Source: Bacillota bacterium
Lineage (GTDB): Bacteria > Bacillota > UBA994 > UBA5500
Direction: 5' to 3'
Assembly: GCA_029781045.1 (NCBI GenBank)
Contig: JAKOXL010000035.1
Location: forward strand, 1 to 47,628
DNA length: 47,628 nt
The position numbers were made by a program, and so were the translations under genes. Shown here piece by piece: positions 1 to 47,628 of this stretch. The notes beneath the pieces were generated by a model. That model saw only the letters and a list, made by a program, of their open reading frames with translations. It was not told the DNA's origin and did not search any database. Positions within the stretch are counted from its first letter, which is position 1; each line of letters starts with the position of its first letter.

Positions 1-617
1 TTGTCTAGTGGTTCGATCTTGCCCTGCTCATCAATTCGCAAGATCGGCTTGATGTTCAAGACCTCACCCAATATGGCCTTCGTACGGCTGATGCGCCCAC
101 CTTTCACCAAATTCTCCATCGTATCCAAGGTAAACAGATGTACAAGATGACGCCGAGCTTCCGTCACTGCGGCAACAATATCAGCTGCCTCTTTTCCCTG
201 CTGAGCCAGTTCGCCGGCCAGACAAACCAACAAGCCCTGGCCAACGGAGGCGGCTAAAGAGTCGACGATATGTAACCGTCCTTCTGCCAAGCTACCCAAA
301 CTAGCCTGAGCCAGAAGGGCGCTTTCGACGGTGCCACTTAAACCTGAAGATAAGTTAATGGAGATGATAGATACTCCTTGCTGCAAATAGGGGGCAAAAG
401 CATCAATGAACTTCTGGGGCGAAGGTTGGGACGTGGTAGGCAACTGATCTGACGTTTCTAGCAGATGGTAAAACTGGTCATGAGTCAAGTCCACGCCATC
501 GGCGTAAATATCGTTCCCTTGAGAAACTAACAGAGGAACCACACCAATGTCATAGCGCGTCAGTAAATCTACCGGCAAATCGGCGGCACTGTCGGTAAAG
601 ATCTTCACCTTAGTCAT
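1..617 (-). CDS. DegV family protein, 3' end outside window
   Basis: The first 205 residues of a DegV-family protein are visible; the rest lies beyond the window start. DegV proteins are two-domain fatty-acid-binding proteins, some of which deliver acyl groups to fatty acid kinase. The N-terminus begins MTKVKIFTDSAADLP, the typical DegV opening with the TDSAADL motif. A TSQPSP segment follows near residue 65, then an INLSSGLSGT segment near residue 90, which is the family's lipid-binding SGLSGT region, and a GRISRTKAILGE segment near residue 175. The ATG is preceded by a GAGGGAGGGG ribosome site about 6 bases upstream. No other gene in the window obviously shares its operon. Family assignment is firm; the ligand is unknown. 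Confidence 0.93.
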   Translation of the reverse strand, partial: MTKVKIFTDSAADLPVDLLTRYDIGVVPLLVSQGNDIYADGVDLTHDQFYHLLETSDQLPTTSQPSPQKFIDAFAPYLQQGVSIISINLSSGLSGTVESALLAQASLGSLAEGRLHIVDSLAASVGQGLLVCLAGELAQQGKEAADIVAAVTEARRHLVHLFTLDTMENLVKGGRISRTKAILGEVLNIKPILRIDEQGKIEPLD

Positions 618-695
618 AATTACCCCTCCCTCGTCCTGACAATACTCATTTAGCTCTACCTATTTTCGCTGGTGTTAAGGCTATATCCTTCCTTT

Positions 696-1623
696 TTAAG
701 CCAGGAGATAGGCTATAAATGGAATAGTAATGACCGACAGGAGGGTTGTTACGAACACCACCTGCGAAGCCAAGAAGGAATTGGCTCCGTATTCTTGCGC
801 CAAGATGGCCGAGTTGGCTGCCACTGGCATGGCCGCCATAATGGTCGGAACACCGATTAGGAGGGGGTCCGAAGTAAAGCTGCGCAAGACAACCCAAGTT
901 GCCAGCGGTATCGCAATCAGTCGGAAAGAGCATATTACATAAATCCGCCAATTGCCCAACATAGCTTTGAAGTTGCAGTTAGCTAGGAGAGCTCCAATCA
1001 AAATCATCGACAAGGGAGTGGTTAGGGAACCCAGTTGCTTAACGGTAGCAGCTATAGCCGTCGGCAGTTCAATGGAAAAGAGAAAGAATAGGAACCCAAT
1101 GACGACTGCCACAGTAGCCGGATTAAGAAACATGGCTGGCGTGATCTTCTGGGTTGTCCTGTTCACACCCCAGCTGATGATCATGATACCTACGGTAAAG
1201 ACGATTAGGTTAAAGGGCAGGTTATAAATAGCCGCATAGAATACGGCCTCTGCACCAAAGACCGCATTCACCACTGGATAACCCATGAACCCCACATTAG
1301 GAAACAGAAGGGCAAAACGATAAACCCCCCGCATCTGCAGCCGGGGGTTTGAGCAGCTTCCCCACCAGCAATGCCATTAACCCGGAAAACAAGTAGACAA
1401 AAAAGACGATGAGCAAGATTTGCCCACTGGCTTTGAGCAGTTTGGGAGTAAAGGACTGCTGCAAAGAATCGATGATCAGGGCCGGCAAAGCAACTTTCAG
1501 TAGTAGGCTGGATAACCCCCGGGTCACCTCTTCTCCAAATACGTTCAAACGACGGGCTACATACCCCACGATGAGAGTGAAAAACAGCACCAAAATCTGA
1601 TTGAGCACACTCTGAAAATCCAT
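696..1623 (-). pseudogene. AEC (auxin efflux carrier) family transporter, frameshifted
   Basis: Two minus-strand frames join into one protein of about 308 residues, the usual AEC length. The first (from 1623) gives residues 1 to about 96, including the opening MDFQSVLNQILVLFFTLIVG. The second (down to 696) continues with VYRFALLFPNVGFMGYPV, the conserved mid-protein AEC motif, and ends in hydrophobic helices. The break is at a run of six C (1325-1330, G on the coding strand). Removing one G restores an in-frame ADAGVYRFALL join. AEC proteins are membrane carriers of about 10 helices for organic anions or similar solutes; the substrate cannot be told here. The start has AAGGAG about 6 bases upstream, and a TATAAT box lies at 1656-1661. 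It may be intact in the organism if the indel is a sequencing error. Confidence 0.88.
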
Positions 1624-1711
1624 ATCTATCTCCTTCTCTCTCCGATGTATGTCTCATTATAACCGAGAATGGGCAGCAAGGGTGCCCAACGGAGGAAAAG
1701 GCAGACAGGAA

Positions 1712-2839
1712 TTAAGGTCTTTGGCTATGGTTCCTGTTCAGAGTCCCGGCGCGGGTAAGATGCAAGTCCACTGAAAGGTCCACCTGGGCCTGCGCCCATT
1801 GTTCCCGATATTGCATAGGGTCGAACTGCTTGGGATTCTGAGCTCGCAGTGTTTTCCCCACTCCTAAAGGATCAACCCTTAGCTCCTGAAGTTTTGTCAC
1901 GAGCCGGCTCATCTCAATAAGCAGGTAGGACTCCAAAGCCCTAGTGAGGGCATCGGTAGCATCGGGTTCTGTCAAGTCAGCTATAGCATCGTAAGAATTC
2001 AACACATAACGGGCACTAAAATCGACCTTAACTCGCAGCTGTCCATTTTCTAGGCGTGGTTTTATGCGTGGTTTGGGAGCGATCAGGCTGATTTCCACCA
2101 CCGGTTTGCACAGTATATCGCTAACGCCCACATTAGCCACTATGGAAACCTCGCCTATCCTATTACGTAGCGCCATGAGCAGATTCAGCTCGTCTTGGGT
2201 AACGGTATCCACCATTTGCATGTCACGAAAAAGGGCAGCGCCATCCACTTGTATACGCCACTGGTCCAGTACTTTCAACACTGGCACAACGGCATCCACC
2301 CCGAAAGCACTGGCCTCTGTAATCAATTCGCCCATGGTAATCCGTAGGGTATTCCCTTCCCTGTGGGCGTTGCGTAGCATGCCTTGAATCTGGAAGGCGA
2401 TACGTTCTGTTTCTGGTAACTGCACATTCCAGAGATCATAGGCCCGCTCAGCAACGGCAACTAGGGCAGTATCATCGATGGTGGGAACCTGGACATAATC
2501 GATCAGGCCTTCTAACCCTTGACGAGCCGCGTCTTCCCCGAAGACTACTACCCGTACTTTCCCCCCAGCAAACTGCCGCGCATTCTGCCTTTCAAATACG
2601 GTAATAGCCTGACCCAGGTTGTCAGCAGCTATCAGCTCAATCTTTTCGCCTTGGCGCCTATCCGGTAGATAGAGGGGATAAACCAGAGAGAAGTTCATCA
2701 GGTTAGGGCTTTCCGGGTATGGATCGATGCCAATACCGGCAATAAGAGCCATGTCTTCCAAAGGCCGCTGATCCCAGCAAGCTGTCAGTACTAGGCATAT
2801 TATCAGCAGAAGCCCACTAAGCTGCGCTCTTCTCTTCAC
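1712..2839 (-). CDS. Spore germination receptor C subunit (Ger(x)C family lipoprotein)
   Basis: A predicted lipoprotein of 375 residues. From the GTG start the sequence is VKRRAQLSG, a hydrophobic stretch and the lipobox LTAC with Cys21, followed by WDQRPLEDMALIAGIGID. WDxRxLE after the lipid cysteine and the GID motif are hallmarks of Ger(x)C proteins. The C subunit is anchored outside the inner spore membrane and is needed for the germinant receptor to work. The GTG at 2839 is chosen because it has an AGGGAG site upstream and places the signal peptide correctly; longer in-frame starts have no signal-peptide logic. The start overlaps the end of the B-subunit gene by 23 bases, suggesting translational coupling. 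It is the last gene of the operon. Confidence 0.93.
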   Translation of the reverse strand: MKRRAQLSGLLLIICLVLTACWDQRPLEDMALIAGIGIDPYPESPNLMNFSLVYPLYLPDRRQGEKIELIAADNLGQAITVFERQNARQFAGGKVRVVVFGEDAARQGLEGLIDYVQVPTIDDTALVAVAERAYDLWNVQLPETERIAFQIQGMLRNAHREGNTLRITMGELITEASAFGVDAVVPVLKVLDQWRIQVDGAALFRDMQMVDTVTQDELNLLMALRNRIGEVSIVANVGVSDILCKPVVEISLIAPKPRIKPRLENGQLRVKVDFSARYVLNSYDAIADLTEPDATDALTRALESYLLIEMSRLVTKLQELRVDPLGVGKTLRAQNPKQFDPMQYREQWAQAQVDLSVDLHLTRAGTLNRNHSQRP

Positions 2840-3926
2840 TGCTACTTTCTCCCTTCTTGCCACGCAGTAGGGATACCATCCACAATAGCCAGGGTGTAAC
2901 CCAGAAGAAGCCAATGGCTATTAGACTATAGGTACTTCGCACCCGAGTCTCGAAGTCATAATCCGTTTGATAGCTGGTAGTGGCTATAGCCAAAATCAGG
3001 ACAATGAAATAGACGATGCTTGCATTAAGACAGGGAAAGGCACCCTGCAAGCAGGTAATAGCAATATATAACATGACGACAATGGTGTTGATGATCTGAA
3101 AGGTCCAAGCGATCAAGAAGACCACATCGGCCCGTTCAAAAATCTCCAAAGCAAAACGATTCAGATAGGACTGGAGCGGCCAGGTGGTCATAAGGATAAG
3201 CTCTATGCCCAGGTTACCTATGATGAGAAGAGTGGTCATCAAGTAGAAGAAGGTTACCAGCCCCAGGGCAGCAACCCCAATCCCGAATTTGCGCCTGGTA
3301 CGCACATAGGGGTAGACGATAAGAAAAACATCAAATCCGGCAAAAGCATATAGGCCAGGGAGTATGCCCTTAGCTATGCCTGCTACCCCCTTTTCGAAGA
3401 GCGGTCGCACAAAGTCCAGATCGATGGGAATGACCGGTATCACTAGCAGAATGATCAGGGTTAGTGTTAAATAGTTGATCATCTCTACCACCCGGGCGGT
3501 AACAACCACGCCTCGCCTGGCCACATTCCAACAGACAAAGACTAAAGGAACCATAAAGACCAGCTGAGGTGTTTGCCCTAGTGCCCAAGCAGAAACCACG
3601 GGGAAATGGGCACGAGGAACACTCACGCCAATCAGCAGTGTAAAAAGAGCATAGACGAGCAGATAGCCTTTACCCAGAAAGGTACCTAGTATCTCACCAA
3701 TGTACTCGTTGAGCGTCTGTCTAGGGAAACGGCTGGCCAACAGGTGTAACCCCAGCAGCCCCACCACCATTAGGATGCCAGCTAGGAGCATGGACAATAG
3801 ACCTCCCGCCCCTGCCGGTTCCGCCACATCCCGTGCCAGAGTATAAACCCCCGTTCCAACGATAGTGTTGACTATGAGGCAGAAGAGCTGCCACCCGGTG
3901 ACTACCGGACGATGCCTGTTTTGCAC
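2817..3926 (-). CDS. Spore germination receptor B subunit (GerAB-type permease)
   Basis: A 369-residue integral membrane protein with about ten hydrophobic segments, of the GerAB/endospore germination permease family within the APC superfamily. The start MQNRHRPVVTGWQLFCLIVN and the following IVGTGVYTLARD fit the family's first helix, where the germinant-binding half of the receptor begins. GerAB subunits recognise the amino acid or sugar germinant; specificity cannot be read here. The initiation codon is GTG at 3926, only 13 bases after the A-subunit stop. The ribosome site is a run of eight G (3932-3939) followed by AG, so its spacing could change with homopolymer slippage. It is the middle gene of an A-B-C operon. 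Confidence 0.93.
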   Translation of the reverse strand: MQNRHRPVVTGWQLFCLIVNTIVGTGVYTLARDVAEPAGAGGLLSMLLAGILMVVGLLGLHLLASRFPRQTLNEYIGEILGTFLGKGYLLVYALFTLLIGVSVPRAHFPVVSAWALGQTPQLVFMVPLVFVCWNVARRGVVVTARVVEMINYLTLTLIILLVIPVIPIDLDFVRPLFEKGVAGIAKGILPGLYAFAGFDVFLIVYPYVRTRRKFGIGVAALGLVTFFYLMTTLLIIGNLGIELILMTTWPLQSYLNRFALEIFERADVVFLIAWTFQIINTIVVMLYIAITCLQGAFPCLNASIVYFIVLILAIATTSYQTDYDFETRVRSTYSLIAIGFFWVTPWLLWMVSLLRGKKGESSSEEKSAA

Positions 3927-3939
3927 ATACTCCCCCCCC

Positions 3940-5415
3940 TTATACCTTCCGAAAAGGCCGGATAATAACGTCTTTCAGTTGCCGAAGTTTCAGAGGAGCC
4001 ACAGGGCGCATATAGGGCTCCCCTAATGAATCCATACTGGCCAGGTGGGTAAGCACAGCCACCATGACGATAATCATACCGAATCCGGAGAGATAGTTAG
4101 CAGCTAGAATCATTGGGAAGCGCAACATGCGCAGGGCCGTGGCCTGTTCGTTATTGGGTATGGCAAAACCTGCAATAGTGGCGATGGCTACTACAATCAC
4201 CAGTAGGGGCCCTACCAGACCAGCTTGCACAGCCGCCTGCCCCACCACCAACGCCCCTACCACACCGATAACCTGTCCTACTTTTGTAGGTAGCCGGATT
4301 GTGGCCTCCCGTAACAGGTCAACGGTGATCTCCAAAATAATGGCTTCAGAAAAGGAAGAAAGGGGAACTTCACCTCGTGTCTGGGCCACCGTGTTCACTA
4401 GTTTAGAGGGAATTACCTCATAGTGAAAGGTGGTCACAGCCACATAAAGGGCGGAAACCGATGTGGTTATAAACAGTGCCGATAGGCGTAGCCAACGGGC
4501 TGCACTGGCAAAGAGGGGATGAATATAGTAGTCATCGGCAGTCTGGAGTAGGTCAAAAAAGGCGGCAGGCACCACCAAGGCTACCGGGCTGCCGTCCACC
4601 AGAATGCTGACCCGTCCTTCTACCAAATGGGCAACTATCACATCGGGGCGTTCTGTCTGTAATACTTGCGGAAAAGGCGATAGCGGATGGTCGGATATGG
4701 ATTCCATTACATAATAGCTATCCAACACTTTGGGCAAGTCTTCCCTGGCTTGCATCCGCTGCAACCGTTGCTCCACTTCCTCCAGCAATTGTCTGTCGAC
4801 CCGATCAACCAAGTAGCAAATAGCAACTGGTGTGCGCGAAAGAATGCCTAAACGCATGATCTTACTTTTGAAATGGGGTGTACGCAGCCGACGCCGTATT
4901 AAGGCCAGATTATCTTCAATGGACTCGATAAAGCTATCGAGGGGGCCGCTGACGACCGCATCCGATTCGGCCTCGTCGATATTCCGCTTGGGGAAGTCCA
5001 CTACATCAATAGCCACAGCAAATGGAATCCCTTGGCAGATTAGGAGTACCCGACCGTCCATCATCTGCTGCAAAGCCTGATGCAGGTCTTCCATGTTGGC
5101 GTAATCACTGACGCCCAAGCAAGCAAGAATATCCTCCAGTGAGGAGCTGCGTTGACAGTTGAGCAGGGGTTGGGCAATACCTTGTTGAATAAGCTGCGAG
5201 TTGGTTATCCCTTTAAGATAAACTAAGGCCGCCGCACGGTGACCTACTTGCAGGCGGCGGCAGACCAGGTCCGCCGAGTCGGCAAAGAGCTGCTTTATAT
5301 GATCGAGGTTGGCGTCCAAGCTTTTATCTACTGGGTGCTCGCTTTCCAACCCCGTGTTCACTTCTGGTCGCCGAGCTCCAAGAACCCGCTGCAGAATGCG
5401 CCTCCAAGTTGGCAT
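3940..5415 (-). CDS. Spore germination receptor A subunit (GerAA family)
   Basis: A 491-residue GerAA-type subunit. The N-terminal half (about residues 30-290) is soluble and contains the family's cytosolic domain, with DNLALIRRRLRTPHFKSK near 165 and VDRVDRQLLEEVEQRLQRM near 200. From about residue 305 several hydrophobic helices follow, with the conserved ALYVAVTTFHYEVIP and GVVGALVVGQAAVQAGLV segments. GerAA subunits form the oligomeric, ion-conducting part of the nutrient germinant receptor in the inner spore membrane. The ATG has an excellent AAGGAGGGG site 6 bases upstream. It is the first gene of the A-B-C operon. I looked for a forespore sigma-G promoter in the 90 bases upstream and saw no convincing match. 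Confidence 0.95.
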   Translation of the reverse strand: MPTWRRILQRVLGARRPEVNTGLESEHPVDKSLDANLDHIKQLFADSADLVCRRLQVGHRAAALVYLKGITNSQLIQQGIAQPLLNCQRSSSLEDILACLGVSDYANMEDLHQALQQMMDGRVLLICQGIPFAVAIDVVDFPKRNIDEAESDAVVSGPLDSFIESIEDNLALIRRRLRTPHFKSKIMRLGILSRTPVAICYLVDRVDRQLLEEVEQRLQRMQAREDLPKVLDSYYVMESISDHPLSPFPQVLQTERPDVIVAHLVEGRVSILVDGSPVALVVPAAFFDLLQTADDYYIHPLFASAARWLRLSALFITTSVSALYVAVTTFHYEVIPSKLVNTVAQTRGEVPLSSFSEAIILEITVDLLREATIRLPTKVGQVIGVVGALVVGQAAVQAGLVGPLLVIVVAIATIAGFAIPNNEQATALRMLRFPMILAANYLSGFGMIIVMVAVLTHLASMDSLGEPYMRPVAPLKLRQLKDVIIRPFRKV

Positions 5416-5500
5416 TCTTCACCCCTCCTTTTGGGTATTTTTCTCCAAGCCCGGCAAAAGGATTCACCCCCCTTGCTTCTGGGCACTGGCCACCGATATC

Positions 5501-5543
5501 CATATGCAAAAACAAAGACCCGCCCCTACTTGGAGGCGGGTCT
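5501..5543 (-). terminator. Intrinsic terminator of the cysteine synthase-like gene
   Basis: A perfect 9-bp stem, AGACCCGCC at 5516-5524 with its complement at 5535-5543, is followed on the minus strand by TTTGTTTTTG. It lies just after the stop of the PLP enzyme gene at 5556 and isolates it from the germination operon. Confidence 0.9.
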
Positions 5544-5555
5544 CTTATTGCAGAC

Positions 5556-6536
5556 CTAATAACGATGTAGTTTGTAGCCCAAGAGTTTAATCTCGGGTGA
5601 GAGGAAACCGTCTTTCACCGGCTCTGTTCTTGAATAGTCGGTACTCAAATACTTCTTATTGTCATCCGCAAAGACGGTGGTCACTACCGCGTCTGAGCCA
5701 TACTCTTCCTGTAACAACACGGCGCCTAAGAAGTTAGCACCAGAAGAGATTCCCACACCGAGACCAATGTCTTTGGCCAACCTCTGGGCCATAATTATGG
5801 AGTCGCCATCATCTACGTGGACAATGGAATCCAGTTCGGATAGCTTGACGATAGGCGGTATAAACTCATCGGAAATCCCTTGAATACGATGTTTACCTAC
5901 TTTATATCCCGTTGCCATTGTAGGTGAGTTGGCTGGTTCCAGAGGATGGATCTTAGCCTTTGGGTTCTGCCGACGCAAACAGCGCCCAACACCCATCACC
6001 GTACCGCCAGTACCTACACCGGCCACAAAAGCATCTACACGCAGTCCCAGTCGTTCCACCTGCTCCCAAATCTCCTGCCCGGTGGTGAGATAGTGAGCTT
6101 CTGTGTTGTCTTCATTGGAGAACTGGTTAGGGCGGAATCCTCCTATCTCCTTAGCCAACTGGTCAGCCAAGGCGATGCTGCCCTGGAAGCCGCCGGCTTC
6201 GGCTGAAACCAGATGTACTGTGGCACCAAAACTCTCCATAATGCAAATACGCTCACGGCTCATCCAATCGGGCATAAAGATATGCACCGGGTGTCCATAG
6301 CAACGGCCTAGACCAGAGAAGGCAATACCAGTATTACCGCTAGTGGCTTCAATGATCGGCATGCCATCTTTCAGCTCACCGCTCTGTTTGGACTTAATAA
6401 TGATGTGCTCGGCAATGCGGTCTTTAATGCTACCCGTCGGATTGTAGGCTTCCAACTTGGCATAAAGGGTGCGTTCTTTACCTTTATACTGGTAGCGAAT
6501 CTCCGCAAGGGGGGTTTTTCCTGTCACTGCTTTCAT
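5556..6536 (-). CDS. Cysteine synthase-like PLP-dependent enzyme
   Basis: A 326-residue fold-type II PLP enzyme of the cysteine synthase/cystathionine beta-synthase family. [11 protein letters not shown] near residue 32 carries the PLP lysine (K of KDR). [10 protein letters not shown] near 63 is the phosphate and substrate loop, and [12 protein letters not shown] near 175 binds the PLP phosphate. Cysteine synthases make cysteine from O-acetylserine and sulfide. The C-terminal tail ([14 protein letters not shown]) resembles the CysK-like branch common in clostridia. Exact substrate choice (OAS, phosphoserine or cystathionine-type) is inferred only at family level. The ATG has GAAGGAAG directly upstream. 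It is a single-gene unit with its own promoter and terminator. No S-box or Cys T-box was seen in the leader. Confidence 0.9.
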
Positions 6537-6580
6537 CTTCCTTCTATAGTTATTTGCTCACGCAATGCTTGCGCTCTCCG

Positions 6581-6609
6581 TAATTAGTAGTTCGCTATAA
6601 ATCTCGCAA
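6581..6609 (-). promoter_or_regulatory. Promoter for the cysteine synthase-like gene
   Basis: On the minus strand TTGCGA (6609-6604), a 17-bp spacer and TAATTA (6586-6581) form a good SigA-type promoter about 45 bases before the start codon. A short hairpin, CGCAA-GCA-TTGCG, lies in the leader. Confidence 0.6.
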
Positions 6610-6648
6610 ATCCTACAGAAGTATACTTAGTTGTTGTAAATAGGAGCA

Positions 6649-8172
6649 CTATTTCCAACCCGCATTATAGAGAATGATGGCTTCGTCGGAACGAGGAGTC
6701 CAGTTGACCCGCTTACTCACACCATAGAGATCTTTCTGCTGGTGCAACAACAACCAAGGAATATCTTCATGTATTAGAGCTAGAGCCTGCTGATACTGTT
6801 GTTCACGTTCCTGCGGATCCATATTGGTGCGAGCCTTATCCAGCAGTTCATCCACGACCCGCTGCCGTTCGGCGTCCACATGATAGTAGCAGAACCGCTG
6901 CCCGGTATGGAACCAGGTATAGAGAGTACCTTCCGCATCAAAGAGTGAGTTGCCCCATCCTATTAACCAGAGATCCGCATCCACTTTCCGGCTCATAATC
7001 TGCTCGGCGTAGACACCCCACTCGGGCAACTTCAGTTCTACCTGTAGCCCGAGGGCTTCCAGCTGGTTCTTTATCGCTTCCCCCACCTCTTTGTCCATCA
7101 TATAGCGGCCAGTGGGAGCGGCAAAGGTCAGTTTGAAGCCATCGGCATAACCGGCTTCCTTAAGCAAGGCCTTGGCCCGTTCCAGGTCGTACCCATAGGG
7201 TTTGAGTTGTGGGTTGTAGCCGAAATCCAGATTGGCTAAAGTCTGGGTCATGGGTGTGGCGTTGCCGCCTAGGAGGTTTTCGACAATGCTATCCACATCT
7301 ACCGCCAAGTTAAGAGCCAAGCGTACCCGCCGATCAGCAAGGGGGCCCGGATTGTCCATCATAAACTGAATTAATAGGAAGCGACTGCTTGGTACCTCTA
7401 GCACCTGGGCTTTACCACTATTGTTCACCGCCGCCACCTGATGGGGTGGAATATTCACAGCGATATCCACCTGACCTGCCTGCAATGCCATTACCCGCGA
7501 TGCATCCTCGGGGATGACTTTGAAAACAACCCGTTTGATCTCCGGCTCACCCCGCCAGTAGTCGGGATTGGCTTCCAGTACAATCTGCTCGTCTTTGTCC
7601 CACCTCACCAACTTATAGGGGCCGGTACCAACCGGTTCCCGCTTGAAGCGTTCATCACCAATTTCCTCCACATAGTGTTTTGGCACTATGCGCAGATTGG
7701 CCAACCTTGCTGGCAACACTGGATAGGGTTGCTTGGTGTGAATGCGTAGGGTGTAATCGTCTACCACTTCGACCGAAGCTATGGCCGAATAGTTGGAGGC
7801 TTGAGGGCTATTTTTGCTGGGATCTAGAATACGCTCAATGGTATACTGAACGTCCTCCGCCGTCAGCTCCTCACCATCATGGAATCGCACTCCCTGCCGT
7901 AGCCGGATTTCCCAGGTGGTGGGGGTCACCGCCTCCCAACTGGTGGCCAAAGCCGGCTCATACTCTTGGTTCGCCCCCATCTCCAACAAAGGGTCAAAAA
8001 TCTGACGTTCCACATTAGCGGTGGTGGTCTCCGAATGCATGCCCGGGTCTAACATGGTGGCATCTACACCTTGGGCCACCACTAAGACTGCTTCCTGTTG
8101 TTTCCCGCCACAACCAATCAACAAAAGAGTGGCTATGAGGAGACAAGCTACTAACGACACTGTTTTTTTCAT
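6649..8172 (-). CDS. Peptide ABC transporter substrate-binding lipoprotein (SBP_bac_5)
   Basis: A 507-residue family 5 extracellular binding protein of the DppA/OppA type. A lipoprotein signal (KK, hydrophobic core, LLIGC with Cys21) is followed by GGKQQ. The typical VRFHDGEELTAEDVQYTIER segment lies near residue 95 and GTGPYKLVRWDKDEQI near 180, and the protein ends with the family's DIPWLLLHQQKDLYG block. It captures peptides (or nickel or glutathione in some relatives) outside the cell and hands them to the two permeases encoded upstream. It is the last gene of the five-gene operon, 23 bases after the permease, so it is probably transcribed from the T-box leader. Ligand is not determinable, but peptides are most likely. 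Confidence 0.92.
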   Translation of the reverse strand: MKKTVSLVACLLIATLLLIGCGGKQQEAVLVVAQGVDATMLDPGMHSETTTANVERQIFDPLLEMGANQEYEPALATSWEAVTPTTWEIRLRQGVRFHDGEELTAEDVQYTIERILDPSKNSPQASNYSAIASVEVVDDYTLRIHTKQPYPVLPARLANLRIVPKHYVEEIGDERFKREPVGTGPYKLVRWDKDEQIVLEANPDYWRGEPEIKRVVFKVIPEDASRVMALQAGQVDIAVNIPPHQVAAVNNSGKAQVLEVPSSRFLLIQFMMDNPGPLADRRVRLALNLAVDVDSIVENLLGGNATPMTQTLANLDFGYNPQLKPYGYDLERAKALLKEAGYADGFKLTFAAPTGRYMMDKEVGEAIKNQLEALGLQVELKLPEWGVYAEQIMSRKVDADLWLIGWGNSLFDAEGTLYTWFHTGQRFCYYHVDAERQRVVDELLDKARTNMDPQEREQQYQQALALIHEDIPWLLLHQQKDLYGVSKRVNWTPRSDEAIILYNAGWK

Positions 8173-8195
8173 GTTGTTTCACTCCTTTTATTGAG

Positions 8196-9038
8196 CTAAA
8201 CCGTGTTTCTTAAGCGTGGGTCAAGTGTGGTCCGCAGCCAATCGCCCACTAGATTGACACCTAACACTGTTAACATAATGGCCAGTCCGGGGAAGGTGGC
8301 TAACCACCAGGCGCTGGTAATGTAAGCTCGCCCATCGGCCAGCATACTTCCCCAGGTGGGGATATGGGGCTCCACACCCAGCCCCATGAAAGTCAGGGAC
8401 GACTCGGCAATGATCATATTCGCCACTCTTAAGCTGGCCATCACAATTAGAGAGGGCATGACATTGGGTAGAATGTGCCGTAATATGATCTTGCCATCGG
8501 TCTGCCCCAAAGCTCTTACCGCCTCCACATACTCTCGAGCTCTTAAAGACATAACTTCCGCCCGCAGCAAACGGCCATAGGCTACCCAACCGGTGATGCC
8601 CAATACGACTATCACGTTACGCAACCCTGGCCCCAGAACCGCCATTACGGCAAGGGCAAATAGAATGAAGGGGAAGGCCAATTGCACATCGGCCAGAAGC
8701 ATGATGAAGGAATCAATTCTCCCTTGCCAATAGCCGGCGGCCACTCCCAGTAGCGTTCCTATGGTTCCAGATACGGCGACCGCAATGAGGGCCACCAACA
8801 ACGATATGCGCGAACCATAGATAAGGCGGCTAAGTATATCGCGCCCTAGGTGATCGGTACCTAAAGGATGCTGCAGACTACCACCAGCCAGCCACGCTGG
8901 CGGCTGGAGTCGAGCTGCCAGATTCTGCTCCCCCGGATCATGGGGTGCTATTAGCGGTGCCAGCAGCGCCATGCTAGTCACCAGTATGAGTAGGCAGACA
9001 CCTACTAGCGCTCGTTTGCATGTCAACATGAGCCTCAA
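8196..9038 (-). CDS. Peptide ABC transporter permease, DppC type
   Basis: A 280-residue inner membrane permease with about six helices. The N-terminal OppC/DppC region ends in HDPGEQNLAARLQPP. GTDHLGRDILSRLIYGSR near residue 60 is the characteristic DppC motif. The EAA loop, where the ATPase docks, is EAVRALGQTDGKIILRHILP near residue 165. TTG at 9038 is taken as the start because GGGAGG lies 8 bases upstream; an in-frame ATG at 9029 is an alternative. It pairs with the DppB-type permease 19 bases upstream to form the membrane channel of the T-box-controlled importer. Confidence 0.93.
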   Translation of the reverse strand: MRLMLTCKRALVGVCLLILVTSMALLAPLIAPHDPGEQNLAARLQPPAWLAGGSLQHPLGTDHLGRDILSRLIYGSRISLLVALIAVAVSGTIGTLLGVAAGYWQGRIDSFIMLLADVQLAFPFILFALAVMAVLGPGLRNVIVVLGITGWVAYGRLLRAEVMSLRAREYVEAVRALGQTDGKIILRHILPNVMPSLIVMASLRVANMIIAESSLTFMGLGVEPHIPTWGSMLADGRAYITSAWWLATFPGLAIMLTVLGVNLVGDWLRTTLDPRLRNTV

Positions 9039-9057
9039 CTTCCCTTCCTCCCTTCCG

Positions 9058-9978
9058 TTACCGCTGCAACCGAATGCGAGGATCCAACCAAGTGTAAAGC
9101 AGATCGGTAACTAGGTTGATGGTCACAATGCCTATGGCGAGAACGAATACCCCAGCTTGGACGAGAGGGATATCCCGATTATTGATGGCTTGTACCAGCA
9201 ACCGCCCCACACCGGGCCAAGCGAAAATGCTCTCGGTGATTACTGCCCCGCCTAGCAGGGTTCCCAGCTGTAAACCCACAATGGTCACCACTGGTAGGAG
9301 GGCATTGCGCAAAGCATGTTTGAACACCACTCGAGTATAAGACAATCCCTTGGAGCGGGCTGTACGAATATAGTCTTGCTGAAGTACTTCTCCCATCTGG
9401 GATTGCAGCAGACGCATGATGGTGGCCGTTGTATACAGGCCAAGGGCGATGGCTGGCATGACTAGCTGACTAATGGTCCCACGTCCAGTTAGGGGGAAAA
9501 TCGGTATGATGAGGCCAAAAAGCAGCTGTAACATCAACGCCAACCAGAAGACGGGCATAGACTGGCCCAATAGGCCAAAGATAGAGCCTAGAAAACTCGG
9601 CAGCGAGTTGCCCTTGCTCCCCGTCCACACCCCCAAGGGGATGCCCAGCAGTAAGGCCACCAGTAGGGCAGCTACTGTCAGTTCAACCGTTGCCGGCATC
9701 CGCTCTGCAATCAGAGCCAGAGCGGGCTGTTGATGTCGCAGCGAGAGTCCAAAGTCGCCCCGCACCGCCTTAGACAGCCAACGTAAGTATTGCTGCCAGA
9801 GAGGATCATTGAACCCCATAGCCTGGCGAAACTCCTCCACCTGCTCAATAGTGGCATCTGGAGGCAACATCAGAACTGCCGGATCGCCTGTTAAATGCAC
9901 AATCATGAAGGCAAAAAGGGAAACTCCCAGAATAACTAGTAGAGCTCGTCTTAGCCGGTGCCAGAGGATATCTAGCAT
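9058..9978 (-). CDS. Peptide ABC transporter permease, DppB type
   Basis: A 306-residue permease with an N-terminal helix, the DppB-type periplasmic region ([20 protein letters not shown] near residue 50) and five further helices. [20 protein letters not shown] near 205 is the EAA loop contacting the ATPases. The C-terminus has the [19 protein letters not shown] block typical of DppB/OppB. The ATG overlaps the stop of the preceding ATPase gene by 7 bases, implying coupled translation. It forms the transmembrane channel with the DppC-type partner. The substrate is probably di- or oligopeptides, inferred from the family. Confidence 0.94.
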
Positions 9979-10952
9979 TGTTCTTCCCTCCTTTGCCTAA
10001 CCCGGTGGCAGGCCACCAAGTGACTGGGGGTAATTAACTGAGGCCTGGGGGCCTCGCCGGCGCATGCTGCTGTAGCATGCGGACAGCGGGGATGAAAGCG
10101 ACAGCCGACGGGTGGCTCCATGGGGCTCGGCAACTCGCCAGCCAGGGGCAGGAACCGCAAAACCTCCTCGGGATCGGGGATAGGGATAGCCGCCAGCAGG
10201 GCCTGCGTGTAAGGATGTTGAGGGGCGGAGAATAATTCATCTACTGTGGCCAATTCTACGATTTGCCCCAAATACATAACGGCCACCCGCTGACTTACAT
10301 GTCTAACCACGTTCAAATCGTGGGAGATAAACAGGTAACTCAGGCCCAACTCCTGTTGCAGATCCTGCAGCAAATTGACCACCTGGGCTTGTACTGAAAC
10401 ATCAAGGGCTGAAACCGGCTCGTCACAGACGATGAATTGGGGCTGGACAGCCAAAGCCCGTGCAATACCGATACGCTGTCGCTGCCCACCACTAAACTCA
10501 TGGGGATAGCGTTCCAGATAATCTGGATTGAGGCCAACTCGTACAAGTAGTTCCTGCGCCATAGCCCGTCGCTCCTGCGGCCTGCCTATTTGGTGAATTT
10601 CCATTGCCTCCAGCAAGGCATCTCCCACCGTCATGCGGGGATTGAGGGAGGCAAAAGGATCTTGAAACACGATTTGCATGCGTCGGCGGAACCTCCGCAA
10701 ACTTTGACCCGACAGAGTGCCCACGTCTGTGCCAGCAAAAACAACCTTGCCGCCCGTCGGCTCTACTAGCCGTAACACTGCCCGCCCGGTGGTTGTCTTG
10801 CCACAGCCCGACTCGCCCACTAGGCCCAGCGTTTCGCCGGCACTTAACTGAAAGCTTACACCGTCGACGGCCCGTAACACCCTTTGCCCTCGGTGCCCCC
10901 TGACAGGAAAATGCACTTTCAGCTCCTCAACTTGTAGCAACGGTACTGACAT
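9972..10952 (-). CDS. Peptide ABC transporter ATPase, DppF/OppF type
   Basis: A 326-residue ATPase. Walker [10 protein letters not shown] lies near residue 48, LSGQ/SGGQRQR in [19 protein letters not shown] near 160, and Walker B in [12 protein letters not shown]. The C-terminal oligopeptide-transporter extension has the cysteine pattern [15 protein letters not shown] followed by VACH; in some DppD/OppD-type proteins such cysteines hold a 4Fe-4S cluster. The start at 10952 is chosen over longer in-frame options because GGAGGTG sits 8 bases upstream. It overlaps the upstream ATPase gene by 26 bases. It works as a heterodimer with that ATPase to drive peptide import. Confidence 0.95.
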
Positions 10953-11943
10953 GGCGTACACCTCCTTGCCAGGACAGTAATGGATACCAACAGGCCACCT
11001 GGCGACCGTCAGGTAAGACGGACAATGGGGGTTCCTCCCCGGAGCAACGAACTTGAGCATAAGGACAGCGATCACTGAAAGCACAGCCGCTGGGACGCTG
11101 GGTGGGATGAGGAACCATACCCTTGATCTGCGCTAGACGCCTGCTTCCTTCCTTACCTTTGGGAATAGAACCTAATAACCCTTGGGTGTAGGGGTGCAGT
11201 GGTTGACGGAATACTTCCCTAACCGGTGCGTTTTCCACAACCCGACCTAAATACATCACCAACACCCTTTGCGCCATAGCAGCCACTACTCCCATATCAT
11301 GGGTGATGATGATAATAGCGGTGCCTAGTCGTTTCTGTAAGTCGTGCATCAGATGTAAGATCTGGGCCTGAATGGTCACGTCTAGTGCCGTAGTGGGTTC
11401 GTCGGCCAGCAGAAGCTTTGGATTGCAAGCTAGGGCCATGGCTATCATCACCCGCTGGCGCATGCCGCCACTCAGTTGGTGGGGATATTCCCGTAGGCGA
11501 CGTTGAGGATCGCTTATGCCCACCAATTGCAGCATTTCCAAAGCTCGCTGGGTAGCCTCTGCTCGGCCTATCCCTTCGTGCAGGCGAATCCCCTCACTCA
11601 ACTGGTCGCCGATACGCAATAAGGGGTTAAGGGCCGTCATCGGTTCCTGAAAGACCATGGCTATTTCCTTGCCCCGCACTAATCGCATTTCGTGCTCCGA
11701 TTTCTGCAGCAGGTCTTGGCCTTGAAACAGAACCTCTCCTGCCGTAACTTTAGCAGGCGGACTGGGCAGGAGGCCCATAATGGAGAGGGCCGTCAAACTC
11801 TTGCCACACCCTGATTCGCCCACAAGAGCTATGGTTTCTCCAGCCGCCAATTCAAAGCTCACACCCGCCACCGCGTCAAAGCAACCTTTCGCTGTGTCTA
11901 GCTGGGTAGTTAAGTTGTTCACCCTTAGCAATGGCTGCAACAT
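10927..11943 (-). CDS. Peptide ABC transporter ATPase, DppD/OppD type
   Basis: A 338-residue ATPase and the first gene of the importer operon after the T-box leader. Walker A GESGCGKS is at residues 42-49. The signature is in [17 protein letters not shown], Walker B is [14 protein letters not shown] and the H-loop is in [10 protein letters not shown]. The C-terminus carries the oligopeptide domain with [15 protein letters not shown] and VACW cysteines, a possible Fe-S cluster site as in some relatives. GGGAGG-like spacing upstream is modest (GAAGAGAAGGGG before the ATG). It pairs with the DppF-type ATPase that overlaps its 3' end. Order in transcription is D-F-B-C-A. Confidence 0.95.
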
Positions 11944-12016
11944 CTGATCACCCCTTCTCTTCTTTCACTTTTCACCCTGATGACAAAATAGCTAAGATTG
12001 CAAAAGGAAAAAAGGG

Positions 12017-12042
12017 TAAAAAAATAAGCCCCTGTAAGGGGC
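12017..12042 (-). terminator. T-box-controlled terminator hairpin
   Basis: On the minus strand GCCCC-TTACA-GGGGC (12042-12028) is followed by TTATTTTTTTA. It directly follows the antiterminator core, as expected for the regulated terminator of a transcriptional T-box. The importer operon begins about 75 bases downstream. Confidence 0.9.
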
Positions 12043-12292
12043 GAGAATAATCCCGCGGTACCACCCTAATTGCTAAGAACAGTAGCGCTCTATCAGGTAC
12101 GGGAGTTTTCTCCGATACCCTCACCCTTTTAACGGTAGGCTTCCGACAGGCCTACTAAGACGGTTCAGCCTGTAGCTCCAAGGTGATTTTCAACGGGTGC
12201 TTTACCGCCGGGCTTACACCATCCCCGACTCGCTAAATGGGAACACTCCATTTACTCGTCCTCATCATCGCCTTTTGCTTTTGTCTTCAGGT
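12018..12292 (-). promoter_or_regulatory. T-box riboswitch, likely Ile specifier (AUC)
   Basis: The minus-strand transcript carries the T-box core AGGGTGGTACCGCGG (12066-12052), the antiterminator bulge sequence that binds the tRNA acceptor end. Upstream are the Stem I landmarks: an AGTA box in GACGAGTAAATGG (about 12257), GGGGATGGTGTAAGCCCGG for the distal loops (about 12225-12207), then GTTGAAAATCACC (about 12197-12183) closing the specifier loop. By alignment to the well-known Bacillus glyQS leader (GAAA-GGC-A), the codon after GAAA is AUC, giving isoleucine. Out-of-register readings (AAU, UCA) are less likely. It controls the peptide ABC importer that starts at 11943: uncharged cognate tRNA should stabilise antitermination. 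T-box identity is nearly certain; the specifier is an inference. Confidence 0.95.
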
Positions 12293-12302
12293 ATTGTTCA
12301 GC

Positions 12303-12332
12303 AGTTTAGCACCCTAGAATAGAACCTGTCAA
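12303..12332 (-). promoter_or_regulatory. Promoter of the T-box/peptide importer operon
   Basis: On the minus strand a perfect TTGACA (12332-12327) is followed after 18 bp by TAAACT (12308-12303). It lies immediately upstream of the T-box leader and downstream of the MFS gene terminator. Confidence 0.7.
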
Positions 12333-12385
12333 GGCCGAAGTTAAATCTCTTTATCTTGCTACTTATGTGAAACCGTAAAAGGATA

Positions 12386-12410
12386 GCAAAAAAGCGCCCA
12401 TTAGGGCGCT
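12386..12410 (-). terminator. Intrinsic terminator of the MFS gene
   Basis: The stem AGCGCCC-TAAT-GGGCGCT (12410-12393) is followed on the minus strand by TTTTTTGC. The hairpin includes the TAG stop codon of the MFS gene, so termination is immediate. Confidence 0.88.
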
Positions 12411-13689
12411 AGAGAACTGATTCCTTCCCTTGCTGTTGCTCCATCAGGGCCCGGGGTTCCGGTAGCTTTTCAGCCAGCAAAACACTTATCCCCACAATGC
12501 CAACCGTGCCTGCGAACAGAATCTCGTGGGAAACGAAGCGTAACAACAGTCCCCCCACAACGGGTAAGAAGGTAAAAGGTGCCGTTAAGGTATTCATCAT
12601 ACCTACATAGGTGGGGCGATCAACATCGGATGCCACGTCCAACAGGTAATTGGTAAATCCCATCCAGTTACCGGAAAGCGTGGCTCCCACAGTAGCAAAG
12701 ACCAACGCAGACAAGATGAAGGAGCCCAACCGCCAACCTAACTGTGTCATCCAGCTGGCCAGCAGTGCCAGCGCAGGAGTGGTCGTCGCCACCAGGGTTA
12801 CAGCCCGGATGACCGTGCGGTTACCATGTTTATCACCCAGATAACCCCAAAGCAGGCTGGCTAGGATACTGCCAGCCATCTGAGCCGACAGAAACAGCCC
12901 CACTGTGCTTTCGGCAAAACCCAGTCTTTCGCGGGCGAAGATAACGTAAAAGGGAAGCGCCAGGTAAAAGCAAGAAAACACCATACGGGTGAACATCATG
13001 CGTTGAAACGATGGGCTTTCCCGCCAGATTACGGGTAGGCGACGCCAGTACTCGGCCATGGTGGAACTGGGTCGCACCACTCCCGCCTTCTCTTTCACCA
13101 GCAGGGTCCCTATCAGGGAAATGACCATAAACACAAAGCCCACCAAGAGTAGCAGGGAGTAGTTGAAGGGGAAGGCAACACTAGCCAATACCTGACGCAC
13201 AAAAAGGCCGGCACAAAAGGCTCCTAATCCCCCCACCGACTGCATGGTAGCGAATAGACGTCCCCGACGGGTACTGGGAATCGTTTTGGCTACCAAGTCG
13301 GTCCAGGGAACACCACCGATCCCGTCAGTGATGGCAAAGAGAAAAATGGCAAACAGTAGTGAAATGAGAGCCATCTGGGGCCACTTTCCCGCCAGCAAAA
13401 AGACAGCCATGGCCATCAGCAATACACTCAGTCGATTTACCGCACCGTTAATCCTTAGTAGCGGCTTCTTGAAGGGCAGCCGCTCCGCATATCCGGCCAC
13501 AAATAGCTGGGGCAGCAAGTAGCCAGCATTGCGCATGGTGCTGACGAGACCTATTATCACACTATTGTTGGTGAGGAGACTGACCAAACTAGGTAACAGT
13601 GTGTTCGCCTCCAAAAAGGCCGCACCAATGGCGAAACAAACACCGTCCAGAACCAGGGAGGCGAAATTCCAACGAGTCGTCTTATCCAT
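12409..13689 (-). CDS. MFS transporter
   Basis: A 426-residue major facilitator permease with about 12 hydrophobic helices. It opens with MDKTTRWNFASLVLDG and has VPWTDLVAKTIPSTRRGRLF near residue 130, the loop between helices 4 and 5 with conserved polar residues. LLWGYLGDKHGNR near 285 is the MFS motif A-like cytoplasmic loop between helices 8 and 9. The substrate cannot be deduced; drug or metabolite efflux is possible. The ribosome site is weak (AGGA about 15 bases before the ATG), so expression may be low or the start may differ slightly. It stands alone between FapA and the T-box promoter with its own terminator. Confidence 0.88.
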   Translation of the reverse strand: MDKTTRWNFASLVLDGVCFAIGAAFLEANTLLPSLVSLLTNNSVIIGLVSTMRNAGYLLPQLFVAGYAERLPFKKPLLRINGAVNRLSVLLMAMAVFLLAGKWPQMALISLLFAIFLFAITDGIGGVPWTDLVAKTIPSTRRGRLFATMQSVGGLGAFCAGLFVRQVLASVAFPFNYSLLLLVGFVFMVISLIGTLLVKEKAGVVRPSSTMAEYWRRLPVIWRESPSFQRMMFTRMVFSCFYLALPFYVIFARERLGFAESTVGLFLSAQMAGSILASLLWGYLGDKHGNRTVIRAVTLVATTTPALALLASWMTQLGWRLGSFILSALVFATVGATLSGNWMGFTNYLLDVASDVDRPTYVGMMNTLTAPFTFLPVVGGLLLRFVSHEILFAGTVGIVGISVLLAEKLPEPRALMEQQQGKESVL

Positions 13690-13895
13690 ACCGGCCGCGA
13701 AGTCCTGACGCTGACGAAACGGTATGATTCTGCCTGGCTTCTGTATACTCCCACCCCCACCGTCATTTTAAAGCTGCAGCTATGCGTCTTCAGTTTACCA
13801 CGGGCCCTTTGCGGCAGCAACTGGTGCCGCCCAAGGGACAAGCAGCAAGGAATCAGATTACCTGCACCCATGCGCAGTCTAGTCACATGGCAGAG

Positions 13896-13984
13896 GAAAG
13901 GGGCTGTGCCAGACAGCCCCCTTATAGAACCGATAGGGGGTGTTCGCTGCAGACCCTTGAGATCTCAAGGCGACAGCCCCTTTC
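13896..13984 (-). terminator. Terminator region with nested inverted repeats after fapA
   Basis: GAAAGGGGCTGT (13896-13907) and ACAGCCCCTTTC (13973-13984) form a perfect 12-bp inverted repeat. Inside it, GGGGCTGT-GCCAG-ACAGCCCC at 13900-13920 makes a compact hairpin that is followed on the minus strand by TTTCCTC. The palindrome CTTGAGATCTCAAG lies between. The hairpins are mutually exclusive. Position just after the fapA stop fits a terminator for it. Confidence 0.6.
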
Positions 13985-13991
13985 AGCTCTG

Positions 13992-16008
13992 TCATCTCTT
14001 GGCGTTGAAAAGTGAGTAGGTCTTAACCACTGTGTCCTCCTTGGCATCATAATAGAACTGCACATCCCTCTCTTCTCGGTGGGAACTATAGGCCCGCTTA
14101 CCCACCGTGATAAGAACGTTCTCGTGCAAAAGCCCCACTTTGACTAACGCATCGGCGGACACATTAACGGTGGTATAGGTGCCGACCGATGTTCCCAGCT
14201 CACCCACCATCACCGTGCCATTGGCTGCTATGCTGCCACCTCGATATGCACCGCGCACGGTCACGCTTCCCCCCCGCCTGCACCTGGGAGTGATCGTTAC
14301 ACTGACCCAGGATCATCACATTGCCGGTAGCTGTAATAGATGAGTTGAGCAAGTTGTTCACTTGCACATCACCCCAAGAAGAGCTGGTGGCGGCAATAGC
14401 AGTCCGCCACTCTTTGCATCTTGTGAGCAGCTCCTCAATCTCTTGCATTACTACTCCTTTGCCGGCTCCTATTCCAGCTGCCAGTTGCTGAGCAAACCGC
14501 TCTAGAGCCTGGGTATTAAGTCGCGGGGGCAGTTGCTCCACCATCTGCAAAAAGTCTTTACACAATCTGGGAATGACCTGACATTTATGCCGTAGCAGTA
14601 CCTGAATAACCTGATTGCTGGGACCTCTGATACCATGTTGGCGCAGTTGCTCAACATACATTACCAGTTTCTCCAGTTCTACTGCCAAAGCGTCGAGGAT
14701 ATCTAAAAAGCGGCCTACGACAGCCAACGGCCCGCCAGCTACAATAGTTGAGCTTATTACGTTACCCCATATATAAGCAGACCCGCCGGCCTGAACGGCA
14801 GCTGCTGACACCAGCCCTTGTACCAACACGTCTTCATTGGCATGCACCAGCATACCGTCTTGCACATCACCTAATACACGTATGTGTCCAGAAAAGCTAA
14901 TGTTCCCCGATTCTAGATCCACATTCCCCTGGTGGACCAGTACAGGCTCCACGCTGATGAATACGGAACGTCCTCTCTCCCTGACCACTGGTCGACCTGG
15001 CGTAACCGCGATGATATCCGTTCCATTGTAGAATTCCACACCCTTACTCAGACGCAAGACCACATCGGCAGGTGGTTTGGGCAAGACTGCGTTACCCCGG
15101 ACCGAAACACCGGACTGACCCAAGATCGGCGGATGTTTGCGGGCCAGAACGGCCCCTTTTACAACCGAGTTAATATTGAACCTCTCGCGAAAATCTACCC
15201 TATCCGCATCATTAGACATAGCCACCGCATAGCGGGGCTCGGTCAAGCAGAACAGCTCCAGATAGCCATCTTGGCTGGAGGTGGGTGGAACCCCTCTAGC
15301 TATCACCACCTGGCCGCTGATGGGTTCTTCCGTTACTCTTCGACAACAATCCCAGTCTATCCCCTTTTTGATGCCAAGGCGCTTTAGTTCAGCCACCAGT
15401 TCTGCAAACAGCAGTGGTGGGAAAAGGTGTTCTTCCTTTTCCACCTGTAGGCGCAAGGTCCCACTGGGCGGCAAATCACATAGCTTGTAGGTTCGGATTA
15501 CGCGCGGCTGCAGCTTGATAACCGCTAGCACTTCGTCCTCTGTCAACTCGATGCTCCACTTACCCGCTATCTCCTCTTGCAATGTCTTTATGGTTACCTG
15601 GTCGGCCATCGTAACCTGAGCGGGTTTCTGCAGCAGTTGGCCGTTTAGCCTCACCTCGACACCCGGACAGGGTACTATGGTGGGAAACGGCCCCTCTTCC
15701 GTATGGCGCACTAGCAGTTGTCCATTACAAATGGCGGCATAAGCCGTTCTTCTCGCAGCTGTTATCTCGATTCTACCCTTATGCAAACTTCCCCAATCAC
15801 CCAGCACACAAGGCTTCGCCGTTTCTTGCCCTGTGTTCTCTTTCCGAACCACTCTCACAGCCGCCGGACGTTGGCTTATGCCAAGTACACCCGGCTCACC
15901 CCAATCTATTACTTGCACTGCTATTTCGTCTTCTTTGGCCTGCAGGACCCTCAGAGCATGGGCAATGGCCTCATCAACCGTATCCCCTTTGACAATTAAC
16001 GCATCCAC
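13992..16008 (-). pseudogene. fapA: FapA family protein (DUF342), frameshifted near the 3' end
   Basis: Two minus-strand frames form one FapA/DUF342 protein of about 670 residues. The first 50 residues (VDALIVKGDTVDEAIAHAL and the following ViDwGepGvLGi pattern) resemble a Jag_N-like domain. The middle carries the DUF342 beta-helix region with GNISFSGHIRVLGDVQDGM, LVQGLVSAAAVQAGGSAYI and similar VxGxVxxAxxxAGG repeats. A coiled-coil-like insertion follows, and more repeats finish the fold. The frames meet at seven C (14269-14275); with six, QAGGSVTVRGAYRGGS reads through. FapA affects flagellar-pole targeting in Vibrio, but in Bacillota the role is unclear. GTG at 16008 is preferred because AGGGGG lies 8 bases upstream; GTG at 16017 overlaps that site. 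Confidence 0.88.
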
Positions 16009-16047
16009 GCACCTCACCCCCTAGAACCTGTGGTCTGGATGCTAGTT

Positions 16048-16653
16048 TTAATCCATGACTCGCACGAACACGTCAACTATGGCCGGGTCAAACTGAGTGC
16101 CTTTGCAGCGTTGAATCTCAGCGATCGCTTCACTGTGGCTAACCGCAGCTTTGTATGGCCGGGGCTGAGTCATGGCATCATAGGCATCAGCGACCGCCAA
16201 TAGCCGGGCAAAGAAAGGAATGGAATAGCCCCGGAGGCCTTGGGGATAACCACTGCCGTCCCAACGTTCATGGTGGCTTAATATGCAGTCGGCAATAGGG
16301 GCCAACTCGTAAACCGAGCGGGCTATACGGCACCCTAAATCAGGATGTCTCTTAATCTCTGCCCATTCGCCAGCTGTGAGAGGTCCCGGTTTGGTGAGAA
16401 TAGGGTCGTCAATGAAAAGCTTACCTATGTCGTGGAACAGACCTAGCAGAAGCAACCTATCCTGCTGAACTGGCGAAAAGCCTAAGCGCTCTCCTAGGGC
16501 TAAGCAGATGATAGCAATGCGTTGACAGTGCTCTTCTGTAGCAGAGTTCTTGCTAAAGAGTGCATATTGCAAGGAGGCCAACACGGGACTAGCCCAGATT
16601 CTATTCCTCAATTGATCCTTCGCCCTTAGGCTGCTGCAGTAACTACCCCACAT
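16048..16653 (-). CDS. Stand-alone HD-GYP domain phosphodiesterase
   Basis: A 201-residue protein made almost only of an HD-GYP domain, the class that hydrolyses cyclic di-GMP. EEHCQRI at 40-46 supplies the first histidine, HDIGK is at 74-78, HPDLG at 103-107, HHERWDGSGYP at 127-137 and ADAYDAMTQPRP near 155-166. All metal-ligand motifs and the GYP signature are present, so it is probably active. It lacks any sensory or GGDEF domain. It aligns along its length with the C-terminal domain of the PAS-GGDEF-HD-GYP protein at 19934-21460 (shared KPGPLT, SVYELAPIAD, AMTQPRPY and RCxGTQFDP blocks), pointing to local duplication. The start has GGAGAGGGCAAGGGA just upstream. Confidence 0.88.
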   Translation of the reverse strand: MWGSYCSSLRAKDQLRNRIWASPVLASLQYALFSKNSATEEHCQRIAIICLALGERLGFSPVQQDRLLLLGLFHDIGKLFIDDPILTKPGPLTAGEWAEIKRHPDLGCRIARSVYELAPIADCILSHHERWDGSGYPQGLRGYSIPFFARLLAVADAYDAMTQPRPYKAAVSHSEAIAEIQRCKGTQFDPAIVDVFVRVMD

Positions 16654-16877
16654 TCCCTTGCCCTCTCCTATAACATCAATTAGGGCTCAAACCGCTCCCT
16701 CGTCCCGTAAGCCTCTTTTCTAGCCCATTTTACCTAAGCCTCTAGGACTAGAGATATAGGACTTTGGCCTTAGGCCCTGATAAGCGAGCTCTGTCAGGAC
16801 TATGGCAGGATATGACCGGCGGGCGGAGAAACTTGCTTGTAGAGGAAGTAAAGAGTAGGAATAAGAGGTGAGCACAT

Positions 16878-18302
16878 TTGCGGAAAGTTGATCTTATTGT
16901 AAAGGCACCGCACTTCTTTACCATGGAAGGTGAAGGTGTAGGTTATAAAACCGGCGTCGCCATGGTCGTGGACGGCGGCAAGATCATAGCTATAGCCGAG
17001 AGCGAGTTGATTGAGAGGGAATATCAGGCTGAAGAAGTGCTGGATCTACAGCATCATGCCATTTTCCCCGGCTTTATTGACGCGCATATGCATACTTCCT
17101 TAGCCATCCTGCGAGGGCTGGCGCAAGACACCAGCCATTGGATGATGTATGGTTTACAACCATTTAGCGCAGCAACCACCGAGGATGCAGCTCTGGCGGG
17201 CAGCAAGTTAGCCATCATCGAAGCCATCAAGGCCGGTACCACTACTTTGGGTGACTACTCCTTCAATATGGATCCGGTCTGCAGTTTCATCCACAAGCTA
17301 GGAGCAAGGGGGAATATCACCTGCACCATTAGAGAAGCTAAGTCGCGAGTTTACGCCCCCGGCGAGTTGTATGAGTTCGACCCGGCCCGAGGAGAGGCTA
17401 CGTTGCAGGCCAATCTGGAGCTCTATGACAAATGGCATAACAAGGGAGACGGCCGCATTAGGGTGCTTTTTGGTCCGCAAGGAGCCGACTTCTTAAGCAA
17501 GGAACTGTTGCTACGGGTACGGCAGTTAGCTAAGGAAAGAAGAACCAAGATTCACATGCACACCCAACAGGGTGACCGAGAGACGTACCAAGTGGTGCAA
17601 AGATATGGCAAGCGCCCCATCGCCTGGCTACAAGAGATCGGATATCTGGATGAAACCCTCATTGCTGTTCATCTAACCGATGCCACGGAAGAAGAGGCCC
17701 GCATAGTAGCCGAAAGCGGAGCTTCTATGATCGTTTGCCCCGGCTCCATCGGCATCATCGACGGCATTGTGCCTCCCTCCAAGGCCTTCCAAGATGCGGG
17801 AGGCAATGTGGCCCTAGGTTCAGATCAGGCACCTGGTAATAACTGTCACAATATCATCAACGAGATGAAGCTAGTGGCTCTGTTTAACAAAATCAAGTAT
17901 CAAAATCCTGAGGTATTACCTGCTTGGCGGGCTTTGCGAATGGCTACCATTGAAGGGGCACGGGCGGTAGGCTTAGGTGACTTGGTGGGTTCACTTGAGG
18001 TGGGAAAGAGAGCCGACTTTATCGCCATCGATCTGCAAAAGCCGACCATGATGCCGGTCTACACCCATCCCATGCGCAACATTGTCCCCAACCTAGTCTA
18101 CAGCGCTAGGGGCAATGAAGTGGCATTAGTGGCCGTTGAAGGCCAGGTTATCTACAGGGACGGAGTTATACTAACTGTCGATGAGGAGGAAATACTGTCC
18201 GCTGTAGCTGAATACCCGGACCGAATCGGGCAACGGGCAACGGAACAGTTCCTGAGCATAAATGGCACCAACGCCCAGTTCATGCGGGAGAATAGGCTGT
18301 AG
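16878..18302 (+). CDS. Amidohydrolase family metal-dependent hydrolase/deaminase
   Basis: A 474-residue enzyme of the amidohydrolase superfamily, in the branch with cytosine/guanine deaminases, SAH/MTA deaminases and triazine hydrolases. The metal-binding HxH lies in FIDAHMHTSLAILRG near residue 68, followed by a further histidine in KIHMHTQQGDRE near 230, another in AVHLTDATEEE near 262, and the metal-binding aspartate in ALGSDQAPGNN near 318. The C-terminus has the typical LVGSLEVGKRADFIAIDL strand. The substrate is unknown; a nucleobase-like or N-heterocyclic amine is the family expectation. The start is TTG at 16878 with AAGAGGTGAG upstream. It is a single plus-strand gene in a minus-strand neighbourhood, ending at a strong terminator. 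Confidence 0.87.
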   Translation: MRKVDLIVKAPHFFTMEGEGVGYKTGVAMVVDGGKIIAIAESELIEREYQAEEVLDLQHHAIFPGFIDAHMHTSLAILRGLAQDTSHWMMYGLQPFSAATTEDAALAGSKLAIIEAIKAGTTTLGDYSFNMDPVCSFIHKLGARGNITCTIREAKSRVYAPGELYEFDPARGEATLQANLELYDKWHNKGDGRIRVLFGPQGADFLSKELLLRVRQLAKERRTKIHMHTQQGDRETYQVVQRYGKRPIAWLQEIGYLDETLIAVHLTDATEEEARIVAESGASMIVCPGSIGIIDGIVPPSKAFQDAGGNVALGSDQAPGNNCHNIINEMKLVALFNKIKYQNPEVLPAWRALRMATIEGARAVGLGDLVGSLEVGKRADFIAIDLQKPTMMPVYTHPMRNIVPNLVYSARGNEVALVAVEGQVIYRDGVILTVDEEEILSAVAEYPDRIGQRATEQFLSINGTNAQFMRENRL

Positions 18303-18317
18303 GAAACCCCAGACAAG

Positions 18318-18350
18318 AGGAGCTGCGCAAGTAGACTTGCGGCAGCTCCT
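18318..18350 (+). terminator. Intrinsic terminator of the amidohydrolase gene
   Basis: AGGAGCTGC (18318-18326) pairs with GCAGCTCCT (18342-18350), and an inner GCAAGT/ACTTGC extends the stem. TCCCTTATTA follows on the plus strand. It lies between convergent genes. Confidence 0.82.
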
Positions 18351-18377
18351 TCCCTTATTACTCAGAACCGTTTACTC

Positions 18378-19853
18378 CTAGCCTTGATTCTTGGTGTACC
18401 AGACAGCGATAGCCGTACGATCAGGCAGATTCAATTTGCGTAGCATGTTAGATATGTGGGTCTTAACCGTCTTTTCACTCAGGCCAAGTCTGGCAGCTGC
18501 AGTTTTGTTACTCTCCCCCTGGGCAATAAGCTGAGCCACTTCCAACTCCCTCGGGGTCAGCAATGTATCAAAGCCGTTCTTGCTAGTGTGTGATCGGTCC
18601 GCCAGCTCCCGCCAGAGATAAATACAATGGGATAAGAAAACTATACCTAAGTGTAGTAGATCCTTCCCGAGAGCCGCTATTTCCCCACGTCTGGCATAGA
18701 GATAGCCAATGACGGTATCTGCACTCTGCAGCGGAATACGCACCAGTTCGGAAATATCTTGATCTAGCCTCGTCCCCTCCTCCAAGCTGATCCGCACCCG
18801 GCTTAGCCCCCAGAGTACCGAGATCATATCCTCCATATCCGCCAACGATTGGATGTTCCCTTCCGCCAAACTGTCAATCAAGTGGGTTTGGCCCCAAAGC
18901 TGCCGCTTAGCCCATACCAAGTCTTCTGTGGAATGAGCCATTGTGGCCAATAGAGACCCCCAACGATTGACCCATGTCAGCAATTCTCTAATGTGGGGGG
19001 TTTGCAGTCTCTCCCACTTGTCGAAGGCCATTATGAGCACTGCTACCGTTTTGCCGCCTAGACCAAGGGGGAGGTAAACACTGCTATAGGCTTCCAAACG
19101 CTGCAATAGATGGCTGGAGATTCCCGGATCTTCAGCCATTTTGGCAAGCATACGTACCCGCCCATCCTCTAGACATTTGCCCCATACGCCAGCCACCGGA
19201 AGTTCCTCCGGCATGTCCTGCGGATATTCTCCTATCCGGGCCACCAGTCTACCTGTGCCAATGGAAATCAAAGCTCGTACCGCTGCCATGACTACACCGG
19301 GAATAGTCGCAGCAACTTCCACAATATGGTGATAGTATTCGCCGCTAGACAAGGGCTGGCTGGGAAGCTGGGCCTTCTCTATCAAAGCGACAAAATTGCT
19401 CTCATAGTAGGCACTAACTTGTCCCTGCAAATACTGCCAGAGTAGGTGCTGTATCAACTCAAAGTCCTGGACATTGGGTGAAGACACGGGCTGTTCGAGC
19501 TTGGGTCGCGCAGTCAACAGTGCCAGTTCCAAGTTCGCCACACTATAACGGGAACACAATATGGGTTGATTGTCATATGTAAATGACTTGGCCAGCCTCG
19601 CTGGAAGGGAGTTAAATTTGTCCTTGATAAAAAGCCAATGCTTTGCAAACCATTCCTTATCGACACCAGTATCGGCAATGATCATGCCCGTCTTCCCATC
19701 TACAAGAACAAGTGGTACATCTAAGCGCCCAGCAAGGGCTTCCAAAAGAGCTCTCAGTTCCGCGTATTCCGCATAGGTGAAAAGCTCATGTTTAGTAACA
19801 GACAACTCTACCACCGGCTTTCTCTTTCTCAATACATTGGGCATTTGGTTCAA
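18378..19853 (-). CDS. LuxR-type regulator with GAF-like sensory region
   Basis: A 491-residue transcription regulator. The last 64 residues (about 428-491) are a LuxR helix-turn-helix: [20 protein letters not shown], then [19 protein letters not shown] as the recognition helix. The first 420 residues look like repeated GAF/PucR-like sensory domains ([15 protein letters not shown] near 52, [20 protein letters not shown] near 255), with no membrane segment, so a soluble ligand sensor is likely. The start is TTG at 19853 or ATG at 19844; neither has a strong ribosome site. It converges on the amidohydrolase gene across a terminator, so a regulatory link is possible but unproven. Confidence 0.82.
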
Positions 19854-19933
19854 ATTTTATCACATTTAATCTGGTTACTAATTGGAACTAAAAAAGGACG
19901 TCCGCTTGGGAGCAGCGCCCTTCCTTATGTTAT

Positions 19934-21460
19934 TTAAAGCTCTTCTCGCTCCATAACCTGTAAGAACGCATCTACAATTATAGGATCAAACTGGGTGCCT
20001 CGGCAACGCAAAATTTCTGCCACCGCTTGCTCATGGCTTAAAGCGGCCCTGTAGGGTCTTGGCTGAGTCATGGCGTCATAGGCATCAGCAACGGCCAACA
20101 AGCGGGATAAGAGGGGGATCTCTTCTCCCTTTAGGCCTTGAGGATACCCAGTGCCATCCCAGCGCTCGTGGTGGGTAAGTATGTAGTCGGCGATGGGGGC
20201 CAGTTCATAAACCGATTGAGCTATGCGACATCCGATTTCCGGATGTTTTTTCATCACCGCCCATTCCTCATCCGTAAGCGGACCCGGCTTCTGCAGTATG
20301 CTATCTTGAATGCCGATTTTGCCTATATCATGCAGTATTCCCAGTAGGCGCAATTCATCGTGCTGACTTCTAGGCAAGCCCAATATGTGACTCATTCGAT
20401 GACACAACTCCGCAATGCGACGACCGTGCTCCTCTGTTTCACTACTTTTGCGATATAAGGTTTCTTGCAGTGAGTCTAATATGGCACTACGCATACTCTT
20501 GCTCTCCAACAGCTTGCGTCGCAGCATACGGTCTTCTGCCACGACGAGAGCTTGCTGCAAACTGGAGTCGGGATCAACCTTGCTAGCATAGCCCAAAGAA
20601 ACACTGGGCGTTAACAGACCATCGGGCAGCAACCTCATGACGTTGCGGATATGTACGCAAAGCTCGCCCGCTTCTCGCTCACTCATGTGCGGAAGTAAAA
20701 TCACGAACTCGTCACCACCCCAACGGGCAACCACATCTCCTGGCCGACAAGCCTCTTTCAAGGCGCGGCTAATGGTGACCAGCAATTTATCGCCTTCATG
20801 ATGACCAAAAACATCGTTAATAATTTTCAACCCGTTGATATCGGCGACGATTACTGAAACGGGGACCACACCATGGGAGTCTAGACGCTCCAACTCTTCA
20901 TCCAAGAAAGCCCTGTTATAGAGCCCCGTCAACTTGTCATGATAGCTCATATGTACCAGCTCTGCCAGGCGTCTACGGGCCGTTTCTTCCGCCCACTTGC
21001 GGTCGGTGATGTCCATAACAATACCTTCCAGGGCAATTACCTCGCCATTGGGCCCGTAGACACCCCGTCCCTGCTCCCATACCCATTTCTGCTCACCGGA
21101 AGCGGTAGTAATCGTATATTCCTCCGTAAACACACCCCGCTCGGCTAGCACCTTCTGCCACTTGGTCCATAGGTATTGCCGATAGGCTTCATCAATCAGA
21201 TCGTTGTAGCTTATGCGCTTCTCCAGAAAGTCCTCGGGGTGATATCCGGTAAGCTCATAACAACCTGCAGAAATGAACAGCATGGTCCAATCCAGGTCGT
21301 TCAGACAACGATAAGCCAAACCGGGAAGATTAGATAAGAAAGTAGCAAGCTGGCGCTCGCTTTCATACAACTCCTCCCGGGTCTGCCTCAAAATATCCGC
21401 TTCCAAAGCCTTACAGGATTGCGACGCAGAAGGTTTCCGATACGGATCTGGTTTACACAT
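19934..21460 (-). CDS. PAS-GGDEF-HD-GYP cyclic di-GMP turnover protein
   Basis: A 508-residue soluble signalling protein. A PAS domain covers about 36-155 (FLSNLPGLAYRC to GIVMDITDRKWAEE). The GGDEF domain follows (DKLTGLYNR at 175-183, GGDEF at 248-252), and an intact inhibitory site RPGD at 239-242 stands five residues before GGDEF. The HD-GYP domain runs from about 325 to 508, with EEHGRRI at 343-349, HDIGK at 377-381 and HHERWDGTGYP at 430-440. Both the synthase and the phosphodiesterase look active by motif. ATG at 21460 is chosen because GAGGTGG sits 6 bases upstream; the longer frame to 21718 runs antisense through a decayed ppa gene and is rejected. It is paralogous to the HD-GYP protein at 16048. 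Confidence 0.93.
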   Translation of the reverse strand: MCKPDPYRKPSASQSCKALEADILRQTREELYESERQLATFLSNLPGLAYRCLNDLDWTMLFISAGCYELTGYHPEDFLEKRISYNDLIDEAYRQYLWTKWQKVLAERGVFTEEYTITTASGEQKWVWEQGRGVYGPNGEVIALEGIVMDITDRKWAEETARRRLAELVHMSYHDKLTGLYNRAFLDEELERLDSHGVVPVSVIVADINGLKIINDVFGHHEGDKLLVTISRALKEACRPGDVVARWGGDEFVILLPHMSEREAGELCVHIRNVMRLLPDGLLTPSVSLGYASKVDPDSSLQQALVVAEDRMLRRKLLESKSMRSAILDSLQETLYRKSSETEEHGRRIAELCHRMSHILGLPRSQHDELRLLGILHDIGKIGIQDSILQKPGPLTDEEWAVMKKHPEIGCRIAQSVYELAPIADYILTHHERWDGTGYPQGLKGEEIPLLSRLLAVADAYDAMTQPRPYRAALSHEQAVAEILRCRGTQFDPIIVDAFLQVMEREEL

Positions 21461-21614
21461 ACGTCCCACCTCATAAAAAGAAACTCTCCCCCATTTCTTA
21501 GTTCGCATTATATATCCATTCTCCTGCTTTGCTGACTCAAAATAAATAAATATCAAGCACTTCCAGTCTTCTACTCTAGCCTTTTTCACAGCTCTCCAAC
21601 CAAACGGAAGCCGG

Positions 21615-21749
21615 TACTTTTTCTCCCAGTACAAGCAGTTAGAAGGGAAAAGGGTTACTGTGGAAGGCTGGGCCGACCGGGAACAGGCTTTGACTGCTCT
21701 GAAAAGAGCAAGAGCCAATTATGTCAAGGCGACCAGAAGAGACAACTAA
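21615..21749 (+). pseudogene. ppa: C-terminal remnant of family I inorganic pyrophosphatase
   Basis: The plus strand reads YFFSQYKQLEGKRVTVEGW, then ADREQALTALKRARANYVK and a stop at 21747-21749. This matches the C-terminal helix and strand of soluble family I pyrophosphatases (HFF-YK-LE-GK-V-GW pattern). The catalytic N-terminal three-quarters is missing: upstream in frame there are about 20 unconvincing residues and then no homology. It therefore looks like the tail of a deleted ppa gene, still followed by its terminator. Assignment rests on a 44-residue match judged by eye. Confidence 0.7.
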
Positions 21750-21750
21750 G

Positions 21751-21783
21751 AACAGGGGGCTGTCGCCAAACAGCCCCCTGTTT
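21751..21783 (+). terminator. Terminator after the ppa remnant
   Basis: AACAGGGGGCTG (21751-21762) pairs perfectly with CAGCCCCCTGTT (21771-21782), with TTTATT following on the plus strand. Read on the minus strand the tail is weaker, so its native user was probably the ppa gene, though it also separates the convergent ABC fusion gene. Confidence 0.82.
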
Positions 21784-21814
21784 ATTCCCAGAACCGACGG
21801 GATTGTCCCTTCAA

Positions 21815-24442
21815 CTATTCGGTTCTTAAAGCTGCCACCGGATCTTTCCTCGCCGCTTGCCCCGCCGGGATTAGACCGGCAATAAGAGTTAATGTCATGC
21901 TGATGAGTATAAGCAGGATTGCTCCCTTCCAGGGCAAGACTGCAATGCCGGAAACCCCTGTTAGGGAGGCCAAAATGGCGTTGGTTGGAATCAACAGCAG
22001 TACGGTAATCCCTATACCAATCAGCCCAGCAACAAAACCGATGATTAGAGTCTCGGCATTGAAGATGCTGGAAATGTTGCGCTGCGACGCACCGATGCTA
22101 CGTAGAATACCAATCTCTTTGGTTCGCTCTAGAACTGAAATATAGGTGATAATACCGATCATGATGGAGGAAACCACAAGAGAGATGGCCACAAAACCGA
22201 TTAGAACATAACTGATCATGTTGATGATTGTTGTTATGGACGATATCATCTGTCCCACAATGTCTGTATAGCTAATAGTCAAATCTTCACGACCAGCAGC
22301 CGACTGGGCCGCATTGTAATCGGCTATGATGGCGGCTATTTCATCTTTAGCCTTGAAATCAATAGGGAACAAATTGATTACCGCCGGTTGCTCCTTATCC
22401 ACTACCCCTATTTCCCGCAGGTTATCTTCCAAGGAAGTGGGAGTGCCAGCTTGGGCCCGCAACTGCTGCCGAAAAATGCGCAAGATCTCCTCCTCTGGCA
22501 GGGTTAAACGCATGATTTGAAACTGTTGTTGCTCCTGAGGCGAGAGCATTGCCACCATCTGGTTCACATCGGCCATGGTGAGGCTTTCCACATAGCTATC
22601 GATATCAAAGGGCATACCGGTAAAGACATTGGTGTCGGGATTGGCCAACTGGTCCTTGGCAATCTCACTGTTGTTATTACCCTCGATCACATAGTCGGTA
22701 AGGGCGGCTGTGTAGGCCACCGTACCAGCTATGGCAGCCCCTCCGATCCCCGGTTTCGGCCTGAGGATACCGACGACCTTTAACTCCAATGCCTTCTCCA
22801 GCAAGTCGACCATAAAGTCCTGGTCGTCGCGCATGTCTTCCCAGACCCCAGTGGCCTCATCGTACTGAAAATAGTCGGCGTTCAACACCAACTTAAATCT
22901 CGTATTAAGGATTTCTTCATAGGTAAAGGCTACTGGCTCCGGCTCCTCCACCTTTTCCCCATTAGTCACTGCCTCCATAAGTTCCTTATATTCATCGGGA
23001 TCCATTAACCCCAGCGAATACAATACAATGTCACTAATCTCGTTGTTCTTGTCAACCACAATCACGACTTCATCGTAAGCATCTTCTTGGGGAAAACGAC
23101 CGGCCAGCACATCGTATTGAGACTCCAGCAGTTCCCGGTTGGCCAGCATTTCAACGAAGACTTCCATTTGTGGCATACGACTAAAACGCCCCGCGGGTCC
23201 CATACTAGGCCTATTAAGTATGTCACTGGGATTAAGCTGCAGAACCCCTTCGCTAGTATCCGGGCTATATATTTGCAGATCCAGTCGGTACCCATACTGG
23301 ATAGAAGAAACATAGTTTAGAATGCGACTTTCGCCGCTCTCAATGAACTCCCGAAAGGCCCGCAAGTCGTTCTTCTTGGTTACGGTACTAACGGTTGACC
23401 ACATGCGGGTGGCCACATTGTTAGAGTAGACCCTATCCAAATCATGCTCCACCTGGTCGGGGCGATTCTGCGCCATCAAGGTGGAGATCACCGAACTCAT
23501 ATCCACACTTTCACTCTCTATGCTGATTGGGTAGGTGGACAAGGTATCTTTCTGTACGGTACGAATATAGTCATTCATACCACTGGAAAGGGCCAGGATA
23601 AGGGCGATACCAATTATGCCGATACTGCCGGCAAAAGAAGTGAGAATGGTTCGGGCCTTTTTCGTCCGCAGATTATTAAGGCTGAGGGAAAGCGCCGTGA
23701 GAAAGGACATGGACGTCTTCCCCATACTTCTGTGCTCTGGTGCGGCCCTTCCCTCTTCCTCCACTATATAGGGGTTGGAATCATCAATTACCTTCCCATC
23801 CCGCAGGCGAATGATGCGGGTTGCATACTTGTCGGCCAGTTCCGAATTATGGGTAACCATGATTACCAGTCGGTCCTTGGCCACTTCCTGTAGCAAATCC
23901 ATGACCTGCAGACTGGTCTCACTATCTAGTGCGCCAGTAGGCTCGTCGGCCAACAAGATATCGGGGTCGTTAACAAGAGCACGGGCTATGGCTACCCGCT
24001 GCATCTGTCCACCCGACAGTTGATTGGGTCTCTTATGTAACTGGTCGCCCAGCCCTACTTTCTCCAACGCCTCTCTTGCTCGTCGAATCCGTTCGCTTCT
24101 AGAAATACCGGAAAGTGTCAATGATAACTCCACATTGGCCAATACTGAAAGATGGGGGATTAAGTTGTAACTTTGAAAAACAAAACCGATGGTATGGTTA
24201 CGATAGGAATCCCAATCGCTTTCCTTATACTGTTCGGTTGATATACCATTGATAATTATATTGCCGCTGTCATAGCGGTCCAGCCCACCAATAATATTGA
24301 GCAGGGTTGTCTTCCCCGAGCCACTAGGTCCCAGAATGGCCACGAACTCATTGTCTCGCAAATTGAGGGTGACATTATCCAGAGCGGTTTGCACCAAATC
24401 TCCGGTAACATACCGTTTGCTTATATTTCTTATTTCTAGCAT
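21815..24442 (-). CDS. ABC exporter, ATPase fused to FtsX-type permease (MacB-like)
   Basis: An 875-residue fusion. Residues 1-230 are an ATPase of the LolD/MacB/YtrE type: Walker A GPSGSGKTT at 38-46, signature LSGGQMQRVAIARAL near 145, Walker B LLADEPTGALD. Next is a first transmembrane helix near 265, then a large extracytoplasmic domain of about 400 residues, and three C-terminal helices with the FtsX signature ERTKEIGILRSIGASQR near 790. Proteins of this architecture act in lipoprotein, antimicrobial-peptide or toxic-compound mechanotransmission and export. The start ATG at 24442 has AAGGAG 7 bases upstream. A 20-bp palindromic operator at the promoter suggests control by a TetR-type repressor not encoded in this window. 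Confidence 0.93.
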   Translation of the reverse strand: MLEIRNISKRYVTGDLVQTALDNVTLNLRDNEFVAILGPSGSGKTTLLNIIGGLDRYDSGNIIINGISTEQYKESDWDSYRNHTIGFVFQSYNLIPHLSVLANVELSLTLSGISRSERIRRAREALEKVGLGDQLHKRPNQLSGGQMQRVAIARALVNDPDILLADEPTGALDSETSLQVMDLLQEVAKDRLVIMVTHNSELADKYATRIIRLRDGKVIDDSNPYIVEEEGRAAPEHRSMGKTSMSFLTALSLSLNNLRTKKARTILTSFAGSIGIIGIALILALSSGMNDYIRTVQKDTLSTYPISIESESVDMSSVISTLMAQNRPDQVEHDLDRVYSNNVATRMWSTVSTVTKKNDLRAFREFIESGESRILNYVSSIQYGYRLDLQIYSPDTSEGVLQLNPSDILNRPSMGPAGRFSRMPQMEVFVEMLANRELLESQYDVLAGRFPQEDAYDEVVIVVDKNNEISDIVLYSLGLMDPDEYKELMEAVTNGEKVEEPEPVAFTYEEILNTRFKLVLNADYFQYDEATGVWEDMRDDQDFMVDLLEKALELKVVGILRPKPGIGGAAIAGTVAYTAALTDYVIEGNNNSEIAKDQLANPDTNVFTGMPFDIDSYVESLTMADVNQMVAMLSPQEQQQFQIMRLTLPEEEILRIFRQQLRAQAGTPTSLEDNLREIGVVDKEQPAVINLFPIDFKAKDEIAAIIADYNAAQSAAGREDLTISYTDIVGQMISSITTIINMISYVLIGFVAISLVVSSIMIGIITYISVLERTKEIGILRSIGASQRNISSIFNAETLIIGFVAGLIGIGITVLLLIPTNAILASLTGVSGIAVLPWKGAILLILISMTLTLIAGLIPAGQAARKDPVAALRTE

Positions 24443-24503
24443 CTCAAAACTCCTTATCAACCAGTCTTAGTCTCAGCTTTCCCTAACCCTCGAGGAGTAA
24501 TTG

Positions 24504-24523
24504 CTGACTGACTGGTCAGTCAG
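24504..24523. promoter_or_regulatory. Palindromic operator, TetR-like
   Basis: CTGACTGACTGGTCAGTCAG is a 20-bp inverted repeat with 9-bp perfect arms and a TG centre. It resembles operators of TetR/QacR-type repressors (TGACTGAC/GTCAGTCA). It lies 10 bases downstream of the -10 box of the ABC fusion gene, where a repressor would block transcription. Confidence 0.75.
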
Positions 24524-24533
24524 TTCTATGGCT

Positions 24534-24562
24534 AGTATAAACCCTCTACTTGTTAAAAGCAA
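24534..24562 (-). promoter_or_regulatory. Promoter of the ABC exporter fusion gene
   Basis: On the minus strand TTGCTT (24562-24557), a 17-bp spacer and TATACT (24539-24534). The transcription start is expected within or next to the palindromic operator. Confidence 0.62.
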
Positions 24563-24632
24563 GGTGCAACCGTCCCCAGAGCAAAAATGGGTCTCAACAC
24601 CACGCCTCAGTTCAGGCATGCATGATGACCCA

Positions 24633-24898
24633 TCATTTAGCGCGCAACACAAGGAAGTTCAGGTCAGCCAGCTGCTCCGGAGGCACTAAGAAGCGCTCTT
24701 TTTGATCCGACCAATAGAAGACCAGTTGTTGATGCCGTATTGCGTAGAGCACCTGATATCTGCCGTCTGCCACTCGGTAGCAGCTACTCTCATGCAGCAA
24801 GCGCTCCAACTTGTGATAAGCGATACTACTGACGCCCCCAGATCCTGCCGATATAGTTCCTGCACCCGCTGGATGAACCTCTGTTTCATATCAGACAT
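24633..24898 (-). pseudogene. Small unknown protein, frameshifted, coupled to the AlkD-like gene
   Basis: The minus strand encodes MSDMKQRFIQRVQELYRQDL and, after a break at five C (24835-24839), continues in another frame as SSIAYHKLERLLHESSCYRV and QVLYAIRHQQLVFYWSDQK, ending RAK and TGA at 24633. Adding one G to the tract restores one reading frame of about 88 residues. The second part cannot be chance: it has no stops over 65 codons and the frame stays protein-like. I do not recognise the family. Its ATG at 24898 overlaps the stop of the AlkD-like gene by 8 bases, so translation is probably coupled. It may be intact if the indel is an error. Confidence 0.68.
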
Positions 24899-25559
24899 AC
24901 TTGCTGCCTTCACGCACAGCCAGCCGACTGAGTTCATGTTGCTGAAGAAAAGCCCTCACCCACTCGGGGTTAGTCTTGCTATAGTCTCGCAAAGCCCAAC
25001 CAATGGCCTTTTGTATGAAAAACTCCTGGTCCTCCCGATTCTCTAAAATTGCCCTTGCTAACCAGTGGGTATCGGTATCCTCTTTCCACTGCAGTTGCAG
25101 GGTTATGGCCACCCGTCGCTGCCAGAAGGAAGGTGCGGATAATAGCACGTCCATCACTTCGTCCAGGTATTCTCTATGCTCTTTTACCCACAGAGACATG
25201 GGCTTGCGCAAAGCATCTACTGAATCCCACCATGCGTTCTGATCAATCAGGGGATACAGAAGCTGAAACACTTCATAAGTAAGACGACGATGATTGCGCT
25301 CTAACAAGTCGATGGCCAAGTAATGGCATTCCCGCTGGGGTTGACTATACAACTGCTGCACTAATTCGAGCAGTGCGGAAACAGAAATCTTACGCGAGTC
25401 CTTCAGCAGCTGTGCCGTCAGGGCCTTTCTCTCAGGTTTATTGATACCAAAGAAGGCAAAGCGATTGCGCATATACGCCGCCATCTGCTCTGCCCGTTCG
25501 GGATCGGCCTCTTTTTGAAACATAGTGAGAACATCGGCCAAACTAATAGCCATAGTCAT
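24891..25559 (-). CDS. AlkD-like DNA alkylation repair protein
   Basis: A 222-residue protein of the AlkD family, which removes bulky or positively charged alkylated purines using HEAT-like helical repeats. FAFFGINKPER near residue 35, NAWWDSVDALRK near 115 with the family's W-D pair, FWQRRVAITLQLQWKE near 150, and FFIQKAIGWALRDYSKTNPE followed by the end REGSK all match. ATG at 25559 is chosen because GGAAGGAAGGG lies just before it; the in-frame ATG at 25553 is also possible. The gene lies between a NUDIX hydrolase and a small unknown gene with close spacing, so the three may form one operon. Confidence 0.9.
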   Translation of the reverse strand: MTMAISLADVLTMFQKEADPERAEQMAAYMRNRFAFFGINKPERKALTAQLLKDSRKISVSALLELVQQLYSQPQRECHYLAIDLLERNHRRLTYEVFQLLYPLIDQNAWWDSVDALRKPMSLWVKEHREYLDEVMDVLLSAPSFWQRRVAITLQLQWKEDTDTHWLARAILENREDQEFFIQKAIGWALRDYSKTNPEWVRAFLQQHELSRLAVREGSKYV

Positions 25560-25578
25560 CCCTTCCTTCCTCACGCCC

Positions 25579-26010
25579 TCACTTACGCCTTTCCTCAATC
25601 ATGATTCGGACTTCCTGAAAAAGACGGGGCTGAATCTCCGGGTAGGTCAAGAGCTCAGGTAAGTCATCATGTAAGGCAACTTGCCCTATTTCTGACTGGG
25701 GTAGCCTGGCAAACTCGGCAATTTCGGCATAGAATACGCGTCCGTAGGTGATAACTCCATCGCTGCGTGTCACCGAGTAATCAAGCATGGGGCGCATGAC
25801 AAAAGCTTTGGCCCCAGTTTCCTCCCAGAGTTCCCGCGCAGCAGCTTGACCGACTGTCTCATTCGCCTCCCGTCGGCCGCCTGGGAGTTCCCACGTATCC
25901 CGTCCCTTGTGTTTAACAAAGACCCACTTCTTTTGAAAATGAGCCACTACCGCCACAAACTGCAATAGTTCATCGGCAAAAACACCAAGGTCAAATATTT
26001 CCGTATGCAA
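25579..26010 (-). CDS. NUDIX hydrolase
   Basis: A 143-residue NUDIX enzyme. The Nudix box is GGRREANETVGQAAARELWE followed by ETGA, near residues 44-67, and keeps all key residues (G, E, RE, EE). NUDIX proteins hydrolyse nucleoside diphosphates linked to another moiety, such as oxidised nucleotides. FAVVAHFQKKWVFVKHKGRD precedes the box as in MutT/YtkD-like members, suggesting a sanitising enzyme, an inference only. The start is TTG at 26010 with AAGGAGG 9 bases upstream. It is followed closely by the AlkD-like repair gene, which fits a DNA- and nucleotide-repair theme. Confidence 0.9.
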   Translation of the reverse strand: MHTEIFDLGVFADELLQFVAVVAHFQKKWVFVKHKGRDTWELPGGRREANETVGQAAARELWEETGAKAFVMRPMLDYSVTRSDGVITYGRVFYAEIAEFARLPQSEIGQVALHDDLPELLTYPEIQPRLFQEVRIMIEERRK

Positions 26011-26037
26011 GCGCGCAATCCTCCTTGCTAATTAGAA

Positions 26038-26072
26038 AGGCCAGTTGAGAGGAACTCCCCATCAACTGGCCT
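26038..26072 (-). terminator. Hairpin terminator of the leucine dehydrogenase gene
   Basis: AGGCCAGTTGA (26038-26048) pairs with TCAACTGGCCT (26062-26072), an 11-bp perfect stem. The tail on the minus strand is TTCTAATTAG, which is less U-rich than other terminators here. Confidence 0.68.
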
Positions 26073-26097
26073 GCAACAGTCAGGCTAACAATAGCAG

Positions 26098-27159
26098 TTA
26101 CTTCTTCAGGTAAATAGTCCCCACCTTAGCCATCTTGGCAATTCTCTCTTCGGCCATGCGGTTTGCTGCCACGTGGGTCGGGATGTTGTCTCTCTTGGAG
26201 ATCTCAAATACTCGTTTGACAGCGTCATAGATGTTAGCTGCCCTGCTCATAGCCCGCTCTCTATTGTAACCCTTCAGTTCTTCGAAAACGTTGATTACAC
26301 CGCCGGCATTGATCACGAAGTCAGGCACGTATAGTATGCCCTTTTCTCTCAGCATATCGCCATGCCGATCTTCGGCCAACTGGTTGTTGGCGGCGCCAGC
26401 AACAACCTTGCACTTGAGCTGATCAATGGTGAAGTCGTTGATAACGGCACCCATGGCGCAAGGAGCAAAGATGTCGCACTCCACGGAGAAGATTTCATCA
26501 GGAGCAACGGCAGTAGCGCCCATCTCATTGACCACCCGCTCAATGCTGGCCTTCTTAATGTCGGTGACAATGAGCTTTGCGCCTGCCTCATGCAGGAACT
26601 TGCACAGATTATAACCAACGGCACCCAACCCCTGTACGGCAACAACTTTACCCGTCAGGTCTGCACTACCGAACACCTCGTCGGCAGCGGCTAAAATGCC
26701 TCTAAACACACCAAAAGCTGTTACAGGAGATGGATCGCCACTCTTGCCTTCCAAACCGACGACAAAATCGGTTTCTTCGTTGACGTAAGCCAAATCTTGC
26801 GTCTTGATGTTCATATCTTCGGCGGTTATGTATCTACCAGCAAGACCATCAACGAAGCGACCAAACACCCTAAACAGCTCTTCACTTTTCAGTTTGTCGG
26901 GATCGCCAATGATAACGGCTTTACCGCCACCGAGGTTGAGACCAGCAGCTGCACTCTTATAAGTCATACCACGAGCCAGCCGGAGAACGTCGATAATGGC
27001 TTCCTCTTCCGACTCGTAGTTCCAGAAACGAGTACCACCTAAGGCGGGACCTAGAGTTGTATCATGGATAGCAATAATGGCTTTGAGGCCGGTGCTCTTG
27101 TCCTGACAGAATACTAATTGCTCATAATCATACTGTTCCAGCAGGTCGAATATCTTCAC
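26098..27159 (-). CDS. Leucine dehydrogenase (Leu/Phe/Val dehydrogenase family)
   Basis: A 353-residue NAD-dependent amino acid dehydrogenase that interconverts leucine (and valine or isoleucine) with 2-oxo acids and ammonia. [10 protein letters not shown] lies at 37-46, the substrate lysine is K68 in GMTYKSA, and the catalytic K80 is in NLGGGKAVI. The Rossmann dinucleotide site is [13 protein letters not shown] near 175, and the C-terminus has [13 protein letters not shown]. Length and motifs fit Bacillus-type leucine dehydrogenase rather than glutamate dehydrogenase. It has its own strong promoter and terminator. In amino-acid-using anaerobes it could supply branched-chain keto acids, for fermentation or fatty acid primers; this is inference. 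Confidence 0.93.
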
Positions 27160-27208
27160 CAGTAATCCTCCTTCTAAATTTGTTTGAAAACTCTCCTTTC
27201 ACTTATTC

Positions 27209-27237
27209 ATTATAAATCTACTCCCAAAGATTTGCAA
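27209..27237 (-). promoter_or_regulatory. Promoter of the leucine dehydrogenase gene
   Basis: On the minus strand TTGCAA (27237-27232), a 17-bp spacer and a perfect TATAAT (27214-27209). The start codon is about 50 bases downstream with AAGGAGG. Confidence 0.75.
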
Positions 27238-27329
27238 CATGATACATCTTTCTCAAAGTCTTCCTGAGCAGGTATTCTAGCCAATTCAGCGTAAACTTTA
27301 GTAGGTAAAAAAGCTGGAGGAGTGACGTT

Positions 27330-28076
27330 ATGTCTTTAAGAGAAGAAATCATAGATCTGATAACCGCTGCTGTAGCCAATGCACCGAGAGCGGAGCTCTT
27401 TCGCCAACCCTTGGTAGGTTTTTCAGCAGCCGATGACCCTCTTTACCTACAACTCCAGGAAATTGTGGGACCGTGGCATATGCAGCCTCAAGACATTCTA
27501 CCTCAAGCCAAAACTATCATCTCCTTTTTCCTTCCCTTCTCTGCGCAAGTAGTGACAAGCAACCGAGGAGGCGACCGCCCCTCCCACCTATGGGCCGAAT
27601 CTTACGTGGAAGCTAATAAGCTTATCAATCACATTTGTGATGAAATCATTGCCTTACTGACCAAGAAGGGTATCGATGCGGCCACAGTCCGAGCTACCCA
27701 TACCTACGACGAAAGCACCCTACAGGCCGGCTGGTCCCACCGAAGCGCTGCCCGCATCGCTGGTCTAGGCAGATTTGGCGTCAATCGCATGTTGATTACC
27801 CCCGTAGGCTGTGCCGGCCGTTATGGCAGTGTCCTCATAGGAGAAGAAATTGCGCCTGACCCGCATGTGGATGAGGAGTACTGCCTCTACTACCAAGATG
27901 GCAGCTGTCTCGTTTGCCTCTCCGCCTGTCCCGTTGATGCCCTAGGGGTGGACAGCTTCGACAGGTTCACCTGCCATGACCGCCTGCTGGAAAACGCCAA
28001 AGCGTTCGTCTCAATCGGCAAATGTGATGTCTGCGGGAAATGTGTGGTTGCCGGACCCTGTGCCCTCATGGAGTAA
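27330..28076 (+). CDS. QueG-like 4Fe-4S protein (epoxyqueuosine reductase relative)
   Basis: A 248-residue iron-sulfur protein. The middle (ARIAGLGRFGVNRMLITPV near residue 145) matches the QueG/DUF1730-type fold that binds a corrinoid. The C-terminal region carries ferredoxin-like cysteines: CLVCLSACPVDAL near 195, and CDVCGKCVVAGPC near the end. True QueG is usually above 300 residues with a HEAT extension; this protein stops at the Fe-S region, so a relative with a different substrate is more likely than QueG itself. The start ATG has CTGGAGGAG upstream. It precedes an acetyltransferase gene on the same strand. Confidence 0.82.
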   Translation: MSLREEIIDLITAAVANAPRAELFRQPLVGFSAADDPLYLQLQEIVGPWHMQPQDILPQAKTIISFFLPFSAQVVTSNRGGDRPSHLWAESYVEANKLINHICDEIIALLTKKGIDAATVRATHTYDESTLQAGWSHRSAARIAGLGRFGVNRMLITPVGCAGRYGSVLIGEEIAPDPHVDEEYCLYYQDGSCLVCLSACPVDALGVDSFDRFTCHDRLLENAKAFVSIGKCDVCGKCVVAGPCALME

Positions 28077-28118
28077 CAGTATACTATTAGACCTGCTGAC
28101 CAAAGGGGATTGGAGGTC

Positions 28119-28670
28119 ATGAAGATCAGAATAGTACCCTTACACATCTATAACCAGGACGCGATCATCGCCCAGCTGGCCGCCATGTTGCAACAGGCCT
28201 TCCCCACGCCCGATGGCTACCCCACTCCAGCGGAAGCTCGGGCAGAAGTCTTAGAATTCCTTGCTGAAGAGCGCGTTAGTCTGGTGGCTCTGGGCGAAAA
28301 CCAAGAGGCTGTAGGCTGGATAGGTGGCATCCCCGCCTACCGCGGATATGCCTATGAGTTGCATCCGTTGGTAGTAAGGGAAGACCAGCGTCGACGGGGA
28401 ATTGGTAGCATGTTGGTGGCCGAGTTGGAAAATGAGCTGCGACGGCGGGGTGCTATTACCGTCTATTTGGGTACAGATGACGTAAACAACCGAACTAGTA
28501 TCGGTGGCATAGACGTGTACCCGGACCCTCTAGAGCATGCCCTCCGCCTGAGAAGCGTCAACAACCATCCCATCGCCTTTTATCAGAAGCTGGGCTACAA
28601 AGTAGTTGGTATTATTCCTGATGCTAACGGCTTCGGTAAGCCAGATATCATTATGGCCAAGCGCCTATAG
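28119..28670 (+). CDS. GNAT acetyltransferase, AAC(6')-like
   Basis: A 183-residue GNAT enzyme. The acetyl-CoA site is in VVREDQRRRGIGSMLVAELE near residue 85 (RRxGxG motif). The C-terminal half carries GTDDVNNRTSIGGIDVYPDP, HPIAFYQKLGYKVVG and DANGFGKPDIIMAKRL, a pattern shared with aminoglycoside 6'-N-acetyltransferase-like proteins. Whether it modifies aminoglycosides is unknown; many such genes in the genome background are not resistance determinants. ATG at 28119 is chosen with AAGGGG 10 bases upstream; TTG at 28110 is an alternative. It lies 42 bases after the Fe-S gene. Confidence 0.85.
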   Translation: MKIRIVPLHIYNQDAIIAQLAAMLQQAFPTPDGYPTPAEARAEVLEFLAEERVSLVALGENQEAVGWIGGIPAYRGYAYELHPLVVREDQRRRGIGSMLVAELENELRRRGAITVYLGTDDVNNRTSIGGIDVYPDPLEHALRLRSVNNHPIAFYQKLGYKVVGIIPDANGFGKPDIIMAKRL

Positions 28671-28808
28671 GGTTCTTGCGAGAACTTGTCTTGGGATGGC
28701 GGGCTCCAACGCGCCTACAGCAACATCCTACAGCCTGTCTCTTGCAACACCTCAAGCAAACATGAAGAGCATGGTTACGTGCCCGCAACTAACATTGCTC
28801 TAACAAAT

Positions 28809-28848
28809 GAGCCAGGCAACCGTCTTGCGACCGTTCCCTGGCTCCTTT
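28809..28848 (+). terminator. Terminator after the GNAT gene
   Basis: GAGCCAGG (28809-28816) pairs with CCTGGCTC (28837-28844), extended inside by an ACCGTC/GACCGT partial stem. CTTTAA follows on the plus strand. The stretch 28671-28808 holds no gene I can support. Confidence 0.68.
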
Positions 28849-28931
28849 AACTATTCAGCTCGATACACTTATGGGTATGACCAGCGGCCCGATGTGCTGT
28901 GAACATAACCTACTGTCTTGCACTTGCAATA

Positions 28932-29480
28932 CTAAAGACGTTTCACAAACCAGCCGCCGGGCACTTGTTCTCCTGTACCGGGTACCGTAAACGTGCCCGG
29001 GCAGAAGGAGAAACCCAGCCTGAGTTTTAGGGCATAGTTTGCCTCCTTGTCCAGCGAAGACCAACTGCGCATCTGGTAGCAACCCAACTGCCGACTTAGT
29101 TCCATGGCGGCCTGCTGCAAAGCGGTGCCAAGGCCTTGTCGCCTATAGGTTTCCTCCACGGAAAAGGTCTGCACGTAGCTTTCCCATAGAACCTGTCCAC
29201 CAAGCCTCATCGCAATTGGAGGTTGCGAGGGCACGCTAATAACCTGCTTCTGCAGCGAGATGTGCCCCACAACTCGTCCTTCAACCAAAGCACCTACGAA
29301 AAGGAGTTGCCGCTTAATATCTTGCCCCTCCCTCACATGCCGGAAATCGCCCGTACGCTCCAGATGAGCGACTAGCTCTCCCCACTGGGGGCTGTCGGGG
29401 GTGATCCTCACAATATCCCTCACAACACTAACCCCTTTAGTAATCCGGATCTCACTTGGGGTCGGTTTTGCTTCTAACAT
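28932..29480 (-). CDS. GNAT family acetyltransferase
   Basis: A 182-residue GNAT protein. VEETYRRQGLGTALQQAAME near residue 118 is the acetyl-CoA-binding RxxGxG motif. The C-terminus (LKLRLGFSFCPGTF) gives the usual GF turn. The substrate is unknown. The start ATG at 29480 is chosen since GGAGG lies 8 bases upstream; the longer frame to 29504 has no ribosome site. It is divergent from the Hsp20 gene with about 160 bases between them. Confidence 0.85.
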   Translation of the reverse strand: MLEAKPTPSEIRITKGVSVVRDIVRITPDSPQWGELVAHLERTGDFRHVREGQDIKRQLLFVGALVEGRVVGHISLQKQVISVPSQPPIAMRLGGQVLWESYVQTFSVEETYRRQGLGTALQQAAMELSRQLGCYQMRSWSSLDKEANYALKLRLGFSFCPGTFTVPGTGEQVPGGWFVKRL

Positions 29481-29536
29481 GTTCTCGTCCTCCAATCCGT
29501 ACACTCTCCTTCACCTTCGGCTCAACCTGTGCCCTT

Positions 29537-29598
29537 CTTTCGCCAACTGGACTTGCGATTCCTGTTAAAGGAGCAATGCATAAACCACTGGGCGAAAG
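29537..29598 (+). repeat. Inverted repeat in the Hsp20 upstream region
   Basis: CTTTCGCC (29537-29544) is repeated inverted as GGCGAAAG (29591-29598), with partial pairing extending inward (AACTGG and CCACTG). It flanks 46 bases upstream of the Hsp20 gene. It could be an operator pair or an RNA leader structure. It is not a CIRCE element or an obvious CtsR site. Confidence 0.4.
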
Positions 29599-29642
29599 AG
29601 AAACCCTTAGGATAGCAGCATTTTGGAAGGAGGTATAACTAA

Positions 29643-30065
29643 GTGAGTCTAATGCCTTGGAATCCTTTCCGCGAGCTAGACCATATGCGCAGAGAACTAG
29701 ACAGTATGCTGGATTGGCCTTCACGCATGCAGGGCATATTGGCACCGCGGGTGGACGTCTACCAGACTGAAAACGATATTATAGTCAAAGCGGAGATTCC
29801 AGGGGTAGCAAAAGAAGACCTGGATCTCTACATCGATAATAACTCCCTGCGTCTTGCCGGAACCACCCGACGGGAGCAAGAGCTGAATGAAGAGAATGCC
29901 TACCGCACCGAACGGTACTTTGGCTCTTTCTCGCGCACCATTCCTTTTCCCGTTGAGGTGAAACCGGATGAGGCCGTTGCCGAATATAAGGACGGCATTT
30001 TGTCCATCAGGGTACCTAAAGCTCAACCCTCCAGATCTAACGGCCGACGGATACAACTGCAATAG
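29643..30065 (+). CDS. Small heat shock protein, Hsp20/alpha-crystallin family
   Basis: A 140-residue ATP-independent holdase chaperone. It opens with the typical MSLMPWNPFRELDHMRREL. The alpha-crystallin domain covers about 36-130 (PRVDVYQTENDIIVKAEIPG, then YRTERYFGSFSRTIPFP). The conserved turn GILSIRVPK is near 122-130 and a short arginine-rich tail follows. It keeps denatured proteins soluble for refolding. The start is GTG at 29643 with AAGGAGGT 8 bases upstream. An inverted repeat lies about 45-105 bases upstream and may be regulatory. Confidence 0.93.
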   Translation: MSLMPWNPFRELDHMRRELDSMLDWPSRMQGILAPRVDVYQTENDIIVKAEIPGVAKEDLDLYIDNNSLRLAGTTRREQELNEENAYRTERYFGSFSRTIPFPVEVKPDEAVAEYKDGILSIRVPKAQPSRSNGRRIQLQ

Positions 30066-30069
30066 AAGA

Positions 30070-30105
30070 AAAGGCGGTATGGAATAGTTATCCCATACCG
30101 CCTTT
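30070..30105. terminator. Bidirectional terminator between Hsp20 and the alcohol dehydrogenase gene
   Basis: AAAGGCGGTATGG (30070-30082) pairs perfectly with CCATACCGCCTTT (30093-30105). A-rich and T-rich flanks serve both strands, and the two genes converge here. Confidence 0.87.
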
Positions 30106-30121
30106 GCTCTGCCTTCTGGCC

Positions 30122-31288
30122 TTAGAGGCACATTCTGTAGATGCTCTCCACATCCTGCGAGTTAAGGGGTTTAAAACCGTTGATTACCCCGCCTCTGCAA
30201 GCTTTCTCGGCCATGTCATGGAAATGGGTGTCGTCGATGCCCAGCTCCGAAAGGGTGCGCTGCAGGCCTAAGGTATCAAACAGGAAATCGGACAGAATTT
30301 CAATGCCCTTCTTGGCTGCCACCATCGGCTCTAGCCTGCAGTCCACTCCAAATACGTTGCAGGCAAACTGTTGGAATTTAGCCACTGTCGTCTCATCTAG
30401 TACATACTCCATCCAACGAGGAGTCAAGATGGCCAGACCCAGTCCGTGGGTAATATCATAGTAGGCCGAAAGCTGATGCTCCATAGGATGGCAACTCCAG
30501 GCCTGCTGCTTACCACCGCGGATAAACCCGTTGATGGCCCAAGACGAAGCCCACATAAGGTTGGCCCGCGCTTCATAGTTGTCGGGCTCTTCCAGGGCAA
30601 CGGGGGCGAACTTAATGACGGTCCTCAACAGCCCCTCCATCACCTGATCCAGCATATACAGATCATGGTCTGGGCTGAAGTAAACCTCTAGAATGTGTGA
30701 GATAATATCGGCTGCACCGCAAGCCGTCTGGTATTTGCTGACGGTAAAAGTATTGGTCGGATCTAGGAAAGATACCTTCGGCACCATACCGGGATGGGCC
30801 ACGCCAATCTTATCATTGGTCTCCAGATTGCTGATTACCGAGTTGGCATTCATCTCCGATCCGGTGGCGGCTAGAGTCAGTATGCTCACCACCGGTAGAC
30901 AATTGGTAATGGGAACCTTGCGGGTTACCAAATCCCAGGCGTCACCGTCATAGTAGGCGGCCGCTCCAATGCTCTTGGCCGCATCAATGGTGGAACCGCC
31001 CCCAACGGCTAGCAGCACATCAATCTGTTTTTCGCGGCAGATCCGGGCCCCTTCGTTAATGGAAGTCACCCGTGGGTTGGGCTCGATACCAGACAACTCA
31101 TAGAGCTCCAGCCCGGCCTTCTCAATCTCAGCCACCACCTTGTCGTAGAGCCCCGTCTTCTTGATAGAGCCTCCGCCATAAACCAACAATACCCGCCGGC
31201 CGAAGTTCTTGAGTTCTGGCCCCAGGTTCTGCAACTGATTCTTACCGAAGTAGACCTTTGTTGGCACATGATAGATAAAACCGTTCAT
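30122..31288 (-). CDS. Iron-containing alcohol dehydrogenase (butanol dehydrogenase-like)
   Basis: A 388-residue group III alcohol dehydrogenase. GGGSTIDAAK at 97-106 binds NAD(P). The metal site is D194 and H198 (GAADIISHILE), H267 (CHPMEHQL) and H281 (DITHGLGLA). The N-terminus (MNGFIYHVPTKVYFGKNQL) is that of NADPH-dependent butanol/YugJ-like dehydrogenases, which reduce aldehydes to alcohols in fermentation. ATG at 31288 is chosen because it fits the family start; ATG at 31297 is nine bases earlier with the ribosome site touching it. It is a single-gene unit convergent with Hsp20. Confidence 0.92.
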   Translation of the reverse strand: MNGFIYHVPTKVYFGKNQLQNLGPELKNFGRRVLLVYGGGSIKKTGLYDKVVAEIEKAGLELYELSGIEPNPRVTSINEGARICREKQIDVLLAVGGGSTIDAAKSIGAAAYYDGDAWDLVTRKVPITNCLPVVSILTLAATGSEMNANSVISNLETNDKIGVAHPGMVPKVSFLDPTNTFTVSKYQTACGAADIISHILEVYFSPDHDLYMLDQVMEGLLRTVIKFAPVALEEPDNYEARANLMWASSWAINGFIRGGKQQAWSCHPMEHQLSAYYDITHGLGLAILTPRWMEYVLDETTVAKFQQFACNVFGVDCRLEPMVAAKKGIEILSDFLFDTLGLQRTLSELGIDDTHFHDMAEKACRGGVINGFKPLNSQDVESIYRMCL

Positions 31289-31331
31289 CTTTCCCATCCT
31301 TTCTTACCGAGATTATCCTACCTTTAGCGCC

Positions 31332-32732
31332 CTAGGAGTTCCTACGAATGAGGCGCCCACCGGTATGAATGGCCCAGGCTTTACCGGAGGCATCAAACAG
31401 GAAGCGCACCTCGTTGTCCGTCAGCCTATAGCGCCAGACAGCCCGGTCAGGACTTACCGGTTGTAACGGGAAAGTACCAAGCCAAGTGTCTACGGCTAGC
31501 TCATTGTTGGTATCCAGTTCAATCTTGAGCTTGGCGCCTTCACCCGAGATATATTCCCCCACCACGCTGGCCTTCATGTCTGGCGACCAAGCGAAGGGTG
31601 AATAGTCCACATACTGCTCCTCGATGGGCAGGCCTAGTGCCAGATTGACTAACGCCAGCCACACCTTACCCACAGGTACCCCCGTAAGATTGCAAAGCAC
31701 TACAGCCGCGATTCCTTTCTCCGGCACAAACCCCATGTTAGAGGATACGCCCTTCAAGCTACCGCTATGTTCAACCAGAGTAACACCATGATAGTCGCTC
31801 TTCACCATAAGCCCATATCCATATCTCCGCCCTTGGCCAAACTCGTGGGTCCCTTGTTGCATTTGCCCAATTCCCTGTTGCGAGAGCAGCCGTTGGCCAG
31901 CATATTCTCCACCGTTGGCGTACATCTGAGCGTACTTGATCAGATCAGCAGTGCAGGACTTCAACCAGCCCCCAGCGGTAAAAGGCGGTGCCACCTGCCA
32001 ATTGGAGGAGTGAACTAGCTCTTCTTTCTCGTTACGGTAGTACAATTCGGTCACATTCTGGAAGTGCTCCAGTTCCTCCAGAGTAAACATACTGCGGTCC
32101 ATACCTAAGGGCTTTAAGATGTGCTCCTGTACATACTCCATATAGGGTTGCCCGCTAACTCGCTCAATGATCTCCCCTAGCAGGCCATAACCATCGTTGC
32201 AATAACTGAAGTAGGCCCCTGGATCCCCCAGCATCTGGTACTCACCTGTAGCCATATAGTTCAGCAGATCCGCCACTGTGTTCACCGGCGGAAACTCCTG
32301 CGGCTCGTCCGCCTGGTCTTCTTCATCATCGGGCCTAGTGTTACCTCTAATACTGTAGTTCAAAGCCGGTAAGGGTGGGAAACCGGCCGTGTGGGTAAGA
32401 AGATGATGAATAGTGATGGCTGCGCTTGACTGGCCATGAGGACGGAACTCAGGTAGGTAACGCACAACAGGATCATGGACAGCGAGCAAACCCTTCTCGG
32501 CCAACTGCATGATCGCCAGAGCTGTAAAGGACTTGGTGATGGATGCTATCCCAAAGATGGTTTGACTATCAACGGCTTCGCCTGAGGACAGGTTTCGCAC
32601 ACCGAAACCCTTCTGGTAAGTCACCTCGCCATTCTCCGCCAGTGCGACTACCAGCCCCGGAACTTCGTAGGCCTGCATAACTCTTTCCACATAGTTTTCA
32701 AAAGCGGCAATGCGTTCTGCGCTATAGTTCAA
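31332..32732 (-). CDS. Serine hydrolase, beta-lactamase/class C family
   Basis: A 466-residue penicillin-binding-like serine hydrolase. S64-x-x-K67 (GIASITKSF) is the nucleophile motif, YCNDGYG near residue 179 is the Y-x-N motif, and HSGSLKGVSS near 320 replaces the KTG triad (HxG type). The C-terminal 100 residues form the extra beta domain (DUF3471-like) common in esterase EstB-type and peptidase relatives. No signal peptide is visible, so it is probably cytosolic; D-amino-acid peptidase or esterase activity is more likely than resistance. The start is TTG at 32732 with GAGGAGGTG 5 bases upstream. Confidence 0.88.
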   Translation of the reverse strand: MNYSAERIAAFENYVERVMQAYEVPGLVVALAENGEVTYQKGFGVRNLSSGEAVDSQTIFGIASITKSFTALAIMQLAEKGLLAVHDPVVRYLPEFRPHGQSSAAITIHHLLTHTAGFPPLPALNYSIRGNTRPDDEEDQADEPQEFPPVNTVADLLNYMATGEYQMLGDPGAYFSYCNDGYGLLGEIIERVSGQPYMEYVQEHILKPLGMDRSMFTLEELEHFQNVTELYYRNEKEELVHSSNWQVAPPFTAGGWLKSCTADLIKYAQMYANGGEYAGQRLLSQQGIGQMQQGTHEFGQGRRYGYGLMVKSDYHGVTLVEHSGSLKGVSSNMGFVPEKGIAAVVLCNLTGVPVGKVWLALVNLALGLPIEEQYVDYSPFAWSPDMKASVVGEYISGEGAKLKIELDTNNELAVDTWLGTFPLQPVSPDRAVWRYRLTDNEVRFLFDASGKAWAIHTGGRLIRRNS

Positions 32733-32895
32733 AATAGCACCTCCTCTATTACTGAAATAAGCTAGAGCGATGCTAGTCTACTTCTCTCTACTGCACCAGA
32801 ATCCTTCATCTCCACAAAGACGAAAAAAGGGCTAAAAAGCTCAAATCCACATCCTCATGAACGCCAGCCGAAGTGACCGTCCCCGCGGTCGTAGC

Positions 32896-33118
32896 TTAGT
32901 TCGCCGCTGTTTTCCTCACCATAAAGCGGCAAATCAGGTCGCCTTTGCTGTAAAGCTTCCCTGCTTGTGCCGCCGCAACGCAGATCGTGGAAGTCCTTAA
33001 CTGTCATATTACCATCTCTGTGTGCTCCAAGCCAGCAATGACGGCAATTCGGGCAGCCGGCCATATCGACCGTCAAGCGAGGTAACTCAAATCCCATGGA
33101 GAGTTCATTGCGCACCAC
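32896..33118 (-). pseudogene. Decayed radical SAM protein gene
   Basis: The minus strand from 33118 reads PRLTVDMAGCPNCRHCWLGA and then HRDGNMTVKDFHD. This is the N-terminal iron-sulfur motif of a radical SAM family whose usual form has one more residue (CPNRCRHC, CxxxCxxC); here one residue is missing. After an internal break, another frame gives KLYSKGDLICRFM and a stop at 32896-32898, which looks like a protein C-terminus. About 300 or more residues between are gone. It is too short and altered to be functional. I base the family on the motif alone. Confidence 0.6.
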
Positions 33119-33500
33119 CTTTTCTTAATAGAGGTAACCTATGGTCGTCGAGAGCGAGTATAGCTACACGTGCTACCTAGATAAGTTAAACCATGTTTAT
33201 CATAAGACTGTTGAACACGATGATTGTTGCTGGCGGTATCAAGGTGTTGGTAACGATAGTCGCGTTGTGCATAGTAAAGCACCAGTAGTTGAAGCAGACT
33301 GCTTGCACAATTCAACCCAACCACAAACTTGGGATAATGTTCTAGTTAACGACAGAAACGGCAACCAGCAGTAGCGGTGGAAGCTGTCTTCACATGTTCT
33401 TAGGCAATGCTCAGAGTACCTAAAGGAGAGGATTTCTCCCATCAACGAAGAATTAAAGCGTAATCAGTAAGGCTGCTAGTGGTGCAGCGGAGGAGTAGAT
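33119..33500. other. Intergenic stretch without supported gene
   Basis: Between the radical SAM remnant and the deacetylase. Several short open frames exist on both strands but none is protein-like or has a ribosome site. A small hairpin, GGAGA-GGATT-TCTCC, lies near 33425-33440. No promoter or RNA gene is convincing. Confidence 0.5.
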
Positions 33501-34364
33501 ATTATCACTAGAAACAAGCTAGTAGTTGTTTTAGTCGTAGCACTTATAGCCGGCGTAATCTGGTTAGCTGCTGAGTTTGTACACGAGAATAACAAGATAA
33601 TTGAGGAGCCCATCGACGAGAATCCAGCTACTGATTTACCGCTAGAAGAAGATGAAGTAATCCGCCCCATCGAACCTATAAGCAGAATTCCTATCCTCAT
33701 GTACCACGTCATCGGGGATGGTTCTGGCTCCCTGCAAGAACTTTATGTTAACCCAGCCATCTTCGCTAGCCAGATGGAGTACTTACATAAGAATGGTTAT
33801 CATACCATAACTCTAAAGGAACTATATGACCATTGGCAGGACGGTGAACCTCTGCCACCCCGGCCCATTGTGCTAACCTTCGATGATGGCTATAGAAGCG
33901 ACTATGAGCAGGCCTTCCCCATCCTACAGGAATACGGGTTTAGGGCCGTCCACTTTCTCTATGTGAAGAAGGTGGGGCAACCCAATGGGCTCACCCCCCA
34001 AGAGATCGCTGAGCTGATTGCTGCTGGCCATGAAATCGGCAACCATACTTATAACCACGTGGAAATACATACTCTGGACCAACAGCGACTACTGCAGGAG
34101 ACCCAGGAGGCCAAAACGGCATTGGAGGAGAGGTTGGATACAGACATCGTTTCCTTCTGCTACCCGGTGGGACGCCACAGCCCGGAAGCGGTGCGCGCCG
34201 TGGTCGAATCGGGACACAAGATCGCTGTTACCACCGACTATGGTTATGCGAGCCTTGAGCAGGGGCTAATGACCCTCAAGCGTATCCGCATAAACCGCAG
34301 CGATGGGTTACAAGGCTTTGTCCAGAAACTTAGACAATATGAGGCAGCCAGCCCATTGCCATAG
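33501..34364 (+). CDS. Polysaccharide deacetylase (NodB type), ATT start
   Basis: A 287-residue membrane-anchored deacetylase, removing acetyl groups from cell wall polymer or chitin-like sugars. The frame runs back from the NodB domain through a helix (KLVVVLVVALIAGVIWLAAE) with an acidic linker. The NodB domain has PILMYH, TFDDGY at 126-131 (catalytic Asp-Asp), NHTYNH at 181-186 (metal His) and SFCYPVG near 213. The first ATG (33699) is inside PILMYH and cannot be the true start. Upstream to the in-frame stop there is no ATG, GTG or TTG. GGAGGAG is 5 bases before ATT at 33501, which is the best start; ATC at 33504 is next. Confidence 0.88.
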   Translation: MITRNKLVVVLVVALIAGVIWLAAEFVHENNKIIEEPIDENPATDLPLEEDEVIRPIEPISRIPILMYHVIGDGSGSLQELYVNPAIFASQMEYLHKNGYHTITLKELYDHWQDGEPLPPRPIVLTFDDGYRSDYEQAFPILQEYGFRAVHFLYVKKVGQPNGLTPQEIAELIAAGHEIGNHTYNHVEIHTLDQQRLLQETQEAKTALEERLDTDIVSFCYPVGRHSPEAVRAVVESGHKIAVTTDYGYASLEQGLMTLKRIRINRSDGLQGFVQKLRQYEAASPLP

Positions 34365-34395
34365 AAAAAGGCTTCCCACTGAGGGAAGCCTTTTT
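34365..34395. terminator. Bidirectional terminator between the deacetylase and VOC genes
   Basis: AAAAAGGCTTCCC (34365-34377) pairs perfectly with GGGAAGCCTTTTT (34383-34395). The flanks serve both convergent genes. Confidence 0.92.
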
Positions 34396-34406
34396 CTTGA
34401 CGCAAA

Positions 34407-34850
34407 CTAATGGGAACCGTCCTTCATCTTTTCCTCATAGATCGCACAGCGCTCTTCAAAACTGACAGGGCGGTGGATCTGGTGCAGCAACCAGGTGTAG
34501 CCAAAGGGATCGGCAAAGATGGCATTACTCACACCAAATTCCTTTATCTCGGTGATGGGCTGGATTTCGCTGCACCCGGCAGCCAAAGCCTTCTTATAAG
34601 TCTCTTGTATATCTGGAACTAGGACGTTCATCCAGATGGACCTTACTTCTCCGGCTTTGGGAGCAATAAGGGAATAGGACGGGTTTTCATCCAGCAGGTG
34701 GAACCGCACACCGTAAATAGAAAAGACGGCTTCATTCAAACCTTGCTCGTAGTTGGTAACCTCATGTCGGTCCACTTCAAAGACGCTCTCGTAAAGGGCT
34801 AAGGCCTCTAAACAGTTGCTTACAACCATATTGACTTCCACACCAACCAA
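34407..34850 (-). CDS. VOC/glyoxalase superfamily protein (PhnB-like)
   Basis: A 147-residue protein of the vicinal oxygen chelate fold, resembling PhnB/glyoxalase-bleomycin resistance relatives. Two beta-alpha-beta-beta-beta units are suggested (EALALYESVFEVDRHEVTNY, FADPFGYTWLLHQIHRPVSF). The conserved DPFGYTW segment is typical. The reaction is unknown, and metal ligands are not certain. The start is TTG at 34850 with GGGAGGTG upstream. It ends next to a terminator shared with the convergent deacetylase gene. Confidence 0.83.
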   Translation of the reverse strand: MVGVEVNMVVSNCLEALALYESVFEVDRHEVTNYEQGLNEAVFSIYGVRFHLLDENPSYSLIAPKAGEVRSIWMNVLVPDIQETYKKALAAGCSEIQPITEIKEFGVSNAIFADPFGYTWLLHQIHRPVSFEERCAIYEEKMKDGSH

Positions 34851-34997
34851 CTACCTTCACCTCCCAATTCTACCTTCTGTTATTGTAAACATTGAAGAGA
34901 ACCGTAGCCAACTACAAGCCGGAAATACCGGGAACCAGATATGTTAGAATGGAACTTTATGATAAACTCAGAATTAAGCGAAAGGGGGAGATACACA

Positions 34998-35396
34998 GTG
35001 GGAAAATGGCTAAGACAACATCTACAGCCATATATGATTCGCCCTACCGTCTACAAGACCTTCTCCTATTTCTTGACTGCTTTGGCCTTTGCCCTCTTAT
35101 GGGACCGCTTTGTTAACACAGCTGGTCTCTTTGCCATCTCATATGCTTTCACCACTCTGGGCGTCTTCTTTCTCGCGCTGGCCTGGTTCAATTACCTACG
35201 TTTGGACGGTATGAACCTCCCTCAGTGGACCTGGCCAAGAATAAAGAGAAAACCTTTGCCCTTCGCCGACATGGCCGACTTTATCGACGAAGAGGTGGTG
35301 TCCCTTGAGGAACTGGCAGAAGAAGAGCGGCATGTATGCCGTCTGGCCGCCAGCCTGATTTGTGCTATTGTCTTCTTCACCCTCTCACTCCTGTAG
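34998..35396 (+). CDS. Small membrane protein of unknown function
   Basis: A 132-residue protein with no family I recognise. After a basic N-terminus (GKWLRQHLQPYMIRPTVYK), two hydrophobic helices run from about 26 to 72, and a third sits at the very C-terminus (residues about 113-132, VCRLAASLICAIVFFTLSLL). An acidic cytosolic loop (DFIDEEVVSLEELAEEERHV) lies between. GTG at 34998 is chosen for the AAGGGGGAG site upstream; the longer frame from 34941 lacks one. It is a single gene between VOC and the Ami-type operon, ending at a terminator. Confidence 0.68.
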   Translation: MGKWLRQHLQPYMIRPTVYKTFSYFLTALAFALLWDRFVNTAGLFAISYAFTTLGVFFLALAWFNYLRLDGMNLPQWTWPRIKRKPLPFADMADFIDEEVVSLEELAEEERHVCRLAASLICAIVFFTLSLL

Positions 35397-35410
35397 CCAA
35401 CTGAAATAAG

Positions 35411-35442
35411 AGCGGAGCCTCCTTCTATTAGGCTCCGCTTTT
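35411..35442. terminator. Terminator between the small membrane gene and the Ami operon
   Basis: AGCGGAGCCT (35411-35420) pairs with AGGCTCCGCT (35430-35439), followed by TTTTCG on the plus strand. It serves convergent genes. Confidence 0.85.
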
Positions 35443-35455
35443 CGTGCCTTTTATG

Positions 35456-37465
35456 CTATCTGCAAAGTCTATGATACTCTTCGATTTGCATTTCGGTACC
35501 TAGAACAAAGTGTCCCGGCACTATCTCTTGCCAGAGCAGCTCCGCGCCCGGTCTTTCATGCTCTTTCGGGTCATAGACGATGAGTTGCTTGTTGCGCTCC
35601 AGCTCGGGGTCGGGATGGGGAACGGCCGACAGAAGGGCTTTAGTGTAGGGGTGCAAAGGATTGCGGAATAGTTCTTCCGTTTCCGCCAGTTCCACAATCC
35701 GTCCCGCACGAATAACCGCTATCCGGTCAGAGATGAAACGCACCACCGATAGGTCATGGGAGATGAAGAGATAGGTTAAGTCCCGCTTGGCTTTCAGGTC
35801 ATTCAGTAGATTCAACACCTGGGCACGAATCGAAACATCAAGGGCAGAAACTGGCTCGTCGGCCACGATGAACTCGGGCTCCATGATCAAAGCACGGGCC
35901 ACACCGATCCGTTGCCGCTGTCCGCCGGAGAACTCGTGGGGGAAACGGGACGCAAACTCGGGCAGCAGGCCCACCTCCCGCAGCGCCTGATGCACTTTGT
36001 GCTGCAGATCCTTCGCATCCTTGTAGAGACGATGATTGAGGAGACCCTCGGCCACAATATAATCCACCTTGGCCCGCTCGTTTAATGAAGCCATTGGATC
36101 CTGGAAGATCATCTGGCAGCCGCGAATGACCTCCATATCCAGCTCTTTCGAGATCTTGCCGTCAATGCGCCGGCCCTTAAACAGTATTTGACCGGAGGAT
36201 ATGGGATTGATTCGCAGAAGGGCGCGCCCAATGGTGGTCTTGCCGGAACCGCTCTCTCCTACAAGGGCGAAAGTCTCACCCCGGTAAATCTCAAAGCTAA
36301 CCTGATCAACTGCTACGAACTTCCTGCGACCGCTGCCGAAGGTAACCTGCAGATCTTTGACCTGTATGAGAGGCTCCCGGAAGGGGTCCTCATGGGGCCT
36401 CTTGGCGGCAGTCGCGGTAGCTGCACTTTCTCTCGTAGCCTGTTGTACCAAGCGCCTAATCGATTCGGGTTTTTCAATCTTGGGCGCCCTGGGGTCCAAG
36501 TACCAGGTCTTAGCTTTGTGGGTGGGAGAAACCTCAAAGAATGGCGGCTCCTCAATATAGTCAATGACTAAAGCCCGTCTATTACGGGGAGCAAAGGCAT
36601 CGCCCCTAATCTTGGTAAACAAATTGGGCGGGGTACCATCGATGGCTGGCAACTTCTCCCCTTTCACTCCCAACTGAGGCAAAGCACCCAGCAGGGCCCA
36701 AGTATAGGGATGCCAGGAATCATAGAAGATCTCCTTGACGGTGCCAATCTCAATAATCTGCCCAGCATACATCACTGCTACCCGATCGGCCACATTAGCA
36801 ACCACGCCTAAGTCGTGGGTGATATAGATAATGGTCATCTTCAGCTCTTTTTGCAGGTTACGAATCAGATCCAAGATTTGAGCCTGAATAGTGACATCCA
36901 ATGCGGTCGTCGGTTCATCGCAGATAAGGATCTGGGGTTTACAGGCCACAGCCATAGCGATGACCGCCCTCTGCCGCATGCCGCCGGAAAACTCGTGGGG
37001 ATACTGACTGTAGCGCAGGGCAGGGTTGGGAATGCCCACCAAATCCAGGAGGCGAATGGCCTCCTCTCGCGCCGCTCTGCCCCTCAGGCCCTGATGCAAT
37101 TCGACTGCTTCCTGTATTTGTATGCCCACCCGTTTTAGAGGGTTAAGTGAAGTCAAGGGATCCTGCATAACCATGGCAATTTTCTTGCCGCGGATTTGCA
37201 GCCATTCCTTCTCTGTTCTTAGTTTTACCAGGTCTTTACCATCAAACATGATGGAGCCGTTGGTAATGCGGCCGTTGTTGTCGAGCATGCCAACAAAGCA
37301 TTTGGTAAACACGGTCTTGCCGCAACCCGACTCACCAACTATAGCCAAGGTTTCTTCTGGATAGACATCTAGGGAAGTATTACGTACTGCCGTTAACGTT
37401 TGCCCCCGTAGGGTGAACTGTACCTCCACATTGCGGGCGGAAAGAATAGGTTCCCTCTTCTCCAT
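35456..37465 (-). CDS. Oligopeptide ABC ATPase, AmiE-AmiF fusion
   Basis: A 669-residue protein with two complete ATPase domains. The first half has Walker [11 protein letters not shown] near residue 46, signature [10 protein letters not shown] near 170 and Walker [12 protein letters not shown]. It ends in [20 protein letters not shown] and the [11 protein letters not shown] tail typical of AmiE/OppD; this half lacks the cysteine cluster seen in the Dpp ATPases. A linker of about 50 residues leads to the second half with Walker [24 protein letters not shown] and [12 protein letters not shown], the AmiF/OppF type. AmiE and AmiF are separate in streptococci, so this is a fusion. ATG at 37465 has AAAGGAGG 8 bases upstream. 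It is the last gene of the operon. Confidence 0.94.
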
Positions 37466-37479
37466 ATTCTCCGCCTCCT

Positions 37480-38442
37480 TTATACATGGTTCCTCGGATC
37501 GCACGCGTCGGCAAAGGCATTACCAACCAAATAGAAGGTAACGGTAATTAACGACACGTTGATCGCCGGGAAAATCAGCAAGTATGGGAAGTCTAAGAAA
37601 TAGTTTCGAGCATTACGCAGCAAGATTCCTAGTGATGGGGTCTCCACACCCAAACCGAGGCCCAAATAGGATAATGTGGTTTCATACCCTATGGCACCGG
37701 GGATACTGAGCGCCAGACGCAAGATGATGACACTCGTAAGGTAGGGCAGGATATTACGGGTTAGAATGCGGCTCATAGGCGTGCCCAGACAACGGGAGGC
37801 GAGGTTGTATTCCCGGTCACGGTACATCAACACTAGATTACGCACGTGGCGCGCTGGCTGCATCCAGCCAAACAAGATTAGCGTGCCAACAAGAATCCAG
37901 AAACTCTGGCCAACCATCAGAGCCACCAGAGTCATATAGATGATGGTCGGAACGTGGATGAGAATGTTGTAAATCTCGGTCAGAAGGCGGTCAAGTTTGC
38001 GCACGTATCCCCAAACCAGACCGATTATCACGCCCAGACCTATCTCTCCCATGGCTACCAGAATGGACAGTTTAATCGAGGTCTGGGTCGCGTACCAGAC
38101 TTGGCACCAGTAGTCACGGCCCAGATTGTCCGTCCCAAACCAATACTCGCTATTGGGGCGAATAAAGACCTTCGTGCTATCGGGCTTGATCTCGTTGTAT
38201 TGGTACTTACCAATAGGCCCGGCAATGAAAGTAAACAGGAACAGGAGGATGAACACGCAACTCATAAAAACGGCGGTTCTTCTCTTGATGAAGTTCTGCC
38301 AGACCGATCGCCAATAGGAGTACTCGGAGTAACCGATTTCTTCTGCGGCCTCCGCTCTATACTCAACAAAGGAGAACAACTGCGACGTATCGAGGGTACT
38401 GACATCAACCTGTGAAATATCAACGAGATTGCTGCTCGTCAT
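37480..38442 (-). CDS. Oligopeptide ABC permease, AmiD/OppC type
   Basis: A 320-residue permease of the Ami/Opp oligopeptide importer. A cytosolic N-terminus (about 50 residues) precedes the first helix. [20 protein letters not shown] near residue 107 is the OppC motif, [19 protein letters not shown] near 210 the EAA loop, and six helices in all are predicted. The N-terminal extension and domain order match AmiD-like proteins. The ATG has AAGGAGGG upstream and overlaps the partner permease gene by 4 bases, indicating tight co-expression with it and the fused ATPase. Confidence 0.93.
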
Positions 38443-39389
38443 CGCGTGCCCTCCTTCTCAGTCAGCAGAATGCGGGGATCAAGAGCTACCATTAGTACAT
38501 CTCCAAGGAATAGCCCGACCACACCCATAGCGGTATACATCATGACCAAGGCTTGCACCAGATTTAGGTCGTAGCGAAGAATGGAATCGGTGAGCAACGA
38601 ACCCAAGCCGGGTACAGAGAAGAAGCGCTCCACCAGGAGGGAACCACCCGTGACCAACAATACCGACTGAGGTAGGTATTGGGCCAATGGTACAAAGGCA
38701 TTTTTCAACACGTGCTTGTACAGCACGCTCCTGGTGGACATACCTTTAAGCTTAGCCAAGCGAATGTAGTCCTTATTGAGTTCATCTACCATATAGCGCC
38801 TCGTCCACACCATATAGCCGGCCACTGAACTCAAACTCAGGCAAACCACCGGTAGGATGCTGGATCTAACAACATCTCGCGTTGAATACATGGATGGCAG
38901 ATTTAGCATCCGCGACCCTAGTATTAAAATCAGCGAGTAGGATACCAGGGCTGGCACAGCCCGCACGAAAACCGTGTAGGCTGTGCCAACATGATCCCAA
39001 AATCCTCCCTTGTTCATCGCTTGCACCACGCCATAAGCCACTCCTGCAACCACAGCAATGGCCAGCGAAATCCAACCTAGCCGCATAGAAATATAGATTT
39101 TGCTCCCAATAACCTGTGTAACCGGGACACTGTTTTGAATGCGCCGAGAAGTTCCCAGATCAAGACGAGCCAGTTGCCTATAGTAACGGCCAAGTTGTAC
39201 TAAAGGGGGATCCAGCAAGCCTGCTGCCCGTAGTTGGTCATCCAACTGTTCACGGGTAAGCTTCATAAGCTGCTCTTCCGTGAAGTAATAGTCGGTGGGC
39301 AGCATGCGTAACAGCAAAAACACGATGGTTACCACGATTAGAACAGTGATGAAGGACTGGAGAAGTCGCTTAATCGTGTATTTTAGCAT
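38439..39389 (-). CDS. Oligopeptide ABC permease, AmiC/OppB type
   Basis: A 316-residue permease with an N-terminal helix, an extracytoplasmic loop (LDDQLRAAGLLDPPLVQLGR near 50) and five more helices. LNKDYIRLAKLKGMSTRSVL near 205 is the EAA loop. The C-terminus (ERFFSVPGLGSLLTDSILRY) is the OppB/DppB type. It lies 5 bases after the binding-protein gene, with a weak ribosome site, and overlaps the next gene. It forms the membrane channel with the AmiD-type partner. Confidence 0.93.
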   Translation of the reverse strand: MLKYTIKRLLQSFITVLIVVTIVFLLLRMLPTDYYFTEEQLMKLTREQLDDQLRAAGLLDPPLVQLGRYYRQLARLDLGTSRRIQNSVPVTQVIGSKIYISMRLGWISLAIAVVAGVAYGVVQAMNKGGFWDHVGTAYTVFVRAVPALVSYSLILILGSRMLNLPSMYSTRDVVRSSILPVVCLSLSSVAGYMVWTRRYMVDELNKDYIRLAKLKGMSTRSVLYKHVLKNAFVPLAQYLPQSVLLVTGGSLLVERFFSVPGLGSLLTDSILRYDLNLVQALVMMYTAMGVVGLFLGDVLMVALDPRILLTEKEGTR

Positions 39390-39394
39390 GGGTT

Positions 39395-41326
39395 TTACTT
39401 ACCGCCTTTGCCTGCCTCGTAGGCCCGTGCAAACTCCTCATATTGTTCCGTAGTGTAGAGTTCAGTGCTGGTCTCGCGGTTGACATAACGAGCCGCATGC
39501 CCACCGTAGGCGCAGTAGATAGCGGAGTAGGCATTCATATGGGTCAACTGCCAAGGAATGTTGTAGTACAGCGGTATGGTCAAAGCGTTTTCCAGAGCGT
39601 AAGCTTCCGCATCAGCAAAGGCTTCATAGCGTTTATCCAAATCGTCGGTGATGGCATTGGCCTCAAGGACTAAGCGGGTGAACTCCTTAAATACCGCCTT
39701 GAACTCGGGATCGGTGATGTTGTTGGCGTTAGTAGTCGTAGTAGCATAGTAAGCATTGTCGTCGTCTATGATTATCTGTCCGAGGAAGTTAATGGGATCG
39801 CCGAAGTCTGCACCCCAACCACTGATGCTGAAGGACTGTAATTGCGGGTTGCGTACTTCTTGAGCAAAGGAAGACACATAGGTCTTGATGTTGAATTTGA
39901 TATAGTCTGTACCCAGGCATCCTTCTAGGACGTTCTTCATAACGGTGGCCGAGTCTAGAGCCGTCTGGTTACTGCCGGCAATGTAGTAGTCAATCTCTAC
40001 AGGGAAGGTGACACCCTTAGCTGTTAACTCCTCCATTGCCTGTTGTTTCAACTGGGCAGCCTTTTCTGCATCGTACCGCACATATTTCTCCAAGCTGGGC
40101 CGCATACCAATACGATCCATTACCAGATCGGTATAATCACGGCCATCAGAAGTGGTAACCAGATTGAATGAGGTGAAGCAGAGGTTGGTTGTCTTCAATG
40201 GATTGATGGCGTTGACGCGGCGGAGATAGTCGGTCCAGTCCACACCATAGTACAAGGACTTACGGAAGGCGGCATTAGCAATGGCCGTGTTCCAGTTGGT
40301 ATCAGGCTTACCATCGGGAAGTCTCTTATCGAAGTTCATATGGATCTGGTAGGAATACTTGGACGGACGAGCTTCCACCAGGTTCTTGTGATACTTATGG
40401 TTTGGATCGCGATAGATGGTCTGCAGGTTAGCCTCCGTCAGTGTGATCGCATGTAATTCACCATTTTGGAACATCTGGAAAGCGTTATCAGTGGACTCAA
40501 CCATCTTGATGGTAACGGTATTGAAGAGCTTAGCCGATTTGTCCCAGTACAGCGGGTTCTTGGTGAGCACTTTTTCGTTGCCAGGCACGAAATGGGTGAT
40601 AGTGTAAGGCCCATTGTACCAAAGCTTGTCGTAGGTGATAGCGCGGTAGCCATCTACTCCCACTTCTTTCAGAAACTCACCGGAAATCGGATAGAGACAG
40701 TTATAAACGGTTACCGTCTGGAAGTATGGATACTTGTCAATACACTCAAATTTAAGCGTATAGTCATCGGGTGCTTCGATGCCAACCATTTCTTTGAACT
40801 TAGTGAGGTCCAGGTTCTTGGCCTCTTCGCCTAGCTGTTTGGTATACTCATAGTACTCTTTGGCACCCTTGATTAGCTGATTGGGCATGGAAGTGTTGAT
40901 AGCATCATTCTTAGCAAAGTTCAAGACCCACTCCAGGCCCCAGAGGAAGTCTTCAGCTACGACTTCTCCCTTTTTGTTACCCTGATAATCTACCCACGGT
41001 ACGCCTTTGCGCAGATAGAAGGTCCAAGTCTTGCCACCATCGGGGGTCTCCCATCTTTCAGCAATGCAGGGAATTAAGTTACCATAGGGATCGTTAGTGG
41101 TCAGTCCGTCAAAGCAGTTGTTGAGGACATCAAGTTCCTTAGCATTTTGAGAGTACTGGAAGTTGAACGTTTCCATTTCCGACGCTATGGTCTGATAGGT
41201 CACCCAGTCGGTAATCTCACCAGCCACTTTACCGCCATCGGTTTCTTTGGGCCCGCAGGCGGTTAGCCCCCCAACCACCAGCAACAGCGACAGTATGATT
41301 GCCATTGCCCTGCTAAACTTCTTCAC
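39395..41326 (-). CDS. Oligopeptide-binding lipoprotein (AmiA/OppA family)
   Basis: A 643-residue family 5 substrate-binding protein, longer than the DppA-type protein at 6649 and close to AmiA/AliA length. The lipoprotein signal (KKFSRAM, hydrophobic core, LTAC with Cys24) is followed by GPKETDGG. Typical motifs are TWTFYLRKGVPWVDYQGNKK near residue 100 and FSISGWGADFGDPINFLGQ near 510. It binds extracellular oligopeptides for import. The start is GTG at 41326 with GAGG 7 bases upstream. It is the first gene of the Ami-type operon and is divergent from sfsA. Confidence 0.93.
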   Translation of the reverse strand: MKKFSRAMAIILSLLLVVGGLTACGPKETDGGKVAGEITDWVTYQTIASEMETFNFQYSQNAKELDVLNNCFDGLTTNDPYGNLIPCIAERWETPDGGKTWTFYLRKGVPWVDYQGNKKGEVVAEDFLWGLEWVLNFAKNDAINTSMPNQLIKGAKEYYEYTKQLGEEAKNLDLTKFKEMVGIEAPDDYTLKFECIDKYPYFQTVTVYNCLYPISGEFLKEVGVDGYRAITYDKLWYNGPYTITHFVPGNEKVLTKNPLYWDKSAKLFNTVTIKMVESTDNAFQMFQNGELHAITLTEANLQTIYRDPNHKYHKNLVEARPSKYSYQIHMNFDKRLPDGKPDTNWNTAIANAAFRKSLYYGVDWTDYLRRVNAINPLKTTNLCFTSFNLVTTSDGRDYTDLVMDRIGMRPSLEKYVRYDAEKAAQLKQQAMEELTAKGVTFPVEIDYYIAGSNQTALDSATVMKNVLEGCLGTDYIKFNIKTYVSSFAQEVRNPQLQSFSISGWGADFGDPINFLGQIIIDDDNAYYATTTTNANNITDPEFKAVFKEFTRLVLEANAITDDLDKRYEAFADAEAYALENALTIPLYYNIPWQLTHMNAYSAIYCAYGGHAARYVNRETSTELYTTEQYEEFARAYEAGKGGK

Positions 41327-41391
41327 TAAAAATCCTCATATATAATGGCCTTAGATATGGTTAAAATAAGGAGCTCAGAAAGGAATAGAAG

Positions 41392-42105
41392 ATGATTGCA
41401 ATACCCAACTCCTTTTACAAGGAACTGACTTTAGCCCAATTTCAACGTCGTCTGCATCGCTTTGCCGCCGAAGTAGAATTAAACGGCCAGCAGGAGGTTG
41501 TCCACATCCCCAACTCGGGACGACTTAGCGAACTGCTTTTTCCCGGCAACCGGGTGGGGCTGCATTTTGAAGGCCATGCCCAGAGGAAAACCCGGTACAC
41601 CCTGGTTGCAGCTCAGACGGCCGCCGGCTGGAGCTTTATCGATTCCCGCTTGCCTAATCGGATTCTGGCCAGGCACTGGCAGGACCTGCCACGCCTTAAG
41701 GCTTTCACGGAAGCACATCCGGAGACAACTTTCGGTGCTAGCCGCTTTGACTTAGGATTGCGAACACAGGACCCATCTCAATGGGCTCTCTTAGAAGCAA
41801 AGTGCGTTACCCTAGTAAAAAATGGCACCGGTTTGTTTCCCGATGCGCCTACAGAGCGGGGAAGAAAGCATTTACAGGAACTGATTCATGCTGTCGAGCG
41901 GGGCCAGCGGGCCTTTGTTATCTATTTCTTGCAGCATCCGGAAGGAGTAAGGGTTATGGCCAATCGGGAAACCGATCCCCAGTTTGCCGAGTTGATGGCC
42001 CAAGCTCAAGGTAATGGAGTGGAGTTTTTTGCCTACCGGGTAAATCCGGAGAAGTCTACCGTGCAATTGACATCGGTTCCTGTAGTGATTCCTCATGAGG
42101 AGTAA
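41392..42105 (+). CDS. sfsA: SfsA, sugar fermentation stimulation protein homologue
   Basis: A 237-residue SfsA protein. The conserved VHIPNSGRLSELLFPG segment near residue 35, FDLGL near 117, and LLEAKCVTLVKNGTGLFPD followed by APTERGRKHLQEL near 130-165 are diagnostic. SfsA was found as a factor that stimulates maltose metabolism in E. coli and may bind DNA, but its biochemical role is unsettled. The ATG follows GAAAGGAATAGAAG. It is divergent from the oligopeptide-binding protein gene with only 65 bases between them, so promoters probably overlap. Confidence 0.94.
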   Translation: MIAIPNSFYKELTLAQFQRRLHRFAAEVELNGQQEVVHIPNSGRLSELLFPGNRVGLHFEGHAQRKTRYTLVAAQTAAGWSFIDSRLPNRILARHWQDLPRLKAFTEAHPETTFGASRFDLGLRTQDPSQWALLEAKCVTLVKNGTGLFPDAPTERGRKHLQELIHAVERGQRAFVIYFLQHPEGVRVMANRETDPQFAELMAQAQGNGVEFFAYRVNPEKSTVQLTSVPVVIPHEE

Positions 42106-42338
42106 AAAAGGTCGTCGCATTAGGCGCTGTAGCATCCGGGAGTTTCGTTGTGGGGACGCCCCACAAAACAACTTGAGCCGAGGAGCTCTGCTAGAGCACT
42201 GGCTGACGCCAACTGTGCTTACGCAGACCCCCTCGGCTCTCGCAACCGGGAGCACCTCGTACCGTGAGCAGGGCCGCTGGCCAGACACACAGAAGTTAGC
42301 CACAGGCACTGTAGTCTGATCACGGCCCGCAAACAGCA
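42106..42338 (+). other. Structured stretch after sfsA, candidate RNA
   Basis: This 230-bp stretch holds nested inverted repeats. TTGTGGGG-ACG-CCCCACAA is a perfect hairpin near 42148-42166. GAGCCGAG and CTCGGCTC (about 42175 and 42231) enclose three short hairpins: GCTC/GAGC, TGGC/GCCA and TGC/GCA. GGGCCG and CGGCCC (42271 and 42323) enclose a further partly paired arm with CAGAC/GTCTG. A strong terminator follows at 42339. No good ORF or family match was seen. It could be a long 3' UTR, a small RNA or a decayed element. Confidence 0.4.
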
Positions 42339-42375
42339 AGAGCTGTCGCAGAACCTGTTGCGACAGCTCTTTTTA
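42339..42375 (+). terminator. Strong intrinsic terminator after sfsA
   Basis: AGAGCTGTCGCA (42339-42350) pairs perfectly with TGCGACAGCTCT (42359-42370), followed by TTTTTATT on the plus strand. Confidence 0.92.
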
Positions 42376-42398
42376 TTACCCTATACCCCTTCCAGATG

Positions 42399-42914
42399 TT
42401 AAATCACCTTACAGCCTAGCGTTTTTTCCGCCTCTTGCAGGGCGAAATCATGGGCAGCTTGATCAAAGGATGCAACGCCCTCCCGGTATATGTTCACTTT
42501 GTATCCTAAGTTGCGGGCATCGGCTGCCGTATACAGGACACAAATGTTGGTGCAGACTCCCACCAGGTATAGCTCGTTAACCCCTCGCTCGCGGAGAGAA
42601 ATGTCCAGGTCAGTACCGAAGAAGGCCGAGTAGCGGCGTTTTTTAACTACCTTGTCTCCCGGGGCAATATCAATTCCGCCAACGATATCGCTTCCCGAAG
42701 TGCCGGCTATGCAATGGGGCTGGAACATATCAAACTCACTGTCATCCTCTTCATGGGAATCACAGATGAATATGATAGGCGCCCCGTCCTGTCTAAACTC
42801 TTGTACCTTCTGGTTGATAAAGGGAATCAGCTCTTCCCCACTGGGGCCCACATACAAGGCCCCTTCCTGGTCAATAAAGTCTTCCAACATATCAATAACG
42901 AGTAACGCCTTCAT
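42399..42914 (-). CDS. Nicotinamidase-like cysteine hydrolase
   Basis: A 171-residue isochorismatase/nicotinamidase superfamily enzyme. The catalytic triad is visible: D8 (VIDMLEDF), K91 or K92 (VVKKRRYSAFFGTDLD) and C125 (VGVCTNICVLYTA). D52, H54 and H68 (CDSHEEDD, PHCIAGTSG) fit the metal site of nicotinamidases. It most likely converts nicotinamide to nicotinate in NAD salvage; a related amidase is possible. ATG at 42914 has AGGAGGG 7 bases upstream, whereas two TTG codons just before it are less likely starts. Confidence 0.87.
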   Translation of the reverse strand: MKALLVIDMLEDFIDQEGALYVGPSGEELIPFINQKVQEFRQDGAPIIFICDSHEEDDSEFDMFQPHCIAGTSGSDIVGGIDIAPGDKVVKKRRYSAFFGTDLDISLRERGVNELYLVGVCTNICVLYTAADARNLGYKVNIYREGVASFDQAAHDFALQEAEKTLGCKVI

Positions 42915-43000
42915 CAACAAACCCTCCTATGCAATTTTCTTCTCAGTGGCTTACTCTAAATATGTCCTCTCGGCATTGCCAAGTTACATAGCAAGACCAA

Positions 43001-43291
43001 TCATGTTCCCGCCCGCCTCCATAGAAACCACCCTATACCAGCAAGCTGCAAGACAATAATTGCGGGGATACCAAACATAAACTTGGCATGTCTAGTCTTA
43101 TGATGAATAAGACGCATGGTTGTGAGCATGGCAATAGAACCACCCAGCAACGCGACTAATAGCAACGTCTTCTCCTTAATGCGCCACGCACCCCGCCTAG
43201 AGGCGCGTTTGTCGTACAAAACCAGGCCAATGGCCCATAGGCTTACGGCAAGAAAATAACACAGGCCAAAGAATAGTAGATAATCGGGCAT
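43001..43291 (-). CDS. DUF1294 family small membrane protein
   Basis: A 96-residue membrane protein with four hydrophobic segments. DKRASRRGAWRIKEKTLL near residue 27, LLGGSIAML, and IHHKTRHAKFMFGIP near 62-76 match the DUF1294 pattern (DK..A..WRI.E, GG, HKT.H..F). The function of this family is not established; it is often a stand-alone membrane gene. The start has AAGGTG upstream. The neighbours (nicotinamidase-like and SDR) give no clear hint. Confidence 0.86.
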   Translation of the reverse strand: MPDYLLFFGLCYFLAVSLWAIGLVLYDKRASRRGAWRIKEKTLLLVALLGGSIAMLTTMRLIHHKTRHAKFMFGIPAIIVLQLAGIGWFLWRRAGT

Positions 43292-43383
43292 TCGTTACAC
43301 CTTCTTTGTATCGCGTCGGCAGATATTAAGCTCCACAAGCCCTCACGTCCAATGAACCGAGTTGCAGCCTTGCTCACTAAAAC

Positions 43384-44178
43384 CTAGTTTACCATGGAGT
43401 CGGTCAGCTGCCAGCCGTGATCCCCATGATAAATCATGAGCTTCGACATGCCCCCGTCCACATTGATGTTCTGCCCCGTAATGAAATCCGCTTGTTGACT
43501 ACATAGGAACAGTGCTAAATGCGCTATGTCATATGGTACACCAACGCGGCCCGAGGGGTGCTGACTGGCGTCGGGCCCTTCCCACTGGGGCACAGGGCGT
43601 TCATCGTGGAAGGCGGCTGTTTCAATCCAGCCGGGACTAATGCTGTTTACCCTGGCTTTACCGCTGAGACTGATGGCCAATGCATGGGTCAAAGCAACAA
43701 TTCCACCCTTGGCTGCGCTATAACTCTCCGTATCGGGTTGAGACTGGAAGGCCCGGGTTGAGGCGATATTGACAATAGATGCCCCTTTAGCCAGATGCTC
43801 CCGCAAGAGATACGTTAAATAATAGGGGGCAACCACCCCTACCTTGAGAACTTGATTGAACTGCTCGTAGGAACACCCACTGAGGATGCCCCCATTGCTA
43901 AAACAGGCATTGTTCATGATAAAATGCACCTGGCCAAATCGCTCTATCACCTGGCCAGCAAACTCGGTCAGTACCGCTTCTGAGCCCACATCGCCACAGC
44001 AAAAATAATGCTCATCAGGGCGAGGCAGCCTAGCCAGTAACCGCGATCCGGCCTTCTGGTCAAGGTCGATAAAAGCCACACGGCAACCCGCATTAGCAAA
44101 CACCTCAACCAGACAACGACCGATGCCATTGGCACCACCGGTGACGATGCACACCTTATCCCTATAATACTCTTTCAC
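43384..44178 (-). CDS. Short-chain dehydrogenase/reductase (SDR)
   Basis: A 264-residue classical SDR. TGGANGIG at 13-20 binds the dinucleotide, NNAC at 89-92 is a variant of NNAG, and the catalytic residues are S140 (NIAS), Y153 and K157 (YSAAK). D39 after the second strand (FIDLDQ) favours NAD over NADP. The C-terminus has TGQNINVDGGMS as in many family members. The substrate is unknown. The start is GTG at 44178 with AAGGAGGGG upstream. No operon partner is evident. Confidence 0.92.
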   Translation of the reverse strand: MKEYYRDKVCIVTGGANGIGRCLVEVFANAGCRVAFIDLDQKAGSRLLARLPRPDEHYFCCGDVGSEAVLTEFAGQVIERFGQVHFIMNNACFSNGGILSGCSYEQFNQVLKVGVVAPYYLTYLLREHLAKGASIVNIASTRAFQSQPDTESYSAAKGGIVALTHALAISLSGKARVNSISPGWIETAAFHDERPVPQWEGPDASQHPSGRVGVPYDIAHLALFLCSQQADFITGQNINVDGGMSKLMIYHGDHGWQLTDSMVN

Positions 44179-44673
44179 CCCATCCCCTCCTTCTCATCTG
44201 GTGCTACTTTAGTTCGCGGTAATAGAAAGACTATCCTTCTGCTTTATGAACTGCACAACTCCATCGCCGTGAAGGATAAGCAATAGAAACGAACTTAAGA
44301 GGAGAGAGCACTGGTTCTTCTCCAGGGTTGGGGAATGAAATGCGCATCCCGTTTGAACTCGGATGCAGCCCTTTAGCCATCACCCGCACGCCGCCTCAAA
44401 TAGTTCTTCTTTATATTTCGTCGTGGCTGCCCTGAGCGCGGGGCTAGGGCGGTTCCCGATATCGCTATCCCGTCAGTTCTATATGTCCTGTCTACGAGCA
44501 TACTCGGTTATAGGTTAAGCTCTTTCTATCAGTTCATCTTCGACGGGGTGGTCAAACGGCTGCTTGTTTTTCCTGGCTTGCTCCCCTTTCCATGGGTTTG
44601 ATCAAATGCGGGGAAGGGATAAGCGAACTGGTGGTGAACTTGTGAACCAAGCACAGAACATGGGGGGAGCATA
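44179..44673. other. Long intergenic region without supported gene
   Basis: Nearly 500 bases between the SDR and an unknown membrane protein gene. Neither strand has a protein-like frame with a ribosome site. No convincing consensus promoter, terminator or RNA gene was seen. Local GC-rich patches (near 44430-44460) show no clear palindromes. Confidence 0.55.
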
Positions 44674-45579
44674 GTGGCTAAGCTGATAAGGGGAAAAAAC
44701 CACTTGATGGTTAAGAGTACAAGGATAGGTGTCATGTTGCTCAGCATTTTGACCCTGTCAATTATGTTTCCTGTGATGGCTCGTGCAGACGTGGGGCCTA
44801 AACCATCCATAGTCATCGATTTCACCGGACTTGAAGGTAAAACGTATTACGCCACGTTGCTCTCTAGCAAAAAATCTACCGGTCCTCACTCGGCCCTTAA
44901 CGAGGATGGGACGTATGCGCGATATGCAGAGGGCGACGAAGACTACGAGATCTTCCTAAGGTTCGTGGAATATCAGGACACCGACGGGTACTATTTTCTG
45001 CAGTTCTTTCAAGACTGCAGTGAGTCTCACCAATTTAGGTGGACTTACTACCCGCCGAAGATGTTCAAGATACTCCTGTACTTTCCGGAGCTAGACCACT
45101 TTATTGTGAGCCACGAAGTCTATGAGCGATATGCCTTTGACAGTTATTTCACCGCGCATGTTTCCGACATGGGCCTTTCTGTGGAAAAGTCCTATGACTA
45201 TACCGGTGAAGCCCTTTCTCTGGCTATCCGCATAGTCCTTACTATACTAACTGAGCTGGCGATCGCCCTGCTGTTTGGCTTTAAGGAAAGAAAGCAGTTT
45301 CGCTTTATTGCCCTCGTTAACGTCATAACACAGGTGGGGCTGAACGTAGCATTGAACATCATTAACTATCATTCAGGCGCACTAGCGTTCCTTTTCTTCT
45401 ACATTCTACTGGAAATCATAGTCGTCATTGTAGAGGCGATCATTTATATGCTGCACCTAAGGAAAGACGGTTTGCAGCCTATTCCCCTCTGGAAACCAGG
45501 CCTGTACGCCCTGGTGGCCAACGCAGCTTCCTTTGCTCTGGGGCTCAAACTAGCATTCTGGCTTCCGGGCATCTTTTGA
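44674..45579 (+). CDS. Unknown protein with signal peptide and C-terminal membrane helices
   Basis: A 301-residue protein of no named family that I can assign. A signal peptide (VKSTRIGVMLLSILTLSIMF, cleavage near MARADVGPKP) is followed by an extracytoplasmic domain of about 150 residues starting DVGPKPSIVIDFTGLEGKTY and rich in acidic and aromatic residues. Four to five helices fill residues about 180-301. It could be a sensor or a transport accessory. GTG at 44674 has GGGGGAG upstream; ATG at 44710 is also reasonable. A terminator and the GntR promoter follow, so it is a separate unit. Confidence 0.65.
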   Translation: MAKLIRGKNHLMVKSTRIGVMLLSILTLSIMFPVMARADVGPKPSIVIDFTGLEGKTYYATLLSSKKSTGPHSALNEDGTYARYAEGDEDYEIFLRFVEYQDTDGYYFLQFFQDCSESHQFRWTYYPPKMFKILLYFPELDHFIVSHEVYERYAFDSYFTAHVSDMGLSVEKSYDYTGEALSLAIRIVLTILTELAIALLFGFKERKQFRFIALVNVITQVGLNVALNIINYHSGALAFLFFYILLEIIVVIVEAIIYMLHLRKDGLQPIPLWKPGLYALVANAASFALGLKLAFWLPGIF

Positions 45580-45605
45580 TAGCGTTCGCAGCTATATTTA
45601 CAGAA

Positions 45606-45646
45606 CAAGGCGGTTCCTGCATAAGACAGGCACCGCCTTGTTTTTT
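45606..45646 (+). terminator. Terminator after the unknown membrane protein gene
   Basis: CAAGGCGGT (45606-45614) pairs with ACCGCCTTG (45632-45640), with CCTG/CAGG inside, followed by TTTTTT. Confidence 0.92.
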
Positions 45647-45684
45647 CTATGCTCCCCACTCTAAGATAATTTTCGTGTGTGGTA

Positions 45685-45713
45685 TTGACTGTCAACCGTA
45701 TTATACATATAAT
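45685..45713 (+). promoter_or_regulatory. Consensus SigA promoter of the GntR-ABC cassette
   Basis: TTGACT (45685-45690), a 17-bp spacer and a perfect TATAAT (45708-45713) form the strongest promoter in the window. The first GntR-type palindrome overlaps the -10 box. Confidence 0.92.
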
Positions 45714-45717
45714 ACAG
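45696..45717. promoter_or_regulatory. GntR (YtrA-type) operator 1
   Basis: CCGTATTA and TAATACAG arms around TACATA form a near-palindrome that covers the spacer end and the -10 box. It shares its half-site with operator 2, located 29 bp downstream centre to centre. Confidence 0.8.
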
Positions 45718-45724
45718 TCACAAA

Positions 45725-45746
45725 CCGTATTATACGTGTAATACGG
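45725..45746. promoter_or_regulatory. GntR (YtrA-type) operator 2
   Basis: CCGTATTA and TAATACGG are perfect 8-bp arms around TACGTG. It lies just after the transcription start, between promoter and regulator gene, so it would block elongation when bound. Confidence 0.82.
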
Positions 45747-45775
45747 TTTAACTTTGAGTGCAGGAGGGTTGCCAT

Positions 45776-46147
45776 TTGCTTTCCTTTGAACAATTTGATC
45801 TGCAGGATGGCAGCCCCATCTATCTGCAAATCATCCGACACGTTAAGCAGAGCATCGTCGCCGGAAGTGCTGAGAATGGAGACGAAATGCCCTCCCGGCG
45901 AGTCCTCTCTGCCCTATTGGGAGTCAATCCCAACACTGTGCAGAAGGCGTACCGGATGCTGGAAGAAGAGGGCATCATTGAATCCCGCTCTGGTGCGAAG
46001 AGCTATCTGGTTCTAGATGCAGAGAAAGTGCAACGGATTCGCGAGGAATTGCTGGAAAACGACGTGCAGGCGATCGTTACCGCCCTGAAGAGAATGGGGC
46101 TCTCCAAAAGAGAGGCAATTTCTCTGGTTGACAAACTATGGGAATAA
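45776..46147 (+). CDS. GntR-family regulator, YtrA subfamily
   Basis: A 123-residue repressor of the short GntR (YtrA) group. A winged helix occupies 10-78 (GSPIYLQIIRHVKQSIVAG, MPSRRVLSALLGVNPNTVQK as the helix-turn-helix, then YRMLEEEGIIESRSG). A short C-terminal helix tail follows and there is no ligand domain. Such regulators usually control an ABC operon of their own, as here. The start is TTG at 45776 with AGGAGGG 7 bases upstream; the frame could extend to 45758 but has no site. Two palindromes at its promoter indicate autoregulation. Confidence 0.92.
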   Translation: MLSFEQFDLQDGSPIYLQIIRHVKQSIVAGSAENGDEMPSRRVLSALLGVNPNTVQKAYRMLEEEGIIESRSGAKSYLVLDAEKVQRIREELLENDVQAIVTALKRMGLSKREAISLVDKLWE

Positions 46148-46165
46148 CGAACGGGAGGTGTGAGC

Positions 46166-46906
46166 ATGAGACAACATTTATCGGTGCTGATGCTGGCGGC
46201 AAGAAACACTATCTACAGGGTAATTGGTCTCTTTGCAGTGACCGCGGTGGTCGAAACCTTGTTGTTCTATTCCACCCTGAGAAAAATCCTAGGGGAAGAT
46301 CCCCCCGGCCTGGAACACGTGATGAGCGAAAGCCGCATTGCCCTAGTATGCGCCGTCAGCTTTCTACTGCTGTGTACATTGCTCAGCTTCTCAGGCTGCG
46401 ACACGGGTGGCAGCAGGCTGCGGTATACCCTGCAAAGGCTATCTGTGGGTGAGAGAACCATAGTTTTCTGGTGGGCCGTCTACAATATGGCTTGTTTCTT
46501 CCTCTTCTGGGCGCTCCATGTAGTCATTGTGCTGTTACTGAGCCAGCTCTATGTGACGCAAATAGATGCCACATATGTCAGCAATCAGACCATCTTGTTA
46601 GCCTTCTACCGTAACAACTTTATGCATAGTCTGTTGCCGCTGGCGGAGACCAGCCGCTACTTGCGGAACGCCAGCTTCGTTCTCGGCCTTGGTACATGCA
46701 CCGCCTCTTTCTCCTATCAGCAGAGGCGCGGGAAAAAGGGGATCGCTGTAGTGGTTTTAGCCGCCTTGGTTGTTGTGTACTTCGCGCGGGCCATGGGCAG
46801 TTTTGGCAGTGATCTGATGCTTTCCCTCATAGCCCTTGGCGTGACTGCTGGTACAACGATAAGTATCTGGAAGGGGGAGGGCTATGAGGTTGATGCCGAA
46901 GTATGA
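46166..46906 (+). CDS. ABC transporter membrane protein, first subunit
   Basis: A 246-residue membrane protein with about six hydrophobic segments (residues near 17-35, 55-77, 98-122, 160-175 and 190-230). No named family is clear, but size and place in a GntR-membrane-membrane-ATPase operon point to an ABC-type permease of the YtrC/D or ABC-2 kind. The ATG has GGGAGGT 6 bases upstream. Its stop overlaps the next gene start by 23 bases, so the two are translationally coupled. Confidence 0.72.
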   Translation: MRQHLSVLMLAARNTIYRVIGLFAVTAVVETLLFYSTLRKILGEDPPGLEHVMSESRIALVCAVSFLLLCTLLSFSGCDTGGSRLRYTLQRLSVGERTIVFWWAVYNMACFFLFWALHVVIVLLLSQLYVTQIDATYVSNQTILLAFYRNNFMHSLLPLAETSRYLRNASFVLGLGTCTASFSYQQRRGKKGIAVVVLAALVVVYFARAMGSFGSDLMLSLIALGVTAGTTISIWKGEGYEVDAEV

Positions 46907-47408
46907 CTTGCATCGCCACGTGCCACCGGGGCTGGATCCCGCCCAGGAACTGGGCTGGTTTGCTGGTGGCCTTGGCATCAGTTTACTCTATAGCCTCGGA
47001 TTCCTGATTCGTTATGACAACGAGTATCAGTCACTCTTTGTCTGGGATGGATTCATGAAAACACTGGACACCAGCGCTGTAATGCCAGACTTTGTGCAGA
47101 TACTGGGCGGCAGTCTGAACGGCTTTCTGATCCTTGCTCTCTGTATGGTAGCTGTTGCTGTCTATCATTACAGCTACTACTATCAGGGCAGCAAAAGCAT
47201 TTACCTCATGAGGAGGCTGCCTAGCCGCTGGGAACTGCCCCGTCGTTGCCTTACCTTGCCACTTTTAGGCATCATCACATGCCTGTGTATTGCCCTGCTC
47301 CTGCTGCTTATCTATTACGCAGTTTACATGAAGTTTACCCCGCAGGCTTGCCTAGCGCCGCAGCAGTGGCAGAAACTCTGGAGTGCTTTCATGGGGGTAG
47401 GAAGATGA
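46884..47408 (+). CDS. ABC transporter membrane protein, second subunit
   Basis: A 174-residue membrane protein with about four hydrophobic segments (residues near 25-45, 75-95, 120-150). I cannot assign a family from sequence alone; the position implies a partner permease. SIYLMRRLPSRWELPRRCL near 105 is a basic cytosolic loop between helices, possibly the ATPase contact. The ATG has AAGGGGGAGG upstream. The stop overlaps the next ATG by 4 bases (ATGA), indicating co-translation with the ATPase. Confidence 0.68.
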   Translation: MRLMPKYDLHRHVPPGLDPAQELGWFAGGLGISLLYSLGFLIRYDNEYQSLFVWDGFMKTLDTSAVMPDFVQILGGSLNGFLILALCMVAVAVYHYSYYYQGSKSIYLMRRLPSRWELPRRCLTLPLLGIITCLCIALLLLLIYYAVYMKFTPQACLAPQQWQKLWSAFMGVGR

Positions 47409-47628
47409 TCGAGATAAGAAATGTAAGCAAGTATTACGGCGGTAAGCGCGCTCTCGACAATATCAGTTTAACTCTGCCTCAGGGGCAGATCATCGGTCTG
47501 TTCGGTGAGAACGGCGCAGGCAAAACCACACTGATGAAGTGCATCCTCGGCCTTCTACGCTATACAGGTGAGATTACCCTCGATGGAGCACCCATCTCAC
47601 GCAAGAATATAGCTAGGCTTTCCTTTGC
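47405..47628 (+). CDS. ABC transporter ATP-binding protein, 3' end outside window
   Basis: The first 74 residues of an ABC ATPase. MIEIRNVSKYYGGKRALDNI opens in the standard way and Walker A is GLFGENGAGKTTLMK near residue 37. The later motifs are beyond the window. The ENGAGK type with short, DrrA/YtrB/BcrA-like start fits an ABC-2-type exporter for lipids, antibiotics or peptides. It completes the GntR-membrane-membrane-ATPase cassette. Confidence 0.9.
   Translation, partial: MIEIRNVSKYYGGKRALDNISLTLPQGQIIGLFGENGAGKTTLMKCILGLLRYTGEITLDGAPISRKNIARLSF

Follow-up and report, generated by a model that had tools for sequence, protein, structure and literature searches.

The right end of contig C3, which makes up the whole of the window analysed here (47,628 nucleotides, from a 2.0-Mb genome in 57 contigs), carries a small GntR regulator gene, two membrane-protein genes and the beginning of an ABC ATPase gene, within which the contig stops at position 47628. 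An initial, sequence-only reading had described this as a YtrA-type GntR-ABC cassette that may define a new exporter, with another membrane protein encoded directly before it. The locus thus raises the question of what the cassette does, whether its transport machinery is new, and whether the neighbouring gene belongs to it. We consider it probable that the locus is an autoregulated ABC-transporter operon, the likeliest job of which is the removal or detoxification of membrane- or cell-wall-active compounds.

The cassette and the gene upstream of it

The features of the locus are collected in Table 1. The start of MP2 overlaps the end of MP1 and the start of the ATPase gene overlaps the MP2 stop, which bears out the tight coupling of the cassette genes that had been claimed. 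Since the contig ends inside the ATPase gene, a fifth gene was out of sight in the sequence-only reading; in relatives it encodes a membrane-anchored extracytoplasmic protein of ∼460 aa (ECP). The remaining 3′ part of the ATPase gene and the ECP gene were searched for in this assembly and not found, and the complete five-gene cassette is known from relatives only.

Table 1. Coordinates of the cassette genes and control elements in the window
Feature	Position	Strand	Remarks
Intrinsic terminator	45602..45646	+	13-bp + 4-bp stem, U-run; inverted repeat 45604-45619/45627-45642; -26.6 kcal/mol, z -6.5
Sigma-A type promoter, TTGACT-17-TATAAT	45685..45713	+	-35 TTGACT 45685-45690; 17 nt spacer; -10 TATAAT 45708-45713; 11/12 consensus matches
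Operator 1, AACCGTATTATACATATAATACAGTC	45694..45719	.	covers -10 box; palindromic core GTATTATACATATAATAC 45698-45715
Operator 2, AAACCGTATTATACGTGTAATACGGTTT	45722..45749	.	in predicted 5′ leader; perfect 11-bp arms
gntR, YtrA-subfamily repressor, 123 aa	45776..46147	+	PF00392; start TTG
MP1, polytopic membrane subunit, 246 aa, unnamed family	46166..46906	+	without Pfam family; AlphaFold model
MP2, small membrane subunit, 174 aa	46884..47408	+	without Pfam family; hydropathy; profile matches
ABC ATPase, 5′ part, 74 codons	47405..47628	+	whole in relatives, e.g. L033:4790-5521

The regulator contains an N-terminal winged HTH domain (PF00392, 4.6e-14, residues 22-80 of a 129-aa reading), followed in the 123-aa protein by ∼49 residues, in agreement with the short C-terminal part (∼50 residues) of the YtrA subfamily. 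The longer reading begins at GTG 45758; the TTG at 45776 is probably the better start, because it is preceded at 8-9 bp by AGGAGG and corresponds to an ATG in the relative L017/L033. The nearest solved structures are those of Lmo0741 (4r1h), Lin1836 and YtrASa (6sbs), the last being similar in length. The operator pattern AACYGTA-N12-TACRGTT likewise agrees with the long palindrome of the YtrA subfamily, in which GT and AC lie far from the centre (PMC4494728). The initial assignment as a YtrA-type GntR-ABC cassette is upheld.

The membrane-protein gene at 44674 ends at 45579; its product combines a leader and membrane segments with an extracytoplasmic stretch, and it matches no named family in Pfam or NCBIfam. 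The gene is adjacent to the cassette and co-oriented with it in the window, and in one congener (G001) a homologue lies within 2.1 kb of the cassette, so that a functional partnership might be considered. Set against this, the strong terminator between them indicates that the gene and the cassette are separate transcription units, and in G001 two opposite-strand genes intervene; by eye, these look MmcQ/YjbR-like and serpin-like. In a second congener (G002), the homologue and the cassette lie on different contigs, and the 400 bp after the homologue contain no gntR; in G043 a homologue with 47% identity has other, unrelated neighbours. The gene is absent from the other cassette loci and adjacent to the cassette in no relative. 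Its position directly before the cassette is therefore as had been described, but membership in the cassette does not stand; synteny already speaks against a partnership, which we regard as very improbable.

A near-consensus promoter with two operators

The promoter is near-perfect, and the two palindromes lie as they had first been read, one on the -10 box and one just downstream, with 29 bp from the start of one core to the start of the other. These are the only mismatch-free occurrences of the operator pattern in the 2.0-Mb genome. Among homologous promoters with enough upstream sequence, the pair AACYGTATTA-N6-TAATACRGTT ×2 recurs in 68 of 75, as against 9 of 1500 shuffled sequences, and it thus exceeds the chance expectation. 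All 68 of these promoters contain TTGAC, 60 have a spacer of 17, and in 56 an exact TATAAT lies inside operator 1. When 10 carrier genomes were scanned, the strong sites (0-2 mismatches) were those of the cassette pair, all other matches being isolated and having 3 mismatches, so that the regulon probably comprises just this operon.

The double operator is the clearest regulatory peculiarity of the locus, since sites in a survey of 229 YtrA-subfamily factors were mostly single, with very few double sites (PMC4494728); one operator per operon is thus common, though not strict, in the subfamily, and two are present here. We infer that two GntR dimers would bind cooperatively. The distance between paired operators in relatives ranges from 26 to 32 bp with a mode of 29 bp (27 loci), and this spacing shows no helical-turn step, which speaks against the dimers being in rigid contact. 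The palindrome of operator 2 can also fold as a hairpin in the leader (leader -21.6 kcal/mol, z -3.3). Control at the level of RNA is less likely, however, because operator 1, which lies ahead of the predicted start of transcription, has the same palindrome.

The transport subunits and their conservation

The two membrane subunits had been read as belonging to no named family, and this assessment holds for Pfam and NCBIfam, with YtrC and YtrD compared through those models only. A Pfam search with 71 members of MP1 gave no family and one stray weak match; the MP2 of the window has no family, and four stray single-member matches appeared among its relatives. No NCBIfam model matched either protein. 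MP1, MP2 and ECP also found no solved structure in a PDB sequence search, but ordinary ABC-2 permeases of this genome, used as controls, failed in the same way, so that this result carries little weight for MP1 and MP2. The missing Pfam match weighs more: two of the three control permeases do have a named Pfam family.

In the AlphaFold model of MP1 (pLDDT 92.9), the second and third main helices are separated by a short helix with the sequence YTLQRLS, placed like a coupling helix, and there is no large inserted extracellular domain; the motif of this putative coupling helix is YTLxRLS. Its best PDB matches by Foldseek are ABC permeases, namely MlaE, NosY and LptF/G (E 0.05-2, TM ∼0.4), and FtsX is also among the matches, all of which are weak (E > 0.04). 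The modelled order of the helices and the putative coupling helix are as expected for an ABC permease, with a weak resemblance to the ABC-2 kind. MP2 has about three TM segments by hydropathy and a highly conserved motif, GSKSIYLMRRLPxRWELxRRC. Alignment of the two subunits with hhalign brings out a common GS-x(3,4)-Y-x-L-x-R-L motif with 55.7% probability, which is only suggestive.

The ATPase, where it is whole in the relative L033 (4790-5521), matches PF00005 (ABC_tran) with 4.7e-21. Its nearest NCBIfam models are PmtA (1.3e-29), the gallidermin-type lantibiotic-protection ATPase (4.2e-29) and DrrA (3.9e-27), in agreement with an ATPase of the ABC-2 exporter kind, and its PDB matches include ABCA1, ABCA3 and Rv1218c. 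For ECP, the model of the L033 protein (pLDDT 92.3) shows one N-terminal helix followed by beta structure, and 66 members searched against Pfam gave no match. Most of its best fold matches are beta-propellers (probability near 1); as TM is only 0.2-0.3, the propeller-like fold is tentative. A lipobox-like sequence was seen in 1 of 67 ECPs, and a lipoprotein was rejected. Three of the five proteins (MP1, MP2 and ECP) are thus outside named families in the libraries searched.

Scanning one-genome-per-species contigs with the MP2 profile gave 110 confirmed loci, of which the best 80 were kept; an MP1-only scan of the same contigs gave no match. Homologues of MP1 were found in two congeners and one genus of the same family (57-74% identity) and in one distant genome of the phylum (27%), but in few others: of 299 genomes sampled from the phylum, only 3 match the MP2 profile. 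The carriers include Fusibacter, Butyricicoccus, Agathobaculum, Emergencia, Anaeromassilibacillus, Lachnospiraceae, Oscillospiraceae, Candidatus Fermentithermobacillaceae and others. One record (L038) is labelled Bacteroidota; this is probably a matter of binning or naming, because its control region is identical to that of L039. A search with MP2 for carriage on plasmids or phages gave no match. A defence system was considered and rejected, PADLOC matching only the generic ATPase and HTH.

By profile annotation, 60 of the 82 loci examined have the exact order gntR-MP1-MP2-ATPase-ECP, and most of the others are cut at contig ends, broken, or have duplicated or re-ordered MP1 and ECP genes. In L059, the order is MP2-ATPase-MP1-ECP, in L045 MP2-ATPase is followed by repeated MP1-ECP pairs, and L076, L094, L107 and L110 contain two or three ECP genes. 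These duplications and order variants suggest that MP1 and ECP form a co-varying, exchangeable pair. Leaving aside broken or neighbouring genes, each locus has one cassette ATPase. The flanks show no further consistently linked gene; the commonest other family there is a generic ABC group (9 loci). To judge from these sequences, gene set, order, promoter and double operator are conserved in about 80 species, and their recurrence in at least 80 Bacillota/Clostridia-type genomes, many of them from animal guts, argues that the arrangement is under selection. In the open-licence literature, we found no prior account of the five-gene unit from Clostridia.

Proposed function, alternatives and known relatives

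YtrA-type proteins act as repressors of the ABC operons that encode them, and such control usually goes with a response to toxic compounds. By analogy, the most likely role would be that of an ABC-2-type exporter responding to envelope stress or antimicrobial peptides. Two GntR dimers, one on operator 1 over the -10 box and one on operator 2 over the transcript start, would hold the operon off; an envelope-active compound or peptide would probably be the signal for their release. The ATPase would then drive a complex of MP1 and MP2, each presenting its Y-x-L-x-R-L motif to the ATPase, with ECP, anchored via its N-terminal helix, holding or sensing the substrate outside. Removal or detoxification would follow as in the transporters controlled by YtrA, ClnR and PmtR, the last of which we take as a precedent from the NCBIfam model name.

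That the cassette is a new exporter, as had been proposed, is plausible. The further suggestion that it represents a new ABC architecture is possible, and we hold it tentatively: a very small half-permease of ∼3 TM segments (MP2) would be combined with a fuller, asymmetric MP1, the two having the common Y-x-L-x-R-L motif, one ATPase, and an exchangeable and sometimes multiplied anchored propeller-like ECP, as a separate Clostridia family with its own double-operator switch.

The same components could be arranged to a different end. ECP is anchored and nearly always present, MP2 is very small, and MP1 is weakly similar to FtsX, LptF/G and NosY, all of which could point to an FtsEX/LolCDE-like mechanotransmission machine or a BceAB-like signalling transporter and not an exporter, in which ATP hydrolysis would move the outside ECP and thereby control envelope enzymes or sense damage. 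The thickening of the B. subtilis cell wall upon overexpression of the ytr operon (PMC8060467) is in keeping with such a role. However, the ATPase is most like those of ABC-2 exporters (PmtA, DrrA) and MP1 lacks the large inserted extracellular domain, and we consider this reading rather unlikely. The NosY match instead raises an ABC-2 type system dedicated to a particular endogenous molecule (a lipid, peptide or maturation factor), modelled on NosDFY and unrelated to antibiotics, in which ECP would be an outside chaperone and the tandem ECP genes would serve several clients. The flanks, however, contain no consistently linked client gene, and the usual association of YtrA-type control with toxic compounds also counts against this reading, which we consider improbable. 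An exporter responding to envelope stress or antimicrobial peptides would represent a shared and so far unnamed coping route of gut anaerobes, and the defined operators offer a direct reporter for finding the inducer.

Among known systems, ytrGABCDEF of Bacillus subtilis resembles the cassette in that a small YtrA-subfamily repressor autoregulates an ABC transporter that includes an extracytoplasmic protein besides its two membrane subunits. YtrA responds to cell-wall antibiotics (PMC12772383, PMC8060467) and binds AGTGTA-13bp-TACACT (PMC8060467), which is close to AACYGTA-12bp-TACRGTT, with 13 bp between the half-sites compared with 12 here. The cassette differs in its order MP1-MP2-ATPase-ECP and its double operator, and in having one ATPase where the YtrBCDEF family has two (YtrB and YtrE); in addition, YtrF is FtsX-like, while ECP is propeller-like by model and without a Pfam match. 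ClnRAB of Clostridioides difficile, a Clostridia member, also combines a YtrA-type regulator with an ABC transporter, and its inducer, LL-37, is a direct ligand of ClnR (PMC6117091). Its order is regulator-ATPase-permease, however, with one permease and no ECP reported. In the PmtR-PmtABCD system of Staphylococcus, the regulator is again YtrA-type and PmtA is the best NCBIfam match of the cassette ATPase, but the cassette proteins fall well short of the PmtA and PmtR cut-off scores and Pmt is not known to have an ECP. Pmt contains two ATPase-permease pairs. NosDFY, an ABC-2 type maturation transporter, is similarly built from a single type of permease and of ATPase together with an extracytoplasmic repeat protein (NosD, a beta-helix), and NosY is among the MP1 fold matches, but the system is not known to be under GntR control and no sequence relation to the cassette was detected.

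Finally, three other loci of the same genome (on C19, C28 and C48) also place a small GntR gene by those of an ABC ATPase and a membrane subunit. They differ in their order, GntR-ATPase-permease, and in the permeases of C28 (PF12679) and C48 (PF13346); no relation came out of hhalign between MP1 and the C48 or C19 permease, or between MP2 and the C19 permease. The C19 operon, like the cassette, has a palindrome, GTATTAAGCGCTTAATAC, just upstream.

Variation among cassette relatives

Additional tandem copies of the gene for the anchored extracytoplasmic protein (ECP) adjoin the cassette at five related loci (L045, L107, L110, L076 and L094), and at L045 pairs of the first membrane subunit (MP1) and ECP are repeated beside it as well. 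This multiplication suggests modules on the substrate side that can be exchanged. Stops or frameshifts break ECP in L083, MP1 and the ATPase in L095, and MP1 in L041, reflecting possible decay or sequencing errors. In the same-genus genome G002 (L017), both operators jointly form a single inverted repeat with perfect arms of 24 bp.

The gene preceding the cassette

The protein encoded at 44674 matches no named family; it has homologues in G001 and G002, of the same genus, and in G043, and its C-terminal membrane region is common to G040, G007 and G025.

Other GntR-ABC operons of the same genome

Locus L126 (C19:9500-16000) holds a further small operon ordered GntR-ATPase-permease, whose 247 aa permease has no Pfam match. 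In a third GntR-ABC operon, at L128, the ATPase seems to be split, so that the gene is disrupted or the assembly is wrong at this point.

Coordinates of the features described
Feature	Location	Strand/orientation	Remark
Membrane protein with extracytoplasmic part	window 44674-45579		unnamed
55-nt inverted repeat	L017, about 3084-3138	reverse-complement	5' of gntR
gntR, C19 operon	L126, 1630-2001		
Palindrome GTATTAAGCGCTTAATAC	C19:11081-11098		immediately 5' of C19 gntR
ATPase, L128 (G000:C48)	4431-5290	minus	apparently two adjoining ORFs
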